NCBI RefSeq assembly: GCF_001428895.1
Contig: NZ_LMJA01000002.1
Location: 62,001 to 126,000, forward strand
DNA length: 64,000 nt
Source of the DNA: Mycobacterium sp. Root265
Lineage (GTDB): Bacteria > Actinomycetota > Actinomycetes > Mycobacteriales > Mycobacteriaceae
Direction: 5' to 3'
Shown here: piece by piece, positions 1 through 64,000 of the stretch
How positions within the stretch are numbered: position 1 is the first letter of the stretch
Layout of the letters: every line of letters starts with the position of its first letter
Position numbers and translations under genes: made by a program
Notes under the pieces: generated by a model
Told to the model about the DNA's origin: nothing
What the model saw: only the letters and a program-made list of their open reading frames with translations
The model's database searches: none

Positions 1-332
1 GTTTCCTGCGGCAGCGGATGCAGGTGCTGCAGGACGAGTTCGCCAAGCACGGCCAGGACGGCCCGTTCGCGAAGTGGCTGGAGAACTGGGACGCCGAGGA
101 GGACGTGATCGAGTCGCGGGTGACCACCCGGGTGGAGTGCGCGAAGTTCTTCGCCCAGCGTGATGACGCCCTGCTCGCGCATGCCACCCAGATCGACCCG
201 AAGAGTTTCTTCTTCACCACGCCCATGGAGTGGCAGCAGCGGCTGTGGCCGACCGAGGAATTCGAGCTCGCACGGTCCCGCATACCGGTGCAGCTGCCCG
301 AGACCGACCTCTTCGCAGGGATCAAAACATGA
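1..332 (+). CDS. mca: Mycothiol S-conjugate amidase Mca, C-terminal part (5' cut by window edge)
   Basis: The reading frame is open from base 3 to a TGA at 330-332 and has no start inside the window, so only about 109 C-terminal residues are present. The tail matches the end of mycobacterial Mca: a [11 protein letters not shown] stretch and a final DLFAGIKT. Mca is a zinc-dependent cytosolic amidase that cleaves mycothiol S-conjugates of toxins and drugs, giving a mercapturic acid and GlcN-Ins. The zinc-binding N-terminal motifs lie outside the window. The stop overlaps the next ATG (ATGA), so the two genes are probably cotranslated. The following genes match the order after Rv1082 (mca) in M. 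tuberculosis, which supports the call over the paralogue MshB. Confidence 0.85.
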
Positions 333-557
333 CTGACCTACTCCTGATCGCCGCCGGCCTGCTGGCCGAGGAGGGGCCGCGTCAGACCGGCCCCGACTTC
401 GGCAAGGCCAGCCCGGTGGGTCTGCTGGTGCTGGTGCTGCTGCTGATCGGCACCTTCGCGCTGGTGTGGTCGATGAACCGGCACCTCAAGCGGCTGCCGG
501 AGTCGTTCGACCCGGAGCATCCCGAGCCCGACCAGGCCGTCGACGAGGGCACGACAG

Positions 558-586
<29 letters not shown>
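329..586 (+). CDS. Small single-pass membrane protein (Rv1083 type)
   Basis: An 85-residue protein starting at the ATG that overlaps the mca stop. One strong hydrophobic segment lies at about residues 28-50 (rich in L, V, I, F), followed by a charged tail rich in E, D and P. There is no catalytic motif. Size, topology and position between mca and the thioredoxin-domain gene match Rv1083 of M. tuberculosis, whose function is unknown. The ATGA overlap with mca and the overlap with the next gene suggest one operon of three genes. A longer frame reaching upstream into mca exists but the overlap start is preferred. Confidence 0.8.
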
Positions 587-2571
<1,985 letters not shown>

Positions 2572-2573
<2 letters not shown>

Positions 2574-2577
2574 CCTG
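2572..2577 (+). promoter_or_regulatory. -10 element TAGCCT, probable leaderless start of the KSI-like gene
   Basis: TAGCCT fits TAnnnT and ends 6 bases before the ATG at 2584, so transcription would begin at or next to the start codon. It overlaps the stop of the preceding gene. No Shine-Dalgarno sequence is seen. This is inference from position and motif only. Confidence 0.4.
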
Positions 2578-2583
2578 CCGCAC

Positions 2584-2952
2584 ATGAGCTTCGAGCCGGA
2601 TGTCTTGCAAGGTTTCGTCCAGCGCTACCTGGACACCGCCGCCAGTGGCAGCGCCGATGACGTCGCCGCGCTGTACGCCGAGGACGCCACGCTGGAGGAT
2701 CCGGTGGGCGGCGGCGAGGTGCACATCGGGCGCCAGGCCATCGCCGGGTTCTACAAGAACGTCGAAGGCGTCGAGGTGACGACCGAGCTGCTGTCATTCC
2801 GCGCCGGCGGCAGCGAGGCGGCGTTCGTCTTCGCTATCACCGTGGGCGGCGCGATGCGCATCGAACCCATCGAAATCATGGCGTTCAACAGCGAGGGCCA
2901 GATCACGTCCATGCGGGCGTTCTGGGGCCCGGCCGACATCACCCAGCTGTAG
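2584..2952 (+). CDS. Ketosteroid isomerase-like NTF2-fold protein
   Basis: A 122-residue cone-shaped NTF2/SnoaL-fold protein most like steroid delta-5-3-ketoisomerase. Compared from memory with Pseudomonas putida KSI, the catalytic Tyr corresponds to Tyr15 (in V-Q-R-Y-L) and the general base Asp40 to Asp39 (in T-L-E-D-P). The second oxyanion-hole acid, Asp103 in KSI, appears as Glu97 (in P-I-E-I-M-A-F). The C-terminal I-T-S-M-R-A-F-W-G is typical of this group. Steroid isomerisation is therefore plausible but not proven. The gene is not an obvious operon member, having its own -10-like element, and it converges with hemolysin III with one base between the stops. A 3-beta-hydroxysteroid dehydrogenase gene lies at 32.4 kb. 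Confidence 0.82.
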   Translation: MSFEPDVLQGFVQRYLDTAASGSADDVAALYAEDATLEDPVGGGEVHIGRQAIAGFYKNVEGVEVTTELLSFRAGGSEAAFVFAITVGGAMRIEPIEIMAFNSEGQITSMRAFWGPADITQL

Positions 2953-2953
2953 G

Positions 2954-3727
2954 TCAGAAGACCGCGAACCACATCGCGATGTAGTGGCAGAGCGCCGCGA
3001 CCGCGGTGCAGGCGTGGAAGAACTCGTGATGGCCGAACGTGGTCGGCCACGGGTTGGGCCATTTGAGGCCGTAGAACACCCCTCCGACGCTGTAGAGCGC
3101 GCCGCCGACGATCAACAGCACCACCGCCGCCACGCCGGCGCCGTCCATGATCGGCCCGATGAACCACACCGCGATCCAGCCCAGGAGCAAGTAGAGCGGC
3201 ACACCCACCCAGCGGGGCGCCGACGGCCAGAACATCTTCAGCAGCACGCCCGCGAAGGCGCCGGCCCAGACGATCCAGAACAGCAGCCAGCCCTTCTCGG
3301 ACGGCAACGCCAGCAACGCGAACGGCGTGTAGCTGCCCGCGATGAAGACGAAGATCATCGAGTGGTCGAGGCGCTTCATCCACTTGCGTGCCGTCGGATT
3401 CGTCCACGTGACCCGGTGGTAGACACCGCTCACGGCGAACATCGCCACGATGGTGAACGTATAGAGCAGTGTCGCCAGACCGGCTTGCGTCGACTCCAGC
3501 GACCACGACACCGCGACGAGCGCGGCACCGGCGACGAACGCGACGAATGCCGAGTACACATGGATCCAGCCACGTGCGCGTGGCCGGCCGAGGAACTGTG
3601 CGACGCCGTCTGCGAAAGCCTCGGGCAGATCTTCGGCTTGATGCACAGCTGCTGACCGGTACGGCCGGCTCGAGTCGATCGTCTCGGGTTCAATGCGCGA
3701 TCCCGCTGTGCTTTTCGCTTCTGACAT
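2954..3727 (-). CDS. Hemolysin III family membrane protein (Rv1085c type)
   Basis: A 257-residue protein of the YqfA/HlyIII (PAQR-like) family with about seven hydrophobic helices. Family motifs visible are the N-terminal H-V-Y-S-A-F, the S-G-V-Y-H-R with metal-type His, a middle [15 protein letters not shown] segment and the C-terminal G-H-H-E-F-F-H-A-C. These His and Asp residues form the putative zinc site of PAQR-type hydrolases. The role in mycobacteria is unknown; haemolysis should not be assumed. The start is ATG at 3727 because GGGAGG lies directly upstream; an in-frame ATG seven codons earlier lacks this. The gene diverges from the cis-prenyltransferase gene, as Rv1085c and Rv1086 do. 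Confidence 0.9.
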
Positions 3728-3769
3728 GTCACCTCCCCTGAGTGGCACGGAATAGCCTGATCGTCACAG

Positions 3770-3775
3770 TAGTCT
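3770..3775 (+). promoter_or_regulatory. -10 element TAGTCT, probable leaderless start of the cis-prenyltransferase gene
   Basis: TAGTCT ends 8 bases before the GTG at 3784 in the divergent spacer between hemolysin III and the cis-prenyltransferase gene. The position is that of a leaderless promoter. Motif and position are the only evidence. Confidence 0.4.
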
Positions 3776-3783
3776 TGTTGGCT

Positions 3784-4581
3784 GTGGAGATCATTCCGCC
3801 GCGACTCAAGGAGCCGGCCTACCGGCTCTACGAACTGCGGTTGCGTAGAGAGTTGGCGCAGGCCAGGTCTGAGCTCCCGCGCCACATCGCAGTGTTGTGT
3901 GACGGAAATCGCCGCTGGGCGCGTGACGCCGGGTTCGACGATGTCAGTTACGGCTACCGCAAGGGCGCGGCGAAGATCGCCGAAATGCTGCGCTGGTGCC
4001 AGGCCGCCGGCATCGAGCTGACGACGGTCTATCTGCTCTCGACGGAGAACCTTCAGCGGGACCCCGACGAGCTGAGCGCGCTGATCGACATCATCACCGA
4101 TGTCGTCGAGGAGATCTGCGATCCCGCCAACCGCTGGAGTGTGCGCACCGTCGGTGACCTGGAACTACTGGGCGAGGAGCCGGCACGCCGGCTGCGGGAT
4201 GCCGTCGAGGGCACGGTGGGCTCGGCCGCACCCGGCGCATTGCAGGTGAATGTCGCCGTGGGCTACGGCGGACGCCAGGAGATCGTCGACGCGGTCCGCG
4301 GGCTGCTGGGCAAGCAACTGGCCAACGGCGCCAGCGCCGAGCAACTCGTCGAATCCGTGACCGTCGAAGCCATCTCGGAGAACCTGTACACCTCGGGTCA
4401 GCCCGATCCGGATCTCGTCATCCGGACCTCGGGTGAGCAACGTCTCTCCGGATTCCTGCTGTGGCAGAGCGCATATTCGGAGATGTGGTTCACCGAAGCG
4501 CACTGGCCGGCGTTCCGCCGGGTCGACTTCCTGCGCGCGTTGCGCGACTACACCATGCGGCACCGCAGGCACGGCAGGTAA
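3784..4581 (+). CDS. Short-chain cis-prenyltransferase (Z-FPP synthase, Rv1086 type)
   Basis: A 265-residue cis-prenyltransferase (UPP synthase fold). All signature regions are present: H-I-A-V-L-C-D-G-N-R-R-W-A-R near residue 35 with the Mg-binding Asp, V-Y-L-L-S-T-E-N-L-Q-R, and the C-terminal D-L-V-I-R-T-S-G-E-Q-R-L-S-G-F with W-Q-S-A-Y-S-E. Sequence and position next to hemolysin III match Rv1086, which makes omega,E,Z-farnesyl diphosphate from isopentenyl and geranyl diphosphate as the first step toward decaprenyl phosphate, the carrier for arabinogalactan, LAM and peptidoglycan synthesis. The start is GTG at 3784 (M-E-I-I-P-P-R-L-K-E-P), matching the known N-terminus; an upstream ATG at 3742 would add an unrelated leader and is rejected. 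Confidence 0.93.
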   Translation: MEIIPPRLKEPAYRLYELRLRRELAQARSELPRHIAVLCDGNRRWARDAGFDDVSYGYRKGAAKIAEMLRWCQAAGIELTTVYLLSTENLQRDPDELSALIDIITDVVEEICDPANRWSVRTVGDLELLGEEPARRLRDAVEGTVGSAAPGALQVNVAVGYGGRQEIVDAVRGLLGKQLANGASAEQLVESVTVEAISENLYTSGQPDPDLVIRTSGEQRLSGFLLWQSAYSEMWFTEAHWPAFRRVDFLRALRDYTMRHRRHGR

Positions 4582-4586
4582 CCGCG

Positions 4587-5945
4587 ATGGCGGTCCTCTC
4601 GGCGATCGTGTTCGCGCTCAGCTGGTGGCTCGGGCTCTACCTCCTCGCGCGGGACCCGCGTAAGCCGGTGCTGGTGCTGGCGGCCGCCGGACTGACCAGC
4701 TTCGCCGCGGTGGTGGCGCTCGACGCGGTGCGGGTGGTCACCGAGTCGGACGTGCTGGGCCGCATCGAGATCTACCTGATGGCGCTGCCGGGGATCGCCT
4801 GGTTCGCGGTGCTCGTCGAACTGTCCCGGCCCCCCGACACCTGGCGCGGCCGGATTCGGGAGATCCTTCTGGTGGGCGGCGTCGCCGCGGTGGCCTTCAC
4901 CGGCGCGGCCCTGGCCGGCGATGTCGACGGACCGCTGCGGCTCGGGCATTGGTTGATGTTCGCCGCGGTCTCGCTGCCGTCGCTGGGGGCCATGGTGACC
5001 GCCATGCTGCGTCCGGCCCAACCGGTGCCGGTGGTGCGCTTCGTGTTGGTGGCCACGCTGTTCTTCGCGCTGGCCAACGTGATCCTCATCATCCCGCTGG
5101 GACTGCTGCCCAGCGCGCTGGCGCTGGCCTCCACCGGTTTCGACGTGGCACTGCTCGGTATCGCGGTGGCGCTCTGGGATGCCTTCGACGAGGGACAGGC
5201 GCTGCGCGCGGACATGCTGCGGTCCTTCACCGCGACGGCCGCCGTCGCGGTGCTGTTCGGCGGTCAGGCGGTCATCGGACTGGCGGTCGCGGGCCCGTCC
5301 GCGTCGACCGCGCTGACCGTGCTGCTGTTCACCAGCCTGGGCATCGCCATCGCGATCAACGTGCTGGCCGACCCCCTGGCCGGTGTGCTGGACCGGCTGG
5401 CGTTCTCTCGCTCACCTGCCCTGCGCGCCGAGCGGGCCGCGCTGCGCAGCACCGAGGCCGCGTTGCCGTTGCGGTCACCCAACCCGCTGCACGACGTCGA
5501 CGATGACACCTTCGCCCGGTTGACCCGGCGCGCGCTCGGGCATTACGGCGACCTGTCCAAACTCGTCGCCAGCCCGCTGACCGAGCTACCGGCAATCGAC
5601 GAGCGGCTGGCGGCCCGCGGCGCCGCGGATCAGCCGCTGGAACGGGCCAACGAACTGAAGGCCTTGCTCGCCGACCGGATCGCCGCGCTCAAACCGCGCG
5701 ACGGCAACGACTTCGGCACCAGTGAGCAGTGGCGGTACTACAACTCGCTCTACTTCCCGTATGTGGTCGGGGTACGGGCCTACGCGCAGAACGCGACGGC
5801 GGCCGGACTCGACCCGGTGGCCCGCCAGGCCTGGCAGTGGTTGGTCACCGAGGTGCCGCAGCGTTCCCTGCACAACTGGCAGAACGCGGCGGCCCGCGTC
5901 ATCGCCGCCGATCTGCGCGGCGGATTGCCGGCACACGCCCGCTGA
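4587..5945 (+). CDS. Polytopic membrane protein with cytosolic C-terminal domain, function unknown
   Basis: A 452-residue protein starting at ATG 4587, five bases after the cis-prenyltransferase stop, so probably cotranscribed. About eight hydrophobic helices fill residues 1-280. The remaining 170 residues are soluble and charged, with a conserved-looking core containing Y-Y-N-S-L-Y-F-P-Y-V-V-G and a terminal L-H-N-W-Q-N-A-A-A-R-V-I. The arrangement resembles 7TM sensor regions joined to a cytosolic helical domain, but there is no kinase, GGDEF or HTH motif. I do not recognise a characterised family. The equivalent M. tuberculosis position (after Rv1086) is occupied by a PE_PGRS gene. Confidence 0.8.
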   Translation: MAVLSAIVFALSWWLGLYLLARDPRKPVLVLAAAGLTSFAAVVALDAVRVVTESDVLGRIEIYLMALPGIAWFAVLVELSRPPDTWRGRIREILLVGGVAAVAFTGAALAGDVDGPLRLGHWLMFAAVSLPSLGAMVTAMLRPAQPVPVVRFVLVATLFFALANVILIIPLGLLPSALALASTGFDVALLGIAVALWDAFDEGQALRADMLRSFTATAAVAVLFGGQAVIGLAVAGPSASTALTVLLFTSLGIAIAINVLADPLAGVLDRLAFSRSPALRAERAALRSTEAALPLRSPNPLHDVDDDTFARLTRRALGHYGDLSKLVASPLTELPAIDERLAARGAADQPLERANELKALLADRIAALKPRDGNDFGTSEQWRYYNSLYFPYVVGVRAYAQNATAAGLDPVARQAWQWLVTEVPQRSLHNWQNAAARVIAADLRGGLPAHAR

Positions 5946-6190
5946 CCTCTGCGCCCGAGGCCACTTCTCCTCGGCCGCATCGGCGTGACCTGCCGTTGGC
6001 AGTGATTGGCAGCATCCGGCGTCGAACTGGCAGCGCGTCGGAGGGCAGGGTCGAAGGGGTCAGAAGCTCTTCCGGCCAACCGGCGCGGGACGTCCCGCGC
6101 ATCCGGGGTGCAGGTGCCCGGGTGTCGAGGCACGCGGTGGCGTCCCGCACCGGTCAAGAAACTCATCGACAGCATGTGAAAGGAAGATCC

Positions 6191-6601
6191 ATGTCCGCCA
6201 TCACCGTCCCCGCCGTATCAACCCGTCCCGACGCATTCCTGCGCCTGGCCATGCGCGCCGACGCGGTCATCGTCGGCGTCATCGGCGTCGCCCTGCTGGC
6301 CGGCGCCCAAGCGGCCGCCGACATCACCGGTCTGCCCGTCGCCGTCGAACACGGCGTCGGTGTCTTCTCGGTGGTCTACGGCGTCGTCGTGCTCGCGCTG
6401 GCCGCGCTGGACCGGGTGCGCCCCGGCGGTATCGCCACCGTCATCGCCAATCTGGTGTGCACCGTCATCGCCGCCGCAGTGATCCTCACCGGCATGTTCC
6501 CGCTGACCGGTGTCGGCATCGCGGCAGTGGTGGTGACCGGCCTGTACACCCTGGTGATGGCCGAGTTGCAGTACGTCGGTCTGCGCCGCCTGGTCGCCTA
6601 G
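6191..6601 (+). CDS. Four-helix small membrane protein
   Basis: A 136-residue protein with four hydrophobic segments (about residues 22-42, 52-72, 80-103 and 108-130), short loops and few charges. The start is ATG 6191, preceded by an AAAGGAAG Shine-Dalgarno at good spacing. No catalytic motif is seen; it resembles small mycobacterial integral membrane proteins of unknown role. The upstream spacer (5946-6190) holds no gene I can support and may contain its promoter. Confidence 0.72.
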   Translation: MSAITVPAVSTRPDAFLRLAMRADAVIVGVIGVALLAGAQAAADITGLPVAVEHGVGVFSVVYGVVVLALAALDRVRPGGIATVIANLVCTVIAAAVILTGMFPLTGVGIAAVVVTGLYTLVMAELQYVGLRRLVA

Positions 6602-6678
6602 GAAAACCGAGTAGCCCGGTACTCAAGACGGCGCGGCGGAACGGGTTCACAGTAAAAGGCACGTCCGAGGAGGCTGCC

Positions 6679-8154
6679 GTGGTCGCTACTGAATCCTGCG
6701 ATGTCTGCATCGTCGGTGCCGGGCTCACCGGTATCAACGCCCTGTTCGTCGCGAGTCGCTATCTGCGGCCCGATCAGAAGGTGATCCTGCTGGATCGCCG
6801 AAAGCGCACCGGCGGTATGTGGGTGGACGTCTACCCGTACGTGCGCCTGCACCAACCGCACGGAATGTTCACCGCCGGGAACATCCCGTGGACGCTGGAC
6901 CGGGATCCCGGATATCTGGCCACCAAAGACGAGGTACTCGATCACTTCGAGCACTGCATCGACCAGATCGGGCAGCGGGTACAGGTCGACCAACGGTACG
7001 GCTGGTCATTTCTGTCCGACACCGCGGGACCAGATGGGGGAGTCCGCATCACGTGCCGGTCCGACACCGGCGAGGAACGCGTGATCGAGACGACACGTCT
7101 CATCAAGGCCTACGGGTTCGGTCTCAACCCCAATGAGCCACTGTCGGTTTCCAGCGACAGCGTCAGGTCGGTATCGCCGGACTACTGCGATGTGCGATCG
7201 GGCGAGATCGCCGGCAGCGACAAACCGGTATGGATCATCGGCAGTGGTAAGACCGCGATGGACACCGCGCACGCGCTCATCACCCGCTTCCCGGCCCGTG
7301 AGGTGAACCTGGTGGCCGGGTCGGGGACATTTTTCACCAACCGTGACCAGTTCTTTCCCGCCGGTGCGCGGCGGTGGTGGGGCGGGAAACTCGTCAGCGG
7401 TCTCGGGTCGGAGTTCGGCCGGCGGTTCGACGGCAGCAACGAGGCCGAGGTGGCGCAGTGGTACCGGCAGACCCACGGCACCTGCCCGACACCGCAAGCC
7501 GGGAATTTCATGCTCGGCGTCTTGTCCGAGGCTGAATGCCGCACTGTCGCAGCCGGTGTCAACGAGGTCGTGATGGACCACCTCGTCGACGTGGTGGATC
7601 GAGACGGCGCCGTCGAGCTGGTGTTGCGCAACGGCACGAGGCCGATCCAACCTGGCAGCTGGCTGGTGAACTGCACCGGCTACCTCGCGGTCGACGAAAT
7701 GCCCTACGAGCCGTACACGTCGGCCGACGGCTCGGTGCTGTCGATCAACACCCGCTCGGCCACCATGCATCTCACCTCCTACGCCGGTTATTTCATGACA
7801 CATCTGATGTTCCAGGACAAGCTGAACAGTGCGGCGCTCTACGAGCTGGATCTCTACGAGCTGCAGAAGCGATGCAAGCCCGCTCTGGCGTTCGCGATGT
7901 TCACCCTGGTTCAGCACAACCTCAGCGTGATCGCCGACGAGTTGCCCGCCAAGGTGTTCAGCGAGTGTGGGCTGGACTTCGACCGGTGGTATCCGTGGCA
8001 CCGGCGCACCGCTGCCGGGCTGAGATTCCTGCGGACCCATCGAGCGCAGCGCGAGCAGTTCCGCCGGACCCTGGACACCCTGCAGAAACGGCTCGGCATC
8101 CGCTGTGGACCGCTGGAATCTGAGGTCAGAGCTTCCGAAGTCGCAGCCGGTTGA
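6679..8154 (+). CDS. FAD-dependent monooxygenase/pyridine nucleotide oxidoreductase
   Basis: A 491-residue two-dinucleotide-binding flavoprotein. An FAD Rossmann motif I-V-G-A-G-L-T-G lies at about residue 10, and an acidic/basic strand end ([12 protein letters not shown]) follows, as in flavin monooxygenases. A second Rossmann motif, I-I-G-S-G-K-T-A, near residue 190 would bind NAD(P)H. A third conserved block, L-V-N-C-T-G-Y-L, near residue 330 precedes the end of the FAD domain. I do not see a full Baeyer-Villiger fingerprint, so the substrate is unknown. The start is GTG 6679, because GAGGAGG sits six bases upstream. Its 3' end overlaps the convergent coaA by 29 bases. There is no clear counterpart at this place in M. 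tuberculosis, so it is likely an accessory insertion. Confidence 0.83.
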
Positions 8155-9058
8155 TGGAGTGATCGGAGTCCTTGCGCAGCACCAGGGTGGCGCGTGGCCG
8201 GGTCGGCAGGATGTTCTCGATCAGGTTGGGACGGTTGATCGAATGCCAGATGTCGCGAGCGGCGAACACCGCCTGATCATCGGTGAGCGTCGAGTAGTGG
8301 TGGAAGTGTGACGCCGGGTTGGCGAACGCGCCGGCCCGCATCGACAGGAACCGGGAGATGTACCACTGCTCGATGTCCTCGACCCGCGCGTCGACATAGA
8401 GCGAGAAGTCGAACAGGTCCGAGACCATCAGCGCCGGACCGGTTTGCAGCACATTGAGACCCTCGAGGATGAGGATGTCTGGCTGCCGGATCAACTGCTG
8501 TTCGCCCGGCACGATGTCGTAGATCAGGTGCGAATACACCGGCGCACAAGCCTTGTCGGCGCCCGATTTCACCGCGGTGACGAAGCGCATCAAGGCCCGG
8601 CGATCGTAGCTCTCCGGGAAACCCTTGCGGTGCATGATATTCCGGCGTAGCAGCTCAGCGTTGGGGTAGAGGAAACCGTCGGTGGTCACCAGATCGACGC
8701 GCGGGTGGTGCTCCCAGCGTCCCAGCAGTGCCTTGAGCACGCGTGCGGTGGTCGACTTACCGACGGCCACGCTGCCGGCGACGCCGATGACGAAGGGCAC
8801 CGGCCGGTCGTTGTGCTGCTCACCGAGGAACTCCGCGGTGGCGGCGAACAGCCGCTGGTGGGCGGCGACCTGCAGGTGGATCAACCGGGCCAGCGGCAGG
8901 TAGACCTCTTCGACCTCCAAGAGGTCGATCTGCTCACCCAGACCGCGCAGGCCGGTCAACTCGGATTCGTTCAGTGCGAGCGGCGTCGCCATACGCAGGG
9001 AGCGCCATTGGGTCCGGTCGAACTCCACATATGGGCTCGGCTCGCTGGGCCGCGGCAT
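8126..9058 (-). CDS. coaA: Pantothenate kinase CoaA (type I)
   Basis: A 310-residue cytosolic kinase that phosphorylates pantothenate with ATP, the first committed step of coenzyme A synthesis. The Walker A motif G-S-V-A-V-G-K-S lies at about residues 95-102. The type I hallmark D-G-F-L-Y-P-N and the terminal N-R-L-R-L-R-K-L match the M. tuberculosis enzyme (Rv1092c, 312 residues). The start is ATG 9058 ([10 protein letters not shown]), in register with the known N-terminus; an upstream in-frame ATG would add 19 residues and overlap the divergent promoter. Type I enzymes are usually feedback-inhibited by CoA. Confidence 0.97.
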
Positions 9059-9075
9059 ATCGCCAGTCTTGCATC

Positions 9076-9081
9076 TAACGT
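9076..9081 (+). promoter_or_regulatory. -10 element TAACGT, probable leaderless start of the DUF885 gene
   Basis: TAACGT fits TAnnnT and ends 8 bases before the ATG at 9090. It lies in the 31-base spacer between the divergent coaA and DUF885 genes. Position and motif only. Confidence 0.35.
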
Positions 9082-9089
9082 TGACTGCT

Positions 9090-10304
9090 ATGAACGCCGG
9101 TATGGATTCGGGCACGCTGATTCGTGATTACCTGCTGCTGGGCTTGCGGTTCGACCGGATCGAGGAGGGCTATGTCGACTCCTTCACCGGTGACCCGGCG
9201 CTGCGCCGCCAGGTCGCCGACGAACCCACCCCGGATCCGGCTGACCTGGCCCGTCAGGCCCAGCGGCTGTGGGCCGAGGTGCCGCGCACCGAGGGCCTCG
9301 ACGAGCAGCGCGCCGGCTACCTGGCCGCGCACCTGAAGGCACTGGCCTGCGCCGGACGCAAGTTCGCCGGCGAGGACGTCGGGTTCGTCGAGGAGGTCCG
9401 CGAGTACTTCGACGTCGACATCGCCAAGGGCGACCCGGATCGCTACCGAGACGCCCACACCAAACTCGACGAGGCGCTCGGCGGCAGCGGTCCGCTGGCG
9501 GGGCGGTTACAGGCGTACCGCGCCGGCGAGGAGATCCCGCCGGACCGCCTCGAGGAGTGCATCCACGCGTTCTCCTCGGCGCTGCGAGACACCGTGCGCG
9601 CCACCTACCCGCTGCCCGAGAGCGAGACGATCACCTACGAGGTCGTCACCGACAAGCCGTGGTCGGGCTTCAACTACTACCTCGGCGACTACAAGTCCAC
9701 CGTCGCGGTCAACGCCGACCTCAAACAGCAGATGTCGAACCTGCCGCGACTGGTCGCCCACGAGTCCTACCCCGGTCACCACACCGAACACTGCCGCAAG
9801 GAGGCCGGGCTGGTGGCCGGTCTGCAGCAGGACGAGCAGACCATCTTCCTGGTCAACACCCCGCAGTGCCTGATGGCCGAGGGACTGGCCGATCTGGCGC
9901 TCTATGCCGTCCAGGGCCCATCATGGGGTGGCTGGGCCGCCGAGATCTATGCCGACCTGGGCCTGCGGTTCGACGGGGACCGCTCGGCCGCCATCTCCGA
10001 GGCCGCCGCGGCGCTGGCCGACGTGCGCCAGGACGCGGCACTGATGCTGCACGACGAGCACCGCGACATCGACGACGTCGCGGCCTACCTGAGCCGATGG
10101 CTGCTGGTCAGCGACGACCGGGCCCGGCAGATGCTGCGCTTCCTGTCCTCGCCGCTGTGGCGCGCCTACACCAGCACCTATGTCGAGGGGTACCGGCTGC
10201 TGCGGGCGTGGATCGACAACCGGCCCGCCGGGGTGTCGCTGACCGAACGGTTCGGCAGGCTGCTCGACGAGCCACTGATCCCGTCCAGCCTGCGGGCGGC
10301 CTGA
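9090..10304 (+). CDS. DUF885-type zinc metallopeptidase-like protein
   Basis: A 404-residue mostly helical protein. A metal-binding H-E-S-Y-P-G-H-H motif lies at about residues 226-233, the DUF885 signature, with a downstream E-G-L-A-D-L motif near residue 265 that would supply the third zinc ligand. This is the layout of gluzincin-like carboxypeptidases. The substrate is unknown, and there is no signal peptide, so it should act in the cytosol. The start is ATG 9090, eight bases after a TAACGT element; a second Met four codons later is possible. The gene diverges from coaA and is followed 50 bases later by glyA in the same direction. Confidence 0.82.
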
Positions 10305-10342
10305 CCGGGTCGGTAGGTTTCGGCGACGGCCACCACGGCGTT

Positions 10343-10348
10343 TAGGCT
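10343..10348 (+). promoter_or_regulatory. -10 element TAGGCT upstream of glyA
   Basis: TAGGCT ends 6 bases before the glyA ATG at 10355, giving a leaderless or near-leaderless start. A GGAGG overlaps the same interval (10349-10353) but is too close to the ATG for good spacing. Inference. Confidence 0.35.
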
Positions 10349-10354
10349 GGAGGC

Positions 10355-11809
10355 ATGACTGCCGACTCGTCGTTGACCGCTCCGGGTGTTGAGTACGCCG
10401 CCACCGCCAGCGAGGCCTACCGGGCCGCGCTGCAGGTGATCGAGTCGGTGGAGCCCCGTATCGCCGCCGCGACCCGCAAAGAGCTTGCCGATCAGCGTGA
10501 TTCGCTCAAGCTGATCGCCAGTGAGAACTATGCGTCGCCGGCCGTGCTGTTGACCATGGGCACCTGGTTCTCCGACAAGTACGCCGAGGGCACCGTCGGG
10601 CACCGTTTCTACGCGGCCTGCCAGAACGTCGACACCGTCGAGGCGCTCGCCGCCGAGCACGCCCGCGAACTGTTCGGCGCCCCGTACGCCTACGCGCAGC
10701 CGCACTCCGGGATCGACGCCAACCTGGTCGCCTACTGGGCCATTCTGGCCACCCGCATCGAAGCCCCGGGGCTCGCGGAACTCGGCGCCAAGCACGTCAA
10801 CGATCTGTCCGAACAGGACTGGGAGAAGCTGCGCGCCAAGCTGGGCAACCAGCGACTGCTCGGCATGTCCCTGGAAACCGGCGGCCACCTCACCCACGGC
10901 TTCCGACCCAACGTGTCCGGCAAGATGTTCCATCAGCGCAGCTACGGCACCGACCCGGAGACCGGCCTGATCGACTACGCCGCCGTCGCCGCCGCGGCCC
11001 GCGAGTTCAAGCCGCTGATCCTGGTGGCCGGTTATTCGGCCTACCCGCGCCGGGTCAACTTCGCCACGATGCGCGAGATCGCCGACGAGGTCGGCGCCAC
11101 CCTGCTGGTCGACATGGCCCACTTCGCCGGCCTGGTGGCCGGCAAGGTGTTCACCGGTGACGAGGATCCGGTGCCGCACGCGCACGTCACCACCACCACC
11201 ACGCACAAGTCGCTGCGCGGACCGCGTGGCGGCCTGGTGCTGGCCACCGAGGAGTACGCGCCCGCCGTCGACAAGGGCTGCCCGATGGTGCTCGGCGGAC
11301 CGCTCTCGCATGTGATGGCGGCCAAGGCCGTGGCGCTGGCGGAGGCCCGCCAGCCGGCGTTCCGCGAGTACGCGCAGGCTGTGGCCGACAATGCCAAGGC
11401 GCTGGCCGACGGCTTCCTCAAGCGGGGCGCACGACTGGTCACCGGCGGCACCGACAACCACCTGGTGCTGCTGGACGTCACCTCGTTCGGGCTGACCGGC
11501 CGGCAAGCCGAGTCGGCGCTCCTGGACGCCGGCGTCGTCACCAACCGCAACTCCATCCCGGCCGACCCGAACGGTGCCTGGTACACCAGCGGCATCCGGT
11601 TCGGCACCCCGGCGCTGACCACCCGCGGCTTCGGCGCCGCCGAGTTCGACCGGGTGGCCGAACTCGTCGTCGAGGTGCTCAAGAACACCGAGCCTCAGGG
11701 GACTTCCAAGGCCAAGTACACGCTCGTGGACTCCACCGCGGACTGGGTGAAGTCCGCGTCGGCGGAGATCCTGGCGGCCAACCCGCTGTACCCGGGACTC
11801 ACTCTCTAA
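10355..11809 (+). CDS. glyA: Serine hydroxymethyltransferase GlyA, long form
   Basis: A 484-residue PLP enzyme that interconverts serine and glycine with tetrahydrofolate, the main source of one-carbon units. The PLP-binding motif T-T-T-T-H-K places the Schiff-base lysine at Lys285. Other family signatures are S-E-N-Y-A-S near residue 51, G-T-V-G-H-R-F-Y near residue 77 and a [10 protein letters not shown] strand. It occupies the slot of M. tuberculosis glyA1 (Rv1093, about 426 residues) but is nearly 60 residues longer, with an extended N-terminus and an insertion at about residues 132-165 (rich in E, L, K). It therefore belongs to a longer subfamily, such as I recall from some other actinomycetes, rather than being a simple glyA1 orthologue. 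Confidence 0.94.
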
Positions 11810-11827
11810 CACGCCGGGTGGCGGATT

Positions 11828-11856
11828 TTAAGAAACGTGTGAATGCGGGTTACAGT
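11828..11856 (+). promoter_or_regulatory. Candidate desA2 promoter, leaderless
   Basis: TTAAGA (11828-11833) and TACAGT (11851-11856) are 17 bases apart, and the -10 ends 7 bases before the ATG at 11864. This is a sigmaA-like pair that would give a leaderless mRNA. The region is AT-rich relative to its flanks. Motif evidence only. Confidence 0.45.
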
Positions 11857-11863
11857 TACTTTT

Positions 11864-12694
11864 ATGGCTGAGAAACCCGTTGCCAACGCGCTGATCCTTG
11901 AGCTCGAGCCGGTCGTGGCGGAGAACCTGTCACGGCACCTCGCCTCCGAGGAGCCCTGGTACGGCCACGACTACGTGCCGTTCGACCAGGGGGAGAACTT
12001 CGCCTTCCTGGGCGGCAAGGACTGGGATCCGTCACAGGTGACACTGCCCAAGCCGGTCACCGACGCCTGCGAGATCCTGCTCATCACCAAGGACAACCTC
12101 GCCGCGCACCATCGCGAGATCGTCGAGCACTTCATCCTCGAGGAAAAGTGGGGCCGCTGGATCGGCCGCTGGACCGCTGAGGAGCATCTGCACGCCATCG
12201 CGCTGCGCAACTACCTGGTGGTCACCCGCGAGATCGACCCCTCGGCCAACGAGGACGTCCGCGTCGAGCACGTCATGAAGGGCTACCGGGCCGACCGGTT
12301 CAGCCAGATCGAGACCCTGGTCTTCATGACCTTCTTCGAGCGCGAGCACGCGGTGTTCACCCGCAACCTGCAGGCGCAGGTCGAAGAGCCGACGCTGTCC
12401 GGCCTGATCGGCCGGATCGCCGCCGACGAGGAACGCCACGAGGAGTTCTTCGGAAACCTGGTCGCGCACTGCCTGGCCACCGACACCCGCGCCGAGACCG
12501 TGAGCGCCATCGCCCGCCGCGCCGCCGAGCTCGACGTGCTCGGCGGGGACATCGAGGCCTACGCCGACAAGCGCGCCACCGTCGCCGAGGCCGGCATCTT
12601 CGACGAGGCCGCCCGACGTGCTGTTATCGCCGACCGGATCGCCGCGTGGGGCGTCGCCGAGGAACCAGAGTTACGAGAGTTCACCGGCGCGTAA
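11864..12694 (+). CDS. desA2: Acyl-ACP desaturase-family protein DesA2
   Basis: A 276-residue ferritin-like di-iron protein that closely follows M. tuberculosis DesA2 (Rv1094, 275 residues): F-D-Q-G-E-N-F-A-F-L-G-G near residue 45, E-E-H-L-H-A-I near residue 106 and D-E-E-R-H-E-E-F-F near residue 190. The last two are the E-x-x-H pairs that bind iron. The family introduces double bonds into acyl-ACP, and mycobacterial DesA proteins are tied to mycolic acid synthesis; DesA2 itself has unusual iron-site geometry and its exact substrate is unsettled. The start is ATG 11864 (M-A-E-K-P-V-A); an earlier in-frame ATG at 11843 is upstream of the likely transcription start. Confidence 0.94.
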   Translation: MAEKPVANALILELEPVVAENLSRHLASEEPWYGHDYVPFDQGENFAFLGGKDWDPSQVTLPKPVTDACEILLITKDNLAAHHREIVEHFILEEKWGRWIGRWTAEEHLHAIALRNYLVVTREIDPSANEDVRVEHVMKGYRADRFSQIETLVFMTFFEREHAVFTRNLQAQVEEPTLSGLIGRIAADEERHEEFFGNLVAHCLATDTRAETVSAIARRAAELDVLGGDIEAYADKRATVAEAGIFDEAARRAVIADRIAAWGVAEEPELREFTGA

Positions 12695-12780
12695 CCTGTT
12701 GTGCCGGTAGGCCCGGCGCGCCTGCCGAGCGCACCCGGTGGACCGGGAGTAGCGTCGATTCCGATGGCTAGCGAATTGCT

Positions 12781-12897
12781 TTGCTGTCCGGGCGGTACCG
12801 ATCTTCCAGCGAGAACGGGACCGGCCCCGGTCCTCGGTACCGCGGTGCCCGCCGAAATGCTTCCGCGGGGCCGCGGAGGTCTAGGAGCGCCTCGTGA
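12781..12897 (+). CDS. Candidate PhoAT-like small upstream ORF (38 codons)
   Basis: An open frame runs from TTG 12781 to a TGA at 12895-12897 that overlaps the phoH2 start as GTGA. The product would be a very basic peptide rich in Arg, Ser and Gly. An unannotated small antitoxin gene, phoAT, overlapping phoH2 by four bases has been described in mycobacteria; this ORF has the same overlap geometry. There is no ATG or GTG start in the frame, no clear Shine-Dalgarno, and I cannot compare the peptide with PhoAT here. Chance is a serious alternative. Confidence 0.28.
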
Positions 12898-14207
12898 CCG
12901 ATTCGCCGATCCGGACCTACGTGCTCGACACCTCCGTGCTGCTGTCCGATCCCTGGGCATGCACACGGTTCGCCGAGCATGAGGTGGTCGTCCCTCTCGT
13001 GGTTATCAGCGAGTTGGAGGCCAAACGGCACCATCACGAACTTGGCTGGTTCGCCCGCCAGGCTCTACGTCTTTTCGACGATCTGCGATTGGAACACGGG
13101 CGGCTCGATCAGCCCATTCCCGTCGGTAAACACGGCGGTGTGCTGCACATCGAGCTGAACCACAGCGACCCCACGGTGCTGCCGGTCGGCTTCCGCACCG
13201 ACACCAACGATGCGCGCATCCTGACCTGTGCGGCCAACCTGGCCGCCGAGGGCAAGCACGTCACGCTGGTGAGCAAGGACATCCCGCTGCGCGTGAAGGC
13301 GGGAGCGGTCGGTCTGGATGCCGACGAGTACCACGCCCAGGATGTCGTCACCTCCGGCTGGACGGGCATGACCGAGCTCGACGCGGCCCCCGAGGAGATC
13401 GACGCCCTGTTCGCCGAGGGCGACCTCGACCTGGCGGCGGCCCGAGATCTGCCCTGCCACACCGGGGTTCGGCTGCTCGGCGGCAACTCCTCGGCGCTGG
13501 GCAGGGTGAACGCCGACAAGCGGGTGCAGCTGGTCCGTGGTGATCGCGAGGTGTTCGGCCTCCGGGGAAGGTCAGCCGAACAACGCGTCGCCCTCGATCT
13601 GCTGCTCGACGAATCCGTCGGCATCGTGTCGCTCGGCGGCAAGGCCGGCACCGGAAAGTCGGCGCTGGCGCTGTGCGCAGGTCTGGAGGCGGTGCTGGAA
13701 CGCCGCACCCAGCGCAAGGTGGTCGTCTTCCGGCCGCTGTACGCGGTCGGCGGCCAGGATCTGGGCTACCTGCCCGGCAGCGAGAGCGAGAAGATGGGCC
13801 CGTGGGCGCAGGCTGTCTTCGACACGCTGGAGGGACTGGCCAGCCCGGCGGTGCTGGAGGAGGTGCTCTCCCGCGGAATGCTGGAAGTGTTGCCGCTCAC
13901 CCACATTCGCGGTCGTTCGCTGCATGATTCGTTCGTGATCGTCGACGAGGCGCAGTCGTTGGAACGCAACGTGCTGCTGACGGTGCTGTCCCGGCTGGGG
14001 TCGGGTTCGCGGGTGGTGCTCACCCACGATGTCGCCCAGCGGGACAACCTGCGCGTCGGCCGCCACGACGGTGTCGCCGCCGTCATCGAGAAGCTGAAGG
14101 GACACCCGTTGTTCGCCCACATCACGCTGATGCGCAGCGAGCGGTCCCCGATCGCGGCGCTGGTCACCGAAATGCTGGAGGAGATCACCCCGGACGCCCT
14201 GCCCTGA
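12894..14207 (+). CDS. phoH2: PhoH2: PIN-domain RNase fused to PhoH ATPase/helicase
   Basis: A 437-residue two-domain protein. The N-terminal PIN domain (residues 1-140) begins Y-V-L-D-T-S-V-L-L with the first catalytic Asp and has T-D-T-N-D-A-R-I further acidic residues near 103-110. The C-terminal PhoH domain has a Walker A G-K-A-G-T-G-K-S near residue 250 and a Walker B-like F-V-I-V-D-E-A-Q near residue 350. Mycobacterial PhoH2 (Rv1095) is a sequence-specific, ATP-dependent RNA unwinding and cleaving enzyme and is regarded as a toxin-antitoxin-like module. The start is GTG 12894. Its position between desA2 and the polysaccharide deacetylase gene matches M. tuberculosis. Confidence 0.95.
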
Positions 14208-14215
14208 GGCGGGAC

Positions 14216-14258
14216 TTCGGCGTGATCGGTTGCGGTGAGCGCAGCCGATCACGCCGAA
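14216..14258. terminator. Stem-loop terminator after phoH2
   Basis: TTCGGCGTGATCGG (14216-14229) and its exact complement CCGATCACGCCGAA (14245-14258) form a 14-bp stem, extendable inward by several pairs including one G-T. The stem begins 9 bases after the phoH2 stop. There is no U-tract on the sense strand, which fits the I-shaped hairpins reported as mycobacterial terminators. Confidence 0.6.
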
Positions 14259-14271
14259 ATCGGCGGGCCGG

Positions 14272-14277
14272 TAGGCT
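14272..14277 (+). promoter_or_regulatory. -10 element TAGGCT, probable leaderless start of the deacetylase gene
   Basis: TAGGCT ends 6 bases before the GTG at 14284 and follows the phoH2 terminator hairpin, so the next gene likely has its own promoter. Motif and position only. Confidence 0.4.
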
Positions 14278-14283
14278 GCCAGC

Positions 14284-15144
14284 GTGAAACGGGCCTGGTT
14301 GTGGACGGTGGCGGGGGTCGTCGCCGCGGTGCTGATCGTCGTTGCCGGCACGCTGAGCGGGCACATCCGCCGCGCGGACGCCGACACCGTCGACTGCGCC
14401 GTGCAGAAATGCGTGGCGCTGACCTTCGACGACGGACCCAGCCCCTACACGGACCGGCTGCTGAAGGTCCTGGCCGACAACGACGCCAAGGCCACGTTCT
14501 TCCTGATCGGTAACAAGGTGGCCGCCGACCCGGCCGGTGCGCGCCGCATCGCCGAGGCCGGGATGGAGATCGGCAGCCACACCTGGGAACACCCCAACAT
14601 GACGGCCATCCCCGCCGAGGACGTCCCGGCCCAGTTCAGCAAGGCCAACGAGGCGATCCTTGCCGCGACGGGGCAGCGTCCGGCTCTGGTGCGCACCGCG
14701 GGCGGACTGACCAACGACCAGGTGCTCGCCGAGGCCGGTAAGCAGGGCCTGGCAGACATCAACTGGGACGTCATCCCGTTCGACTGGGCCAACGACGCCA
14801 ACCTCAATGCCAGCCGGCAGATCCTGATGAGCCAGATCAAGCCGGGTTCGGTGGTGCTGCTGCACGACACCTACTCGTCGACGGTCGATCTGGCCTACCA
14901 GTTCATCCCGGTACTGAAGGCCAACGGCTACCACCTGGTCACCGTCAGCCAGCTGCTCGGCCCGCGTGCCCCGGGCAGCCTCTACGGCAGCCGCGAAAAC
15001 GGCCCGCCCGCAAACGATCTGCACGACGTCCCGGCAGATCTGATCCCGGCGCTGCCCGCCACGCCGTCGCCTCCGCCGATGCCGAACTTCCCGATCACCG
15101 ACATCCCGGACGCCAACTCCGGCGGGCCCAACAACGGCGCGTGA
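14284..15144 (+). CDS. Secreted/anchored polysaccharide deacetylase (NodB domain, Rv1096 type)
   Basis: A 286-residue protein with an N-terminal hydrophobic signal/anchor (residues 5-25) and a NodB deacetylase domain. The catalytic-site motifs are T-F-D-D-G-P-S near residue 47 (base and metal Asp), S-H-T-W-E-H near residue 99 (metal His pair), R-T-A-G-G near residue 139 in place of the usual R-x-P-x-G, and L-L-H-D near residue 198. The last 60 residues are Pro-rich and probably disordered. Rv1096 is reported to deacetylate peptidoglycan and promote lysozyme resistance; the same role is inferred. The start is GTG 14284. The altered R-T-A-G-G motif is worth noting for activity. Confidence 0.9.
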   Translation: MKRAWLWTVAGVVAAVLIVVAGTLSGHIRRADADTVDCAVQKCVALTFDDGPSPYTDRLLKVLADNDAKATFFLIGNKVAADPAGARRIAEAGMEIGSHTWEHPNMTAIPAEDVPAQFSKANEAILAATGQRPALVRTAGGLTNDQVLAEAGKQGLADINWDVIPFDWANDANLNASRQILMSQIKPGSVVLLHDTYSSTVDLAYQFIPVLKANGYHLVTVSQLLGPRAPGSLYGSRENGPPANDLHDVPADLIPALPATPSPPPMPNFPITDIPDANSGGPNNGA

Positions 15145-15181
15145 TGTTTGTCGCCGCCGCCTGGCGGCTACCCCCTCGTCC

Positions 15182-15655
15182 ATGACGAGTCTGGTGGATC
15201 AATACGTCGGCGCCACCGCGTACGACGTTTCGGGCAACAAGATCGGCAAGATTCACAAACTGTTCGTCGACGGGCGCAGCCGGGAACCCAGGTGGGCCGA
15301 GGTGCACACCGGCCTGTTCCGGACGTCTCAGGCGCTCATTCCGCTGACCGGCTCGCGCCAGGAGGGCCGTGCGGTCACTCTCACCGTCAGCAAGGCGGCT
15401 GTCAAGGATGCGCCGACGGTGCAGGTCGGTGAGGGCATCACGGTCGACGACGCCGACCGGCTGTCCCGGCACTACCGGCTCGACGAACCGCAACCCGAGG
15501 CCCCGGACCCGCCGGCGCCGCATTCCACCGCACTGGACATCGCCTCGGCGGCGGCCGGTATGGGTGGCACCGCGGTGAACACCGCGGCGTGGAATCCGCC
15601 CGAGCCTGCCGAAAACCAGCACCCAGACCTCGAGGAGCCGGAACCGACCCGTTAG
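15182..15655 (+). CDS. PRC-barrel domain protein
   Basis: A 157-residue cytosolic protein. Residues 1-95 form a PRC-barrel: Y-V-G-A-T-A-Y-D at the start, G-N-K-I-G-K-I-H, W-A-E-V-H-T-G-L-F and a strand ending at G-E-G-I-T-V-D-D. The remaining 60 residues are Pro/Glu/Ala-rich and look disordered. PRC-barrels bind RNA or partner proteins (as in RimM and photosynthetic reaction centre H); in mycobacteria such stand-alone proteins are common and uncharacterised. There is no good Shine-Dalgarno at the ATG. Its last four bases overlap the convergent SnoaL-like gene. Confidence 0.8.
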   Translation: MTSLVDQYVGATAYDVSGNKIGKIHKLFVDGRSREPRWAEVHTGLFRTSQALIPLTGSRQEGRAVTLTVSKAAVKDAPTVQVGEGITVDDADRLSRHYRLDEPQPEAPDPPAPHSTALDIASAAAGMGGTAVNTAAWNPPEPAENQHPDLEEPEPTR

Positions 15656-16080
15656 CCGAGCGTCGATCCGGGTGCGTAGCCCTCGGTGATCACCCGGCGG
15701 TGCCCGAACCGCCAGCCGTCGGGCCCCGGCACCACCACGTCCCGGTAGGTACCCCAGTGGTCCAGTCCGCGGGTGCCGATGAACTGGAAGCACGCGTAGG
15801 TCTTCGCGCTGCCATCCGGGCGTGGCTCGACGTAGATCGAGCTGAGGTGGTGGCGGGCGGGCAGAAAGTCGGCGTCGGCGAAACGCTGTGCGGTGTCACG
15901 GAACATCCGCAGGATCGCGTCGGGACCGGTGTACTGCTCTGCGCCGATCTGCAGGATGCCGTCCGGGGCGAACAGCTCGGCCAACTGCTCGACCTTGCCG
16001 GTATCGGCCAGATACTGGTACGTGGTCATCAGGTCACTGACACCGACCCGGACCCTCAGTTCGTCATCGTTCACGGGCAA
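15652..16080 (-). CDS. SnoaL-like (NTF2-fold) protein
   Basis: A 142-residue NTF2-fold protein: an N-terminal helix pair (V-S-D-L-M-T-T-Y-Q-Y-L-A-D), a loop L-F-A-P-D-G, then a curved sheet with A-R-H-H-L-S-S-I-Y-V and H-W-G-T-Y-R-D-V-V-V and a final G-W-R-F-G-H-R-R-V. This is the pattern of the SnoaL_4 group, which includes dehydratases, isomerases and many orphan proteins. The R-H-H-L motif is common in members with a polar cavity. The substrate is unknown. It lies downstream of fum in the same direction but is separated from it by a large palindrome, so it is probably transcribed separately. Confidence 0.8.
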   Translation of the reverse strand: MPVNDDELRVRVGVSDLMTTYQYLADTGKVEQLAELFAPDGILQIGAEQYTGPDAILRMFRDTAQRFADADFLPARHHLSSIYVEPRPDGSAKTYACFQFIGTRGLDHWGTYRDVVVPGPDGWRFGHRRVITEGYAPGSTLG

Positions 16081-16090
16081 CCTTTCTTGC

Positions 16091-16148
16091 CGAGCAGACG
16101 CGAATGGCCCCCAAAACAGCTGTTTTGGGGGCCATTCGCGTCTGCTCG
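16091..16148. repeat. 58-bp perfect loopless palindrome; probable terminator of fum
   Basis: Bases 16091-16148 are an exact palindrome: 29-base arms meeting at CAGCTG with no spacer. The outer arm reads CGAGCAGACGCGAATGGC and the inner part CCCCAAAACAG before the axis. It starts 11 bases after the fum stop (fum is read leftward) and ends 10 bases before the start of the SnoaL-like gene. As RNA it would form a very stable hairpin with G-rich stem and U/A-rich tip, so termination is the likely role. A perfect palindrome of this length with no loop is unusual. Confidence 0.85.
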
Positions 16149-16159
16149 CGGGTAGCTAT

Positions 16160-17566
16160 CTATTCGCCCGGCTTGACCTTCGCCATCGCCAGCACGTCGA
16201 GTCGCTTGTCCAGCTCGGCCTCGGACAGCTTGTCGCCGATCAGGCCGCGGTCGATCACCGTCTGGCGGATGGTCTTGCGCTCCTTGAGGGCTTCCTTGGC
16301 GACCTTGGCGGCCTCCTCGTAGCCGATCGCCGAGTTCAGCGGCGTCACGATGGACGGCGACGACTCGGCCAGCTCACGCAGGTGCGCCTCGTTGGCGACC
16401 AGACCGTCAATACACTTGCTCGCGAACAGCTTCGAGACGTTGGCCAGCAGAGTGAACGACTCCAGCACGTTGCGCGCCATCATCGGGATGTAGACGTTGA
16501 GCTCGAATGCACCGGACAGCCCGCCCACGGTGACCGCGGCGTCGTTGCCGATGACCTGCGCGGCCACCTGGGTGACCGCTTCGGGCAGCACCGGATTGAC
16601 CTTGCCCGGCATGATCGAGCTGCCCGGCTGCAGATCCGGAAGCTGCAGCTCGCCCAGACCCGTCAACGGACCCGAGCCCATCCAGCGCACGTCATTGGCG
16701 ATCTTGGTCAGCGACACCGCGATGGTCTTCAACGCACCGGATGCCTCGACCAGCCCGTCGCGGGCGGCCTGGGCTTCGAAAGAGTCGGTGGCGGTGCGCA
16801 ATTCGGCCAGGCCGGTCTGATCCACCAGCACGTCGACCACCTTGGCGCCGAAGCCGTCGGGGGCGTTGAGGCCGGTGCCGACGGCGGTGCCGCCGATGGC
16901 CAGCTCACCCAGTCGCGGCAGCGTCGCCTTCACCCGCTCGATACCGGCCTCGATCTGGCGGGCGTAGCCGCCGAACTCCTGGCCCAGCGTCACCGGCACG
17001 GCGTCCATCAGGTGGGTGCGGCCGGACTTGACGGTGGTGCGCCACTGCCGCGCCTTGACGGTCAACGACTCGTGCAGGACCTCCAGCGCCGGGATCAGGT
17101 GGCGCACAGCGGCTTCGGTCGCCGCGATGTGGGTGGCGGTGGGGAAGGTGTCGTTCGAGCTCTGCGACATGTTGACATCGTCGTTGGGGTGGATCGTGAC
17201 GCCGTTGGCCGCCGCTATGGACGCGATGACCTCATTGGCGTTCATGTTCGAGCTGGTGCCCGAACCGGTCTGGAAGACGTCGATGGGGAACTGGTCGTCG
17301 TGCAGGCCGTCGGCGATCTCGGCGGCGGCGGCGATGATGGCGTCGGCCTTGTCGGCGGCCAGCAGTCCGAGGTCCTTGTTCACCTGGGCGCAGGCGCCCT
17401 TCAACAGGCCCATCGCGCGGATCTGGGTGCGCTCGAGCGGGCGGAACGAGATCGGGAAGTTCTCCACTGCCCGCTGGGTCTGGGCGCGCCACAGGGCGTT
17501 GACCGGAACCCGGACCTCACCCATGGTGTCGTGCTCGATCCGGTACTCGACGTCGCTGTCGGTCAT
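16160..17566 (-). CDS. fumC: Class II fumarate hydratase
   Basis: A 468-residue cytosolic TCA-cycle enzyme that hydrates fumarate to malate. The superfamily signature [12 protein letters not shown] is present at about residue 318, with the flexible catalytic serine loop. The substrate-site motifs [13 protein letters not shown] near residue 98 and S-N-D-T-F-P-T near residue 137 are also intact. It corresponds to Rv1098c. The start M-T-D-S-D-V-E-Y fits the family. glpX lies 30 bases upstream in the same direction, as in M. tuberculosis, so the two are probably an operon ending at the palindrome. Confidence 0.97.
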
Positions 17567-17596
17567 CTGGGTCCTTTTCGTGGGTCGCTTATGCGG

Positions 17597-18625
17597 TCAG
17601 GGGAGAGGATGTGCTGCGGACAGGTCCCCGGTGAAGTCCACCGAGGAGTACTCGTTGAGCTTGGACAGCCGGTGGTAGGCCTCGATCATCCGGACGGTGC
17701 CGGACTTGGACCGCATCACGATCGACTGGGTGGTGGCGCCGCCGCCGGAGTACTGGACGCCCTTGAGCAGGTCGCCGTCGGTGACACCGGTGGCGGAGAA
17801 GAAGACGTTCTCGCCGGAGACCAGATCCTCGGTGAGCAGCACCCGGTCCAGGTCGTAGCCGCGGTCGATGGCCTTCTGCTTCTCGTCATCGTCGGTGGGG
17901 GCCAGCACGGCCTGGATGGCGCCGCCCATACAGCGGATGGCGGCGGCGGCGATGATGCCCTCCGGGGTGCCACCGATACCGGCGAGCAGGTCGGTGCCGG
18001 AACCGGGGCGGCACGCGGCGATGGCACCGGCGACGTCGCCGTCGGAGATCAGCCGGATGCGGGCGCCGGCCTCGCGGACGTCGGCGATCAGCTGGGCGTG
18101 GCGCGGCCGGTCCAGGATGCAGACGGTCAGGTCGGCGACGCTGGACTTCTTGACCTTGGCGACCCGCTTGATGTTCTCGGCGATCGGCGCGGTGATGTCG
18201 AGGACGTCGGCGGCGTCCGGGCCGACGGCGATCTTGTGCATGTAGTAGACCGCCGACGGATCGAACATGGCGCCGCGCTCGGCGACCGCGAGCACCGAGA
18301 TGGCGTTCGGCATGCCCTTGCTCATCAGGGTGGTGCCATCGACGGGGTCGACGGCGAAATCGCAGTCGGGTCCGTCGCCGTTGCCGACCTCTTCGCCGTT
18401 GTAGAGCATCGGGGCGTTGTCCTTCTCGCCCTCCCCGATGACCACGACGCCGCGCATCGAGACGGAGTTCACCAGCTCGCGCATGGCATCGACGGCGGCG
18501 CCGTCGCCGCCCTCCTTGTCACCGCGACCGACCCAACGGCCCGCGGCCATGGCTCCGGCTTCGGTGACTCGCACGAGTTCGAGGGCGAGGTTGCGGTCTG
18601 GGGCTTCCCGGCGCGAAGGCGTCAT
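17597..18625 (-). CDS. glpX: Class II fructose-1,6-bisphosphatase GlpX
   Basis: A 342-residue metal-dependent phosphatase that converts fructose 1,6-bisphosphate to fructose 6-phosphate, essential for gluconeogenic growth in mycobacteria. Motifs present are G-E-G-E-K-D near residue 70, D-P-V-D-G-T-T near residue 96 (metal site) and I-G-G-T-P-E-G near residue 200. It corresponds to Rv1099c. The start is ATG 18625 ([12 protein letters not shown]), consistent with the family; the frame is open further upstream but would overlap the divergent DUF4245 gene. It is followed by fum. Confidence 0.97.
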
Positions 18626-18680
18626 GGGCCAGATTGTCCCATTAGCGGGTCGAAGTTCGGGAACTGGGATACTGGCTGTC

Positions 18681-19325
18681 ATGAGCACCCCGGAACCGAA
18701 GCCCGACGCACCGGTGATGGTGCCGGTTCCCCGGCCCGCCAAGGACCGTCTCCTGCAGGACGGCCGCGACATGTTCTGGTCGATGGCGCCGTTGGTGCTG
18801 ATCTGCATCGTGCTGGCCGGCGTGCTGGGCATGTGCTCGTTCGCGCCCAGCGGCCCCGGCCAGGGCGACATCCCGCAGTTCGACGCCCCGGCGGCGCTGG
18901 CGGCCGATGCCGAGGTGCTGAAGTTCCCGGTCAGGCTGCCGGAACTGCCCGAGGGCTGGCAGCCCAATTCCGGGTCCCGCGGGGGTATCGACGGTGGCCG
19001 CACCGACCCGGCGACGGGTCAGCCGGTCCGCGCGGTGACATCGCGGGTCGGCTACATCGCGCCGAGCAAGATGTATCTGAGCCTCACGCAGAGCAACGCC
19101 GATGAGGCCCGGCTGGTCGGGTACCTGGATCCCGAGGCGGTGCCCACCGGGGTGCAGGACGTCGACGGGGTGAACTGGGTCGTCTACGAACCAGGTGAGG
19201 GCGAGCCCATCTGGACCACGCGGCTGCCGGACTCGGCGCAGCTCGCGATCACCGGAGCCGGATCAGCCGGCGATTTCCGCACGCTGGCCAAGGCCGTGCA
19301 GACGCAGACCCCGCTGCCCGCCTAG
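18681..19325 (+). CDS. DUF4245 membrane-anchored protein (Rv1100 type)
   Basis: A 214-residue protein with a short Pro-rich cytosolic start, one transmembrane segment at about residues 33-53 ([16 protein letters not shown]), and an extracytoplasmic domain of about 150 residues typical of DUF4245. The function is unknown. The position, diverging from glpX with 55 bases between starts, matches Rv1100 in M. tuberculosis. The start is ATG 18681. The stop overlaps the convergent AI-2E-family gene by four bases. Confidence 0.85.
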
Positions 19326-20527
19326 TCGGTCTTGTCGGCCGCAGGCTCGGTCGCAGCTGGTACCGGTTGCGGGGTGTGGCGACGGGCGCGGGCCCGGGCG
19401 ATGAGTTGTCTCAGCTTGCTGGGTTCATCGGGTTCGTCTTCCAGGGCCTCGGTACCCATGTCCATCGGGACACCCTTGTAGACCCACAGGTAGACGCTGA
19501 TCGTGGTGACGATGACGATCATCACCACCGGGCCGATCACGATGCCGAGGAAGCCGAACATGCTGATCCCGGCGAACACCGACAGCAGCATCAGCGCGGA
19601 GTCGAGCTTGGCCTCCTTGGGCACCAGGATCGGGCGCAGCACATTGTCGATGTTGGTGACCACGATGAGGTGGAAGACGATGACGAAGATGCCGCCGATG
19701 ACATTGCCGAACAGCGCCAGCCCGATGCCGAACGGGATGGTGACGATGCCGCCGCCGAGAGGGATCACCGACAGCGCCGACAACAGGATCGCGAAGATGA
19801 AGAACCCGTCGTGGAAACCGGCGATGTAGATCGAGATGGCGCCGGCGATGCCCTGGGCCAGTGCGATGACGAACTGCCCGCGCACGGTGCCGCGGACCAT
19901 GGCCGCCATCTTGGCCAGGTACAGGTCGGTGGCCTCCTCGCCCAGCGGGTTGAGCCGGCGGATCAGCATCCGCAGGTCATCGCCGTTGACCAACATCGAG
20001 ATGAACACGTACAGGAAGATGATGGCGGCGGTCAGCCCGCCGAACAGCCCGCCGGCCGCGCCCTGCAGGAACGTCAGACCCCATTCGCCGGCCCGCTGGG
20101 CGAACGTCACCACCCAGTGCTGCAATTGATCGGGGGTGATGTCGGTGCTCTTCAGGAACGGCACCCGGTCGAGCAGCCCGTTGACCACCCGCAGGGATCG
20201 GTCCCCGAGGGTGCTCAGATCGGTCTGGCCCACCCAGTCGGCGACGCTGCGCACCATGTTGGTGATCTGGACGACACCGATGGCCACCGCACCGCTGATC
20301 GGGATGATCACGATGGCCAGGGCCGCGAACAGGGTCAGGGTGGCCGACAGCCCGGAGCTGAACCGCTTGCGCAGCCGCTCGTAGAGCGGGTCGAACAGGT
20401 AGGCCACCACCGCCGCTACGACGATCAGGATGAAGAAGCCGCGCAGGAAGTAGGCGCCGAACAGGATCGCGATGACGGTCGCGATCGCCAGAGCCCGCTT
20501 CTGGCTGAGGGTGAACTCCGTTTTCAC
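19322..20527 (-). CDS. AI-2E/UPF0118 family permease (Rv1101c type)
   Basis: A 401-residue polytopic membrane protein. Paired helices at the N-terminus (residues 10-45), a central soluble stretch (about 100-160), then a C-terminal bundle with I-P-L-G-G-G-I-V-T-I-P and the family-typical G-P-V-V-M-I near residue 340. The last 45 residues are charged and cytosolic. UPF0118 proteins include TqsA (AI-2 export) and Na+/H+ antiporters; the substrate in mycobacteria is not known. It matches Rv1101c by position. The start is ATG 20527 in a short spacer after the SDR gene stop. Confidence 0.9.
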   Translation of the reverse strand: MKTEFTLSQKRALAIATVIAILFGAYFLRGFFILIVVAAVVAYLFDPLYERLRKRFSSGLSATLTLFAALAIVIIPISGAVAIGVVQITNMVRSVADWVGQTDLSTLGDRSLRVVNGLLDRVPFLKSTDITPDQLQHWVVTFAQRAGEWGLTFLQGAAGGLFGGLTAAIIFLYVFISMLVNGDDLRMLIRRLNPLGEEATDLYLAKMAAMVRGTVRGQFVIALAQGIAGAISIYIAGFHDGFFIFAILLSALSVIPLGGGIVTIPFGIGLALFGNVIGGIFVIVFHLIVVTNIDNVLRPILVPKEAKLDSALMLLSVFAGISMFGFLGIVIGPVVMIVIVTTISVYLWVYKGVPMDMGTEALEDEPDEPSKLRQLIARARARRHTPQPVPAATEPAADKTD

Positions 20528-20548
20528 GGCTCTATTTGACAGGTTCGG

Positions 20549-21346
20549 TCACTGTTGCGCGAGCTTCATGATGTGCCCGAGCAGATCCGGGTACCGCTTC
20601 ATGTGCGATCCACCGTTCAGATCGAGCACCTCACCGGTCAGCCAGGACGCCTTCGTGAGGAACACGACGGCCTCGGCGATGTCCTCGGGAGTGCCTGCCC
20701 GGCCCAGCGGCGTGTTCTCCACGTACTCCTCGACGACGCCGGGCACCAGGGCCGCGCCCTCGGTCAGCGGGGTGTGCACGAAGCCGGGGGCGACGGCGTT
20801 GACCCGGATTCCGCGCGGCGCCAACTCCAGTGCTGCGACCTGGGTGAGCATCGACAGTCCGGCCTTGGCGGAGCAGTAGGCGCTCATACCCGCGGCGGGC
20901 TGACGGCCGTTCAGGGAGGAGATGGAAACCAGTGCGCCGCCGTCGTTCAGATGCCGGCCGGCGTATTTGGCGACGATGAACGCACCGTTGAGGCAGACGT
21001 CGATGACCGCCCGGAAGTCCTCGACGGCGAGGTCGACGATGAGCCCGATGTTGGAGAAGCCGGCACAGCTCACCACCGCATCCACGACACCGACGCCATC
21101 GAAAAGCCTTGCCACCGAAGCTTCGTCGACGACATCGACCGCGGCACCCGAGTGCGGGGCACCGAGTTCGGCGGCCCGGGCCTGCGCTCCGTCGACGTTG
21201 CGGTCGGCCACGACGACGCGGTAACCCTCGGCGGCCAGCGCCTGCGCGGAGGCCCAGCCGATACCGGAGGCCCCGCCGATCACCACGGCTACTTTGCCCG
21301 TCGCCCCGGAAGCCGGTTTTCCCGCCACCGAACCTGCCTCCGTCAT
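20549..21346 (-). CDS. SDR-family NAD(P) oxidoreductase
   Basis: A 265-residue classical short-chain dehydrogenase. The cofactor motif G-G-A-S-G-I-G lies near residue 27, the acidic residue after strand beta-2 (V-V-A-D-R-N) favours NAD(H), and the catalytic set is S-I-S-S-L-N-G with Y-C-S-A-K (Tyr and Lys). The C-terminal L-N-G-G-S-H is typical. The substrate is unknown, probably an alcohol or steroid-like intermediate. The start is ATG 21346, overlapping the stop of the upstream epimerase gene (ATGA), so the two are translationally coupled in an operon with the P450 gene above them. Confidence 0.9.
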   Translation of the reverse strand: MTEAGSVAGKPASGATGKVAVVIGGASGIGWASAQALAAEGYRVVVADRNVDGAQARAAELGAPHSGAAVDVVDEASVARLFDGVGVVDAVVSCAGFSNIGLIVDLAVEDFRAVIDVCLNGAFIVAKYAGRHLNDGGALVSISSLNGRQPAAGMSAYCSAKAGLSMLTQVAALELAPRGIRVNAVAPGFVHTPLTEGAALVPGVVEEYVENTPLGRAGTPEDIAEAVVFLTKASWLTGEVLDLNGGSHMKRYPDLLGHIMKLAQQ

Positions 21347-22410
21347 GCGTGAACCTCCGGTCGTGGGTCGCCCCATTTGTCGGCGATCGCCTTCCACGGG
21401 TCCGCATAGCGCAGGCCCGTGCCGTGATATGCCGTTCGCCGCTTGAGGATCTGCTTGGCCAGCGGCGCGACGACGCGCAGCAGGGGTCGCTTGATGCCGG
21501 CGTTCTCTGCGGTCTCGATCAACATGTCGGGCCACGAATAATGCTGGAAGCCAAGAACTTCCTGGGCCCTGGTGGTGTCCATCCAGTCGGTGTTGAACCA
21601 GCTGTCGTCGTTCTTCGGGTCGCCCTTGAGCCCGGTGGGCAGTCCGCCCACCAGCCCCAGGGCGGCGGCCATCGCGGGGGCCACGTCGCCCTGCAACAAG
21701 CGGTGGGTGGCGTCGTCACCGCCGATCAGCAACGTCTCACCCAGTGCGTCGGCGGTGGTGGCCGCCGCGAAGGCGCTCGCCACGTCGCGCACGTCGACGG
21801 TCTGCAGCCGGCCGTCGGTGGGCAGCATGCCCTCGAAGTAGAAGTTGTCGATCTTCATGTACGAGCCGGGGTTGGCGGTCAGCACTCCACCCAGCCGCAG
21901 GATGACCCAGTCCAACGCGGAGGTCCGCACGATCTTCTCGGCCTTGACCTTGTGGTCGCCGTAGATGTCGGCGGGGTTGACCGGGGTGTCCGCGGTGAGC
22001 ACGCCCTCGACCGTGTGCGGGTTCCGGGAGCCGTAGACGGCAATGCTGGAAGCAAGCACGAACCGTGGTGGCGTGGACAGTTTTTCGGAAGCGCGCACCA
22101 GGCTGGCGGTGGCATCGACGTTGACGCGTTCCGCGAGCCCGCGGCGCTGGTAGATGAACGGCGGAATGATCGCCGCGAGATGGATGATCGACGCCGGCGC
22201 CACTTCGTCGACGAGCCCGCCGACCGCGGTGGGGTCGGTGAGATCGGCCCAGCGCACCGTGACGCCGACCGGCAGGGACTCGGCCGCCTTCCGGTTGGCC
22301 GGGACGTCCAGGTCGGTGGCGATCACGCGCCGTCCGTCGGCGGCGAGGCGGTGCACGGTTGCCGAACCGACCAGCCCGAAGGCTCCGGTCACCAACACGG
22401 TTTCGGTCAT
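21343..22410 (-). CDS. NAD-dependent epimerase/dehydratase-family protein
   Basis: A 355-residue extended SDR. The Rossmann motif V-T-G-A-F-G-L-V-G is at residues 7-15, with a D-L-D-V strand end, the active-site S-S near residue 122 and Y-G-D-H-K (Y-x-x-x-K) near residue 152. The length and C-terminal part fit sugar or steroid epimerase/dehydrogenases; the substrate is unknown. The start is ATG 22410 because GGAG lies five bases upstream; a GTG 12 codons earlier lacks such a site. It lies 60 bases after the P450 gene in the same direction and overlaps the next SDR gene, which suggests a three-gene catabolic operon. Confidence 0.85.
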   Translation of the reverse strand: MTETVLVTGAFGLVGSATVHRLAADGRRVIATDLDVPANRKAAESLPVGVTVRWADLTDPTAVGGLVDEVAPASIIHLAAIIPPFIYQRRGLAERVNVDATASLVRASEKLSTPPRFVLASSIAVYGSRNPHTVEGVLTADTPVNPADIYGDHKVKAEKIVRTSALDWVILRLGGVLTANPGSYMKIDNFYFEGMLPTDGRLQTVDVRDVASAFAAATTADALGETLLIGGDDATHRLLQGDVAPAMAAALGLVGGLPTGLKGDPKNDDSWFNTDWMDTTRAQEVLGFQHYSWPDMLIETAENAGIKRPLLRVVAPLAKQILKRRTAYHGTGLRYADPWKAIADKWGDPRPEVHA

Positions 22411-22470
22411 CGGAACTCCATCAGCCGGGGGCGGAACGTCTGTCACAGTAGCGAACGGAGCCTCCGTTGC

Positions 22471-23652
22471 TTAGTACATCTTCAGATCCAACCGAGCGGG
22501 TCGGCGAACAAGCACGCTGGGCAGCCATTCCGGCTCTCGCGGGGCCTGCACCCAGGTGGTGTGTTCCAGGAGGCTGCCGAGGACGACGCGTGCTTCCATG
22601 CGGGCCAGTGCGGCGCCGACACAGAAGTGCAGCCCCTTCCCGAATCCCAGGTGGGTCCGCGCGGCGCTGCGGTCGATCCGGAACTCGTTGGGGGACTCGA
22701 ACTGTCGCGGGTCACGATTGGCCGCACCCCACAGCAGTAGTAGGCGCTGGCCGGCTCGCAGTTCCGTCCCGGCAAGGGTGCAGTCCTTCGCGATGTGTCG
22801 GTAGTGGCCGCGGAACGGTGATTCGTAGCGCAATACCTCGTTGATGAAGGCGTCCAGCGTCTCGGGCCGGTCGCGAAGCTGACGCTGCACATCGGGCCGG
22901 GTGCCCAGCAGCCACGCCGCACTGCCCAGCAATGAGGCCGTCGACTCGGCGCCCGCGGCGACGAGCTGGATCAGGATGAAGCCCGCGGTGGTCGGATCCA
23001 GGCCGGGGGTCGTGGCCAGCCTGCCCATCAGGTTGTCTCCGGGATGCGTTGCCGCGGTGTCGAATCGATCGATCAGATAGGCGCCCAGCTCCAACGCGGC
23101 CAGTGCCGCTGCTTCCAGCTGGTCGGCTTCGACCAGTCCGTCCATGAGTTGGGTGCTGGCGTAAGCCCGCCGCACCAGGTCATCGACATCCGCATCGGGT
23201 AGTCCAAGCAGATGAGCGACCACCATCATGGGTAACCGGTTGGCGACCGATGACATCCACTCCAGGTCGCCGGCGGTCCACAGTTCGTCGAAGGCACCAC
23301 TGATCACCGGTTGCAGTGACGGCAGCCGTTTGGCGGCGAGCTCGAGCAACACCGGTTTGCGGTGGGCCGCGTGGACAGGATCATCGGCGGTGGCAAGCAC
23401 GTGGGACACGCCGCCGAGACCCTCCATCTGGAACGGCGAGACGGTGCCGTCCGGCCGGTACACCATGGTGGCGGTGAGGTTCGACGAGAAGTCCTCCGGG
23501 CGGGCAGTCGCCTCGACGACGGTGTCCCAGGTCGATACCACGAAGAAGTCGCTGTCACCGACCTGCTGCACGGGGTCGGCGCGCAGCCGATCGTAGAGCG
23601 GATACGGGTCGGTCAGGGCGGACTGTGAGAAAAAGTCCTGCGCGGCAATCAC
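22471..23652 (-). CDS. Cytochrome P450 (chromosomal copy)
   Basis: A 393-residue soluble bacterial P450. The oxygen-binding I-helix motif A-G-A-E-S-T is near residue 234, the E-x-x-R is in N-E-V-L-R-Y near residue 277, and the heme loop F-G-K-G-L-H-F-C-V-G places the thiolate ligand at about Cys344. The N-terminus starts with the usual D-P-Y-P-L-Y-D-R-L, so length is normal. It needs ferredoxin and reductase partners, not encoded nearby. The start is GTG 23652. The gene diverges from a TetR regulator 165 bases away and leads an operon with an epimerase and an SDR, suggesting inducible oxidation of a lipid, terpene or steroid-like compound. Confidence 0.94.
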   Translation of the reverse strand: MIAAQDFFSQSALTDPYPLYDRLRADPVQQVGDSDFFVVSTWDTVVEATARPEDFSSNLTATMVYRPDGTVSPFQMEGLGGVSHVLATADDPVHAAHRKPVLLELAAKRLPSLQPVISGAFDELWTAGDLEWMSSVANRLPMMVVAHLLGLPDADVDDLVRRAYASTQLMDGLVEADQLEAAALAALELGAYLIDRFDTAATHPGDNLMGRLATTPGLDPTTAGFILIQLVAAGAESTASLLGSAAWLLGTRPDVQRQLRDRPETLDAFINEVLRYESPFRGHYRHIAKDCTLAGTELRAGQRLLLLWGAANRDPRQFESPNEFRIDRSAARTHLGFGKGLHFCVGAALARMEARVVLGSLLEHTTWVQAPREPEWLPSVLVRRPARLDLKMY

Positions 23653-23791
23653 TTTGCCAGCATCGGGCGCGCGCCGGATGGCGTCAACAGGGTCGGACGA
23701 AGTCGATACTGGGCATCGCAGAACCGCCGTTGGGGTCGTCTCATGCGGTGCTGCTGACCTGCGACCACCGTGAGAAAGTGCAAGATATTCG

Positions 23792-23804
23792 TCTCAAGCT
23801 GAGA
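23792..23804. promoter_or_regulatory. Candidate TetR operator, TCTCA-AGC-TGAGA
   Basis: A perfect 5-bp inverted repeat with a 3-base centre, 13 bases before the TetR ATG, in the spacer between the divergent TetR and P450 genes. The placement would let the regulator control itself and possibly the P450 operon. The element-borne TetR/P450 spacer has a related TCTC/GAGA dyad at 45679-45693. Confidence 0.35.
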
Positions 23805-23817
23805 TACTCACCTCGAT

Positions 23818-24372
23818 ATGTCTCCACGTGGTCAGGACTGGTTGGTGGGCGGTGACCGCCGCACGGTGGCGGCCGAACGCATCTACGCGGCTGCCGCCGA
23901 CATGATGGCGCGCAGTGGCTTCGCCGATATCGACATCGACGACCTCGCCGCTGTCGTGCACTGCTCCCGGGCCACGGTGTACCGGCACGCAGGTACCAAG
24001 GCGCAGATCCGAGACGCCGTGCTGGCCCGGTCGGCGGCGAAGATCGTCGATACGGTCCGCGCGGCTGTCGCAGGCCGGACTGGATCCGACCGGGTGCAGA
24101 CGGCGATCTTCGTTGCTCTCGACGAGATACGTGCCGACCCGTTGGCGGCGACGGTGGTCGGGGCACCAGGTGCGCGATCGCTCACGGCGTCGGACGCGGT
24201 GATGGGTTTTGCCGCCGAATTCGCCGGCATCGCCGATGACGATCCGGAGGCTGCGGGATGGATCGTGCGGGTGGTGCTGGCACTGCTGTTCTGGCCGGTG
24301 TCCGATGCTGCGACCGAAAAGCGTTTCGTGCGACGGTTTGTGGCGCCGGCGTTCGGTGAGTCGTCGACCTGA
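23818..24372 (+). CDS. TetR-family regulator of the chromosomal P450 operon
   Basis: A 184-residue TetR protein. The N-terminal HTH is at about residues 18-64, with I-D-D-L-A-A-V-V-H-C-S-R-A-T-V-Y-R-H-A-G as recognition region. The ligand domain ends with a distinctive W-I-V-R-V-V-L-A-L-L-F-W-P motif. A regulator of the same subfamily, also 184 residues, is encoded beside the P450 in the mobile element at 45.1-45.6 kb (shared T-V/I-Y-R-x-A-G-x-K-A and F-W/Y-W-P regions). It is probably a repressor of the divergent P450 operon and of itself. The ligand is unknown. The start is ATG 23818. Confidence 0.9.
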   Translation: MSPRGQDWLVGGDRRTVAAERIYAAAADMMARSGFADIDIDDLAAVVHCSRATVYRHAGTKAQIRDAVLARSAAKIVDTVRAAVAGRTGSDRVQTAIFVALDEIRADPLAATVVGAPGARSLTASDAVMGFAAEFAGIADDDPEAAGWIVRVVLALLFWPVSDAATEKRFVRRFVAPAFGESST

Positions 24373-24440
24373 GCGGCTGCGTTGTCATCCGTTCGGATGA
24401 ATGTGGTCCCTGCGTGCTGGCCTGATGGTCAAAATTGACG

Positions 24441-24454
24441 GAAATTATAATTTC
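24441..24454. promoter_or_regulatory. AT-rich 14-bp perfect palindrome overlapping a TATAAT hexamer
   Basis: GAAATTATAATTTC is an exact palindrome in a GC-rich genome and contains TATAAT at 24446-24451. It lies 108 bases upstream of the PE-PPE protein start. It could be a promoter -10 with an overlapping operator for that gene. No well-spaced -35 is obvious (TTGACG at 24435 is too close). Confidence 0.4.
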
Positions 24455-24561
24455 TCGCTGCGCCCTCTTTGCTGATGACGTAGTTTCACGCTATCTGCAG
24501 TCATCAGTGACATGGCGCAAACCCGTCAGCGGTTTGCCTGTTTCCGTCTGCAAGTAGGGGG

Positions 24562-25926
24562 ATGGCCATGCTGCCACGTCGAGACACCGCACGCTGGCGT
24601 GGGACGCTCGCCGTACTGAGCGCAGCGGTGGTGCTGGTCGCCGCACCCTCGGCCTATGCCGGGCAGAGCCGCATCGGCATCAACGGCGCGCGCCCCAGCG
24701 ATCTCCCAGGCGTTTCCGACGTCCTCGGTGATGCCGGTTTCACCCAGGACGGGTGGTTGCATCACGCCTCGAACGTCGGGAGCAATTGGCTGCCCGGTAT
24801 GACACCGGTGCCGCTGAACTATCCGGCGCAGCTGGGGCCGCTGTGGGGTACCGCCGCGTTGTCGGGCGACCGGTCGCTGGCCGCGGGCCAGGCCGCGCTG
24901 CACACCGCGATTCTGGCGGAACTGGCAAAGGGCAACACGGTTTCGGTCGCCGGGCTGAGCCTGGGCACCATGGTCATCGACCGGGAGATCGCCCATCTGC
25001 AAGGACTTTCGGAGTCCGAGGCACCTCCCAGGGGGAGCGTCACCTTCTACGTCTTCGGCGGCGAGTCCCGCGGCTTCGGGCAGATGTACGCGCGGGGCGT
25101 GACCGTTCCGCTCATCGGTGTCACGTTCCACACCGTGCCGGACAGTCGCTACGACACGGTGGTGGTGTACGGGCAGTGGGACGGCTGGGCGGCTCCGCCG
25201 GACCGCCCGTGGAACGCACTCGCCGTCATCAACGCCGTCATGGGCGCGCTGTACACGGTCAACGGGTCCAATGATCATTCCCGGGCCGCGATGAGTGACC
25301 TGGATGATGCGGTACTGGTATCGGATGTCACCAATACGCTCGGCGGACGCGTCACGACCTACATGATCCCGGAGGCGAGCCTGCCCATCACCCGCCCGTT
25401 GCGCCAACTCGGCGTGCCCGGTGCGATCGTGGACCGACTCAACGAGTTGTTGCTCCCGTGGATCAGGGCGGGTTACTCGGGCCTGACCCCGGGGCTGGGG
25501 CTGCGTTTCGACAACGGCCGCTTACTGTGGACGGCACCACCGGCGCCGGCGATAGCGGCGCCGGTTACGGGACCGTCGGCGCTGATGACGGCCGACACCA
25601 ACGATTCACGTGCCGACCGCCCGACACCTCTGCGGGAAAGTTTCGACGTGGCATCGCAGGATGTTCCGGACGTGCCGCGAGCCGAGGACGACGATCTGAT
25701 CGAGGATGATCCGCCGACAGAGCAGTCGTTCCGGCGGGAGCTGGCCGATCTCGACGACACTCCCAGGGAAGATTCGGGGTCCGTCGGCGATCTGGACGAG
25801 CCCACGTCGCCGGCATCACCCAAGAATGACGTCGATGCCGAGACGGCGGAAGACGTCGAGAATCAGCAGGATTCGCCAGTTGCCGACGAGAAGCCGGCGG
25901 ATCCTCCCGCCGACGCCGCGGCGTAG
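24562..25926 (+). CDS. Secreted PE-PPE domain serine hydrolase with acidic tail
   Basis: A 454-residue exported protein. Residues 1-33 form a signal peptide (R-R near the start, a hydrophobic core, likely cleavage after A-Y-A). Residues 35-330 form an alpha/beta hydrolase of the PE-PPE type, with the nucleophile elbow G-L-S-L-G at Ser133, a D near the S-R-Y-D strand and a later H-S. The last 115 residues are acidic and disordered, rich in D, E, P. The PE-PPE domain is known as an esterase/hydrolase in mycobacterial PE and PPE proteins; here it has no PE or PPE leader and relies on a Sec-type signal. The natural substrate is unknown. The start is ATG 24562 (GTAGGGGG upstream), with a second Met two codons later. 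Confidence 0.85.
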   Translation: MAMLPRRDTARWRGTLAVLSAAVVLVAAPSAYAGQSRIGINGARPSDLPGVSDVLGDAGFTQDGWLHHASNVGSNWLPGMTPVPLNYPAQLGPLWGTAALSGDRSLAAGQAALHTAILAELAKGNTVSVAGLSLGTMVIDREIAHLQGLSESEAPPRGSVTFYVFGGESRGFGQMYARGVTVPLIGVTFHTVPDSRYDTVVVYGQWDGWAAPPDRPWNALAVINAVMGALYTVNGSNDHSRAAMSDLDDAVLVSDVTNTLGGRVTTYMIPEASLPITRPLRQLGVPGAIVDRLNELLLPWIRAGYSGLTPGLGLRFDNGRLLWTAPPAPAIAAPVTGPSALMTADTNDSRADRPTPLRESFDVASQDVPDVPRAEDDDLIEDDPPTEQSFRRELADLDDTPREDSGSVGDLDEPTSPASPKNDVDAETAEDVENQQDSPVADEKPADPPADAAA

Positions 25927-25927
25927 G

Positions 25928-26809
25928 TCAACTCTTGACGCAGCGAAACCCGATGTGGCTCATCCCGGTATCGACCATCTGCGGTCGCCGCGCGGCCGGT
26001 CGGTACCGCATGCAGTAGCTGTCCGCGCACAGGAAGGACCCGCCCTTGATCACCTTGCGGGGAATCTTGAACTGCGGCTGGTCAGGATCGTAACTGTCGG
26101 TGGCGCAGCAGGATCCGGTAGCCCGGTCCTCGCCGTACCAGTCGGTGGTCCATTCCCACACGTTGCCGGCCATGTCGAAGAGGCCGTATCCGTTGGGCTC
26201 GAAGCTGCCGACGGGCTGGGCGGTGCCGTAGCCGGACTCCGGCAGGTAGGGAAATTCGCCGTGCCAGTAGTTCGCCCTGCGCTCACCGGGTCTCTCCGGA
26301 TCGTCACCCCAGGTGTAGGCGGCGCCGGTCAGACCGCCGCGGGCGGCGGTCTCCCATTGGGCCTCGGTGGGCAACGCGAGCCCAGCCCAGTCGGCGTAGC
26401 TCTGGGCGTCCTCGAACGCGATGTGCACCACCGGGTGCCGGTCGCGGCCGGTGAGCGATGAGCGGGGACCGCGTGGATGGTTCCAACAGGCACCGGGCGT
26501 CCACACCCACCATTGGCTGAGGTGCCGCAGATCCACCGGCCCCGCAGTGCGCCGGAACACCATCGAGCCGGGCACCAGGTTCTCCGCGGGTGCGCCGGGG
26601 TAGTCGGTGGGGTCGACCGGCCGTTCGGCGACGGTGCGGTAACCCGTGGCCTCGACGAACTCGGCGAACGCGGTATTGGTCACCTGGTGGCGCTGGATCC
26701 AGAACCCGTCCACGGTCACCTCACGTGCCGGTGCCTCCTCCGGATAGTGCGCGTCGGAGCCGAGTGTCGTTGTCTGCGGCTCGATCCAGACCAGATCGTT
26801 GTCAGTCAC
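25928..26809 (-). CDS. Formylglycine-generating enzyme (sulfatase-modifying factor)
   Basis: A 293-residue FGE-sulfatase domain protein that converts the active-site Cys of sulfatases to formylglycine using O2 and copper. The two active-site cysteines are in F-L-C-A-D-S-Y-C-M-R-Y-R, about Cys261 and Cys266, followed by the family A-A-R. Further signatures are P-T-E-A-Q-W-E-T-A-A-R-G-G near residue 150 and D-M-A-G-N-V-W-E-W-T near residue 215. The start is GTG 26809, overlapping the upstream HAD gene by eight bases. It is the last gene of a four-gene operon with two sulfatases carrying a C-x-A-x-R site, which are its obvious clients. Confidence 0.93.
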   Translation of the reverse strand: MTDNDLVWIEPQTTTLGSDAHYPEEAPAREVTVDGFWIQRHQVTNTAFAEFVEATGYRTVAERPVDPTDYPGAPAENLVPGSMVFRRTAGPVDLRHLSQWWVWTPGACWNHPRGPRSSLTGRDRHPVVHIAFEDAQSYADWAGLALPTEAQWETAARGGLTGAAYTWGDDPERPGERRANYWHGEFPYLPESGYGTAQPVGSFEPNGYGLFDMAGNVWEWTTDWYGEDRATGSCCATDSYDPDQPQFKIPRKVIKGGSFLCADSYCMRYRPAARRPQMVDTGMSHIGFRCVKS

Positions 26810-27713
26810 TGAAGATGGTGGACCAATCATCGCGCATGCTGACCACGGTCCACCCGTACTGCTCGGCATGCCCGAGCGCACGCTCGGCCCCCGCGGTGTA
26901 CTCGAACTCGCGCTCGGCATCGTCGTGGAGTACCAGCAGTTTCAGCGACGGCCGGTCCTGGCGGCCGGTGTACATCAACATCTCGTCATCGCCGTTGGAG
27001 TTGCCCGCGGCCAGAATTGGACGGCGCCCGATGCGATTCCAGATGCGCACCGGCTTCTCCGGCCCATCGTCCCAGATGTCGAGCGCCGGTTGCAGCAGCA
27101 GATCGCCGCGCCCGTCGCTACCGACGAACTTCAGCCCCTGCGCGCTGCCGACCACCCGCTCGGGTGGGATGCCATAGATCCGGCTGGTCACCGGGCGCAT
27201 GAAGTCGCGGCCGCCGCCCGAGACGATGTAACAGGTGAAGTCATGGTCCTCCAGGTAGCGCAGCAGTTCCACCATGGGCGCGTACGTGCACTCCAGGTAC
27301 GGTCGGCCCAGGGTGGGGTGCTTGGCTTCGGCGAAGAACGTCCCCACCCCGGCCGCGTGATCCTCGACCTTCACCGAATCGTGCAACGAGAGCACCGCTG
27401 CGGCAAGGGCCTTCAGATCCGAGTCGTCACCCTGATAGTGCTTGGTGATGGCGCCGCCGAACCACTGCAGGTCTCCGTTGTGCGCCGCCAGATACGGCTG
27501 TCCTTCGGCGAGCGACGGATCGGCGGCAACCTTCTCGGCCAGGCGGCGCACGATGAAATCGAGCTGGATGTACATCGGCTTCTCGCACCACAGCGTGCCG
27601 TCGTTGTCGAACACGGCAACCCGCTCGGCGGGGTCGACCTCGCGGGTCACCCGGTCCACGAAGTCGACGATCGCGGACTTCGTGGACCCGTCCTTCCAGG
27701 ACTCCAGGCCCAC
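26802..27713 (-). CDS. HAD-superfamily hydrolase in the sulfatase operon
   Basis: A 303-residue haloacid dehalogenase-like phosphatase. Motif I is D-N-D-G-T-L-W near residue 31 (nucleophile and acid Asp), motif II is in I-V-S-G-G-G near residue 165 and motif IV is G-N-S-N-G-D-D-E-M near residue 238. The architecture is close to SerB-like phosphatases. The substrate is unknown; its coupling to two sulfatases suggests a phosphorylated or sulfated metabolite. The start is GTG 27713, two bases after the upstream sulfatase stop, and its own stop overlaps the FGE start, so translation is coupled on both sides. Confidence 0.87.
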   Translation of the reverse strand: MGLESWKDGSTKSAIVDFVDRVTREVDPAERVAVFDNDGTLWCEKPMYIQLDFIVRRLAEKVAADPSLAEGQPYLAAHNGDLQWFGGAITKHYQGDDSDLKALAAAVLSLHDSVKVEDHAAGVGTFFAEAKHPTLGRPYLECTYAPMVELLRYLEDHDFTCYIVSGGGRDFMRPVTSRIYGIPPERVVGSAQGLKFVGSDGRGDLLLQPALDIWDDGPEKPVRIWNRIGRRPILAAGNSNGDDEMLMYTGRQDRPSLKLLVLHDDAEREFEYTAGAERALGHAEQYGWTVVSMRDDWSTIFSD

Positions 27714-27715
27714 CG

Positions 27716-29260
27716 TCAGCCGCCGCGACTGGCAAGGAACTTCTCCAGTTCCTCGACGGCGTTGGTGATGGTGAACGACGCGGGATTCTGACGCGGCGGG
27801 AACTCCTTGAAGGTCTGCAGGAACTGGGTCGCGATGGCGGATCCGTAGAGCACCAGGTAGATACGGTCGATCACCCAGTCCCAGTAGGTGTTCGACGTGA
27901 TGTCGGCGCGCTCGTAGGGATCGGTGCGCAGGTTGAACAGTTTGGGCGCCCGCAACTGGGTGAAGGGTTCGAACCAGATCTGCAGGGTGCCCTGGCAGCG
28001 CTGCTCCTGAAAGACGACCTTCCAGTTCTCGGCCCGGATGCCGAGCACATCGCAATCGTCGGAGAAATAGATCATGCCGCGGCGCGGGCTCTTGTCGACC
28101 TCAGCGGTCAGGTAGGGCACCAGGTTGTACCCGTCGATATGCACCTTGTAGGTCATGTCACCGATGGTGTGACCGGCCTTGAGCTTGTCCACGATATCGG
28201 GATCACCGGCGGCCGCCAGGAACGTCGGCAGCCAGTCGTGGTGCTGGACGATCTCGTTGGAGACACTGCGCGGCTTGATCTTTCCGGGCCAACGGATCAG
28301 CTCGGGGATGCGGAAGGCGCCCTCCCAGTTGGTCGCCTTCTCGCTGCGGAACGGGGTGGTGGCGCCGTCCGGCCAGCTGTTGGCGTGCGGTCCGTTGTCG
28401 GTGGAGTAGATGACGATGGTGTCCTCGGCGATGCCGAGTTCGTCGACCAGATCCAGCAACGTGCCCACGTTGCGGTCGTGGTCGATCATCGTGTCGTGGT
28501 ATTTCGACTGCCAGCGCCCGGCCTGGCCGACGCTTTCCGGCTTGGTGTGCGTCCGGAAATGCATGTGCGTCATGTTCATCCACACGAAGAACGGGGTGTC
28601 GGCCTCATGCTGGCGCTTGATGAAGTCGACACACGCGCCGGTGGTCTCGTCGTCGATGGTCTCCATGCGCTTCTTGGTGAGCGGGCCGGTGTCCTCGATG
28701 CGCTGTTTGCCGACCGGACCGTACCGATCGTCGACCTCGCCGGAGTCCTCGTCGGTGGCCCAGGAGTGGATGACACCGCGCGGCAACAACGCCCGGCGCA
28801 GAATCGGGGCCTCCTCCTCGGTAGGGTAGTCGGCGTTCTCCGGTTCCTCCTCGGCGTTCAGGTGGTACAGATTGCCGAAGAACTCATCGAATCCGTGCGC
28901 GGTGGGCAGGTACTTGTTCAGGTCCCCGAGGTGGTTCTTGCCGAACTGACCCGTGGCGTAACCCAGCGGCTTCAGTAGTTCGGCGATGGTCGGGTCTTCC
29001 TTCTGCAGGCCGATGTCGACGCCTGGCATTCCGACCTTGCTCATCCCGGTGCGGTACACGCTCTGCCCGGTGATGAACGACGAGCGGCCGGCCGTGCAGC
29101 TCTGCTCGCCGTAGGAATCGGTGAAAAGCATTCCCTCGTCGGCGATCCGGTCAATATTAGGCGTCGAGTAGCCCATCATCCCGCGGCTGTAGCAACTCAG
29201 ATTCGAGATGCCGATATCGTCGCCCCAGATGACCAGGATGTTCGGCTTCTTATCAGTCAT
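27716..29260 (-). CDS. Sulfatase 1 (alkaline phosphatase superfamily)
   Basis: A 514-residue arylsulfatase-type enzyme without a signal peptide, so probably cytosolic. The calcium-site acids are in W-G-D-D-I-G (Asp14, Asp15). The formylglycine site is S-C-T-A-G-R with Cys55 and Arg59, a C-x-A-x-R variant of the common C-x-P-x-R. Downstream Y-S-T-D-N-G-P-H supplies further metal ligands near residue 290. It is a tandem paralogue of the next sulfatase (similar along the whole length). The start is ATG 29260 with GAGGAAA five bases upstream. The operon order is sulfatase 2, sulfatase 1, HAD, FGE. Confidence 0.93.
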   Translation of the reverse strand: MTDKKPNILVIWGDDIGISNLSCYSRGMMGYSTPNIDRIADEGMLFTDSYGEQSCTAGRSSFITGQSVYRTGMSKVGMPGVDIGLQKEDPTIAELLKPLGYATGQFGKNHLGDLNKYLPTAHGFDEFFGNLYHLNAEEEPENADYPTEEEAPILRRALLPRGVIHSWATDEDSGEVDDRYGPVGKQRIEDTGPLTKKRMETIDDETTGACVDFIKRQHEADTPFFVWMNMTHMHFRTHTKPESVGQAGRWQSKYHDTMIDHDRNVGTLLDLVDELGIAEDTIVIYSTDNGPHANSWPDGATTPFRSEKATNWEGAFRIPELIRWPGKIKPRSVSNEIVQHHDWLPTFLAAAGDPDIVDKLKAGHTIGDMTYKVHIDGYNLVPYLTAEVDKSPRRGMIYFSDDCDVLGIRAENWKVVFQEQRCQGTLQIWFEPFTQLRAPKLFNLRTDPYERADITSNTYWDWVIDRIYLVLYGSAIATQFLQTFKEFPPRQNPASFTITNAVEELEKFLASRGG

Positions 29261-29271
29261 GGTGATTTCCT

Positions 29272-30822
29272 CTAGTCCGATGCCAAGAAGTCTTCGAGCT
29301 TCTTCACGATCTGGTCGATGCTGAAGCTGGCCGGTGGGTGCCGCGGCGGGAACTCCTTGAACGTGTCGAGGAACGCTGAGCACATCGCCGTTGCGTAGAA
29401 GACGAAGAAGTCCCGCCGCATGAACCAGTCGTAGTAGGTGTTGGACGTGATGTCTGCGTACTCGAAGGGGTCGGTCCGCAGGTTGAACAGTTTGGGTACC
29501 CGTAGTTCGGTGAACGGTTCGGCCCAGATCCGCAGAGTGCCCTGGCAGCGCTGTTCGGCGAAGACGATCTTCCAGTTCTCGAAGCGCATCGCGACGAGTT
29601 CGGCGTCGTCGTTGAAGTAGAAGAAGCCGCGCCGCGGGCTGTGCTCGACTTCGCCCATCAGGTACGGCAGCAGGTTGAATCCGTCGATGTGGACCTTGTA
29701 CTCGGTCTCCCCGTCGGCCCCGGCCGCAAAGCCCTTCTTCAACTTCTCGCTGACGTCCGGATCGCCAGCCGCGGCTAGCAGGGTCGGCAGCCAGTCATGG
29801 TGCTGGATGATGTCGTTGGAGACGCTGCCCGCCTCGATGTGCCCGGGCCAGCGGATCAATTCCGGGATGCGATAGGCGCCCTCCCAGTTCGTGTTCTTCT
29901 CGCTGCGGAACGGCGTGGTGCCGGCGTCGGGCCAGGAATTGCGATGTGGGCCGTTGTCGGTGGAGTAGATGACGATGGTGTCGTCGGCTATGCCGAGTTC
30001 GTCGAGCGCGTCGAGCACGGTTCCCACGTTCTTGTCGTGGTCGATCATCGTGTCGTGGTATTCGGACTGCCACCGCCCAGCCTGACCCCGGCTCTCCGGC
30101 TTCGTGTGCGTGAACGCGTGCATGTGCGTGAAATTGCACCAGACGAAGAACGGCACGTCGGCTTCGTGTTGGCGCTTGACGAACTCGACGGTGCGATCGG
30201 CGATGTCGTCGTCGATGGTCTCCATGCGCTTGGCGGTGAGCGGCCCGGTGTCGGTGATGGTCTGCTTGCCGACGGGGCCGAACTTGTCGTCGGCCGGCTC
30301 GGAGGAGCCCTCGGACAGGGCCCTGCAATCAAGCACCCCCCGCGGCAGCGCGAAGTCGTGGAGGCGCGGGAACTGGTCCTTGTGCGGGTAGTCGAACTGC
30401 TCGGGCTCCTCTTCGGCGTTGAGGTGGTACAGGTTGCCGTAGAACTCGTCGAAGCCGTGCACGGTGGGCAGATGCTTGTTCTTGTCGCCGAAGTGGTTCT
30501 TGCCGAATTGCCCGGTGGCGTACCCCATCGGTTTCAACAGCTCGGCTATGGTCGGATCTTCGGCGGCCCAGCCGATGTCGGCCCCGGGTATGCCGACCTT
30601 GCTCATCCCGGTGCGGTACACGCTTTGACCACTGATGAACGCCGCGCGGCCCGCGGTGCAGCTTTGCTCCCCGTAGGAGTCGGTGAAGCGCATGCCCTCT
30701 GCCGCGATGCGGTCGATGTTCGGCGTGCGGTAACCCATCAATCCGTCGCTGTAACAACTGAGGTTGCTGATCCCGATGTCGTCGCCCCAGATGACGAGAA
30801 TGTTGGGCTTGCCGTCGGGCAT
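29272..30822 (-). CDS. Sulfatase 2 (alkaline phosphatase superfamily), first gene of the operon
   Basis: A 516-residue paralogue of the adjacent sulfatase. It shares P-N-I-L-V-I-W-G-D-D-I-G at the start, the S-C-T-A-G-R formylglycine site with Cys55, and the Y-S-T-D-N-G-P-H metal motif. The pair differs mainly in the middle section around residues 150-200, consistent with different sulfate-ester substrates. There is no export signal. The start is ATG 30822 with a GAGGAG Shine-Dalgarno. It is the promoter-proximal gene of the four-gene operon; the 223-base spacer to the divergent DUF5994 gene must contain its promoter, but I cannot identify it with confidence. Confidence 0.93.
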   Translation of the reverse strand: MPDGKPNILVIWGDDIGISNLSCYSDGLMGYRTPNIDRIAAEGMRFTDSYGEQSCTAGRAAFISGQSVYRTGMSKVGIPGADIGWAAEDPTIAELLKPMGYATGQFGKNHFGDKNKHLPTVHGFDEFYGNLYHLNAEEEPEQFDYPHKDQFPRLHDFALPRGVLDCRALSEGSSEPADDKFGPVGKQTITDTGPLTAKRMETIDDDIADRTVEFVKRQHEADVPFFVWCNFTHMHAFTHTKPESRGQAGRWQSEYHDTMIDHDKNVGTVLDALDELGIADDTIVIYSTDNGPHRNSWPDAGTTPFRSEKNTNWEGAYRIPELIRWPGHIEAGSVSNDIIQHHDWLPTLLAAAGDPDVSEKLKKGFAAGADGETEYKVHIDGFNLLPYLMGEVEHSPRRGFFYFNDDAELVAMRFENWKIVFAEQRCQGTLRIWAEPFTELRVPKLFNLRTDPFEYADITSNTYYDWFMRRDFFVFYATAMCSAFLDTFKEFPPRHPPASFSIDQIVKKLEDFLASD

Positions 30823-31045
30823 GTTGTCTCCTCTGATCGGTGACGCACCTGCTGGAAATACTAGGAGCCGCGCACCGCGCACGGGAGGGTTCGGCGCAGT
30901 CCGAGCCGGCATCTCGTATCGCGTTGCGTTTCACGGCGATAGCGGGCCGAGAACGAATGGGCAGGGCCCCGGTCTACCCTGGAGAAATCGTGGGTTCCTC
31001 GCGTGCCCGATCCGTCGGTTGCCATCTGCGGTCACTCTGATAGTG

Positions 31046-31513
31046 ATGGGAGCATCGCCGATGGTCGATGTCACTGCCGAACATCTGTCCGCCACCCGAC
31101 TCGCCATCTGCGGTCGCACCGATCAACGCGGCACCGTCGACGGCGCCTGGTGGCCCCCCGCCTATGACCTCAAGACCACGTTGCCCGATCTCATTTCGGT
31201 GATGGGCCGCTGGCTCGGACCGGTGTCCCGTGTGCTCTACGACCCGAGCCTGTTCCCGTCGGCGCCCTCGCGCATCATCCGCGGCACCACGGTGATCTCG
31301 GTGGACCGCTATTCGCTGGTGGCCAGGGACACCATCTACCTGACGGGCACCCACACCCGTAACGCCCTGCTCTATGTGGTGCCACCGGAAACCACCGCGG
31401 ACAACGCATGCGACCTGCTCAAGCGGGTCGAGAGCACCACGATCCCGATGACCGTGCGGATGCTGCGGGCCATCGTCGGTGGACACCCCGCATCGCGGGA
31501 ACAGCTGGGCTGA
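31046..31513 (+). CDS. DUF5994 family protein
   Basis: A protein of about 155 residues (ATG 31046; a second ATG at 31061 is equally possible). It carries the family block G-T-V-D-G-A-W-W-P-P and L-P-D-L-I followed by an alternating strand pattern, the hallmark of the actinobacterial DUF5994 group. No catalytic residues or membrane segments are seen. The function is unknown. It diverges from the sulfatase operon. Confidence 0.7.
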   Translation: MGASPMVDVTAEHLSATRLAICGRTDQRGTVDGAWWPPAYDLKTTLPDLISVMGRWLGPVSRVLYDPSLFPSAPSRIIRGTTVISVDRYSLVARDTIYLTGTHTRNALLYVVPPETTADNACDLLKRVESTTIPMTVRMLRAIVGGHPASREQLG

Positions 31514-31589
31514 TTTGGGCCGCGGCCTTTACGCAGGTAACCTGGGGCTCACGTTTCCCCGGCACTGTAGACGCCGCGCGGGAAGCCAG

Positions 31590-31619
31590 AGGCCGGGACG
31601 CTACAGCGTCACCGGCCTT
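31590..31619. terminator. Hairpin between convergent DUF5994 and hydrolase genes
   Basis: AGGCCGG-GACGC (31590-31601) pairs with GCGTC and CCGGCCT (31606-31618) around a TACA loop, with one bulged A. It gives a 12-bp GC-rich stem in the spacer and the last codons of the leftward hydrolase gene. It could terminate transcription from the rightward gene. No U-tract. Confidence 0.45.
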
Positions 31620-32349
31620 GTCCAGCTCTGGGGCCAAAATCGACGTTGTCGACGAGCTCACGAACCAGCAAGGGATACCGTCCCCGCTCCGGGCGGAAGA
31701 TGTCGTGCGGTGAGTCGGCGAACTCGTGGAGCCGCGCGGCCGGGAAGAGCTGCCGGTACCGGGCCCACGCCGCCGCGTCGATGATCGGGCTGTTGGGACT
31801 GCGGACCACCAGCAGCGGCGGGCCCCACTGCGCCAGCGGTTCCCAGAGCGACCGCGACACGGCGGCGGCGAACGTCGCGACCGCGGCGCCGCGGTCCACC
31901 CGCTCGTGTACCGGTGTGCCCCGCCAGCGGCCGTCGAGTACTCCCATCGCCACGTCCTCTGGCAGTGCGATCTCCTCGGGCAGGTAGTCACCGATCGAGA
32001 TGGACCGGACGCGGTCGGGATGGGCCAGCGCCCAGGTCAGCGCGTAGGAAGTGCCGCGGGAGAACGTCATGAGGTGCACCGGGCCGTCGGTCACCTCGTC
32101 GATCACGGCCCCGATGTCACCGGCGCGCGCCGCGGCGTCATGCGGGCCGTTCGGCGCGACGCTGTGCCCGTGACCGCGTAGTTCCACGACGACGGTGCGC
32201 CGGCCGAACACCGGCAGCACCTCGGCGTAGTCATCTGCGACGCAGGTGAACCCGGGCACGAACACCACGGGCGCACCACGGTCATCACCGCCGGAGTCCA
32301 GATAGCGGATACGGGCATCACCGGTGGCGGCGACGCGGAACTGCGGCAT
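31609..32349 (-). CDS. Alpha/beta hydrolase
   Basis: A 246-residue alpha/beta-hydrolase. The oxyanion-loop V-P-G-F-T-C-V-A-D is near residue 30, the nucleophile elbow is M-T-F-S-R-G-T-S near residue 95 (S-x-G with Phe in place of the first Gly), and a late D-S-P-H-D motif near residue 217 supplies the His. The substrate is unknown. The start is ATG 32349 (M-P-Q-F-R-V-A). It lies 13 bases after the 3-beta-HSD gene stop in the same direction, so it may be cotranscribed. Confidence 0.85.
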   Translation of the reverse strand: MPQFRVAATGDARIRYLDSGGDDRGAPVVFVPGFTCVADDYAEVLPVFGRRTVVVELRGHGHSVAPNGPHDAAARAGDIGAVIDEVTDGPVHLMTFSRGTSYALTWALAHPDRVRSISIGDYLPEEIALPEDVAMGVLDGRWRGTPVHERVDRGAAVATFAAAVSRSLWEPLAQWGPPLLVVRSPNSPIIDAAAWARYRQLFPAARLHEFADSPHDIFRPERGRYPLLVRELVDNVDFGPRAGQGR

Positions 32350-32362
32350 GCAGGGAAGTAAA

Positions 32363-33475
32363 TCAGCCCTTCGGCGGGACCGGTGCGGCAGCCGCCACCA
32401 CCGGCTCGGCGCCCTGCGATTCCATCTTGTGGAACAGCTCGGTGTAGTACGGCAGGCACTCGGCCATCGCCTGTTCGGTGGTGAACAGCGGCTCATAGCC
32501 CAGATCGCGGCGCGCCTTGGCGATCGAGAAGTAGTTGTTCAGGTAAAGCCGTTCCACGGCAAGGGGTTCCACCAGTGGCTCGCGGATACCGTACTTGAAG
32601 TGCAGCCACTGCCAGCCCATCATCACCTTGTGTACGAGCTTGCCGGACACCCGGAAGTTCGGCAGGTTGCGGCCGCACGCGGCGACGACGGGGCGGGCGA
32701 ACTCGAACATGTTCAGCGGTTCGCCGTCGTTGACGAAGTAGGCCTGGCCGGGTGCCGATCCGCCGGGGACCAGATGCTCGGCGGCCAGGATGAAACCGTG
32801 AATCAGGTTGTGCACGTATGAGTTGTCCAGCTTGATGTTCTTGTTGCCGACGAGCACCTTGACGTGCCCGGCGAGCACGTTCTCGAACACCTTGCGGAAC
32901 ATGGTCTGATCGCCACGGCCCCAGATGCCGCTGGGCCGGATGGAGCAGGTGAGCATGCCGTGCTCACCGTTCTGGCCGAGCACGAACTGTTCGGCGACGA
33001 CCTTCGTCTCGGTGTACAGATCGTTGAAACGGCTTGTGTAGGGCAGGGTTTCATCGCCGTTCTGGATATCCTGGCCACCCATCACCACGCTGTTGGATGC
33101 GGTGTAGACGAAACGGCGGACGCCGGCGGCCTGCCCGGCGTGCACCAGGTTCTTGGTGCCTTCGACGTTGACGCCGAAACTGCGCTTGCGGTACTCCTCG
33201 GTGACCGAGGCGCCGCCCATCAGGTCGATGATCGCGGCGGTGTGGATGATGGTGTCGACACCGTCGACGGCGGCGGCCACATCGCCGGTGTCGGTGATGT
33301 CGCCGACGACGGTCTGCAGCTTCGGGTGGGCGGGCAGTGGGGACGGCACCCGGTCGAACGAGCGGACCTCGAGGCCGCGTCCGAGCAGTGTGGTCACCAG
33401 GTTGGCGCCGACGAAGCCGGAGCCTCCGGTCACCAGGACTCGGCCCAGGTCAGTGCGCAGTGTTGGGTCACCCAT
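32363..33475 (-). CDS. 3-beta-hydroxysteroid dehydrogenase/isomerase (Rv1106c type)
   Basis: A 370-residue extended SDR. The NAD motif T-G-G-S-G-F-V-G is at residues 16-23, a D following strand 2 favours NAD, and the catalytic Y-T-E-T-K lies near residue 153. Sequence and position before xseB match Rv1106c, which oxidises cholesterol, pregnenolone and DHEA to the 3-keto-4-ene products. The end is Pro/Ala-rich. The gene would start cholesterol ring modification; the KSI-like gene at 2.6 kb may act on the same type of 5-ene-3-ketosteroid, but the two are 30 kb apart. The start codon at 33475 is an ATG. Confidence 0.92.
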   Translation of the reverse strand: MGDPTLRTDLGRVLVTGGSGFVGANLVTTLLGRGLEVRSFDRVPSPLPAHPKLQTVVGDITDTGDVAAAVDGVDTIIHTAAIIDLMGGASVTEEYRKRSFGVNVEGTKNLVHAGQAAGVRRFVYTASNSVVMGGQDIQNGDETLPYTSRFNDLYTETKVVAEQFVLGQNGEHGMLTCSIRPSGIWGRGDQTMFRKVFENVLAGHVKVLVGNKNIKLDNSYVHNLIHGFILAAEHLVPGGSAPGQAYFVNDGEPLNMFEFARPVVAACGRNLPNFRVSGKLVHKVMMGWQWLHFKYGIREPLVEPLAVERLYLNNYFSIAKARRDLGYEPLFTTEQAMAECLPYYTELFHKMESQGAEPVVAAAAPVPPKG

Positions 33476-33547
33476 GTGGTCAGGGTAACTGAAACGTGTT
33501 CCAGTTTTGAAGTCCGGCGGGCAAAATCGTCCGAGGAGTTTGCGCTG

Positions 33548-33760
33548 TCAACTTTCCTCGGACTCGCCGGCGGCCAGCGTGTCGGCCACCTTCTTGCGTG
33601 CCCCGGCGAGGTGCTCTTCGCACCGTTTGGCCAGCTCCTCGCCGCGTTCCCAGAGCTTCAGGGAGGCGTCCAGGTCGAGTCCGCCGTGCTCGAGTTGCTG
33701 CACCACCTCGATCAGCTCGTCGCGCGCCTGTTCGTACCCCATTTGACTAATGGGCTTCAT
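33548..33760 (-). CDS. xseB: Exodeoxyribonuclease VII small subunit XseB
   Basis: A 70-residue helical protein with the XseB core [10 protein letters not shown] then L-E[16 protein letters not shown], which matches the family and M. tuberculosis Rv1107c. XseB and XseA form a nuclease that degrades single-stranded DNA from both ends into acid-soluble oligonucleotides. The start is taken as ATG 33760, overlapping the xseA stop by 14 bases; a second in-frame ATG at 33742 (M-G-Y-E-Q) is possible. It is cotranscribed with xseA. Confidence 0.92.
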
Positions 33761-34982
33761 CTGCACCCTCGCTGACTGTTGTGATGGCACCGTCGGCAAC
33801 CCGCACCCGCAGCCGGGTGCCCGCCGGGGCGTCGTCGATCGAACGCAAGATCGGCCGATCCTGCGGGCCCACCACCTGCACGACGGCGTAGCCGCGCGCC
33901 AGGGTGGCCGCCGGACCCAGCGTGCCCAGGCGTGCACTCAGATGCTCCAGCCGGTCAGTCTCGGCGGCAACCAGCCTGCCGATGTCGCGGCGCGCGGTGC
34001 GACGGGCCCGGTGGATCTCCTCGGCTCGGGCATCCAGGGCCTGCAGCGGGCGGGCCAGCACCGGCCGCGAGCGCAGCTGGTCGATGACGTGCTGTTCGCG
34101 GCGCACCCAGTTGCGCAGGGACTGGGCGCTGCGCCGGCGCAGATCATCGACACCGGCCTGCTCGGCGGCCGCGTCGGGGACCACCCGTTTGGCCGCATCG
34201 GTGGGAGTGGCCGCGCGCAGGTCGGCCACCAGATCGCAGAGCGGGTTGTCGGGTTCGTGCCCGACGGCACTGATCACCGGTGTGGTGCAGGCGGCGATCG
34301 CCCGGCACAGGGTCTCATCGGAGAAGGGCAGCAGGTCCTCCACGCTGCCGCCGCCGCGCGCCACGATGATGACGTCGACGTCCGGGTCGGCGTCCAGGGC
34401 AGTCAGTGCCTCCACGATCTGGGCAACCGCATTGGGTCCCTGCACGGCGGTGTTGCGCACCGCGAATTGCACCGCGGGCCAGCGCGCGGAGGCGATCGAG
34501 ACCACATCGTGTTCGGCCGCCGACGCACGGCCGGTGACCAGGCCGATGGTGTTGGGCAGGAACGGGATCGGGCGTTTGAGCCGGCGATCGAAAAGGCCCT
34601 CGGCTTCCAGCAGCCGGCGCAGCCGTTCGATACGGGCGAGCAGTTCGCCCACCCCGACGGCGCGGATATCGCTGACCCGCAACGAGAAGCTACCCCGCGC
34701 GGTGTAGAACTGCGGCTTGCCGTGCACGATGACCTGGACACCCTCGGCGAGTTGCACCGGCGCGTTGACCACCAGGTCACGCGGGCAGGTGAGCGACAGC
34801 GACATATCGGCGGCCGGGTCGCGCAGCACCAGGAACGCGGTGGGCGAGCCGTGCCGCACGTTCAGCTGGGCGATCTGTCCCTCGACCCAGACCGTGCCGA
34901 GCCGGTCGATCCATTTGGCGACCCGGGTCGCCACCGCGCGGACCGGCCACGGGTTCTCCGGGGATTGGCCGGGTTCGCTCAC
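33747..34982 (-). CDS. xseA: Exodeoxyribonuclease VII large subunit XseA
   Basis: A 411-residue protein. The N-terminal OB-fold (residues 15-110) holds [10 protein letters not shown] and the strands that bind single-stranded DNA. The central catalytic domain has [13 protein letters not shown] near residue 145 and [12 protein letters not shown] near residue 208, both standard for XseA. The C-terminal coiled-coil region interacts with XseB. It corresponds to Rv1108c. The start is GTG 34982, overlapping the upstream gene stop (GTGA). Frame and length are intact. Confidence 0.96.
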
Positions 34983-35551
34983 TTGGCCGACGCGCGGGTG
35001 ATCCTGTTGGCGAGCAGCGTCTGGAACGGGGCGCGGGCCTTGTTGGCCTCCTCGAAGGCCAGCAAGGCTTCCAGGTCGGCGACCTTCAGCGAGGTCAGCC
35101 GCGCCCGCAGCTGCGCCAATGTCAGCGACTCGTAGCCGAGCTCCTCGACGACGCCGGGCGCCGCGCCGTTGGTGGCGGCCTTCGGGGCTTCTGTCTGCTC
35201 CGGTTCGCCCTCGGTGAAGAGCGCGAACCGGCCCTCGGTGCGGCGCGCGGAGGAGATATCGGACACAACGTCGTCATCAGAGAGGTTCTTGAACGGGTCG
35301 TCGGGCAGGTCCTCGTCGAAGGTCGCCCACTCCGGCTGCTCGTCCTTGGGCGGGAACAGCTCCTCGAGCGCTTCGTCGCCGCGATTCACCAGATCGGCGA
35401 CGTCCTGCTGCACCTTCATCACCAGATGGGCCAGCTGGCTGGCCACCGTCATCGGGTAGGTGAGGATCGTCTGCGGGAGCTTGCGTGTCTCGTCCAGCGC
35501 GGTCACCGCCGCACCCACCAGCAGTCGGACTCCGTATGGTGCAGTTGCCAT
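34979..35551 (-). CDS. Rv1109c-type protein (lipid-droplet-associated annotation)
   Basis: A 190-residue protein. It has a moderately hydrophobic start ([12 protein letters not shown]), an amphipathic helical stretch from 30 to 65, an acidic low-complexity centre and a C-terminal helical region with [11 protein letters not shown]. Homologues at this place in mycobacteria (Rv1109c) carry a lipid-droplet-associated annotation as I recall; the precise function is unknown. Its stop overlaps the xseA start (GTGA), so it heads the xseA-xseB operon. It diverges from ispH. Confidence 0.8.
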
Positions 35552-35591
35552 GGGTGCAGCCTACGGCTGGCCGGGGACGGGTGCCGGTAAG

Positions 35592-35597
35592 TACCCT
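35592..35597 (+). promoter_or_regulatory. -10 element TACCCT, probable leaderless start of ispH
   Basis: TACCCT fits TAnnnT and ends 6 bases before the ATG at 35604, in the spacer between divergent ispH and the Rv1109c-type gene. Motif and position only. Confidence 0.4.
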
Positions 35598-35603
35598 TGA
35601 TGT

Positions 35604-36605
35604 ATGCCACCAACCGTCAACATGGGTATTCCGGGCGCCGCGAGCTCGGTCAGTTCACGGGTGGTGGGCAAGCGGGTCCTGCTCGCCGAGCCGCGCGGCT
35701 ACTGCGCGGGCGTGGATCGCGCCGTCGAAACCGTGGAGCGCGCCCTCGAAAAGCACGGCGCCCCGATCTACGTGCGGCACGAGATCGTGCACAACCGCTA
35801 TGTGGTGGACACGCTGGCCAAGGCCGGTGCCGTCTTCGTCGAGCAGACCGATGAGGTGCCCGAGGGCGCCATCGTGGTGTTCTCCGCGCACGGTGTCGCA
35901 CCGACCGTGCACGTCGAGGCCGCGGCCCGCAACCTCCAGACCATCGACGCCACGTGCCCGCTGGTCACCAAGGTGCACAACGAGGCCAAGCGCTTCGCCC
36001 GCGACGACTACGACATCCTGCTCGTCGGCCACGAGGGCCACGAAGAGGTCGTCGGCACCGCCGGTGAGGCACCCGATCACGTGCAGGTCGTCGACAACCC
36101 GGACGCCGTCGACAAGGTCACCGTCCGCGACCCCAACAAGGTCATCTGGCTGTCCCAGACCACGCTGAGCGTCGACGAGACCATGGAGACGGTGCGCAGG
36201 CTGCGGGAGAAGTTCCCGACGCTGCAGGATCCGCCGAGCGATGACATCTGCTACGCGACCCAGAACCGTCAGGTCGCGGTGAAGGCGATGGCCCCGGAAT
36301 GCGAGCTGGTGATCGTCGTCGGCTCGAAGAACTCGTCGAACTCGGTGCGGCTGGTCGAGGTCGCGCTCGGCGCCGGGTCGCAGAACTCCTACCTGGTCGA
36401 CTACGCCGACGATATCGATCCGGCCTGGTTCTCCGGCGTCACCACCGTGGGCGTCACCTCGGGCGCCTCGGTGCCCGAGATTTTGGTGCGCGGCGTCCTG
36501 GACCGGCTCGCCGAATACGGCTACGGCACCGTGCAACCGGTGACGACGGCCAACGAGACACTCGTGTTCGCGCTGCCGCGGGAGATCCGTCCGCCGCGCA
36601 ACTGA
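35604..36605 (+). CDS. ispH: 4-hydroxy-3-methylbut-2-enyl diphosphate reductase IspH (LytB)
   Basis: A 333-residue [4Fe-4S] enzyme that makes IPP and DMAPP from HMBPP, the last step of the MEP isoprenoid pathway. The three cluster cysteines are visible: G-Y-C-A-G-V (Cys34), D-A-T-C-P-L-V (near residue 118) and the cysteine of the D-I-C-Y-A-T-Q-N-R segment (near residue 216). The substrate His and Thr motifs, including S-A-H-G-V, are present. It corresponds to Rv1110 (LytB2). The start is ATG 35604. It supplies precursors to the cis-prenyltransferase at 3.8 kb. Confidence 0.96.
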
Positions 36606-36608
36606 CGG

Positions 36609-36614
36609 TACGTT
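36609..36614 (+). promoter_or_regulatory. -10 element TACGTT, probable leaderless start of the PBP gene
   Basis: TACGTT ends 8 bases before the GTG at 36623, just after the ispH stop. The gene probably has its own promoter. Motif and position only. Confidence 0.35.
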
Positions 36615-36622
36615 CGAGCCCT

Positions 36623-38380
36623 GTGGGCCTTCTGCGACGTGTGATCCCTGTTCTGTGTGTGACCGTGCTGCTGCTCGCCGGCTGCAGTGACGCCGAAGAC
36701 CGGCTGAATAACACCGTCAACGGTTTCGCCGACGCCCTCAACCGTGCCGACGTCCCGGCGGCTGCCGCATTGACCACCGACCCGGCGTCCGCCGACGTGC
36801 TCGGAAAGCTCTACGCCAACCTCGGCAAGGACGTCCGCTTCGAGGTGTCCGGGGTGCAGCGCCAGGAGGACGCGGCGACGTTCACGCTGTCCGCGACGTG
36901 GAAGTTCGGGCCCGAGAAGGCCACCGAGTGGACCTATACGACCCAGGGCAGCGCGACGGCCGAGGGGGAGGACTGGAAGGTCCGGTGGGACCCGGCCACC
37001 GTCGCCCCCGGCCTGGATGAGGGCCCGTTGTCCTTCGGCACCCTCAGCCCGCAACCGGCCGCCCGGGTGCTGGACCGCACCGGTGCCGACCTGCTCACCC
37101 AGCACATCGTCACCCTCGTCGATGTCGCGCCCGGCGCCGATGTGAACACCGTTGCCGCGCTGCTCAATCCGGTTGCACCGACGATCACCGCGGAGTCGCT
37201 GGCCGGTGAGCTCGCGGTAGGCAAACCCGTCACCGCCGTCACATTGCGCGAGGAGGATCTGCTGCCAATCCAGGAGCAGCTGGCCGCGCTGCCGAACGTG
37301 ACGCTGCGCCCGCAGACCCGGCTGCTGGCCACCGACCGCGCGCTGACCTCGCCGACGCTGTCGGGACTGTCCGAGCTGTGGCAGCAGCGCAGCGATGCAG
37401 CCGCGGGCTGGGCAGTGTCCGCGGAGACCGCGTCGGGCCCCAAGCGGGTGGGCGGCCAGGACGCGCAACCGGTCGGTGACATCGCCAGCACGCTGGACAT
37501 CGGCATGCAGCTGGCCGCCGAGGACGCGCTGGCCCCGCTGACGACGCCGGCCGCGATCGTGGCCATCCAACCGTCCACCGGCAACCTGCTCGCCGTCGCG
37601 CAGAACGCGCCCGCCGACGCCCAGGGACCGATCGCGCTGACCGGGCTGTACCCGCCGGGTTCCACGTTCAAGACGGTGACGGTGTCCGCCGCGCTGCAGG
37701 CCGGCCAGGTCACCCCGGACAGCATCGTCGGCTGTCCCGGCACCGAGAACATCGAGGGCCGCCAGATCCCCAACGACGACAACTTCGAGCTCGGCGACGT
37801 CCCGCTGCACACCGCGTTCGCGCGCTCCTGCAACACCACCATGGGCCGCTTGGCGGTCAACCTGCCGCCCGACGGCCTGACCAAGGCCGCCGCGCAGCTC
37901 GGTCTGGGCATCGACTATGTCGCGCCCGGCATGACGACCGTCACCGGCTCGGTGCCGGTCGCCGACACCTCCGCACTGCGCGTCGAGGAGGGCATCGGGC
38001 AGGGCAAGGTCACCGCGTCGCCGTTCGGGATGGCTCTGGTGGCCGCGACGCTGGCCCACGGATCGGTGCCCTCGCCGACGATCGTGCAGGGCGAGCCTGG
38101 GGTGGCCGACAGCGCCCCCGAGCCCCTGCCCAGCGGTGTCGACGAGCAGGTTCGGGCGATGATGCGTGAGACGGTCACCGGCGGCACCGCCACTCAGCTG
38201 CAGGACATCCCGGACATGCTCGGAAAGACCGGCACCGCCGAATACATCGACGACACGCACGCGCACGGCTGGTTCGTCGGTATCCGCGGGGATCTCGCGC
38301 TGGCGGTGTTCGTCAGCGACGCGGGCAGCTCCACGCCCGCGGTCGACGCGGCCGGTGCGCTGCTGCGCGCGGTGGGGTAG
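36623..38380 (+). CDS. Penicillin-binding lipoprotein (class B-like transpeptidase)
   Basis: A 585-residue lipoprotein. The signal ends in a lipobox L-L-L-A-G-C at about residue 18, so it is anchored in the membrane with the bulk outside. Residues 20-130 fit an NTF2-like MecA_N domain, and the C-terminal transpeptidase has all three motifs: S-T-F-K with Ser347 and Lys350, S-C-N near residue 396, and K-T-G at about Lys535. It resembles M. tuberculosis Rv2864c, which lies elsewhere in that genome, so its placement between ispH and the DUF6542 gene is a local difference. The start is GTG 36623. Role: peptidoglycan cross-linking; penicillin-reactive by inference. Confidence 0.9.
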   Translation: MGLLRRVIPVLCVTVLLLAGCSDAEDRLNNTVNGFADALNRADVPAAAALTTDPASADVLGKLYANLGKDVRFEVSGVQRQEDAATFTLSATWKFGPEKATEWTYTTQGSATAEGEDWKVRWDPATVAPGLDEGPLSFGTLSPQPAARVLDRTGADLLTQHIVTLVDVAPGADVNTVAALLNPVAPTITAESLAGELAVGKPVTAVTLREEDLLPIQEQLAALPNVTLRPQTRLLATDRALTSPTLSGLSELWQQRSDAAAGWAVSAETASGPKRVGGQDAQPVGDIASTLDIGMQLAAEDALAPLTTPAAIVAIQPSTGNLLAVAQNAPADAQGPIALTGLYPPGSTFKTVTVSAALQAGQVTPDSIVGCPGTENIEGRQIPNDDNFELGDVPLHTAFARSCNTTMGRLAVNLPPDGLTKAAAQLGLGIDYVAPGMTTVTGSVPVADTSALRVEEGIGQGKVTASPFGMALVAATLAHGSVPSPTIVQGEPGVADSAPEPLPSGVDEQVRAMMRETVTGGTATQLQDIPDMLGKTGTAEYIDDTHAHGWFVGIRGDLALAVFVSDAGSSTPAVDAAGALLRAVG

Positions 38381-38383
38381 GGC

Positions 38384-39505
38384 CTAGTCCCAGTCGTCGT
38401 CGCGCCGGTGGCTGGCGCGGGGACGGGTGCGGTGCTCGGTGTGCCGTTCCTCGTCGCTGCTGCGATAGCGCACCCGCGAGACGGGGTGATGGCTGCTGTC
38501 GGTGGGCGACGAACGACGCGGCCGTTCCTGATACGGATCCTGGCGCTCGTCGGGGCGCCCGAGGCCGGGCTCGTAGCCCTCGGGCCGCGGACGGCGGCGC
38601 GGGCGCTCGTAGTCCGCGGCGTCACGGGGGTCATAACCGCGTGATGGGGGCGGGGTGCGGCGAGGCTCGCGGGCCGAGGGGTTGCGGGGGCGGCGCGGCT
38701 GACGCTCACCGGGCAGCGGCGGTTCGCCCTGGCGGCGCGGGCGGCCCGAGCGTTCCCGGGCGGCGGCTCGCTCCCGGCGATCGGCGGCAGCGGCCGAGGC
38801 GGCGATATCGGATTCTGGCGGACGGTTGTGCCGGGCGCGGGAGGGCTCCCCGGTTCGCGGGGCGCGGCGCGGCCGCTCGTAGGGGTCGGCGGTCTCGCGG
38901 CGGGGCCGGCGCGCGGTCCGGATCGGTTCGTCCTCGTCGACCGGCGCGGCGCTGCGGGCGAACCGGCGGGCGGCCCGCCGCGGAGTCTCGGCGGGCGGAT
39001 CGGCGGCATCGGTGGTGGCGGCTTCGACCGCCGGAGCGCCACGGTCGAGGTACCAGCGGGCCATCCCGACCAGCAGCACCGCGGCCGAGGTGAAGAACAT
39101 CAGCGGGAAACGCTCGATCAGCGGGTAGCCGCAGTTGATCAGGATGTCCTTGAGGCCACCGAGCTGGCCGCCGTGGAACAGGAAGTAGGAGGTGGGGACG
39201 GCGACGAACAGGATCAACGGGGGCTGGATGACGGCGGTGAACAACCCACTGCGACGCACCAGGACCACCGCGGCCAGACAGCCCAGCACGTAGAAGGTGG
39301 AGAACACGGCGCCGAGTTCCTTGTTGCCCGCACCGGCGTCGTAGGCGAAGCCGACGGCCGTGGCCGTCACCGCCAGAAGGGTGGCGCCCCACCACGGTAG
39401 TCCGGATGGAAGACCCGGCAGACCCGGTGGCAGCAACCCCTGGAATCGGGGGAGCGCGGAGCGGTGGTTCACCGACTCCGTCGGCTCTGCTGACTGACCT
39501 GACAC
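38384..39505 (-). CDS. DUF6542 membrane protein with long Arg-rich tail (Rv1111c type)
   Basis: A 373-residue protein. Residues 35-160 contain four to five hydrophobic helices (DUF6542). The remaining 200 residues are extremely rich in Arg, Pro, Asp and Glu, with repeated R-R-P-R and Y-E-R-P-R-R-like units, and must be disordered and basic. Such tails may bind nucleic acid or acidic polymers. The function is unknown. Position before ychF and opposite orientation match Rv1111c. The start is GTG 39505. The stop is three bases from the convergent PBP stop. Confidence 0.82.
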   Translation of the reverse strand: MSGQSAEPTESVNHRSALPRFQGLLPPGLPGLPSGLPWWGATLLAVTATAVGFAYDAGAGNKELGAVFSTFYVLGCLAAVVLVRRSGLFTAVIQPPLILFVAVPTSYFLFHGGQLGGLKDILINCGYPLIERFPLMFFTSAAVLLVGMARWYLDRGAPAVEAATTDAADPPAETPRRAARRFARSAAPVDEDEPIRTARRPRRETADPYERPRRAPRTGEPSRARHNRPPESDIAASAAAADRRERAAARERSGRPRRQGEPPLPGERQPRRPRNPSAREPRRTPPPSRGYDPRDAADYERPRRRPRPEGYEPGLGRPDERQDPYQERPRRSSPTDSSHHPVSRVRYRSSDEERHTEHRTRPRASHRRDDDWD

Positions 39506-39573
39506 ACGTCGACCGTACCGGCTGTAACTGCAGGTGTGCTGCCAGCACGCGCTGAGGAGATCGTCACAACCCT

Positions 39574-39579
39574 TAGACT
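39574..39579 (+). promoter_or_regulatory. -10 element TAGACT, probable leaderless start of ychF
   Basis: TAGACT ends 9 bases before the GTG at 39589. A partial GGAG overlaps the same spacer. Motif and position only. Confidence 0.35.
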
Positions 39580-39588
39580 CTGGAGTCC

Positions 39589-40662
39589 GTGAGCTTGAAC
39601 CTCGGAATCGTCGGTCTCCCCAATGTCGGCAAGTCGACCCTTTTCAACGCGTTGACACGGAACGACGTGCTGGCGGCGAACTATCCGTTCGCGACCATCG
39701 AGCCCAATGAGGGCGTGGTGGCGTTACCGGACCCCCGGCTGGACAAACTCGCCGAGATCTTCGGTTCGGAGAAGACCGTGCCGGCGCCGGTGACGTTCGT
39801 CGACATCGCGGGCATCGTGAAGGGCGCGTCCGAGGGTGCCGGGCTGGGCAACAAGTTCCTGGCCAACATCCGCGAGTGCGACGCGATCTGTCAGGTGGTG
39901 CGGGCGTTCGCCGATGACGATGTGGTGCACGTCGACGGCCGGGTGGACCCGCGTTCGGATATCGAGGTCATCGAGACCGAGCTGATCCTGGCCGATATGC
40001 AGACGCTGGAGAAGGCCGTGCCGCGACTGGAGAAGGAAGCGCGCACCAACAAGGACCGCAAGGCCGTGCTGGAGGCGGCGGTGGCGGCGCAGGCGGTGCT
40101 CGATACCGGCAAGACACTCTTCTCGGCCGGGGCGGACGTGTCGCTGCTCCGTGAGCTGAACCTGATGACCACCAAGCCGTTCCTCTACGTGTTCAACGCC
40201 GACGAGTCGGTGCTCACCGACGAGGCCAAGCAGGCCGAGCTGCGTGCGCTGGTGGCCCCGGCGGATGCGGTGTTCCTGGACGCCAAGATCGAGTCGGAAC
40301 TGATCGAGCTCGACGACGAGTCCGCGGCCGAACTGCTGGAGTCGATCGGGCAGACCGAACGTGGCCTGGATGCGTTGGCGCGGGCCGGTTTTCACACTCT
40401 GAACCTGCAGACCTATCTCACCGCCGGGCCGAAAGAGTCCCGCGCGTGGACGATTCACCGCGGCGACACCGCCCCGAAGGCGGCCGGTGTGATCCATACC
40501 GACTTCGAGAAGGGCTTCATCAAGGCCGAGATCGTGTCATTCGCCGACCTGGTCGAGGCCGGCTCGATGGCCGCGGCCAAGGCAGCGGGCAAGGTCCGGA
40601 TGGAAGGCAAGGACTACGTGATGGCCGACGGAGACGTCGTCGAGTTCCGCTTCAACGTGTAA
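39589..40662 (+). CDS. ychF: Redox-regulated ATPase/GTPase YchF (OLA1 family); target of the integrative element
   Basis: A 357-residue Obg-like P-loop NTPase. G1 is G-L-P-N-V-G-K-S-T (residues 8-16), switch motifs N-Y-P-F-A-T-I-E-P-N and D-I-A-G follow, and the C-terminal TGS domain ends D-V-V-E-F-R-F-N-V. It binds ribosomes and hydrolyses ATP, and is involved in stress responses. It corresponds to Rv1112. The start is GTG 39589. The last codons (40642-40659) are a re-created end: the same E-F-R-F-N-V-stop with synonymous codons occurs 7 kb further on at 47687, so an integrative element has replaced the host 3' end without changing the protein. Confidence 0.96.
   Translation: MSLNLGIVGLPNVGKSTLFNALTRNDVLAANYPFATIEPNEGVVALPDPRLDKLAEIFGSEKTVPAPVTFVDIAGIVKGASEGAGLGNKFLANIRECDAICQVVRAFADDDVVHVDGRVDPRSDIEVIETELILADMQTLEKAVPRLEKEARTNKDRKAVLEAAVAAQAVLDTGKTLFSAGADVSLLRELNLMTTKPFLYVFNADESVLTDEAKQAELRALVAPADAVFLDAKIESELIELDDESAAELLESIGQTERGLDALARAGFHTLNLQTYLTAGPKESRAWTIHRGDTAPKAAGVIHTDFEKGFIKAEIVSFADLVEAGSMAAAKAAGKVRMEGKDYVMADGDVVEFRFNV
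40642..40658 (+). other. attL core within the last ychF codons
   Basis: GAGTTCCGCTTCAACGT here aligns with GAGTTCCGTTTCAATGT at 47687-47703 with two mismatches, both at third codon positions. The longest exact shared block is GAGTTCCG (8 bases), the probable crossover segment. Left of it is host ychF; right of it is element DNA. Confidence 0.7.
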
Positions 40663-40670
40663 ACGCCCAG
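40660..40670 (+). repeat. 11-bp direct repeat, left copy (TAAACGCCCAG)
   Basis: Begins with the re-created ychF stop codon. An identical copy lies at 47672-47682. In the circular form the two would flank the recombination core at short distance as direct repeats, suggesting integrase or excisionase binding. Confidence 0.6.
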
Positions 40671-40682
40671 TTCAGCAGGCAT

Positions 40683-41849
40683 TTATTGACTGTCCGTCCG
40701 CAGTTCGTCCGCAGCAGAGCTAAGCGCCGCCTGGAACAACCCTCCAGCAGCGTTCCGCGTCCGGTCGTTGGCGTTAGGCCACAGGTGTGCGTAGGTGTTT
40801 AGCGTGACACTCGGCGACGAGTGCCCAAGCGCCCGCTGAACCGTCACCACATCGCAGTTCTCGTTGATCAGTCCCGAGGCGTAGAAGTGCCTCAACTGGT
40901 GAAGCAGATAATCGACGCCGACTGCGTTCCGAGTCTTGCGCCACAGGTAACCAACTGAGTTCTGATGGAGCGGGTGTGTGCCCTCGCCGGGGAACATCCA
41001 TTGGTCTGGGCTGTTGTCGGGCAGGTGCAAGCGGATGTGTTCGCTCAGGATGTGCAGAAGCTCGTCAGGCGCGTAGACGGTGCGCACCGATTCGTATTTG
41101 GGCGGTCTAATCTCTACGGCACCTCCGTTGGCTCTCTGGACCTGGCGTTCGATACGAATCTCCTTGGCGAGGAACTTGATGTCCCCAACGCGGAGCGCGG
41201 CCGCTTCGCCTAATCGCATGCCTGCGAACCCGCAGAGGGCGACGAAGGCGGTGAAGTGGTCGTCCGCGTTCTCAAGGAGTTTCCCGACCTCGGCGGGTGT
41301 CGGAATCGCCATCGCTTCGGCAGCTTTCGGACGCCTCGGCAATGTGACTTTGGCGGTGATGTCGTGGGCAAGGAAGCGGTCTCCGATAGCCGCCCGAATG
41401 ACTGCGCGGACGTTGTTGAAGCGCGTCTTGATGGTGGACGCCTCTAAGGGCTTGTCCCTCATCCACTTAACCCACGCCTCGACGTGGGAAGGCTTCAAAT
41501 CTGCGAACGCGATGTCGCCGAAGCTTGCCGAGTTCACAGCAAGGTTCATCGCTTTGAGCGTGCCAGACTCCCACGTCTGCAACTTCGACCATTCCTGGTA
41601 GTAGCTGTTGAAGGTCACCTTCCCCAGTCGGGGGTCGATGTAATTGCCGGTCTCTTGCGCGGCCACAACGCCGTTGAGCCATTGCGTGGCTGAGACCTTG
41701 GTGCGGAAGCCCTTTGCATGCTCTCGACCCTCGTCATCCACGTATCTGGCACGCCAGCGAAGCCCCCGGCCATCGGCTGCTGACGGTGACCCGTCAGAGC
41801 AACGCCAGCGGTCTTCTACACCGCTACGCCGATTACGCCTCTGCGTCAT
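40683..41849 (-). CDS. Tyrosine recombinase/integrase of the element
   Basis: A 388-residue phage-type integrase. An N-terminal basic arm-binding region (residues 1-60, with R-A-R-Y-V-D-D-E-G-R-E), a core-binding SAM-like domain (about 65-175) and the catalytic domain follow. Catalytic residues are the Arg in G-M-R-L-G-E, His317 and Arg320 in H-Q-L-R-H, His343 in L-G-H-S, and the nucleophile Tyr353 in N-T-Y-A-H-L-W. All are present, so it should be active. The start is taken as ATG 41849, overlapping the upstream regulator gene by 17 bases. The gene ends 20 bases from the ychF stop, and its last codons contain the arm-type repeats, as is usual for integrases next to their att site. Confidence 0.94.
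   Translation of the reverse strand: MTQRRNRRSGVEDRWRCSDGSPSAADGRGLRWRARYVDDEGREHAKGFRTKVSATQWLNGVVAAQETGNYIDPRLGKVTFNSYYQEWSKLQTWESGTLKAMNLAVNSASFGDIAFADLKPSHVEAWVKWMRDKPLEASTIKTRFNNVRAVIRAAIGDRFLAHDITAKVTLPRRPKAAEAMAIPTPAEVGKLLENADDHFTAFVALCGFAGMRLGEAAALRVGDIKFLAKEIRIERQVQRANGGAVEIRPPKYESVRTVYAPDELLHILSEHIRLHLPDNSPDQWMFPGEGTHPLHQNSVGYLWRKTRNAVGVDYLLHQLRHFYASGLINENCDVVTVQRALGHSSPSVTLNTYAHLWPNANDRTRNAAGGLFQAALSSAADELRTDSQ
40696..40714. repeat. Arm-type repeats, left end (GTCCGCAG x2, 11-bp spacing)
   Basis: Two direct copies of GTCCGCAG at 40696 and 40707, inside the 3' end of the integrase gene. The same pair with the same 11-base spacing and orientation occurs at 47568-47587. Their presence on both sides of the att core is the pattern of integrase arm sites. 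Confidence 0.65.
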
Positions 41850-42417
41850 GTTGGCCGCCCTCGTTGGCTGTTCCGTGCCCGTTCTGGCGCTTCTCGGCAT
41901 CCAGCGCAGTTTGGTTAAGGATGCGTGCAAGCGCGAGGACGTGCGCCTCCTGCTCCACATATCGACCTGCACTGCGGGACATGTCCGCCTTCATGTCATT
42001 GAGCAGAACCTGTGCCGCAGCGATCATGTCGTTCAGTTGGTTGATCGGCGACCGAGCATCCGTCTGCGGCGATCCCACGAATACGGCAAGGGGCGGCACT
42101 CGAAAAATCGTCGCGATGGCTGCTGCCTCTGCGACCCGCAGTGGCCGGGTGCCGCGTTCGATCTTGGCGACAGACGTCTGATGAAGGTCGATGCCCTCCG
42201 AGCGAAGTTTGTCGGCCAGGTCTTCTTGCGACCAGTTGCGCTCTCGCCGCCAGTGTCGAACGTTGTCGCCAAAGCTCTTCTCCCAGTCCTCATGGACTTG
42301 ACGGCGCTGTGCAGGATTCGCAGCGGACGCTTCGCTACGTTCGGACGTGAGCTGCCGCTGCAACTTTTCGGCCAACGCCTGCTGTTCGTGCATGTCTGGT
42401 GTTCCGTCGTCGTCCAT
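41833..42417 (-). CDS. XRE-family repressor-like regulator of the element
   Basis: A protein of 194 residues from ATG 42417 (an earlier ATG at 42459 lies inside a palindrome and is less likely). An HTH_XRE domain is at about residues 50-110: F-G-D-N-V-R-H-W-R-R-E-R-N-W-S-Q-E-D-L-A-D-K-L then Q-T-S-V-A-K-I-E-R-G. The C-terminal half is helical. It sits upstream of and overlaps the integrase gene, so both are expressed together, and faces the excisionase-like gene across a perfect inverted repeat. This is the layout of a lysogeny-type switch in which the XRE protein would repress excision. The N-terminal 45 residues are Gln/Ala/Ser-rich. Confidence 0.85.
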   Translation of the reverse strand: MDDDGTPDMHEQQALAEKLQRQLTSERSEASAANPAQRRQVHEDWEKSFGDNVRHWRRERNWSQEDLADKLRSEGIDLHQTSVAKIERGTRPLRVAEAAAIATIFRVPPLAVFVGSPQTDARSPINQLNDMIAAAQVLLNDMKADMSRSAGRYVEQEAHVLALARILNQTALDAEKRQNGHGTANEGGQHDAEA

Positions 42418-42449
42418 GATGGCCAATCTATGGCACAGGAGCTTAGTTA

Positions 42450-42468
42450 TCAAGCTCATGGAGCTTGA
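42450..42468. promoter_or_regulatory. Candidate repressor operator TCAAGCTC-ATG-GAGCTTGA
   Basis: A perfect 8-bp inverted repeat with 3-base centre in the divergent spacer between the XRE regulator and excisionase-like genes. Related half-sites GCTTGA (42494-42499) and ACTTGA (42524-42529) follow nearby. It is the natural binding site for the XRE protein. Confidence 0.55.
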
Positions 42469-42528
42469 CAAGCGCCGTACTGTCCTTCTCGATGCTTGAA
42501 AGCCAAGCGTTTGGAGGTTAAAAACTTG

Positions 42529-42771
42529 ATGACGACAACCGCTATCCCGGTCAGGGAACTGATGACCACCAAGGACGTCGAGAACGAGTACGGCATCCCA
42601 GAAGGCACCCTTCGCTATTACCGCAGCACTGGCATCGGCCCAGCTTCTTTTCGTCTCGGCGGTCGGGTCAGATACCGCCGGGCCGACGTTCTGATCTGGG
42701 TTGCAGAGCAGGAGCGGACCACCCGTCGCGGTGGGACCGAATCTCAGCAGTCCTCAGTAGATGCCAGGTGA
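42529..42771 (+). CDS. Excisionase-like MerR/AlpA-type HTH protein
   Basis: An 80-residue protein with a winged HTH of the excisionase/HTH_17 type: L-M-T-T-K-D-V-E-N-E-Y-G-I-P-E-G-T-L-R-Y-Y-R followed by the wing F-R-L-G-G-R-V-R-Y-R-R-A-D-V-L-I-W. Such proteins bend att DNA and direct integrases to excise. The start is ATG 42529, with GGAGG 11 bases upstream; TTG 42526 has better spacing. The stop overlaps the next start (GTGA). Confidence 0.82.
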   Translation: MTTTAIPVRELMTTKDVENEYGIPEGTLRYYRSTGIGPASFRLGGRVRYRRADVLIWVAEQERTTRRGGTESQQSSVDAR

Positions 42772-43118
42772 GCGTCCAGAACCCTTGGTCTGCTCACTAC
42801 CAAAAGGTATGGATGGAACGTGCCAGTGATCCGGCTCTGCCCCTGTGGCTCCGTGTTGCGGCGTTGGCGTTCGGCAGGCATCGCTTGAACGGGCACGCCA
42901 ACTTCGCAATGGGCGAGTTGGGCAAGCTCCTAGGCAAACCGGGACCGGACGGGAAGCCGAAGCCGATTTCCAACTCTGCTGTCGCGAACGCAATCAGCAA
43001 GGCCAAGAAACACGGCTTCATCGCTGAGGATTCGATGGCGCGTTGCCTGGTCGTGCCTCGGCATGCGGTCACGTTGGGGGTCGGCGGCAGCGTTCATACC
43101 AAGTGCTGCCTCCACTAG
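42768..43118 (+). CDS. Small winged-helix-like protein of actinobacterial mobile elements
   Basis: A 116-residue protein overlapping the excisionase-like gene by four bases. The core has W-L-R-V-A-A-L-A-F-G-R-H, a loop with A-M-G-E-L-G-K-L-L and a helix S-N-S-A-V-A-N-A-I-S-K-A-K-K-H-G-F, as in a winged helix. The end R-C-L-V-V-P-R-H-A-V then H-T-K-C-C-L-H is a Cys/His-containing tail I recognise from orphan proteins of actinobacterial integrated elements and plasmids. It may take part in replication or regulation, but this is not known. Confidence 0.7.
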   Translation: MSVQNPWSAHYQKVWMERASDPALPLWLRVAALAFGRHRLNGHANFAMGELGKLLGKPGPDGKPKPISNSAVANAISKAKKHGFIAEDSMARCLVVPRHAVTLGVGGSVHTKCCLH

Positions 43119-43491
43119 AAGTTCACGCGGAGGATGAACACACTTCACGATTGACGTGAATTGAAACCGCCTCTGAGCTGCGGTTACTTCGCCGCTCTTT
43201 ATGACTATCTATCAACGTCATGTCAACCCCAAATTGGGAACAATGGAAGCGCCACTATTTTCTAGAAACGTGTCCCGGTCCCGAAACCATCGACAAGCGG
43301 TCCATTTCCATACACCGTTCGTGATGCCACCCACCCCCTCGGGGCCGCGCTCAGTTGTCACTAGTTGTTGCTTTACCGGCTCTGACCTCTCGGGGACTAC
43401 GTGAGGGTGCGGCTAAGCCACAAGAGTAGGTGCCTGCTGCTAAGAGTCGGGTGCGTTCGCAGTGACCGACCCCAAAGGCCGCACGCCGCAG
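43119..43491. other. Non-coding stretch of the element, 373 bases
   Basis: No gene can be supported here. Base composition is lower in GC than the flanks. A small dyad TTCACG-attga-CGTGAA lies at 43145-43161 and could be a terminator or binding site. A 67-codon open frame (43201-43404) has no ribosome binding site and an implausible composition. The stretch may hold a replication or regulatory region of the element. Confidence 0.5.
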
Positions 43492-44151
43492 TTAAAACGT
43501 TTGTAACGCTTGGCTTCCCAGATGGACCAACTCGGCTGCACCGTCGTGTGCGAGGGTCGTCATCCCAATTCCTAACGCGGATAGAAGCAACTTTTTTACC
43601 TTGCCGGTGTCAGGAACAGGCTCGGCAGCTTCGGCCTTGATGTCGGCGGCGATCTGCTGCGCCTGCGCAATCTCGTCTGGCCCACCGCATGAAGCTTTCG
43701 CTAACAGATCGGCGACGGCAGTGGCCTTCTGCATCTGCTCGGAAAGGCTGTAGACCTGCGTAGCCCCAGGACTTCCAATCGCCACGTTCGTGCTGTTGCT
43801 TACGTGGATGGTCGTTACACCTTGGGGGTCGGCAGGCTCCTGACCGCCAGGGCGAACGGACACCTTGCGGTCGGCCAAGGTCTCACCCAGGGCCGTAATC
43901 GCTGGGCGTATGACGCCGTGTCCCCAGGAACCAGAGCCGCTTATGTATCCCTCTTCTTTTAGCCAATCCGACGCTGCCGCGACCTCCGGTTCGGTCAACG
44001 GCGCGCCTTGCCAATCGACCGTGGCCGCGATGTCCTCTGGTTTCAGCACCGGACGCCGACTGCCATGCACCATCGCCTTGATGTAAAGCCAGGCCAAGAT
44101 GGCGTCACGGATGCTCCACACCCGGTCAATCGCGACACTGGGATCGGTCAT
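43492..44151 (-). CDS. Unknown protein: winged helix plus N-V-A-I-G-S repeat-like segment
   Basis: A 219-residue protein from ATG 44151, with GGGAAGG seven bases upstream. Residues 10-90 look like a winged HTH (I-R-D-A-I-L-A-W-L-Y, then E-P-E-V-A-A-A-S-D-W-L-K-E-E-G-Y-I-S-G). A short strand segment, T-I-H-V-S-N-S-T-N-V-A-I-G-S-P-G-A-T-Q, follows at about 115-133. The last 80 residues are helical with a modestly hydrophobic stretch near the end. Segments of this N-V-x-x-G type occur in several orphan and defence-associated bacterial proteins, but I cannot assign a family. It has its own promoter region and is oriented against its neighbours. Confidence 0.7.
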   Translation of the reverse strand: MTDPSVAIDRVWSIRDAILAWLYIKAMVHGSRRPVLKPEDIAATVDWQGAPLTEPEVAAASDWLKEEGYISGSGSWGHGVIRPAITALGETLADRKVSVRPGGQEPADPQGVTTIHVSNSTNVAIGSPGATQVYSLSEQMQKATAVADLLAKASCGGPDEIAQAQQIAADIKAEAAEPVPDTGKVKKLLLSALGIGMTTLAHDGAAELVHLGSQALQTF

Positions 44152-44402
44152 CACGTTGCCTTCCCGCAGATGGACCCTTAAAGACACGGCATTGCGTTGA
44201 TTGTCGTTGCGAAGGTTGCCTACATCCAATCTGGCACGCCGGGGTGAACGCTGCCATTCCGACGTCGCTCTGGCACCTCAAGCCTTATTCGCCATTTGGA
44301 ACGCCGTTCTCAGAACTAAAGATTTGCAACAGCCTCAACGAGATAGTCTGTGGCCTGATCAGTGCCAGATCGTGGCGTCTCAAAAGATGGTTCAAAAGTT
44401 CT

Positions 44403-44447
44403 GTCGCATATTGACGAGTTGTGAGACTTATGCGACGATGGTCGCAT
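44403..44447. promoter_or_regulatory. Recombinase binding-site-like dyads upstream of the serine recombinase
   Basis: GTCGCATA (44403-44410) and its exact complement TATGCGAC (44429-44436) are 26 bases centre to centre, and a third GTCGCAT (44441-44447) forms a second dyad with TGCGAC around GATG. The last one overlaps the recombinase start codon. The spacing fits a resolvase-type subsite and autoregulation. Confidence 0.5.
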
Positions 44448-45042
44448 GGTCATCGACACCGCGCCCGCCGTCACCGGAACCCAGCTCGGCTACGCCCGCG
44501 TCAGCACGGCGCACCAGTCGCTCGACCAACAGGTGGATGCGCTGACCGCAGCAGGCGTTGATGCCACCCGCGTCTACACCGACAAGCTTTCCGGCACGTC
44601 GACGCGGCAGCAGCGTCCCGGCCTCGCCGCGCTTGTGGATTACGCACGGCAGGGCGACGCCATCGTCGTTGTTGGCATCGACCGTCTGGGCCGCAATGCG
44701 GCAGAGGTGATGCAGACCATCCGGGACCTTGGCGTGCGGGGAATCGTGCTGCGGTCGCTACGCGAGGGCATCGACACCTCGAACGCTTCGGGGCGGATGG
44801 TTGCCGGGGTCCTCGCCAGTCTCGCCGAGCTTGAGCTGGAACTGGGTAAGGAACGGCGCACGGCATCGCGGGACGCACGGCGGGCACGCGGGCAGTCCAT
44901 CGGTCGCCCCAAGTCGCTGGACGAGTCGAAGGTGGCCCTGGCCCAGCGGATGCATACCAGCGGTGAGGCGGCCAGCACGATTGCTGCCACCTTTGGCGTC
45001 AGCAGGGCGACGGTGTACCGCGCCCTCGCGGCACAGAGTTAG
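44446..45042 (+). CDS. Serine recombinase (resolvase/invertase family)
   Basis: A 198-residue small serine recombinase. The catalytic Ser is in Y-A-R-V-S-T near residue 18, with further active-site motifs D-R-L-G-R-N near residue 83 and G-I-D-T-S-N-A-S-G-R-M near residue 110. The C-terminal DNA-binding HTH has I-G-R-P-K-S and G-V-S-R-A-T-V-Y-R-A-L. The length is normal for Tn3-type resolvases. There is no transposase beside it, so it may be a remnant of a transposon or serve to resolve element multimers. The start is ATG 44446, inside a dyad-rich region. It converges with the TetR gene. Confidence 0.92.
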   Translation: MVIDTAPAVTGTQLGYARVSTAHQSLDQQVDALTAAGVDATRVYTDKLSGTSTRQQRPGLAALVDYARQGDAIVVVGIDRLGRNAAEVMQTIRDLGVRGIVLRSLREGIDTSNASGRMVAGVLASLAELELELGKERRTASRDARRARGQSIGRPKSLDESKVALAQRMHTSGEAASTIAATFGVSRATVYRALAAQS

Positions 45043-45077
45043 CAGGTTCTCGGGCTGACCCGGCGCTAGAGCAGTTC

Positions 45078-45632
45078 TTAGCGTAATCCCAGTGTCACCG
45101 ATGGCGCGGCGAACCGTTTCACGAGTTCGTACTCGGTCTGGTTGTCTTTGGCAGGCCAGTACCACAGCGAGAAGGTGACGCGAATGAGCCACTGCGCGGC
45201 TAGTGGGTCGCTGCGCCCGATCATCTCTTCGGCAATCTTGGCCACGAGCGGTGATGCGGTGACGATTCCGCCGTCGTGGTCTGGGCGAATGTCGCCCATG
45301 ATCAATTTTCCGAGCGGTTCGGCTCGCATGCAGTCAAGTGCGACGACGATGGCAGTCGCGACGCGCTCAGTTCCCTCAGTCCCGACGATCGCCTGGCGTA
45401 CTGAGCGAATGATTCGTTCGGAGAACAAGGAAATGAGACGTTCGAGGATCGCGGCTTTGCCGCCTGCACGGCGATAGATGGTAGCGGGCGAGCAATTCAA
45501 CTGCGCAGCCAGCGCGTCGATGGTCAACGCCTCGAACCCATCGCGTGAGACAAGCTCCGAAGCCCCCGACAGAATCCGATCAAGCGCCACCGCGCTACGG
45601 TCCACTCCAAGGACCCAATCCTTCCGTGCCAC
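45078..45632 (-). CDS. TetR-family regulator of the element-borne P450
   Basis: A 184-residue TetR protein, the same length as the chromosomal regulator at 23.8 kb and of the same subfamily: both start with D-W and G-x-D-R, share I-D-x-L-A-A and A-T-V/I-Y-R, and end with a W-P motif in the last third (here L-W-Y-W-P-A-K-D-N). The HTH is at about residues 16-62. The start is GTG 45632, nine bases after GGAAGG; an ATG three codons earlier abuts the same sequence and would leave no spacing. It diverges from the P450 gene, so repression of that gene is the obvious role. Confidence 0.9.
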   Translation of the reverse strand: MARKDWVLGVDRSAVALDRILSGASELVSRDGFEALTIDALAAQLNCSPATIYRRAGGKAAILERLISLFSERIIRSVRQAIVGTEGTERVATAIVVALDCMRAEPLGKLIMGDIRPDHDGGIVTASPLVAKIAEEMIGRSDPLAAQWLIRVTFSLWYWPAKDNQTEYELVKRFAAPSVTLGLR

Positions 45633-45678
45633 ATTTGTCATCCTTCCGGTTGCAGCGGTGATAGAACAACAAATCCGT

Positions 45679-45693
45679 TCTCTCACCGAGAGA
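45679..45693. promoter_or_regulatory. Candidate TetR operator TCTCTC-ACC-GAGAGA
   Basis: A perfect 6-bp inverted repeat with 3-base centre in the spacer between the divergent TetR and P450 genes. It resembles the TCTCA-AGC-TGAGA dyad of the chromosomal pair at 23792. Inference. Confidence 0.4.
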
Positions 45694-45740
45694 CATTTCG
45701 AGGCTGATGTCTCACCCGTATGCGCAGTTGAGGGCTGTCC

Positions 45741-47171
45741 GTGAGCGCAGGAGATCTCGTCAGTTCTGTGCTGGCATTTCATCTTCGTAGCGAAGCATTG
45801 ACCGCTTGGGCGGCCCGCACCCACTGTGAGATAGATGCTCTAGGGAAAGGTGCGTTTACTTTGAAGCTTGGAAAGGCTGCTGACGGTGCCACAGCGATGT
45901 TGTCGCCGCTGGTTGCAGCGACGCGATTGAATGTCTCGGCGGCGATTCGTACACATAAGCGTGGATACGAGGGATGGACGGGTGCGGTCAACACCGACTA
46001 CGACCCGTTAGATCCGACCGTCGCAGCGCAACCGCACGCTGCGTACGACGCCCTGCACCGGGGTGGACGTGTCCACTACAACCCCCGCCGCTCAACGTGG
46101 ATTCTTCACAGGCTCGACGATGTCCGCGCTGCGCTACGCGACACAGACCAGGTGACCAGCAGCCGGGGAGTGACCCGAGTACAGATGGTCGCAGATCTCG
46201 TTGTTGTTACCGACGACGAGCAGCACAGCCGCCTCCGCAAACAAGTACAGCCAGCGTTCACCAAAGGTGCACTGGACACCTGGCGCAACATCATCGACAA
46301 GCTTGCTGCCGAACTCGTCGGTGACATGATCGCAGCGAGCGGCGGTGACGCGGTGCAACAGTTGACGGTCCCCTTGCCGCTGCGGGTGATCGCCGCGATC
46401 ATCGGCGTCCCCGATGGCGACATCGCCGATTTCCGTCGCTGGTCAGATGAGTGCACGCAGTTAATCAACTTCACCCCAACGGTGAAAGGTGTTGTGCACT
46501 CGGCACGATCCATGTGGGCTGCAATGGCGCTGCGCCGCTATTTCTTGAAGCACCTCGGAGATGGGCACCTCAAAGACTCAAATACCGTTCTTGGCCGTTT
46601 GCTGGCGCACAGCACCGACGGTGCCCTAACCGACAATCAGTTGTTCTACATTGCCATCCTGCTGCTGATCGCCGGCAATGAGACCACCACCAACCTCCTG
46701 GGCGGAATGCTTCACACCTACGCCCACCACCCCGACCAATATGACATGATCCGCGCCAACCCCGACCTCATACCGCAGGCCATCGAAGAACATCTCCGCT
46801 ACAGCAGCCCCATCCAAAACCTCTACCGCTACACCCGCGCCGATTATCGGGTTGGAGACGTGACCATCCCAACAGGCTCGCGTGTGATGATGTCGTTCGG
46901 AGCGGCCAACCGCGATCCACTGGCCTTCGACGACCCTAACACCTTCCGCGCCAACCGAAACCCGCGTACCCACGTCGCCTTCGGCTACGGTCCGCACCTA
47001 TGCCTGGGAGCACCCCTGGCACGCATGGAGGCACAAGCCGTGCTCCGAGAACTGGTGGACCGCGTCGCGCGAATCTCCATGACCGGCCCCACCGCATGGT
47101 CCACCAACAGCTCGCTGCGCGGCCCCACTCACCTACCCCTCGTTCTCGACGGGTCTGCCCGTGACAGCTAG
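45741..47171 (+). CDS. Cytochrome P450 carried by the element, with N-terminal extension
   Basis: A 476-residue P450. The I-helix A-G-N-E-T-T-T is near residue 313, E-E-H-L-R-Y (E-x-x-R) near residue 350, and the heme loop F-G-Y-G-P-H-L-C-L-G gives Cys421 as ligand. Homology to bacterial P450s begins only at D-P-L-D-P near residue 90, so the gene as read from GTG 45741 has an extension of about 85 residues that contains a hydrophobic-amphipathic stretch and basic patches. A later ATG at 45897 would give a shorter protein. No ferredoxin or reductase is encoded in the element. It is followed by a small membrane protein gene with 11-base overlap. Confidence 0.92.
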   Translation: MSAGDLVSSVLAFHLRSEALTAWAARTHCEIDALGKGAFTLKLGKAADGATAMLSPLVAATRLNVSAAIRTHKRGYEGWTGAVNTDYDPLDPTVAAQPHAAYDALHRGGRVHYNPRRSTWILHRLDDVRAALRDTDQVTSSRGVTRVQMVADLVVVTDDEQHSRLRKQVQPAFTKGALDTWRNIIDKLAAELVGDMIAASGGDAVQQLTVPLPLRVIAAIIGVPDGDIADFRRWSDECTQLINFTPTVKGVVHSARSMWAAMALRRYFLKHLGDGHLKDSNTVLGRLLAHSTDGALTDNQLFYIAILLLIAGNETTTNLLGGMLHTYAHHPDQYDMIRANPDLIPQAIEEHLRYSSPIQNLYRYTRADYRVGDVTIPTGSRVMMSFGAANRDPLAFDDPNTFRANRNPRTHVAFGYGPHLCLGAPLARMEAQAVLRELVDRVARISMTGPTAWSTNSSLRGPTHLPLVLDGSARDS

Positions 47172-47451
47172 GCGTACACGGTCCGAACGATGGTCATTGG
47201 CCGGAGGATTTGCGCTCGTGGGGTCGGGACTCGCGCACCTACTGCTCCCAAGAGCGTTCGAACCGGTGAATCGAACGGCGTTCAAGGACAACATCCGTGC
47301 TCACGTTCTGATCAACGGCAGCATCGAAGCAGGACTGGGTCTTGCGCTGCTTGATTCTCGTACTCGTCGAATCGCCTTGGCGGCCACCGCTGTCTATCTG
47401 ACCTATTTCAACGCCAGCGTTTTGTATCGGCAGCGCGTCCTGCGTAACTGA
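47161..47451 (+). CDS. Small three-helix membrane protein, cargo of the element
   Basis: A 96-residue protein starting at GTG 47161 inside the P450 3' end, so translationally coupled to it. Three hydrophobic segments are visible: G-G-F-A-L-V-G-S-G-L-A-H-L-L-L, I-N-G-S-I-E-A-G-L-G-L-A-L-L and I-A-L-A-A-T-A-V-Y-L-T-Y-F. The pattern is reminiscent of DoxX-like proteins, but no residue proves it. Coupling suggests a role with the P450, for instance as membrane partner. Confidence 0.7.
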   Translation: MTARRTRSERWSLAGGFALVGSGLAHLLLPRAFEPVNRTAFKDNIRAHVLINGSIEAGLGLALLDSRTRRIALAATAVYLTYFNASVLYRQRVLRN

Positions 47452-47482
47452 ACACGCCACAGGTCAGCAACATTCGAGCGGG

Positions 47483-47499
47483 GTGGGGGGTGGCCCCAC
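47483..47499. terminator. Weak hairpin after the element's last gene
   Basis: GTGGGG (47483-47488) and CCCCAC (47494-47499) form a 6-bp stem with a G-rich 5-base loop, 31 bases after the stop of the small membrane protein gene. It could terminate the P450 transcript. The stem is short. Confidence 0.3.
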
Positions 47500-47567
47500 T
47501 GAGGGCACTGCCATGCCTCGCACGGCCAGCGCCCGCTCTCTCTCCGGCCATACCGGCGAGAGTCCGA

Positions 47568-47587
47568 GTCCGCAGTCCGTCCGCAGT
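47568..47587. repeat. Arm-type repeats, right end (GTCCGCAGT x2, 11-bp spacing)
   Basis: Exact direct repeats at 47568-47576 and 47579-47587, the same unit, orientation and spacing as at 40696-40714. They lie about 100 bases inside the right att core. Confidence 0.7.
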
Positions 47588-47671
47588 AGCCTCATTCACG
47601 GTAAACAACAGCCAACGTCGCCAACGTTCTGACCTGCCAAGACTTAACGAAGCCAACGCCATCAACTGCGA

Positions 47672-47682
47672 TAAACGCCCAG
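47672..47682 (+). repeat. 11-bp direct repeat, right copy (TAAACGCCCAG)
   Basis: Identical to 40660-40670. It lies four bases before the displaced ychF codons, on the element side of the right junction. Confidence 0.6.
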
Positions 47683-47686
47683 CATG

Positions 47687-47707
47687 GAGTTCCGTTTCAA
47701 TGTCTGA
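47687..47707 (+). pseudogene. ychF: Displaced 3' end of the host ychF gene (attR)
   Basis: GAG TTC CGT TTC AAT GTC TGA encodes E-F-R-F-N-V-stop, exactly the last residues of YchF, in a place where no gene ends. All three codon differences from the functional copy are synonymous and the stop differs (TGA against TAA). It is best read as the original host end, pushed away by integration of the element. Confidence 0.8.
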
Positions 47708-47818
47708 CGATCAAGGCTGATGCCGGGCCGGCGGGCCCCGAGATCGCTGGGTGTACAGCTGACACCGAATAGCGTTCGAACACCCGCCAATCGCATATTT
47801 GCTGCATAAGATCCGAAA

Positions 47819-48634
47819 ATGGAACTTCGGGGGAAACGAGTACTGGTCACCGGGGCGTCGCGGGGGATCGGCGAGTCATTGGCGCACGCCTTTGCCGGCG
47901 CCGGAGCAAGAGTGGCGCTCGTCGCTCGCAGCCGGGATTCTCTCGAGTCGCTTGCGGCCGAGCTCGGTGGCACCGTCCACCCTGCAGATCTCGCTGACTC
48001 GACCCAGGTTGCCGGCCTCATCCAGAGGATCGAAGACGACGGCGGCCCGGTCGATGTCTTGGTCAACAACGCCGGTATCGAAAGTACCGCCGGCTTCATC
48101 GACGCACCCGACGATGAATTGCGCCGCGTCACCGACGTCAACTACCTGGCGCCGGCGGAACTTTGCCGCCAGGCGATACCCGGGATGCTTCGACGCGGCG
48201 GCGGCCACATCGTCAACGTGTCTTCGCTCAGTGGCATCATGCTGGTCCCCGGCCTCGTCACCTACTCGGCGTCGAAGGCGGCGCTGTCGCACTTCACCGC
48301 TGGGCTGCGAACAGATTTCCGTGGTCTGCCGATCGGCACCACACTCGTCGAGTTGGGGCCTGTCCCAACCGACCTGCTTGCCAAGGCTGACAACTACGAG
48401 CCCACCGCCAGGTCGTTTCGGCGCGCGTATCGCTGCGGGGCTGCCGTCGACACCCCCCGCGAAAGAGTGGCCGACGAGGTCGTCAAGGCCGTCCTCAAGG
48501 GTCGCCGACACGTGCGGTTCCCCAAGCGGTCCATCCCATTCGCGATGTTGGTCGAGGCGCCCCGGCGCGGTGCCGAATTCATGCTCACCGGTATTCCGCA
48601 CCAAGCGAAGTCGCATCCGGACGATGCGCGCTGA
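47819..48634 (+). CDS. SDR-family oxidoreductase
   Basis: A 271-residue classical SDR: cofactor motif T-G-A-S-R-G-I-G at residues 11-18, R-S-R after strand 2 (NADP preference), N-N-A-G near residue 84, and the catalytic S-S-L-S-G with Y-S-A-S-K near residues 136-152. The C-terminus is longer and basic. The substrate is unknown. The start is ATG 47819, about 110 bases beyond the right end of the element; it is the first resident gene after it. It is convergent with the SRPBCC gene (20-base spacer). Confidence 0.88.
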   Translation: MELRGKRVLVTGASRGIGESLAHAFAGAGARVALVARSRDSLESLAAELGGTVHPADLADSTQVAGLIQRIEDDGGPVDVLVNNAGIESTAGFIDAPDDELRRVTDVNYLAPAELCRQAIPGMLRRGGGHIVNVSSLSGIMLVPGLVTYSASKAALSHFTAGLRTDFRGLPIGTTLVELGPVPTDLLAKADNYEPTARSFRRAYRCGAAVDTPRERVADEVVKAVLKGRRHVRFPKRSIPFAMLVEAPRRGAEFMLTGIPHQAKSHPDDAR

Positions 48635-48654
48635 TCGATTTGTCGAAGCCCTGG

Positions 48655-49113
48655 TCAGCCGTTCTGCCGCGCCCAGGCGTCGATGTGCGCGGGAAGGCCC
48701 GCTTGGTGTTTCGTCATCGCTCGCTTGATAGCTTTCGACATCAGGACATCGACCAGTCGGCCCAGAGATCCGCCGAGTGCGGGTTCGCCCGTGACGTAGC
48801 AGGTGTAGCAAGTGCCCCCCGGCACCTCATCCAAGGTGTCGATGGTGGTGACGGGAAACCTGGACTCCGTGATGCGGAACTCCATCATCTTGGGTGCATC
48901 CACCTTCGCGAACACGCCGGTCCACGCGTTGGTGATGCCGAACGACCGGCTCACTCCATGCCACAGATCGCCCGGAACGTACGGCGGCTCCTTGCCTGCA
49001 TCGACGGAGACGATCCCAGGTAGGACGTGCGGTAGGTGGTCCGGATGGATGATGTAGTCCCAGACCACGTGTGCGGGATGGGCGATGATGACCGATGCCG
49101 TGACGTTGGGCAT
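48655..49113 (-). CDS. SRPBCC (polyketide cyclase/START-like) protein
   Basis: A 152-residue helix-grip protein. It starts V-T-A-S-V-I-I-A-H-P-A-H-V-V-W-D-Y, the typical first strand and helix of SRPBCC proteins, and ends with a long C-terminal helix (K-A-I-K-R-A-M-T-K-H-Q). Members bind hydrophobic ligands in a deep cavity; some are cyclases or lipid carriers. The specific ligand is unknown. Confidence 0.85.
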   Translation of the reverse strand: MPNVTASVIIAHPAHVVWDYIIHPDHLPHVLPGIVSVDAGKEPPYVPGDLWHGVSRSFGITNAWTGVFAKVDAPKMMEFRITESRFPVTTIDTLDEVPGGTCYTCYVTGEPALGGSLGRLVDVLMSKAIKRAMTKHQAGLPAHIDAWARQNG

Positions 49114-49220
49114 AGCTCAAACTACGCCGATCTACCCGTTTTTGGCGTGCGTCGAGACGGCCGTCGTGAGTCCGACGGAAGAGCGTCGCGGTGCAGCTCC
49201 TCGTCACCGCGTAGTCCGAA

Positions 49221-49632
49221 CTAGTTGATGATCTCGCCCCGGCCCTCGGCCTCGATTGCGGCCAGTCGGTCCTGCCACATCTGGGAGAGCTTCGGGGGTG
49301 AGTCGCGTCCAATCGGTGATCTCGGCGACGATCCGGAGCGGATGCCTGCTGCGATAGGACCGGGTGGGATTGCCGGGGAATTTCTTGTCGGTGACGTTGG
49401 GATCGTTCTCGAATTCGCCGGTCGGTTCCACGGCGTACACGCGCGGGATGCCGTCGCCGGGCGCGAGTTCGGCGGCCAGTCCTGCGCCGTCGCGCAACGC
49501 GGTGAAGTAGATGTGGTTCATCACGATCTCTGGCCGGTAGTTGGAGCGGAAACCGGCGGTGAGGTGATCACCCACGCGCAGTTGGGCCTTGGTGCCGTGG
49601 AAGAAAGGTCCGTCATCCAATGCCCCGTCCAT
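49221..49632 (-). pseudogene. arr: Rifampin ADP-ribosyltransferase Arr, frameshifted near its 3' end
   Basis: The first 115 residues fit Arr closely: G-P-F-F-H-G-T-K-A then S-N-Y-R-P-E-I-V-M-N-H-I-Y-F-T-A, then V-E-P-T-G-x-F-E-N-D-P-N-V-T-D-K-K-F-P-G-N-P-T. Arr inactivates rifamycins by ADP-ribosylating the C23 hydroxyl with NAD+. After L-T-P the frame is lost: as read it continues into an unrelated tail ending at 49204. Removing one base from the run of five G (plus strand 49294-49298) restores a continuous end with L-S-Q-M-W-Q-D-R-L and R-G-E-I-I-N-stop at 49221. The core catalytic part is intact, so activity is uncertain, and a homopolymer sequencing error is possible. Confidence 0.8.
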
Positions 49633-49674
49633 CTGGACAGGTTACAAACGGAGCTCTCGTGACGTCGGCGGAGC

Positions 49675-50169
49675 CTAGCGCGGTGCGAGCCGGAAGATGG
49701 GGATCTGCCGACCGGCCGGAGCCGTCTTTTCCCGGTAATCGTCATAGCCGGCGTACACCTTCTCAGCGAGTGCGTACAACCGGGTGTACTCGTAGGGATC
49801 GGTCACCTCGGACGCCGAAAAGCGCTCCATGCCGAACTCGCAATCGGGATTCGCCTTCAGGTTGTGATACCACTGGGGATGCTTCGCGCCTCCGTAGTTC
49901 GAGGCCAGCAGGACGACGTCCGGACCATCGTGGAAGTACGTGAGCTGCACCTGGCGCCGCTGCCCGGACTTCGCGCCCGTCGTGACAAGGGGCGCATTGA
50001 TGATAGGGCCCATGTTGATCCTGCCCCGGGTCAGCCGGAACAGGTACGGGTCGGTGCGGCGGGCGATATGGCGGGCGACCAACTGACCTATTCGCGAACG
50101 CCCGAAGCGCACGCTTCTTTCGTACGCGCGACCGCGTGGCTTCTGGGGATCGACGTAGCGCAGCGGCAT
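49675..50169 (-). CDS. F420-dependent nitroreductase/quinone reductase family (Ddn-like), copy 1
   Basis: A 164-residue protein of the deazaflavin-dependent nitroreductase family. The split-barrel motif L-V-T-T-G-A-K-S-G-Q-R-R (F420 phosphate binding) is near residue 62, followed by L-T-Y-F-H-D-G and the family G-G-A-K-H-P-x-W-Y-H-N-L-x-A-N-P. Such proteins reduce quinones and nitroaromatics with F420H2 (Ddn activates pretomanid). The start is ATG 50169, matching the start of its paralogue at 53.8 kb; GTG 50178 is possible. It diverges from a truncated VOC gene. Confidence 0.88.
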   Translation of the reverse strand: MPLRYVDPQKPRGRAYERSVRFGRSRIGQLVARHIARRTDPYLFRLTRGRINMGPIINAPLVTTGAKSGQRRQVQLTYFHDGPDVVLLASNYGGAKHPQWYHNLKANPDCEFGMERFSASEVTDPYEYTRLYALAEKVYAGYDDYREKTAPAGRQIPIFRLAPR

Positions 50170-50200
50170 GCTCAGCACCGTACGCCGCTATGGTGAAGAC

Positions 50201-50452
50201 ATGGCGGGGGCACGACATTTCCAGGTCACTTTCGATTGCGCGGTACCCGAGCGCGTCGCTCGGTTCTGGTGTGAGGCACTCGGTTACGTGGTGCCACCAC
50301 CGCCGCCGGGTTTCGCGGACTGGGACGAGTTCAACCGGGCCCTGCCCGCCGATAGGCAGAATTCCGCGTTCGCCTGCGTCGACCCGGACGGGGTCGGGCC
50401 GCGGCTGTTCTTCCAGCGTGTCCCCGAGGGCAACGAGTTCTGCCTCGACTGA
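50201..50452 (+). pseudogene. VOC (glyoxalase-like) protein with internal in-frame deletion
   Basis: An 83-residue frame. It begins like a mycobacterial VOC protein (H-F-Q-V-T-F-D-C-A-x-P-E-R-V-A-R-F-W-C-E-A-L-G-Y) and runs to L-F-F-Q-R-V-P-E, then jumps directly to G-N-E-F-C-L-D, the motif that normally lies about 50 residues later at the end of the domain. The nearby intact VOC protein at 52.6 kb shows the expected order (F-Q-R-V-P-E, then H-L-D-I, then G-H-E-F-C-L-V). The middle strands are missing, so a normal VOC module cannot form and the gene is probably non-functional. Confidence 0.7.
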
Positions 50453-50463
50453 CGAGCCACCGG

Positions 50464-51189
50464 TCAAAAGACCATCGCCTTCAGCTCTCTCGCATTGCGC
50501 ACCGCGTGCCCGCCGAGGTCGTTGTTGAAGTACACCAGCACATCCCGGCCCTGGGCGTCCCACTCGCGGAGGTGGCCGGCCCACCGGCTCAGCTCCGAGG
50601 TGTCGTAAGACCCCGCGTACATCGCGTCGTCTCCGGGCCCGTGCAGCCGCAGGTAGACCAGATCGGCGGTGGCGGTCACGACGCACGGCAGGTTGGGCCC
50701 GCTCATCACGACGTAGGCGGCGCCGTACCGGCTCAACAGTTCGTAGACGGCCGGGTCATCCCAGGTCGGGTGACGCAGCTCCATGGCCACGGGGATCTCT
50801 GTCGGCATCGCGCTCAGGAAGTGGTCCAGTCGTTCGTCGTCGCGCTGCTGCGCCGGATGCAGCTGCACCAGCAGGGCGGCCCGCCGATCACCGAGTTCGG
50901 TCCAGCCGGCCGTCATGCGCTCGATCCACTGCTCGGGGGAGCTCAACCGTCGGGCGTGGGTCAGGCCTCGCGACGCCTTCACCGACATCCTGAAACCGTC
51001 GGGCAACCGTTGGCGCCACTGCGCGAACGTCGCGGGCTTGGGCCAGCGGTAGAAGCTGGCATTCAGCTCCACGGTGTCGAACTCCGCCGTGTAGGCGTCC
51101 AACCTGCGGGACTTCGGCAACGCTGGCGGGTAGAGCACGCCGTCCCAATGATCGTAGGACCATCCCGACGTGCCGATTCGCACGGTCAT
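50464..51189 (-). CDS. DUF72 family protein
   Basis: A 241-residue TIM-barrel-like protein. Family marks are I-G-T-S-G-W-S-Y at the start, F-D-T-V-E-L-N-A-S-F-Y-R near residue 38, a middle E-L-R-H-P-T-W and a late Y-L-R-L-H-G with V-Y-F-N-N-D. DUF72 proteins are structurally related to xylose-isomerase-like barrels; the function is unknown. The start is ATG 51189, overlapping the stop of the broken udgX gene (ATGA), so the two were an operon. Genes of these two families are often linked to DNA repair or stress in actinobacteria; this is only suggestive. Confidence 0.88.
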   Translation of the reverse strand: MTVRIGTSGWSYDHWDGVLYPPALPKSRRLDAYTAEFDTVELNASFYRWPKPATFAQWRQRLPDGFRMSVKASRGLTHARRLSSPEQWIERMTAGWTELGDRRAALLVQLHPAQQRDDERLDHFLSAMPTEIPVAMELRHPTWDDPAVYELLSRYGAAYVVMSGPNLPCVVTATADLVYLRLHGPGDDAMYAGSYDTSELSRWAGHLREWDAQGRDVLVYFNNDLGGHAVRNARELKAMVF

Positions 51190-51838
51190 CAGCGGCGCCG
51201 CCCGAGCAGCCCGCCCGCGGTCTGCAAATCGGTCACCAGATCGGCGAACGCGGCGTCACGCCGGTCGGCCGGCCCACGCAACACTGATGATGGGTGCGGG
51301 GTGGCCACGACATCGAATTCGTCTTCCGGTGGGTGCAACACCTCACCGCGATGAGCGGTAAGTCGAAAGTCGTTACCCAACAATGCTTTTGCGGCAGTGG
51401 CTCCGAGGAGTACCACGACGTCGGGATCGATGACGCCGAGTTCGGCGAACAGCCACGGACGGCAGGCGACGACCTCCGTGCGGCTGGGCGTCTTGTGGAT
51501 CCGGCGCTTGTTCCCGGCGCGCGGGTGAACTTGAAGTGTTTGACGGCGTTGGTCACGTAGACCTGTTCGCGGTCGATGCCCGCTTCGACCAGTGCCTTAT
51601 TCAGCAGGCGGCCGGCGGGTCCGACGAACGGCTCGCCCGCGCGGTCCTCCTGATCGCCTGGCTGCTCGCCCACCAAGACGAGTCGCGCGGACGAGGGGCC
51701 GGCACCGAACACCGTCTGATCGGCGTCGCGGTACAACTCGCATCCGCGGCATCCCCGTGCCGCGTCGGCCAGCGTGCCGAGGTCGCGGGTCGGCGGTATG
51801 AAGTCCTGCGCTCCTGGGTGCACCACTGAGACGGCCAT
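51189..51838 (-). pseudogene. udgX: UdgX-type uracil-DNA glycosylase, disrupted by a 2-base insertion
   Basis: From ATG 51838 the frame reads as a family-4-like UDG: C-R-G-C-E-L-Y (iron-sulfur cysteines), then G-E-Q-P-G-D-Q-E-D, the UdgX motif, then V-T-N-A-V-K-H-F-K-F-T-R. After T-R-A the frame is lost. In another frame the sequence continues with K-R-R-I-H-K-T-P, the UdgX-specific loop whose His attacks uracil-DNA covalently, and on to P-H-P-S-S-V-L and a TGA at 51189. The gene is 650 bases, two more than a multiple of three; removing one GC from the GCGCGC run at 51517-51522 gives a continuous protein of 215 residues. UdgX excises uracil and stays bound covalently. As written, the catalytic part is not translated. 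Confidence 0.82.
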
Positions 51839-51899
51839 ACGAACGGATACCCGTCTTCGGGCGGTGCATTCCTGGTGCGCCCGAATTCTGGAGCTACCG

Positions 51900-52427
51900 T
51901 TGGCACCTGTGATCTTGTGGCTCAACGGCACGCACGGTGTGGGTAAGACGACGACCAGTCGGCTCGTGCAGCCGCTGGTGCCGAATTCACGTGTTTTCGA
52001 CGCCGAGATGGTCGGCGAAATGCTGATGAACCTCGTGCCTGGCCTGCCCGAGACGGACAACTTCCAGCATTGGCCACCGTGGCGTCCGCTCGTGGTGGAG
52101 ACAGCCCGCCGCGTCCTCGAGTACACCGGCGGAACGCTGGTGATACCGATGACTGTCCTCATCGAGGCGTACTGGATTGAGATCAGCACCGGCCTCGCGC
52201 AGTACGAGATCCCGCTGCGGCACTTCGTGCTTCACGCTGACCCTGACACCCTGCGCGCGCGTATCGAAGGCGACACCGTGATGGGTCCATCACCGTTCCG
52301 GATGGACCACCTGCAGCCCTATGCGGAAGCGGCTCGCATCTGGCTGCACGACGTGGCCGAGGTGGTCGACACCACGCACCGCACGCCCGACGAGGTCGCC
52401 CAGCAGATCGCGAGCGCGGCCCGTTGA
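51900..52427 (+). CDS. P-loop NTPase/kinase-like protein (TmrB-like)
   Basis: A 175-residue protein with Walker A N-G-T-H-G-V-G-K-T-T-T at about residues 8-18 in the first strand, the pattern of TmrB/AAA-type small P-loop proteins. A later H-A-D-P-D-T-L-R-A-R-I segment is the lid with Arg. Members include ATP-binding tunicamycin-resistance proteins and small kinases; the substrate here is unknown. The start is TTG 51900, with GGAG six bases upstream; GTG 51909 is an alternative. It diverges from the broken udgX gene. Confidence 0.8.
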   Translation: MAPVILWLNGTHGVGKTTTSRLVQPLVPNSRVFDAEMVGEMLMNLVPGLPETDNFQHWPPWRPLVVETARRVLEYTGGTLVIPMTVLIEAYWIEISTGLAQYEIPLRHFVLHADPDTLRARIEGDTVMGPSPFRMDHLQPYAEAARIWLHDVAEVVDTTHRTPDEVAQQIASAAR

Positions 52428-52476
52428 ATCGCCGGTTTTCGGGGCGATATGACTTTCGCTGACGTGATACTGCCTG

Positions 52477-52513
52477 CAGTACCACCTGAGTCGTAGTACT
52501 TCAGGTAGTACTG
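52477..52513. terminator. Hairpin between convergent TmrB-like and VOC genes
   Basis: CAGTACCACCTGA (52477-52489) pairs with TCAGGTAGTACTG (52501-52513) with one mismatch (C against A) and an 11-base loop. It lies between stop codons of convergent genes and can serve both directions. A GTTT follows on the plus strand. Confidence 0.55.
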
Positions 52514-52567
52514 GTTTCCCGAAGGTCACATCGGTGCGGGGGGCGATAGTGATGGGACAGAAAGTGT

Positions 52568-52939
52568 TCAGACGGTTTGGCGATACTGGACCAAGCAGAA
52601 CTCGTGTCCCTCCGGGTCCAGCATGTTCAGGACGACACCCTCGTCGTAGTCGTGACGCATGCCGGTCCACCGGCCGCCGAGGCTCTCCACCTGCGCCCGT
52701 CCGGTGTCGATATCGTCCACCTCGATGTCGAGGTGAAGACGAGCCTTGGTCGACTTCGGCTCGGGTACCCGCTGGAAGGTCAGCCGGGGCGTAGGGCCTG
52801 ACCGAGATCCGAGAGTCGCCCATCCGGCATCGTCACCGTGCTCAGTCGTCGGCGCCAGTCCGAGCAGCCGGCCCCAGAAACGCGACATGCGGGCCGGATC
52901 GACACAGTCGATCGTCACGCCAGACCACCGGTTGACCAT
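52568..52939 (-). CDS. VOC (glyoxalase/bleomycin-resistance-like) protein, intact
   Basis: A 123-residue VOC protein. It has the full order of elements: V-T-I-D-C-V-D-P-A-R-M-S-R-F-W-G at the start, L-T-F-Q-R-V-P-E, then R-L-H-L-D-I-E-V-D-D, and L-D-P-E-G-H-E-F-C-L-V at the end. The His in L-H-L-D and Glu in E-F-C are typical metal-ligand positions. The substrate is unknown; family members include glyoxalases, dioxygenases and drug-binding proteins. The start is ATG 52939. It serves as comparison for the deleted VOC gene at 50.2 kb. Confidence 0.86.
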   Translation of the reverse strand: MVNRWSGVTIDCVDPARMSRFWGRLLGLAPTTEHGDDAGWATLGSRSGPTPRLTFQRVPEPKSTKARLHLDIEVDDIDTGRAQVESLGGRWTGMRHDYDEGVVLNMLDPEGHEFCLVQYRQTV

Positions 52940-53023
52940 CCGTCGAGTGTGGGTGCTGCGCACGGGATCGGCGAGCTTTTATTTCGTGGCGCCCACACTC
53001 GGGCGGGCCGTAGGGTCCAGGCG

Positions 53024-53329
53024 GTGAGGCGGCGCGATGAATTCGACGAGCGAAACCTCGCGCTCGCCGACCTGTTGCAGGAGTGGGACGTGCTCGGTGT
53101 GTATCAATGGGACGACCGTCCGCGAGACGATGAGGAGTACGACGACCTCGTCGAACCCATCCGGGAGTGGCTGGAGAGCGGCGCCGGTCCCGACGAGCTG
53201 AGCGCGCGTCTTGTCCGGCGTCTGGAAAGCCATTACGGCCTCGCTGCGGGCAGTGAGTCGGCGGAGATCGCCTTCGCGCGCCGCATCCATGCGTGGTGGT
53301 CACGCGCTGAGGGCGGCGTCGATCACTGA
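53024..53329 (+). CDS. Small acidic hypothetical protein
   Basis: A 101-residue protein from GTG 53024 (V-R-R-R-D-E-F-D-E-R). It is rich in Asp and Glu, predicted helical, with D-L-L-Q-E-W-D-V-L-G-V-Y and a C-terminal A-R-R-I-H-A-W-W. I do not recognise a family, but codon use is coherent and the length without stop is significant. The C-terminal bases overlap the convergent Ddn-like gene by seven. Confidence 0.65.
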   Translation: MRRRDEFDERNLALADLLQEWDVLGVYQWDDRPRDDEEYDDLVEPIREWLESGAGPDELSARLVRRLESHYGLAAGSESAEIAFARRIHAWWSRAEGGVDH

Positions 53330-53838
53330 CCGCGGGTCAGCCGGAACATCGGTATCCGGCGGCCGATGGCCGCCGTCTTGACGAGGTACTCGGTGTAGCC
53401 GGCAAACACCTTCTCGGCCAGGGCATACAGGCGGGCGTACTCATCCGGATCGGTGACCTCGATGGCGCAGAATTCCTCGTCGCCGAATTCGCACTCGGGC
53501 TGAGCCCGCAGGTTGTAGGCCCACGCCGGGTGCGTGACTCCGCCTCCGTTGGAGGCGATCACGATGGGGTCGGATCCGTCGTGGAAATAGGTGAGCTGCA
53601 CCTGTCGTGGTTGCCCTGACTTCGCGCCGGTCGTCACCAGCGGGGCGGTGGCGATCCACCCGATCTTCCCCGGGTAGCGACCACCGGTGGCGCGAAACAG
53701 CAAGGGATCGATCGCGGATCCGAGCCGCAGCCCGTAGGTACGCCCCAGCCGGCTCCGCCCGAACCAGACATTGGCCCGGTACATCAGACCGCGCTCCTTG
53801 TGCGGATCGACGTAGTGCAATGGGGTTCGGAACGGCAT
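53323..53838 (-). CDS. F420-dependent nitroreductase/quinone reductase family (Ddn-like), copy 2
   Basis: A 171-residue paralogue of the protein at 49.7-50.2 kb. Shared marks are the start H-Y-V-D-P, L-V-T-T-G-A-K-S-G-Q, L-T-Y-F-H-D-G-S-D, G-G-V-T-H-P-x-W, E-V-T-D-P-D-E-Y and L-Y-A-L-A-E-K-V. It would bind F420H2 and reduce a quinone or nitro compound. The start ATG is at 53838. The two copies are 3.5 kb apart in the same direction. Confidence 0.88.
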   Translation of the reverse strand: MPFRTPLHYVDPHKERGLMYRANVWFGRSRLGRTYGLRLGSAIDPLLFRATGGRYPGKIGWIATAPLVTTGAKSGQPRQVQLTYFHDGSDPIVIASNGGGVTHPAWAYNLRAQPECEFGDEEFCAIEVTDPDEYARLYALAEKVFAGYTEYLVKTAAIGRRIPMFRLTRGQ

Positions 53839-53907
53839 GGTTCCACGGTGCGCGCACCGGCGCGGCCGGGATCGAGTAGTGCGCTACTCGACCTTGTCGG
53901 TCCAGGG

Positions 53908-54624
53908 TCAGCCCGCAGCGGGCGGTGCCGAATCGACGATGACCGCGATCTCATCGGTCAACGAGTACCCCGGCGCCAACGAGAGGCTGTCGCCGCTCCA
54001 GAACTTGCCCGGGTCGAAATAGTTCTCTCGTTTCTCGGTGCTCAGCAGCGCCATCTCCTCGTAGGTGATGGCCACCGTCTCGGCGCAGTACGCGGTCTCG
54101 AGGCCTTCGGATCGCCGGCGCCGCTTGTCCCGCTCGGCGGATTCGCGAACCTTGCGGTGGATGATCGGCAGCCCGCGGGTGAAATCGCTGACGATGGGCA
54201 GCCGTCCGCGCAGCCAGCGCCCGGTCAGCCGGGCCGTCGACGGGAAGGCGGTGCCGTTCATCCGGGCCACCACCTTGAGCATCTGGTCTTCCTGCTCGCG
54301 AGAGGCGGGCGGGGTGAGCTGACGCAGCCAGGCCTTCTGGCCGTATTCATGCACCCAGCGCTCCACCACCTCGCGGGCGTCGTTGAGCTGGACGCCGCGG
54401 TGATGGGTGCCGGTCCACAGGTCGAGCAACTTCTGGCCGAGTTCGGCATGCCAGATCAGCGGCGGCAGGTCGTCGATCGCGACCGTCATGCCGACGTGGT
54501 TGACCGGCGCATTCGTCAGGGCCTGAATCGCCCGGTCAGGGCCCGAGCCGCCGCGAAACAGCCAGATATCGCCCGTCCGGGTCTCCTCGAGCGCCCGTGA
54601 CAGGGACACCGTATTCGCGTTCAC
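53908..54624 (-). CDS. Permuted papain-fold (YiiX/NlpC-P60-like) hydrolase
   Basis: A 238-residue protein. An N-terminal G-D-I-W-L-F-R-G-G strand is followed by N-H-V-G-M-T-V near residue 43, which supplies the catalytic His, and the nucleophile appears late in Y-C-A-E-T-V-A near residue 178, the circular permutation typical of the YiiX/YaeF group. The middle part is helical and basic. No signal peptide. Members are probably amidases or lipases acting on lipids or peptidoglycan; the substrate is unknown. It diverges from a small membrane protein gene. Confidence 0.75.
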   Translation of the reverse strand: MNANTVSLSRALEETRTGDIWLFRGGSGPDRAIQALTNAPVNHVGMTVAIDDLPPLIWHAELGQKLLDLWTGTHHRGVQLNDAREVVERWVHEYGQKAWLRQLTPPASREQEDQMLKVVARMNGTAFPSTARLTGRWLRGRLPIVSDFTRGLPIIHRKVRESAERDKRRRRSEGLETAYCAETVAITYEEMALLSTEKRENYFDPGKFWSGDSLSLAPGYSLTDEIAVIVDSAPPAAG

Positions 54625-54651
54625 GACCGCAGCTTAGGCAGAATCTCGCCT

Positions 54652-54822
54652 ATGAAGGGCATCTGGAAGTGGATCGGGCTCGCTGGTGTCGCCGGGGTCG
54701 TGGCCGGCGGTGCGCTGGTCGCACGGGATCAGCGCATCCGAAAGGCGTACACCCCCGACGACATCCGGGCCCGGCTGCACCAGCGCCTGGATCAGGCGAA
54801 CGGGTCTACCAGCCCTCAGTGA
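54652..54822 (+). CDS. 56-residue single-pass membrane protein
   Basis: A short frame from ATG 54652 to TGA 54820-54822. It starts M-K-G-I-W-K-W-I-G-L-A-G-V-A-G-V and has a hydrophobic helix at residues 8-24, then a basic helix (R-D-Q-R-I-R-K-A-Y-T-P-D-D-I-R-A-R-L). I recall similar small mycobacterial proteins. It overlaps the convergent aminotransferase fusion gene by 17 bases. The function is unknown. Confidence 0.65.
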   Translation: MKGIWKWIGLAGVAGVVAGGALVARDQRIRKAYTPDDIRARLHQRLDQANGSTSPQ

Positions 54823-57652
54823 GCACCCGGTCGAGGGTGTCGGCGTAGAAGTCCGCGCCCGCGATGTCAATGCACAACGGGGGCTTGGTCTTCAGGATGT
54901 TCTGGTGATCTCCGGTGGGCTGGATGATCACGCCGAGCTCCAGCATGCGCTCGCAGATCGCCATCGTCTCCGCGGCGGCGGGCTCCAGCGTCGTGGCATC
55001 GCGGATCATCTCCACCCCTAGGTAGAGCCCCATCCCGTGCACGGTGCCCACGATCGGGTGCTTGTCGCGCAATGCCAGCAGCCGGGACTTCAGGTGCTCA
55101 CCGACCCGTAGCGCGTTGTCCTGCAGACCCTCGTCGTGCAGCACGTCGAGCACCGTCAGCCCGATGGCGCAGGACAGCGGGCTGCCGCCGGTGGAGGAGA
55201 AGAAATACCCCTGCGAGCGGAACGCATCGGCGATCGCGCGGGTGGTGATCACCGCGCCCAGGGGATAGCCGTTGCCGGTGGCCTTGGCGACCGACACGAT
55301 GTCGGGCACCACGTGCTGCTGCGGGAACCCCCAGAACCAGTGCCCCAGGCGTCCGTAACCGACCTGCACCTCATCGGCGATCGCCACCCCGCCGGCCGCA
55401 CGTACCGCCTCGTACACCTGGTGCAGGTATCCGTCCGGCAGCGCCATGCCTCCGGCATTGCCGTACACCGGTTCACAGATGAACGCCGCCGGCGGGCGCC
55501 CCTGCGCGGTCATCGCCTCGATCTGCGCGACGGCGTCGCCTGCGTAGCGATGCGCCTCGTGGCCGCGGTATTTGCCGCGGAAGCTGTTCGGCGACTCCAC
55601 GGTGTGCACCCAGTCCGGGCGGGTGGCCAGCGCGTTCGGATTGTCCGCTGTGGACGTGGACACCGCGTCGGTGGCGTAGGTCCACCCGTGATAGGCCTCG
55701 CGCACGGCGATGACATCGCGGCGCCCGGTCACCGCGGTGGCCAGCCGGATCGCGAGATCGCTTGCCTCCGAACCGGAATTCACCAGGAAGACGGTGTCCA
55801 GCGGGTCCGGCAGTGTCGCGGCGATCCGCTCGCTGAACTCCACCACCGCTGAATAGTTGAACCGTGAATTGGTGTTGAGTCGGCGAAGCTGCGCCGACGC
55901 CGCGTCGGCGACCCGGGGATGGGCATGTCCGAGCACCGTGACGTTGTTGACCATGTCGAGGTAGACGCGACCGGTCGTCGACATCAGATAGTGCCGGTGT
56001 CCGCGTTCGATCTGCGGGGGATTGCGGTAGTAGCGCTCCTGCACCTTGGCGAAGCTGTCATCGCGGCGCTCCAGCAGATCGCGCTGCAGATCGTCGGTGA
56101 GCGGTTCGAGGCCCAGAACCGTTCGCGGATCGCGGGATAACGCCAACCATCCGGGTGCGAGCTCGGCCGCGGTGAACTCCGGTGCCGCCGGGGCGCCGGC
56201 CGGGCGCACCGCCAATCGGGTCCAGCGGCCCTGCCCGATCACCCCGAGATGTTCGCCGGCGTGCACGTGGCCGGGTGCGGTGCTGGATTCGACGCCGGTG
56301 AGGGTCAGCTCGAAGTCCAGCCCCCGCAACGTGATCCGGTCATCGGAACGCTCCACCACCTCCCCGTCCCACGGGGCCAGCACCCGGGTGGTGACGGCCG
56401 GCCACAACCCGATACCGGTCTCGACGACGTCGGGGCTGCGCTGGGAGAGCAGGGGAGCGCGGTTCAGTCGTGGTCGGCCGAACCGGGTGAGCACCAGCCC
56501 GGCGCCGGCGCGCAGCGCCGCGGCCGCGAGCTCGTCCTCGTCGTCCAAGGTGTCCGAAAGGTCGAGTGTGAAAACGGATTCCGGCTCCAGGTCGGAGATC
56601 AACCGGTTCTCGATCGGCACCTCGGGGGTGGCCGGTGCCAATCCGAGTTCGGCGGCGATCAACGCCGACATCACCTCCATCGGTACGGAGGTGGCCTGGT
56701 CGAACATCAGCCACTCGTCATCGGACTGTTCGACGATGTAGGCGTTGTCCGGGTCGAGTGCGCCCTGCTGGGCACCGCTGACAATGAGCACCGCGGTGCG
56801 CAGCACCAGCAGCGGCCACAGCACCTCGGCCTCGGCCGGGCGCAGCGGGCGCACCGCGTGGAATGCCTTGACACCGGGCAGGATCGACGTCGGATCGCTG
56901 CCGGGGTGGCCGAGCACGGAGGACAGCGTGATGGCCAGTTCGGAGACCGCCCAGGTGTGCGACAGATCGCCGAAATCGATGATGCCGTCCGGTAGACCTG
57001 ACGGCCCGGCCACGACGTTCGCGTCGGTCAGGTCCAGATGCACCGCTTGGCGTGGCAGGTCGTCGGCGTGGGTCGCGATCCACGACCACGCCTCGCGGGC
57101 GGCGGCCAGGATCTCGTCGCGTTGTCGCGGCACGTGCGCGATCAGTTGTTCGACGACGTCGTTGCCGTAGCGCAGGTCCCATTGCAGGATCCGGTCCAGA
57201 CCGGGGTGGCTGAACCCGTCGAGGGCGCGGCTCACCCGGGCGGCGAGTTCACCCATACCTGCGACGATGGATGGGGTCAGATAGCCACGCTCACTGAGGG
57301 TTCCGCCGGCCAGGTAGGGCAGCAGCCGCACGGTGCCCGGTGGTTGCCCGTCGGCGGTCCGCAGAGGTGTGGCGACCCGCAGGTCGGGGTGGGTGCGCGC
57401 GATCAGCTCGGCCGCGGCGTCCTGGGCGGCCAGTTCGGTCTCGGTGAATGCCGGGTTGGCGATCTTGAGCACCGCCACCGCGGTGCCGCCCTCGGACACC
57501 AGGAAGTTGCAGTCCTGCTGACTGCCCAGGGATTTCACCTCGCCGCGGGAGCCGTACCGGCCGGCCAGCAGGTCGGCGGCCTGCTGCTCGGTGACCTGGG
57601 GTGCCGGGAGGGCCGGCTGCTCAAGGAAGTTGAAGCCTGCCACGTCGTTCAC
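54806..57652 (-). CDS. Kinase-barrel-PLP transaminase/lyase fusion (APH domain + class III aminotransferase)
   Basis: A 948-residue three-part protein. Residues 20-320 form an aminoglycoside-phosphotransferase-like kinase (catalytic H-L-D-L-T-D-A-N near residue 205, metal site D-F-G-D near 227). Residues 400-480 form a small beta domain like an M23/lipoyl barrel (G-L-W-P-A-V-T-T-R-V-L-A-P-W-D-G). Residues 530-948 form a class III PLP enzyme with D-E-V-Q-V-G-Y-G-R near residue 765 and the PLP lysine in V-A-K-A-T-G-N-G-Y near 795. The same domains occur as separate human enzymes, hydroxylysine kinase and phospholyases of phosphohydroxylysine or phosphoethanolamine, so a phosphorylate-then-eliminate cycle on an amino alcohol is likely. 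GTG start, coupled to the upstream hydrolase gene. Confidence 0.9.
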   Translation of the reverse strand: MNDVAGFNFLEQPALPAPQVTEQQAADLLAGRYGSRGEVKSLGSQQDCNFLVSEGGTAVAVLKIANPAFTETELAAQDAAAELIARTHPDLRVATPLRTADGQPPGTVRLLPYLAGGTLSERGYLTPSIVAGMGELAARVSRALDGFSHPGLDRILQWDLRYGNDVVEQLIAHVPRQRDEILAAAREAWSWIATHADDLPRQAVHLDLTDANVVAGPSGLPDGIIDFGDLSHTWAVSELAITLSSVLGHPGSDPTSILPGVKAFHAVRPLRPAEAEVLWPLLVLRTAVLIVSGAQQGALDPDNAYIVEQSDDEWLMFDQATSVPMEVMSALIAAELGLAPATPEVPIENRLISDLEPESVFTLDLSDTLDDEDELAAAALRAGAGLVLTRFGRPRLNRAPLLSQRSPDVVETGIGLWPAVTTRVLAPWDGEVVERSDDRITLRGLDFELTLTGVESSTAPGHVHAGEHLGVIGQGRWTRLAVRPAGAPAAPEFTAAELAPGWLALSRDPRTVLGLEPLTDDLQRDLLERRDDSFAKVQERYYRNPPQIERGHRHYLMSTTGRVYLDMVNNVTVLGHAHPRVADAASAQLRRLNTNSRFNYSAVVEFSERIAATLPDPLDTVFLVNSGSEASDLAIRLATAVTGRRDVIAVREAYHGWTYATDAVSTSTADNPNALATRPDWVHTVESPNSFRGKYRGHEAHRYAGDAVAQIEAMTAQGRPPAAFICEPVYGNAGGMALPDGYLHQVYEAVRAAGGVAIADEVQVGYGRLGHWFWGFPQQHVVPDIVSVAKATGNGYPLGAVITTRAIADAFRSQGYFFSSTGGSPLSCAIGLTVLDVLHDEGLQDNALRVGEHLKSRLLALRDKHPIVGTVHGMGLYLGVEMIRDATTLEPAAAETMAICERMLELGVIIQPTGDHQNILKTKPPLCIDIAGADFYADTLDRVLTEGW

Positions 57653-58518
57653 TTGCCGATGAACCTCACGACGATCTCGGTGAAGGCGTCGTTGTCGTCA
57701 CCTGCGGCGGTGTGGCCTGCCTCGGACAGTTCGACGAATTCGGCCGCGGGGACCTTCTGTAGAAAGTCGCGCACGCCTTCCTCGGACACCACGTCGGACA
57801 GCTTGCCGCGGATCAGCAGGATCGGCACCGACAGGTTGGTCGCGGCCGCCTCCAGCTTGTCGGCCCGGGCGAACGGGTCATCTCCCGGCTTGGTGAGAAA
57901 CGCCGGATCCCAATGCCAGTACCAGCGGCCGTCGCGCAGCCGGAGGTTCTTCTTCAGGCCTTCGGTGCTGCGGGGTTTCGGGCGGTGCGGCAGGTACGCG
58001 GCGATGGCGTCGGCAGCCTGCTCGAGCGAATCGAAGCCGTGGATGTGGTTGAACATGAAATCGCGGATGCGGGCGCTGCCGTCCTTCTCGAACCGTGGCA
58101 CCACATCGACCAGGACCAGCTTGGTCACCAGTTCCGGGCCCGCCTCATGGGCGGCCTGGATGCCGGTCAACCCACCCATGCTGGCGCCGACCAGGGCCAC
58201 GGGCCTGCCGATCTGGTAGAGCACCTGCAGGATGTCGGAGCTGAGCGTCTCGACGTCATAGCTGGCGGTCGGGGAGCGGTCGCTGTCACCGTGACCGCGG
58301 CTGTCCAGCGCGACGACGTGCATCCCGCGGTCGGCGAGGATCTGGCCGGTGTTCTTCCAGGAATGCCGGTTCTGCCCGCCGCCGTGCAGCATCAGCACGG
58401 TCGGGCCCGAGTCCGCTGTCACGGTGTCCCGGTTCCATTCGTCGGCGACCAACGTGAGGTCGTCGACGCCGCGGAACGATACGGTCTGGGGTGCGCTGTT
58501 TGCCACGCTCACGGACAT
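57649..58518 (-). CDS. Alpha/beta hydrolase, coupled to the kinase-transaminase gene
   Basis: A 289-residue alpha/beta-hydrolase: oxyanion H-G-G-G-Q-N near residue 45, nucleophile elbow G-A-S-M-G-G near residue 110, an Asp in the later strand and E-A-G-H-T near residue 267 as His. Resembles epoxide hydrolase/haloperoxidase-type enzymes; the substrate is unknown. Its stop overlaps the next start (GTGA), so the hydrolase and the kinase-transaminase probably act in one pathway. It diverges from the TetR gene 90 bases away. Confidence 0.87.
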   Translation of the reverse strand: MSVSVANSAPQTVSFRGVDDLTLVADEWNRDTVTADSGPTVLMLHGGGQNRHSWKNTGQILADRGMHVVALDSRGHGDSDRSPTASYDVETLSSDILQVLYQIGRPVALVGASMGGLTGIQAAHEAGPELVTKLVLVDVVPRFEKDGSARIRDFMFNHIHGFDSLEQAADAIAAYLPHRPKPRSTEGLKKNLRLRDGRWYWHWDPAFLTKPGDDPFARADKLEAAATNLSVPILLIRGKLSDVVSEEGVRDFLQKVPAAEFVELSEAGHTAAGDDNDAFTEIVVRFIGK

Positions 58519-58593
58519 CCTCTCGCCGGCCTGGCGCTCACGTTACTGACCTGCCGACCCCAACTGGTGTGGGGTCAGGGGTGCACAAGTCAC

Positions 58594-58599
58594 TAGACT
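58594..58599 (+). promoter_or_regulatory. -10 element TAGACT, probable leaderless start of the mce-linked TetR gene
   Basis: TAGACT ends 8 bases before the GTG at 58608. No convincing -35 is visible. Motif and position only. Confidence 0.35.
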
Positions 58600-58607
58600 T
58601 GGAAGCC

Positions 58608-59222
58608 GTGCAGTCAGTGCCATCAGCGGGATCCAGCGCCGTGGAGCGCGACCGCATCATGGAGGCGACCTTCGACTGTCTGTCCGAACCGCATGAGGGT
58701 CCGGTGCACGTCTCGGCGATCCTGGCGCGGGCCGAGGTCTCCAGCCGAGCCTTCTACCGGCACTTTCAGTCCAAGGACGAGCTCTTCCTGGCGATGCTGG
58801 AACAGGTGACCGAGCGGCTGGCGGTGCTTCTCGACGAGATCGCCGGTACCGCGTCCCCGGATCCGGTGGATCAGCTCCGCGCCTGGCTGGACCAGATGTT
58901 CACGCTGGCCAGCGACGCCGATCTGCACCGCTATCTCGCCGTGCTGGACTGCGACGAGATGCGTTCGGCCAAGGGCTACCGGGAGGCGCGCGAACTGTCG
59001 CGGGCCCGCCGTGAGGGCTCGCTGGCAACCATTCTGCGCAGCGGTCATGCCGAGGGAGCGTTCCCGCTGGCGGAGCCCGAATCGGATGCCATCGCGATCG
59101 CGGCGCTGGTGAGCCGGGAGCTGACCTCGGCAAGGATCTTCGATCCGGCACAAATTCCGCTGTCCCGGGCCCGTGTCGAGGGATTCACGCTGCGTGCGCT
59201 GGGGGTTGTCGGCAAAGTGTGA
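58608..59222 (+). CDS. TetR-family regulator next to the mce operon
   Basis: A 204-residue TetR protein starting at GTG 58608. The HTH lies at about residues 18-62, with V-S-A-I-L-A-R-A-E-V-S-S-R-A-F-Y-R-H-F and the familiar K-D-E-L-F. The ligand domain is helical. Its neighbours are a divergent hydrolase gene and, 187 bases downstream, the first gene of an mce operon in the same direction. Regulation of either is plausible (mce operons are often under TetR or FadR-type control), but I see no strong operator. Confidence 0.87.
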   Translation: MQSVPSAGSSAVERDRIMEATFDCLSEPHEGPVHVSAILARAEVSSRAFYRHFQSKDELFLAMLEQVTERLAVLLDEIAGTASPDPVDQLRAWLDQMFTLASDADLHRYLAVLDCDEMRSAKGYREARELSRARREGSLATILRSGHAEGAFPLAEPESDAIAIAALVSRELTSARIFDPAQIPLSRARVEGFTLRALGVVGKV

Positions 59223-59409
59223 CGCAGACTACTGGACGGTAACTTGAGTCACCCAACCAGGTGGTCGGTGTTGTCGCTGTGAGAATCGTTATGTACGTTC
59301 TTCCGCATCCATGGCGGCGCCTGTGGTCATATCGTGTTCGGATGAGCCGGCACCGTCGAAGGGACTTCATGGGTAAGCGGATGTCGCACAGGGCGAGATC
59401 GGTTCGCTG

Positions 59410-60189
59410 ATGGCTGTGCAAGACTCCATCCCGAGTGTCGTTTCCCGGCCCGTGCGCGCCTTCGGCGGCTTCTTCTCGATGACGCTGGACGTCTTCCTGC
59501 TGATGTTCCGGCCCCCCTTCGCCTGGCGCGAGTACATCCTTCAGTCCTGGTTCGTGGCCCGGGTTTCCTTGCTGCCGACGCTGATGCTGACCATCCCGTA
59601 CACGGTGCTGCTCACGTTCACCTTCAACATTCTGCTGACCGAGTTCGGTGCCGCGGACTTCTCCGGCACCGGTGCCGCACTGGGTACCGTCACCCAGATC
59701 GGGCCGATCGTCACCGTTTTGGTGATCGCCGGTGCGGGCGCGACCGCGATGTGTGCCGACCTGGGCGCCAGGACGATCCGCGAGGAACTCGACGCCCTGC
59801 GGGTGATGGGCGTGAATCCGATTCAGGCATTGGTCATTCCGCGGGTGCTGGCCGCGACCACGGTATCGCTGGCGCTGTCGGCCACCGTGGTACTTGTCGG
59901 GCTCACCGGCGCCTACCTGTTCTGTGTCTACGTCCAGCACGTCTCGCCGGGCGCGTTCGTCGCGGGCCTGACGCTCATCACCGGGCCCTCCGATGTCATG
60001 ATCGCGCTGGTCAAGGCCGCTCTTTTCGGTCTGACCGCCGGACTGATCGCCTGCTACAAGGGCATTTCGGTCGGCGGCGGACCGGCCGGTGTCGGTAACG
60101 CGGTGAACGAGACCGTCGTCTTCACCTTCATGGCGCTGTTCGCCATCAACGTGGTCGCGACCGCCGTCGGCGTGAGGGCGACGATGTGA
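59410..60189 (+). CDS. YrbE-type permease A (MlaE family), first gene of the mce operon
   Basis: A 259-residue integral membrane protein of the MlaE/YrbE family, about five helices. Family motif G-A-R-T-I-R-E-E-L-D-A-L-R-V-M-G-V-N-P near residue 120 (the cytosolic coupling segment) and the C-terminal G-G-G-P-A-G-V-G-N-A-V-N-E-T are present. With YrbEB it forms the permease dimer of an ABC-type lipid importer driven by an MceG-type ATPase encoded elsewhere. The start is ATG 59410 after a 187-base promoter-bearing spacer. The stop overlaps the next gene (GTGA). I cannot assign it to a specific mce class. Confidence 0.94.
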   Translation: MAVQDSIPSVVSRPVRAFGGFFSMTLDVFLLMFRPPFAWREYILQSWFVARVSLLPTLMLTIPYTVLLTFTFNILLTEFGAADFSGTGAALGTVTQIGPIVTVLVIAGAGATAMCADLGARTIREELDALRVMGVNPIQALVIPRVLAATTVSLALSATVVLVGLTGAYLFCVYVQHVSPGAFVAGLTLITGPSDVMIALVKAALFGLTAGLIACYKGISVGGGPAGVGNAVNETVVFTFMALFAINVVATAVGVRATM

Positions 60190-61028
60190 CGAGCGTGATG
60201 GGACACCGCCTGCGGCGGGGCGTCGGCAGCGTTGCCGACAGCTGGAACCAGGTCGGCGTGCAGACCCAGTTCTTCGGGCGCACCCTGCTGTCCATCGGCG
60301 ACGTATTCGTCCGGTATCCCAAGGAACTGGTCCGGCTGATCGCCCAGATGGGTCTCGGCACCGGTGCTTTGGCCATCATCGGCGGCACCGTCGCCATCGT
60401 CGGATTCCTGACCGTCAGTACCGGTGCGCTGGTCGCGGTGCAGGGGTACAACCAGTTCTCCGAGATCGGCGTCGAAGCCCTCACCGGTTTCGCGTCGGCC
60501 TTCTTCAACGTGCGGCTCATCGCGCCCGCCACCACCGCGATCGCGCTGTCGGCGACCATCGGTGCCGGCGCCACCGCCCAACTCGGCGCCATGCGCATCA
60601 ACGAGGAGATCGACGCTCTCGAGGTCATCGGCATCCGCAGCATCGCCTATCTGGCCTCGAGTCGCGTCGTCGCCGGCGTCATCGTGGTCATCCCGCTGTA
60701 CTGCGTGGGTGTGCTGATGTCGTTCTACGCGGCCAAGATCGGCACCACCGTGATCTACGGGCAGTCCAGCGGCGTCTATGACCACTACTTCGACACGTTC
60801 CTCAACCCGATCGATCTCATCTGGTCGTTCGTCCAGTCGATCGCGATGGCGATCGTCATCATGCTCGTGCACACCTACTACGGCTTCACCGCCAGCGGGG
60901 GACCGGCAGGCGTCGGCGAGGCCGTCGGTCGCGCGGTGCGCACCTCATTGGTCATCTCGGCGTTCGTCGTGGTGATGATTTCCCTTGCCGTGTACGGGCA
61001 ATCGGGCAACTTCAATCTGGCCGGCTGA
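60186..61028 (+). CDS. YrbE-type permease B
   Basis: A 280-residue MlaE-family permease. The coupling segment is G-A-M-R-I-N-E-E-I-D-A-L-E-V-I-G-I-R near residue 137, with long hydrophobic helices on both sides and G-G-P-A-G-V-G-E-A-V-G-R near the end. It pairs with YrbEA as the inner-membrane channel of the Mce lipid transporter. The start GTG 60186 overlaps the yrbEA stop by four bases. Topology and order follow the standard yrbEA-yrbEB-mceA layout. Confidence 0.94.
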   Translation: MTSVMGHRLRRGVGSVADSWNQVGVQTQFFGRTLLSIGDVFVRYPKELVRLIAQMGLGTGALAIIGGTVAIVGFLTVSTGALVAVQGYNQFSEIGVEALTGFASAFFNVRLIAPATTAIALSATIGAGATAQLGAMRINEEIDALEVIGIRSIAYLASSRVVAGVIVVIPLYCVGVLMSFYAAKIGTTVIYGQSSGVYDHYFDTFLNPIDLIWSFVQSIAMAIVIMLVHTYYGFTASGGPAGVGEAVGRAVRTSLVISAFVVVMISLAVYGQSGNFNLAG

Positions 61029-61029
61029 C

Positions 61030-62493
61030 ATGGACACATCGAAACGGGGCGGTATCGCACCAGGGTGGTGGACCCTGCTGCTGGTGGTGTTCGTCATCGC
61101 CGCCATCTGGCTGTCGTACTCACTGTTCACCGGTTCGCTGCGCAGCACCGTCCCGGTCACCCTCACCGCGGACCGGTCCGGTCTGGTGATGGAGACCAAC
61201 GCCAAGGTGAAGATGCGCGGCGTCCAGGTCGGCCGGGTCGTCGCGATCAGCGGCGGCGACTCCGAGGCCGCCTCCCCGGTCAAACTGCGCCTCGACATCG
61301 ACCCCGACCAGATCCGTTTCATCCCGGCCAATGTCGAAGCCCGGATCCGTGCCACCACGATCTTCGGCGCCAAGTTCGTCGACCTCGTCTACCCGGACAG
61401 CCCGAGCGCCGAGCGGCTGAAATCCGGCCAGGTGCTCGAATCGCTCAATGTCACCACCGAGGTCAACACCGTCTTCGAGAACCTCGTGGGTGTGCTCGAA
61501 CAGGTCGACACCGCGAAGCTGAACGCCACGCTGTCCGCACTCGCCGAGGGCGTCCGCGGCCGCGGTGAGGTCATCGGGCAGGCCACCACCGACGCCAATC
61601 AGGTTCTGCTGGCGCTGAACCCGCGCGCCGACACCATCCGCGCGGACTGGCAGGCACTGAAGGGCTTCAGCGACGCCTACAGCGACGCCGCCCAGGGCAT
61701 CCTGGCCACCCTGGATGCCGCCAGCACCACCGCGACCACCGTGACCGAGAATTCCCGGCAACTCGACGCGCTGCTGCTGGCCACAACCGGCCTGTCAAAC
61801 AAGGGAATCGAGCTGCTGGCGCCCAACAACGCCAACCTGATCAAGGCCGTCAACACCCTGCAGCCCACCACCGACCTGCTGCTCAAATACAGCCCGTCCT
61901 ACACCTGCCTGCTCACCGGGGCCAAGTACCTGCTGGACCACGGCGGCTACGACGCCACCGGCGGTAACGGCAAGTCGTTCATCCTGGACACCAGCCTGAT
62001 GCTCGGCGATGACCCGTACCGCTACCCGCAGAACCTGCCGATCGTCGGCGCCAAGGGCGGGCCGGGCGGAAAGCCGGGCTGCGGTTCGCTTCCGAGCGTC
62101 GACGACAACTGGCCGGTGCGCCAGCTGATCACCAACACGGGCTTCGGCACCGGTGTCGACTGGCGGCCCAACCCGGGCATCGCCTTCCCGGCCTACGGCA
62201 ACTGGCTGCCCGTCACCCGGGCCGTCCCGGAGCCCCCGAGCATCCGGAACACCTTCGGTGGCCCGGCAATCGGCCCCATCCCGTACCCGGGCGCCCCCGC
62301 CTACGGTGCCCAGCTGTACGCGCCCGACGGCACCCCGTTGTGGCCCGGCCTGCCGCCGGCGCCGCCGCCCGGAGCACCGCGTGACCCGGGTGCGACACCC
62401 GGCTCGGAACCCTTCGTGGTCACCGCGCCCGGCGTGCAGCCGACACCGTTGCCGCCGCAGCCGTTGCCGGTGCCCGCCGCACCCGGCCCGTAA
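61030..62493 (+). CDS. MceA-family lipid transport protein with Pro-rich tail
   Basis: A 487-residue protein with an N-terminal membrane anchor (residues 11-35) and an MCE domain (about 40-120): V-T-L-T-A-D-R-S-G-L-V, K-M-R-G-V-Q-V-G-R-V and a strand pair ending D-L-V-Y-P. A helical coiled region (130-300) follows, as in the needle of Mce complexes. From about residue 390 the sequence is Pro/Gly/Ala-rich and disordered. MceA to MceF assemble into a hexameric tube that carries lipids across the periplasm. The start is ATG 61030, one base after the yrbEB stop. The long Pro-rich tail is notable. Confidence 0.93.
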   Translation: MDTSKRGGIAPGWWTLLLVVFVIAAIWLSYSLFTGSLRSTVPVTLTADRSGLVMETNAKVKMRGVQVGRVVAISGGDSEAASPVKLRLDIDPDQIRFIPANVEARIRATTIFGAKFVDLVYPDSPSAERLKSGQVLESLNVTTEVNTVFENLVGVLEQVDTAKLNATLSALAEGVRGRGEVIGQATTDANQVLLALNPRADTIRADWQALKGFSDAYSDAAQGILATLDAASTTATTVTENSRQLDALLLATTGLSNKGIELLAPNNANLIKAVNTLQPTTDLLLKYSPSYTCLLTGAKYLLDHGGYDATGGNGKSFILDTSLMLGDDPYRYPQNLPIVGAKGGPGGKPGCGSLPSVDDNWPVRQLITNTGFGTGVDWRPNPGIAFPAYGNWLPVTRAVPEPPSIRNTFGGPAIGPIPYPGAPAYGAQLYAPDGTPLWPGLPPAPPPGAPRDPGATPGSEPFVVTAPGVQPTPLPPQPLPVPAAPGP

Positions 62494-62532
62494 CGTCCGA
62501 GATCCGATACCGAGAAGGAGAAGCGAACAGCC

Positions 62533-63564
62533 ATGAAAGACAATCTGGGGGGCGCCATCTGGCGGCTCACCATCTTCCTGGCAGTGTGTCTGCTGGGTGT
62601 CTTCGGGCTGTTCGCGATCTTCTCCCAGCTGCGGTTCGGTGAGACGGAACAGGGCTACCGCGCCGAATTCACCAACGTCGGCGGCATGGAGCCCGGCGAC
62701 TTCGTCCGCATCGCCGGTGTCGAGGTCGGCAAGGTCGGCGATATGAAGATCCGCGACGACGGCACCGTCCTGGTCAACTTCACCGCCGATCAATCCGTGG
62801 TGCTCACCGAAGGCACCCGCGCGGTGATCCGATACGACGATCTGATCGGCGGCCGCTATCTCGGCCTGCAGGAAGGCACCGGCGACACCTCGCGCCTGCA
62901 GCCCGGGTCCACGATCCCGTTGTCCCGCACCGCACCTCCGCTGGACCTCGACGCGCTGATCGGTGGTTTCCGCCCCCTGTTCAAGGCGCTGGAGCCCGAT
63001 CAGATCAACGCGCTGTCGGGCCAGCTGATCAGCGCGCTGCAGGGCCAGGGCGCCACCATCGGGTCCTTCCTCACCCAGACCGCGGCACTGACCAACACCC
63101 TGGCCGACCGCGACCAGCTCATCGGTGAGGTCATCGTCAACCTGAACACCGTGCTGGGTTCGCTCGGCGACCAGAACGAGCAGTTCGCCAAAGCCGTTGA
63201 CGGACTTTCGGAATTGATCGACGGGCTGGCCGCACGCCGCACCGATATCGCCAACGGCGTCGCCTATGTCAGCGAAGCGGCGGGCAGTATCGCCGATCTG
63301 CTGCAACAGGCCCGGCCGCCGCTGGCGAAGACCGTCCAGGAGACTGACCGCGCTGCCGGCATCGTGGTCGCCGATCACGAGTACTTCGACAACCTGATCA
63401 ACACCCTGCCCGATGCGTATCAGGCATTGGCGCGACAAGGCATCTACGGTGACTTCTTCAGCTTCTACCTGTGCGACATCGTCCTCAAGCTCAACGGCAA
63501 GGGCGGTCAGCCCGTGTACGTGAAGGCGGCCGGGCAGAACAGCGGGAGGTGCACCCCGCGATGA
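62533..63564 (+). CDS. MceB-family lipid transport protein
   Basis: A 343-residue protein. Anchor at residues 10-35 (F-L-A-V-C-L-L-G-V-F-G-L-F), MCE domain at about 40-120 (Y-R-A-E-F-T-N-V-G-G-M, V-R-I-A-G-V-E-V-G-K-V), then long helices to about 300. The end has a short C-D-I-V-L-K motif typical of MceB. The start is ATG 62533, with GAGAAGGAGAAG upstream. Its TGA overlaps the mceC start by four bases (ATGA), so the operon continues. Confidence 0.94.
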   Translation: MKDNLGGAIWRLTIFLAVCLLGVFGLFAIFSQLRFGETEQGYRAEFTNVGGMEPGDFVRIAGVEVGKVGDMKIRDDGTVLVNFTADQSVVLTEGTRAVIRYDDLIGGRYLGLQEGTGDTSRLQPGSTIPLSRTAPPLDLDALIGGFRPLFKALEPDQINALSGQLISALQGQGATIGSFLTQTAALTNTLADRDQLIGEVIVNLNTVLGSLGDQNEQFAKAVDGLSELIDGLAARRTDIANGVAYVSEAAGSIADLLQQARPPLAKTVQETDRAAGIVVADHEYFDNLINTLPDAYQALARQGIYGDFFSFYLCDIVLKLNGKGGQPVYVKAAGQNSGRCTPR

Positions 63565-64000
63565 AGTCTTTCGCAGAACGTAACCAGTTCATCGTCGGCG
63601 CAGTCGGTCTCGCGATCATCGCGGCGATCGTGCTGGGCGCGCTGAACTACGACAAGCTGCCGTTCCTGAGCCAGGGCAAGGACTACTCCGCCTATTTCGC
63701 GGAAGCCAGCGGCATCCGCGACGGCGCGACCGTGCAGGTCTCCGGTATGCGGGTCGGCAGCGTCTCCGGTGTGGAGCTGGACGGCCGGCAGGTGCTGGTC
63801 AAGTTCAAGATCGACGGCGACGTGCGGATCGGGGATCGCAGTGAGGCCGCGGTCAAGACCAAGAGCCTGCTGGGCACCAAATACCTTGAGGTCACCCCGC
63901 GCGGTGACGGCTGGCAGGATGGCACCATCCCGCTGGATCGCACGACGCCGGCCTACCAACTGCCCGACGCGCTCGGTGACCTGTCCGCGACCATCAGCGG
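63561..64000 (+). CDS. MceC-family protein, N-terminal part (3' cut by window edge)
   Basis: An open frame from ATG 63561 runs to the end of the window (about 146 residues). It has an anchor (F-I-V-G-A-V-G-L-A-I-I-A-A-I-V-L-G) and an MCE domain: Y-S-A-Y-F-A-E-A-S-G, V-S-G-M-R-V-G-S-V, K-T-K-S-L-L-G-T-K-Y-L. The overlap with mceB and order in the operon fit mceC. Downstream genes (mceD-F) would lie beyond the window. Confidence 0.93.
   Translation, partial: MKSFAERNQFIVGAVGLAIIAAIVLGALNYDKLPFLSQGKDYSAYFAEASGIRDGATVQVSGMRVGSVSGVELDGRQVLVKFKIDGDVRIGDRSEAAVKTKSLLGTKYLEVTPRGDGWQDGTIPLDRTTPAYQLPDALGDLSATIS

Follow-up and report, generated by a model that had tools for sequence, protein, structure and literature searches.

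The window analysed here, a 64,000-nucleotide stretch of the Mycobacterium sp. Root265 genome, contains the 3′ end of ychF twice. This raises the question of whether the end of a conserved protein gene is being used as an attachment site for mobile DNA, and by what kind of element.

The duplicated ychF end and the element between its copies

The gene encoding the YchF GTPase/ATPase (39589..40662, forward strand; Pfam YchF-GTPase_C and MMR_HSR1) closes with the codons GAG TTC CGC TTC AAC GTG TAA, an EFRFNV-stop copy at 40642-40662. A second copy, GAG TTC CGT TTC AAT GTC TGA, stands 7,045 bp away at 47687-47707 without the remainder of ychF. The pattern GARTTYMGNTTYAAYGTNTRR matched exactly twice in the window against 0.00 expected (100 dinucleotide shuffles), and a narrower pattern, excluding the TAG stop, matched exactly twice in the entire 6.67-Mb genome. 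This confirmed the two observations from which a sequence-only reading of the locus had started, namely that the peptide end occurs twice and that the copies differ at third codon positions; unbroken identity is restricted to GAGTTCCG (8 nt), outside which the differences are mostly third-position. That reading had overlooked a perfect 11-bp repeat, TAAACGCCCAG, at 40660-40670 and 47672-47682, near the two end copies. Elsewhere, a candidate decayed ychF end lies beside arr (49185-49214), although the match is weak (22/30) and a score of 19/30 is attained at 46 sites in the remaining 51.5 kb.

We consider it highly probable that 40642-47707 represents a non-conjugative integrative element, 7.0 kb long and of the tyrosine-integrase type, that uses the ychF 3′ end as its attachment site, as the sequence-only reading had proposed; integrase relatives, the attL/attR pair and a sister element (below) support it. 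The DNA itself shows where the element sits and ends, which genes it carries, that its family recurs at this site in other species and that its distribution is patchy. The integrase would recombine the core GAGTTCCGSTTCAACGT of a circular element with the identical sequence in the last six ychF codons, with strand exchange in or around TTCCG. ychF would then be completed by the codons of the element (EFRFNV-TAA), and the original codons (EFRFNV-TGA) would be moved to the far end. The left and displaced ends support the earlier proposal that the element supplies its own last ychF codons. The predicted circle junction reads AAACGCCCAGCATGGAGTTCCGCTTCAACGTGTAA and the predicted empty site ...GAGTTCCGTTTCAATGTCTGA, as opposed to an empty site in which ychF would end GTG-TAA followed directly by ACGCCCAG. 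We infer the direction of the past integration event.

The attachment sites, all given on the forward strand, were delimited by comparing attL and attR in six elements; in the window they form direct repeats that include the host-gene end. attL (GAGTTCCGCTTCAACGTGTAA) occupies 40642..40662. Five related elements, of which four are decayed, have identical attL/attR blocks of 14-21 nt, and the overlap of these blocks with the 8 nt of the window is TTCCG, which would narrow the crossover to 40645-40649. At the right boundary, seen in the same number of related elements (5, four decayed), the element-side half of attR (ATAAACGCCCAGCATG, 47671..47686) precedes the displaced native ychF end (GAGTTCCGTTTCAATGTCTGA, 47687..47707). 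AAACGCCCAGC recurs in related loci L134, L143 and L221, with altered versions in L144, L151 and L153; no right boundary was found in the DNA examined of Mycobacterium vaccae, M. komossense and a metagenome-assembled genome (MAG). Each end of the element also carries two TCCGCAG motifs 11 bp apart (40697..40714 and 47569..47586), which are putative arm-type sites. The left pair recurs in the left ends of L134, L143 (= L224), L144 and L218-L221; the right pair recurs in L134 and L143 and, with one copy altered, in L144 and L221, in each case at the right end. In total, TCCGCAG occurs 15 times on both strands of the whole window, the four end copies included.

The tyrosine integrase (40683..41849, reverse strand; 388 aa from ATG; Pfam Phage_integrase, 3.1e-22; PHROG 1 integrase) converges on ychF, its stop codon (40683) lying 20 bp past the ychF end. 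Its reading frame has no stops, the catalytic domain was found by Pfam, and what we take to be the R/HxxR/Y motifs are visible. It is followed by an XRE-type repressor-like regulator (41833..42417, reverse; HTH_3/HTH_31), an excisionase-like HTH protein (42532..42771, forward; HTH_17, PHROG 66 'excisionase'), two ORFs without a Pfam or PHROGs family (a small one at 42768..43118, forward, and 43492..44229, reverse) and a small serine resolvase of 198 aa (44446..45042, forward; Resolvase and HTH_7). Three further genes look like cargo: a TetR regulator (45078..45824, reverse; TetR_N), a cytochrome P450 (45741..47171, forward; p450) and a small ORF (47161..47451, forward) without a family in Pfam or PHROGs. 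The TetR and P450 genes had no match in the examined DNA of nine related loci.

The integrase, XRE regulator, excisionase-like protein and small serine resolvase recur in related elements. The XRE regulator is 53-57% identical in four ychF-located relatives (L218-L221), the excisionase-like protein 71-76% in M. vaccae and M. komossense, and the resolvase 81-87% in M. vaccae, M. komossense and M. llatzerense. The set of XRE, excisionase and resolvase is not diagnostic, because L225, a locus away from ychF with an integrase of just 32% identity, has homologues of all three. Among the eight non-integrase ORFs, no virion or conjugation/FtsK-type transfer family scored above cut-off (Pfam; PHROGs for five); the excisionase-like protein had one weak PHROG match to a terminase small subunit (E 0.0056). 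As no transfer or virion genes were recognised, the element is probably mobilised between cells in trans. Its excisionase-like protein may act in excision, and the element may be mobile at present.

Recurrence at ychF and competing explanations

When 84,980 species genomes were scanned by pattern, nine relatives of the window integrase were returned. All five with at least 82% identity were located at the ychF 3′ end (M. vaccae, M. komossense, M. llatzerense, the MAG and strain CR10), bearing out the expectation that similar elements would be found there, and none of the other four (58% or less) was at ychF. Likewise, six Mycobacterium integrase loci at 54-60% identity had no ychF within about 1.5 kb. 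In both searches, relatives in the 52-60% identity range lay elsewhere. In M. llatzerense a sister element of 6.0 kb is complete, with attL, attR and ends of the same kind as in the window, and in M. vaccae one further cassette stands between the ychF end and the integrase relative. In genome G285, the element is flanked on its left by the displaced ychF end of a serine-class element and not by ychF itself. Over 420 bp, the integrase remnant of CR10 shows 96.2% identity compared with 84.5% for ychF, a contrast in sequence identity that is a signal of horizontal transfer.

Native ychF ends were compared in the eight species nearest by ychF, all of them species other than the host. Closest by ychF are G417, G334 and G357, in which no such element stands at the gene, a further signal of horizontal transfer; G485 may carry a remnant of its own. 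The earlier expectation was that relatives lacking the element would end in the right-hand codons. Among the seven species other than G485 this held for four, three of which (G280, G428, G471) end TTC-AAT-GTC-TGA-CG, an exact match to the displaced copy, and one (G334) GTC-TGA. It failed for three, which end like the left-hand copy (GTG-TAG in G417 and G357, GTG-TAA in G514). The comparison is therefore favourable but mixed.

The 11-bp repeat suggests a different placement of the core: TAAACGCCCAG would be the true core, the second EFRFNV block would be flanking chromosome, and the empty site would have had two tandem ychF ends. The repeat is indeed identical at both positions and longer than GAGTTCCG, but its left-end letters differ in relatives (L143 ATGCCCTG, L134 AGTTGCTG, L144 AGGTGCAG) while their right end mostly keeps AAACGCCCAGC. 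The matching ychF-end block is found at both ends in 6/6 elements, with 8-21 nt identical and TTCCG in all. Given these related elements, TAAACGCCCAG is unlikely to be the core, and the scenario as a whole appears very improbable to us. Even less credence, next to none, attaches to the second block being a decayed ychF duplicate or chance match with the integrase as an unrelated neighbour. The shared block is short with synonymous differences, and longer ychF duplications exist elsewhere (G246, G638); against this, shuffles gave an expectation of 0 and integrase relatives recur at ychF. Moreover, a block lying 12 codons further upstream occurs twice in 1/298 genus genomes, compared with 49/298 for the end block, and only once in the window's own genome.

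The conservation of the serine resolvase in related elements, together with the use of the same ychF end by large serine recombinases (below), raises entry by a serine recombinase, the tyrosine integrase being a passenger. We judge this very doubtful: the resolvase has 198 aa without a match to PF07508 Recombinase, a search of the host genome for relatives of the ychF-linked large recombinase found none at E 1e-60 or better, the GGTSG and CGG-type half of the serine class is missing from the right end in the window, and it is the tyrosine integrase that tracks the ychF site.

Two other candidates were rejected. ARAGORN found no tRNA target in the window or in ten related loci, and corynephages 304L and phi16, which have distant integrases, were discarded as users of ychF, their two attP records being without the ychF end.

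ychF-end copies and cassettes across Actinomycetes

ychF was found in 296/298 genus genomes, and its 3′ end was present 2-5 times in 49/298. Additional end copies also recur across the class Actinomycetes. Frequencies are taken from the genus and class scans only, because array loci were chosen mainly for having two or more matches. The spacers between end copies are mostly short cassettes. Typically these measure 0.4-1.5 kb, lack a recombinase and have a single main ORF that runs in the direction of ychF. Their genes include toxin-antitoxin, methyltransferase, glyoxalase-fold, acetyltransferase and similar functions (L170 and L175 hold identical cassettes and both were counted). One cassette is common to different families, with 86-89% DNA identity against 75-76% for ychF. 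Amongst 52 cassette proteins, PADLOC reported mad2 in five, which are probably methyltransferase cross-hits, and AbiD, mad1, VakA, PDC-M69A and two RT-Protease_XI models once each.

A displaced ychF end lay beside the gene in 11/11 large serine recombinase homologues at 54% identity or more (overlapping it or within 70 bp in ten; at 0.8 kb in L192), compared with 0/19 examined homologues at 45% or less. Insertions of this serine class rewrite the YchF C-terminus (EFR[FH]G...). Their attP pattern had no matches in viral_contigs, and phage records held only relatives below 60% identity for both recombinases. An HMM from 27 related integrases, run on the array loci, recovered the intact gene of the window, fragments in L143, L147, L151, L152 and L158, and a weak match (E 0.00097) in L127, where the Phage_integrase gene is complete; it missed the G285 integrase fragment seen by another search. 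Dyad symmetry, expected of an SCC-like system in attR but not in attB or attL, separated displaced from genuine ends only partly. The inner arm was present in 18/83 displaced and 0/53 genuine ends (shuffled left sides: 6/83 and 8/53), where some of the 83 may be chance or misplaced matches (L174 at 1150 overlaps a genuine end). The outer arm gave no separation (27/83 versus 18/53; shuffled, 5 and 5).

Since serine recombinases and small cassettes independently use the same end, ychF is a general insertion hotspot serving at least two classes of recombinase. We lean, with some reserve, towards a broader reading, in which the ychF 3′ end is a class-wide platform for cassette capture and a ychF-specific, phage-type large serine recombinase stacks cassettes in trans. 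Beside ychF the cassettes would form a head-to-tail series, built up as SCC elements are and as economical as integron cassettes, the large serine recombinase presumably moving the small ones. Tyrosine-integrase elements would reach the same end in their own way and recreate the site for later insertions, as seen in M. vaccae.

Integrons are generally regarded as mostly proteobacterial and SCC as a Firmicutes device. If the platform reading is true, cassette arrays at one conserved housekeeping gene would be the Actinomycetes' own gene-capture site, and extra EFRFNV ends would be a marker for finding mobile cassettes without annotation. Genetic tools would also gain a new integration site in the ychF 3′ end, and the arrays would allow a direct test of cassette stacking by large serine recombinases outside Firmicutes. 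The rewriting of the YchF C-terminus by serine-class insertions raises the question of whether that end matters.

Relation to known integration systems

Literature searches returned no description of an integration site at the ychF 3′ end, in agreement with the sequence-only reading, which knew of none, and no description of cassette arrays there. Like the tyrosine-integrase islands in protein genes (dusA, GIsul2), as far as the available descriptions of these go, the window element has its integrase beside the gene end and direct repeats. Unlike them it is small and has no recognised transfer or virion genes, and it targets a 3′ end where the dusA islands target the 5′ end. A closer parallel is the Mycobacterium abscessus prophage site attB-8, the 3′ end of MAB_2979, where a tyrosine integrase likewise recombines within the final codons of a protein-coding gene (PMC8092301). 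In that case eight new residues take the place of seven, whereas in the window the six-residue end is restored; attB-8 holds a full prophage rather than a 7-kb element, and MAB_2979 is not termed ychF in the accessible text (PMC8092301). Pneumococcal prophages also use the neighbourhood of ychF, but according to the accessible text their attB is intergenic, upstream of the ychF start (PMC8637289, PMC10383233), and it is an unrelated site.

The ychF arrays combine the SCC-like features of insertion at a housekeeping 3′ end, tandem end copies and a site-specific large serine recombinase. Integron cassettes are compact, mostly uniform in orientation and tied to one anchor site, and they carry toxin-antitoxin and small enzyme genes. 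The ychF cassettes resemble them in all of these features; unlike integrons, the array site is a protein-gene end, and no intact integrase of the modelled tyrosine family lies beside the arrays, that of the window excepted. The closest match for the arrays, though not for the window element, is SCC and the Enterococcus cassette chromosome at the rlmH 3′ end, as described in the available text of PMC6222049. The ychF arrays differ from these in their gene (ychF, not rlmH), their occurrence in Actinomycetes, their phage-type recombinase and the small size of most cassettes, with one main ORF and no recombinase. They share with them the 3′ end of a housekeeping gene as the site, large serine recombinases and several copies of attR (PMC6222049).

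The window element and its relatives

The ychF gene (39589–40662) ends EFRFNV-TAA and is converged upon by a tyrosine integrase gene, the stop codon of which lies 20 bp beyond the ychF end, and a lone EFRFNV-TGA forms a second ychF-type end at 47687–47707. The sequence-only reading had seen the ychF end twice, the first copy next to a convergent tyrosine integrase, and this was right, as a degenerate ychF-end pattern gave two matches in the window against 0.00 expected. A narrower pattern gave two matches across the whole genome. The two ends lie 7,045 bp apart and no tRNA genes were found in the window. Between them, the element (40642–47707) carries the integrase, an XRE regulator, an excisionase-like protein, two ORFs without family, a 198-aa serine resolvase, a TetR, a P450 and a small ORF; the ORFs scanned included no recognisable virion or transfer genes. 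At each end TCCGCAG occurs twice, 11 bp apart (40697 and 40708 on the left, 47569 and 47580 on the right); these repeats are largely kept in related elements and are putative arm-type integrase sites.

The ychF-side end (attL, 40642–40662) and the far end (attR, 47687–47707) are identical over GAGTTCCG. The corresponding identity in related elements was 14, 20, 21, 21 and 21 nt (G285, G307, G391, G264 and M. llatzerense, respectively). The block common to all six comparisons, TTCCG, was narrowed solely by the window and G285 and, assuming no later mutation, would contain the crossover. An 11-bp repeat, TAAACGCCCAG, was also considered as the core and rejected, as related elements do not keep it at their left end.

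A pattern scan of 84,980 genomes, one per species, retrieved nine integrase relatives. Similar elements at ychF, for which the earlier reading had proposed a search, were indeed present: all five relatives with at least 82% identity (M. vaccae and M. komossense, both 89%; a MAG, 83%; M. llatzerense, 82%; and a fragment in Mycolicibacterium sp. CR10, 96%) were at the ychF 3' end and convergent with ychF. None of the four relatives at or below 58% (Prescottella equi, Tsukamurella spumae and two others) was at ychF in the DNA examined, and six Mycobacterium loci with integrases of 54–60% had no ychF end within about 1.5 kb. Specificity for ychF thus seems to belong to one integrase clade.

The M. 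llatzerense element is complete (6.0 kb), and no right boundary was found in the M. vaccae, M. komossense and MAG loci. Among the ychF-located relatives, the XRE gene occurred in four, the resolvase in three and the excisionase-like gene in two; all three are also present in a relative whose integrase is not at ychF (L225). The TetR, P450 and last ORF of the window element had no match in the nine related loci. Degenerate members of the family, with similar ends or pieces of the integrase, adjoin ychF in G391 (the CR10 genome), G264 and G307; G485, G497 and G506 are less clear cases. In G285, a decayed member sits at a displaced ychF end (a copy away from the gene) beside an element of the serine class described below, in a stretch without ychF itself.

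Over 420 bp, what remains of the CR10 integrase shares 96.2% identity with that of the window, compared to 84.5% for the ychF genes. No such contrast was observed in the other four relatives (integrase DNA 82–87%, ychF 82–86%). The nearest species by ychF (G417 and G334, 94%; G357, 92%) had no such element at ychF. The expectation that native ychF genes would end in the codons of the displaced right copy held in part: the related species G280, G428, G471 and G334 resemble that copy, whereas G417, G357 and G514 resemble the left.

Multiplication of the ychF 3' end

Using a ychF-end pattern that also allowed TAG stops, matches were found in 255 of 298 genus genomes, with at least two copies in 49 and a maximum of five (G455); one of the 49, G329, has its second copy on another contig. 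A reversed control pattern had no match in the 298 genomes. In comparison, a ychF block 12 codons upstream was found in 275/298 and occurred twice in one genome only (G246). Within the genus, the multiplied part of ychF is therefore its 3' end. The two G246 copies of the internal block (G246:C30:123759 and 129445) stand 5.7 kb apart and may reflect a larger duplication of ychF. Among the matches listed, at least 12 further genomes had their sole canonical end displaced 0.5–17 kb from ychF (G255, G291, G303, G324, G384, G425, G435, G443, G454, G464, G495 and G507).

A class-wide draw of 246 genomes gave 20 with at least two copies, including one with both on different contigs (G721); 15 of the 20 were from outside the family, representing nine families. 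Ten of these multi-copy loci were inspected, nine from outside the family. At one of the latter (G638, L235), the ends at 1174 and 7271 are 6.1 kb apart and match over about 70 bp. Since the second copy matches upstream codons too, extending at least 40 bp further upstream of the ychF end, this locus points to a more extensive duplication than elsewhere.

Small cassettes between successive ychF ends

Arrays of 2–5 ychF 3' ends, mostly spaced at 0.4–1.5 kb, were observed in L126 (G147), L127 (G455), L128 (G205), L130, L131, L137, L141, L157 and others. Sixty loci, mostly picked for several copies, were analysed together with L034, L035 and the window. Across these 63 loci, ends scoring at least 22/30 comprised 53 genuine (the terminus of the actual gene) and 83 displaced ends, and the 79 intervals between successive ends ranged from 102 to 15,332 bp (400–1,500 bp in 55). 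Array intervals usually held one main ORF, mostly co-directional with ychF; toxin-antitoxin cassettes had two or three ORFs each. Excluding prophage loci L146–L148, the duplicate L175 and the window, the main ORF followed the ychF direction in 46 of 55 intervals of 250–1,600 bp (median 776) and opposed it in nine (binomial, p = 2e-7), compared to 123 with, 133 against and 19 with none in control intervals. The distance from its stop codon to the right-hand end was at most 70 nt in 33/46 co-directional cases versus 26/123 in controls.

Families assigned to 52 proteins picked from 118 cassette ORFs, counted from the best 25 of 60 families, included methyltransferase (5), PIN (4), glyoxalase (4), AAA_33 (4), GNAT (2), SnoaL (2), Phd/YefM (2) and Abi_2 (1), amongst others. 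The same cassette takes differing array positions from genome to genome: one that we read from its sequence as HNH-like, a name given by no family test, heads the array in G373, G459 and G423 and comes second in G368. The HNH-like gene in L131 (1327–1950) runs into the att site, as do those in L130 and L172, and its own C-terminus is therefore a ychF end (DGDVVEFRFNV in L131). A toxin-antitoxin cassette, labelled HigB-like by reading, crosses genera and families, being common to G205, G013 and G041 (family f1) and G680 (family f20) (L241, L128, L034 and L035). It aligns from the first base, the first 613 bp being 86–89% identical between G680 and the others, against 75–76% for ychF in the two measurable pairs of the same genomes, which argues for transfer between families. 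Within the genus, nine of 19 shared-cassette pairs were more alike than ychF and ten less, so much of this sharing may be old.

An Arr-type rifampin ADP-ribosyltransferase gene, arr (window 49204–49632; Pfam Arr-ms), lies 1.5 kb beyond the window element. A possible decayed ychF end (49185–49214, 22/30) stands directly at its 3' end, and in G465 (L141) the last array copy likewise borders on arr, which points to arr as the gene that originally adjoined ychF. Further on, the DNA of a kinase-like gene (WLNGTHGVGKTTT; 51774–52427) is about 75% identical to a cassette adjoining ychF in G516 (L177). About 3.7 kb past the last well-scoring copy of the G455 array is a complete tyrosine recombinase with Phage_integrase and SAM-like domains (L127:9283–10512), far from the window's kind.

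Serine recombinases and known systems

Larger elements at ychF in G281 (10.2 kb), G291 (10.6 kb) and G443 (15.3 kb), some ORFs of which we read as phage-like, have a serine recombinase at their right end. Those of G281 and G443 have Resolvase and Recombinase domains; that of G291 is broken into pieces, and G291 also has a tyrosine-integrase ORF. Homologues (E ≤ 1e-60) occurred in 34/298 genomes. All 11 with at least 54% identity had a displaced ychF end (at least 22/30), overlapping or within 70 bp except for one at 0.8 kb, and none of 19 examined among the remaining homologues had one beside the gene. The ychF-linked loci are L146, L147, L148, L188–L197 and L208. In M. vaccae, ychF and the tyrosine-class element are separated by a 741-bp cassette (L218, about 10217–10958) whose right end is of the serine class: the restored ychF end was used again for insertion.

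The accessible main text of three mycobacterial prophage papers (PMC10654092, PMC8092301 and PMC9262239) does not name ychF; the 2023 paper among them gives, in that text, seven sites for tyrosine enzymes that lie outside tRNA/tmRNA genes in M. abscessus, and six for serine enzymes. The accessible parts of PMC3218068 and PMC12884075 do not mention it either. Elsewhere, in the portions available, ychF and prophage appear together in pneumococcus (PMC8637289, PMC10383233 and PMC6375853), YchF is one of the genes listed for a set of S. aureus prophage regions (PMC8460829), and ychF is used or listed as an ordinary gene (PMC13046425, PMC11171008 and PMC11669507). For actinobacterial integron-like or serine-recombinase cassette arrays, nothing matched by title or abstract start among the matches listed, which is no proof as subscription literature was mostly outside the search. 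The ychF site of the window element is apparently undescribed, and the element itself is of a known kind; the hotspot, which combines two recombinase classes with stacked small gene cassettes, is more surprising.

Serine-class insertion alters the ychF tail: in G298, for example, it reads GAGTTCCGCTTCGGAACAACGTC, which is longer by exactly five bases than the GAGTTCCGCTTCAACGTC of intact ychF. In large serine recombinases, attP and attB half-sites differ in that the outer motif is shifted by five bases. The YchF tail changes from EFRFNV to EFR[FH]G, usually with a short new tail, in L129, L146–L150, L177, L055 and L062. Short intervals in G255, G298 and G516 have a left end of the serine class but lack a recombinase gene, and so resemble genuine products of a serine recombinase that were moved in trans. 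Most intervals, by contrast, have an intact ychF end on the left, and many of these have a serine-class half on the right. Dyad symmetry distinguished displaced from genuine ends only in part. How the recombinase would join such ends at ychF we can only infer; ECC, as far as the available part of its description goes, likewise has inverted repeats in attR and the circle form (PMC6222049).
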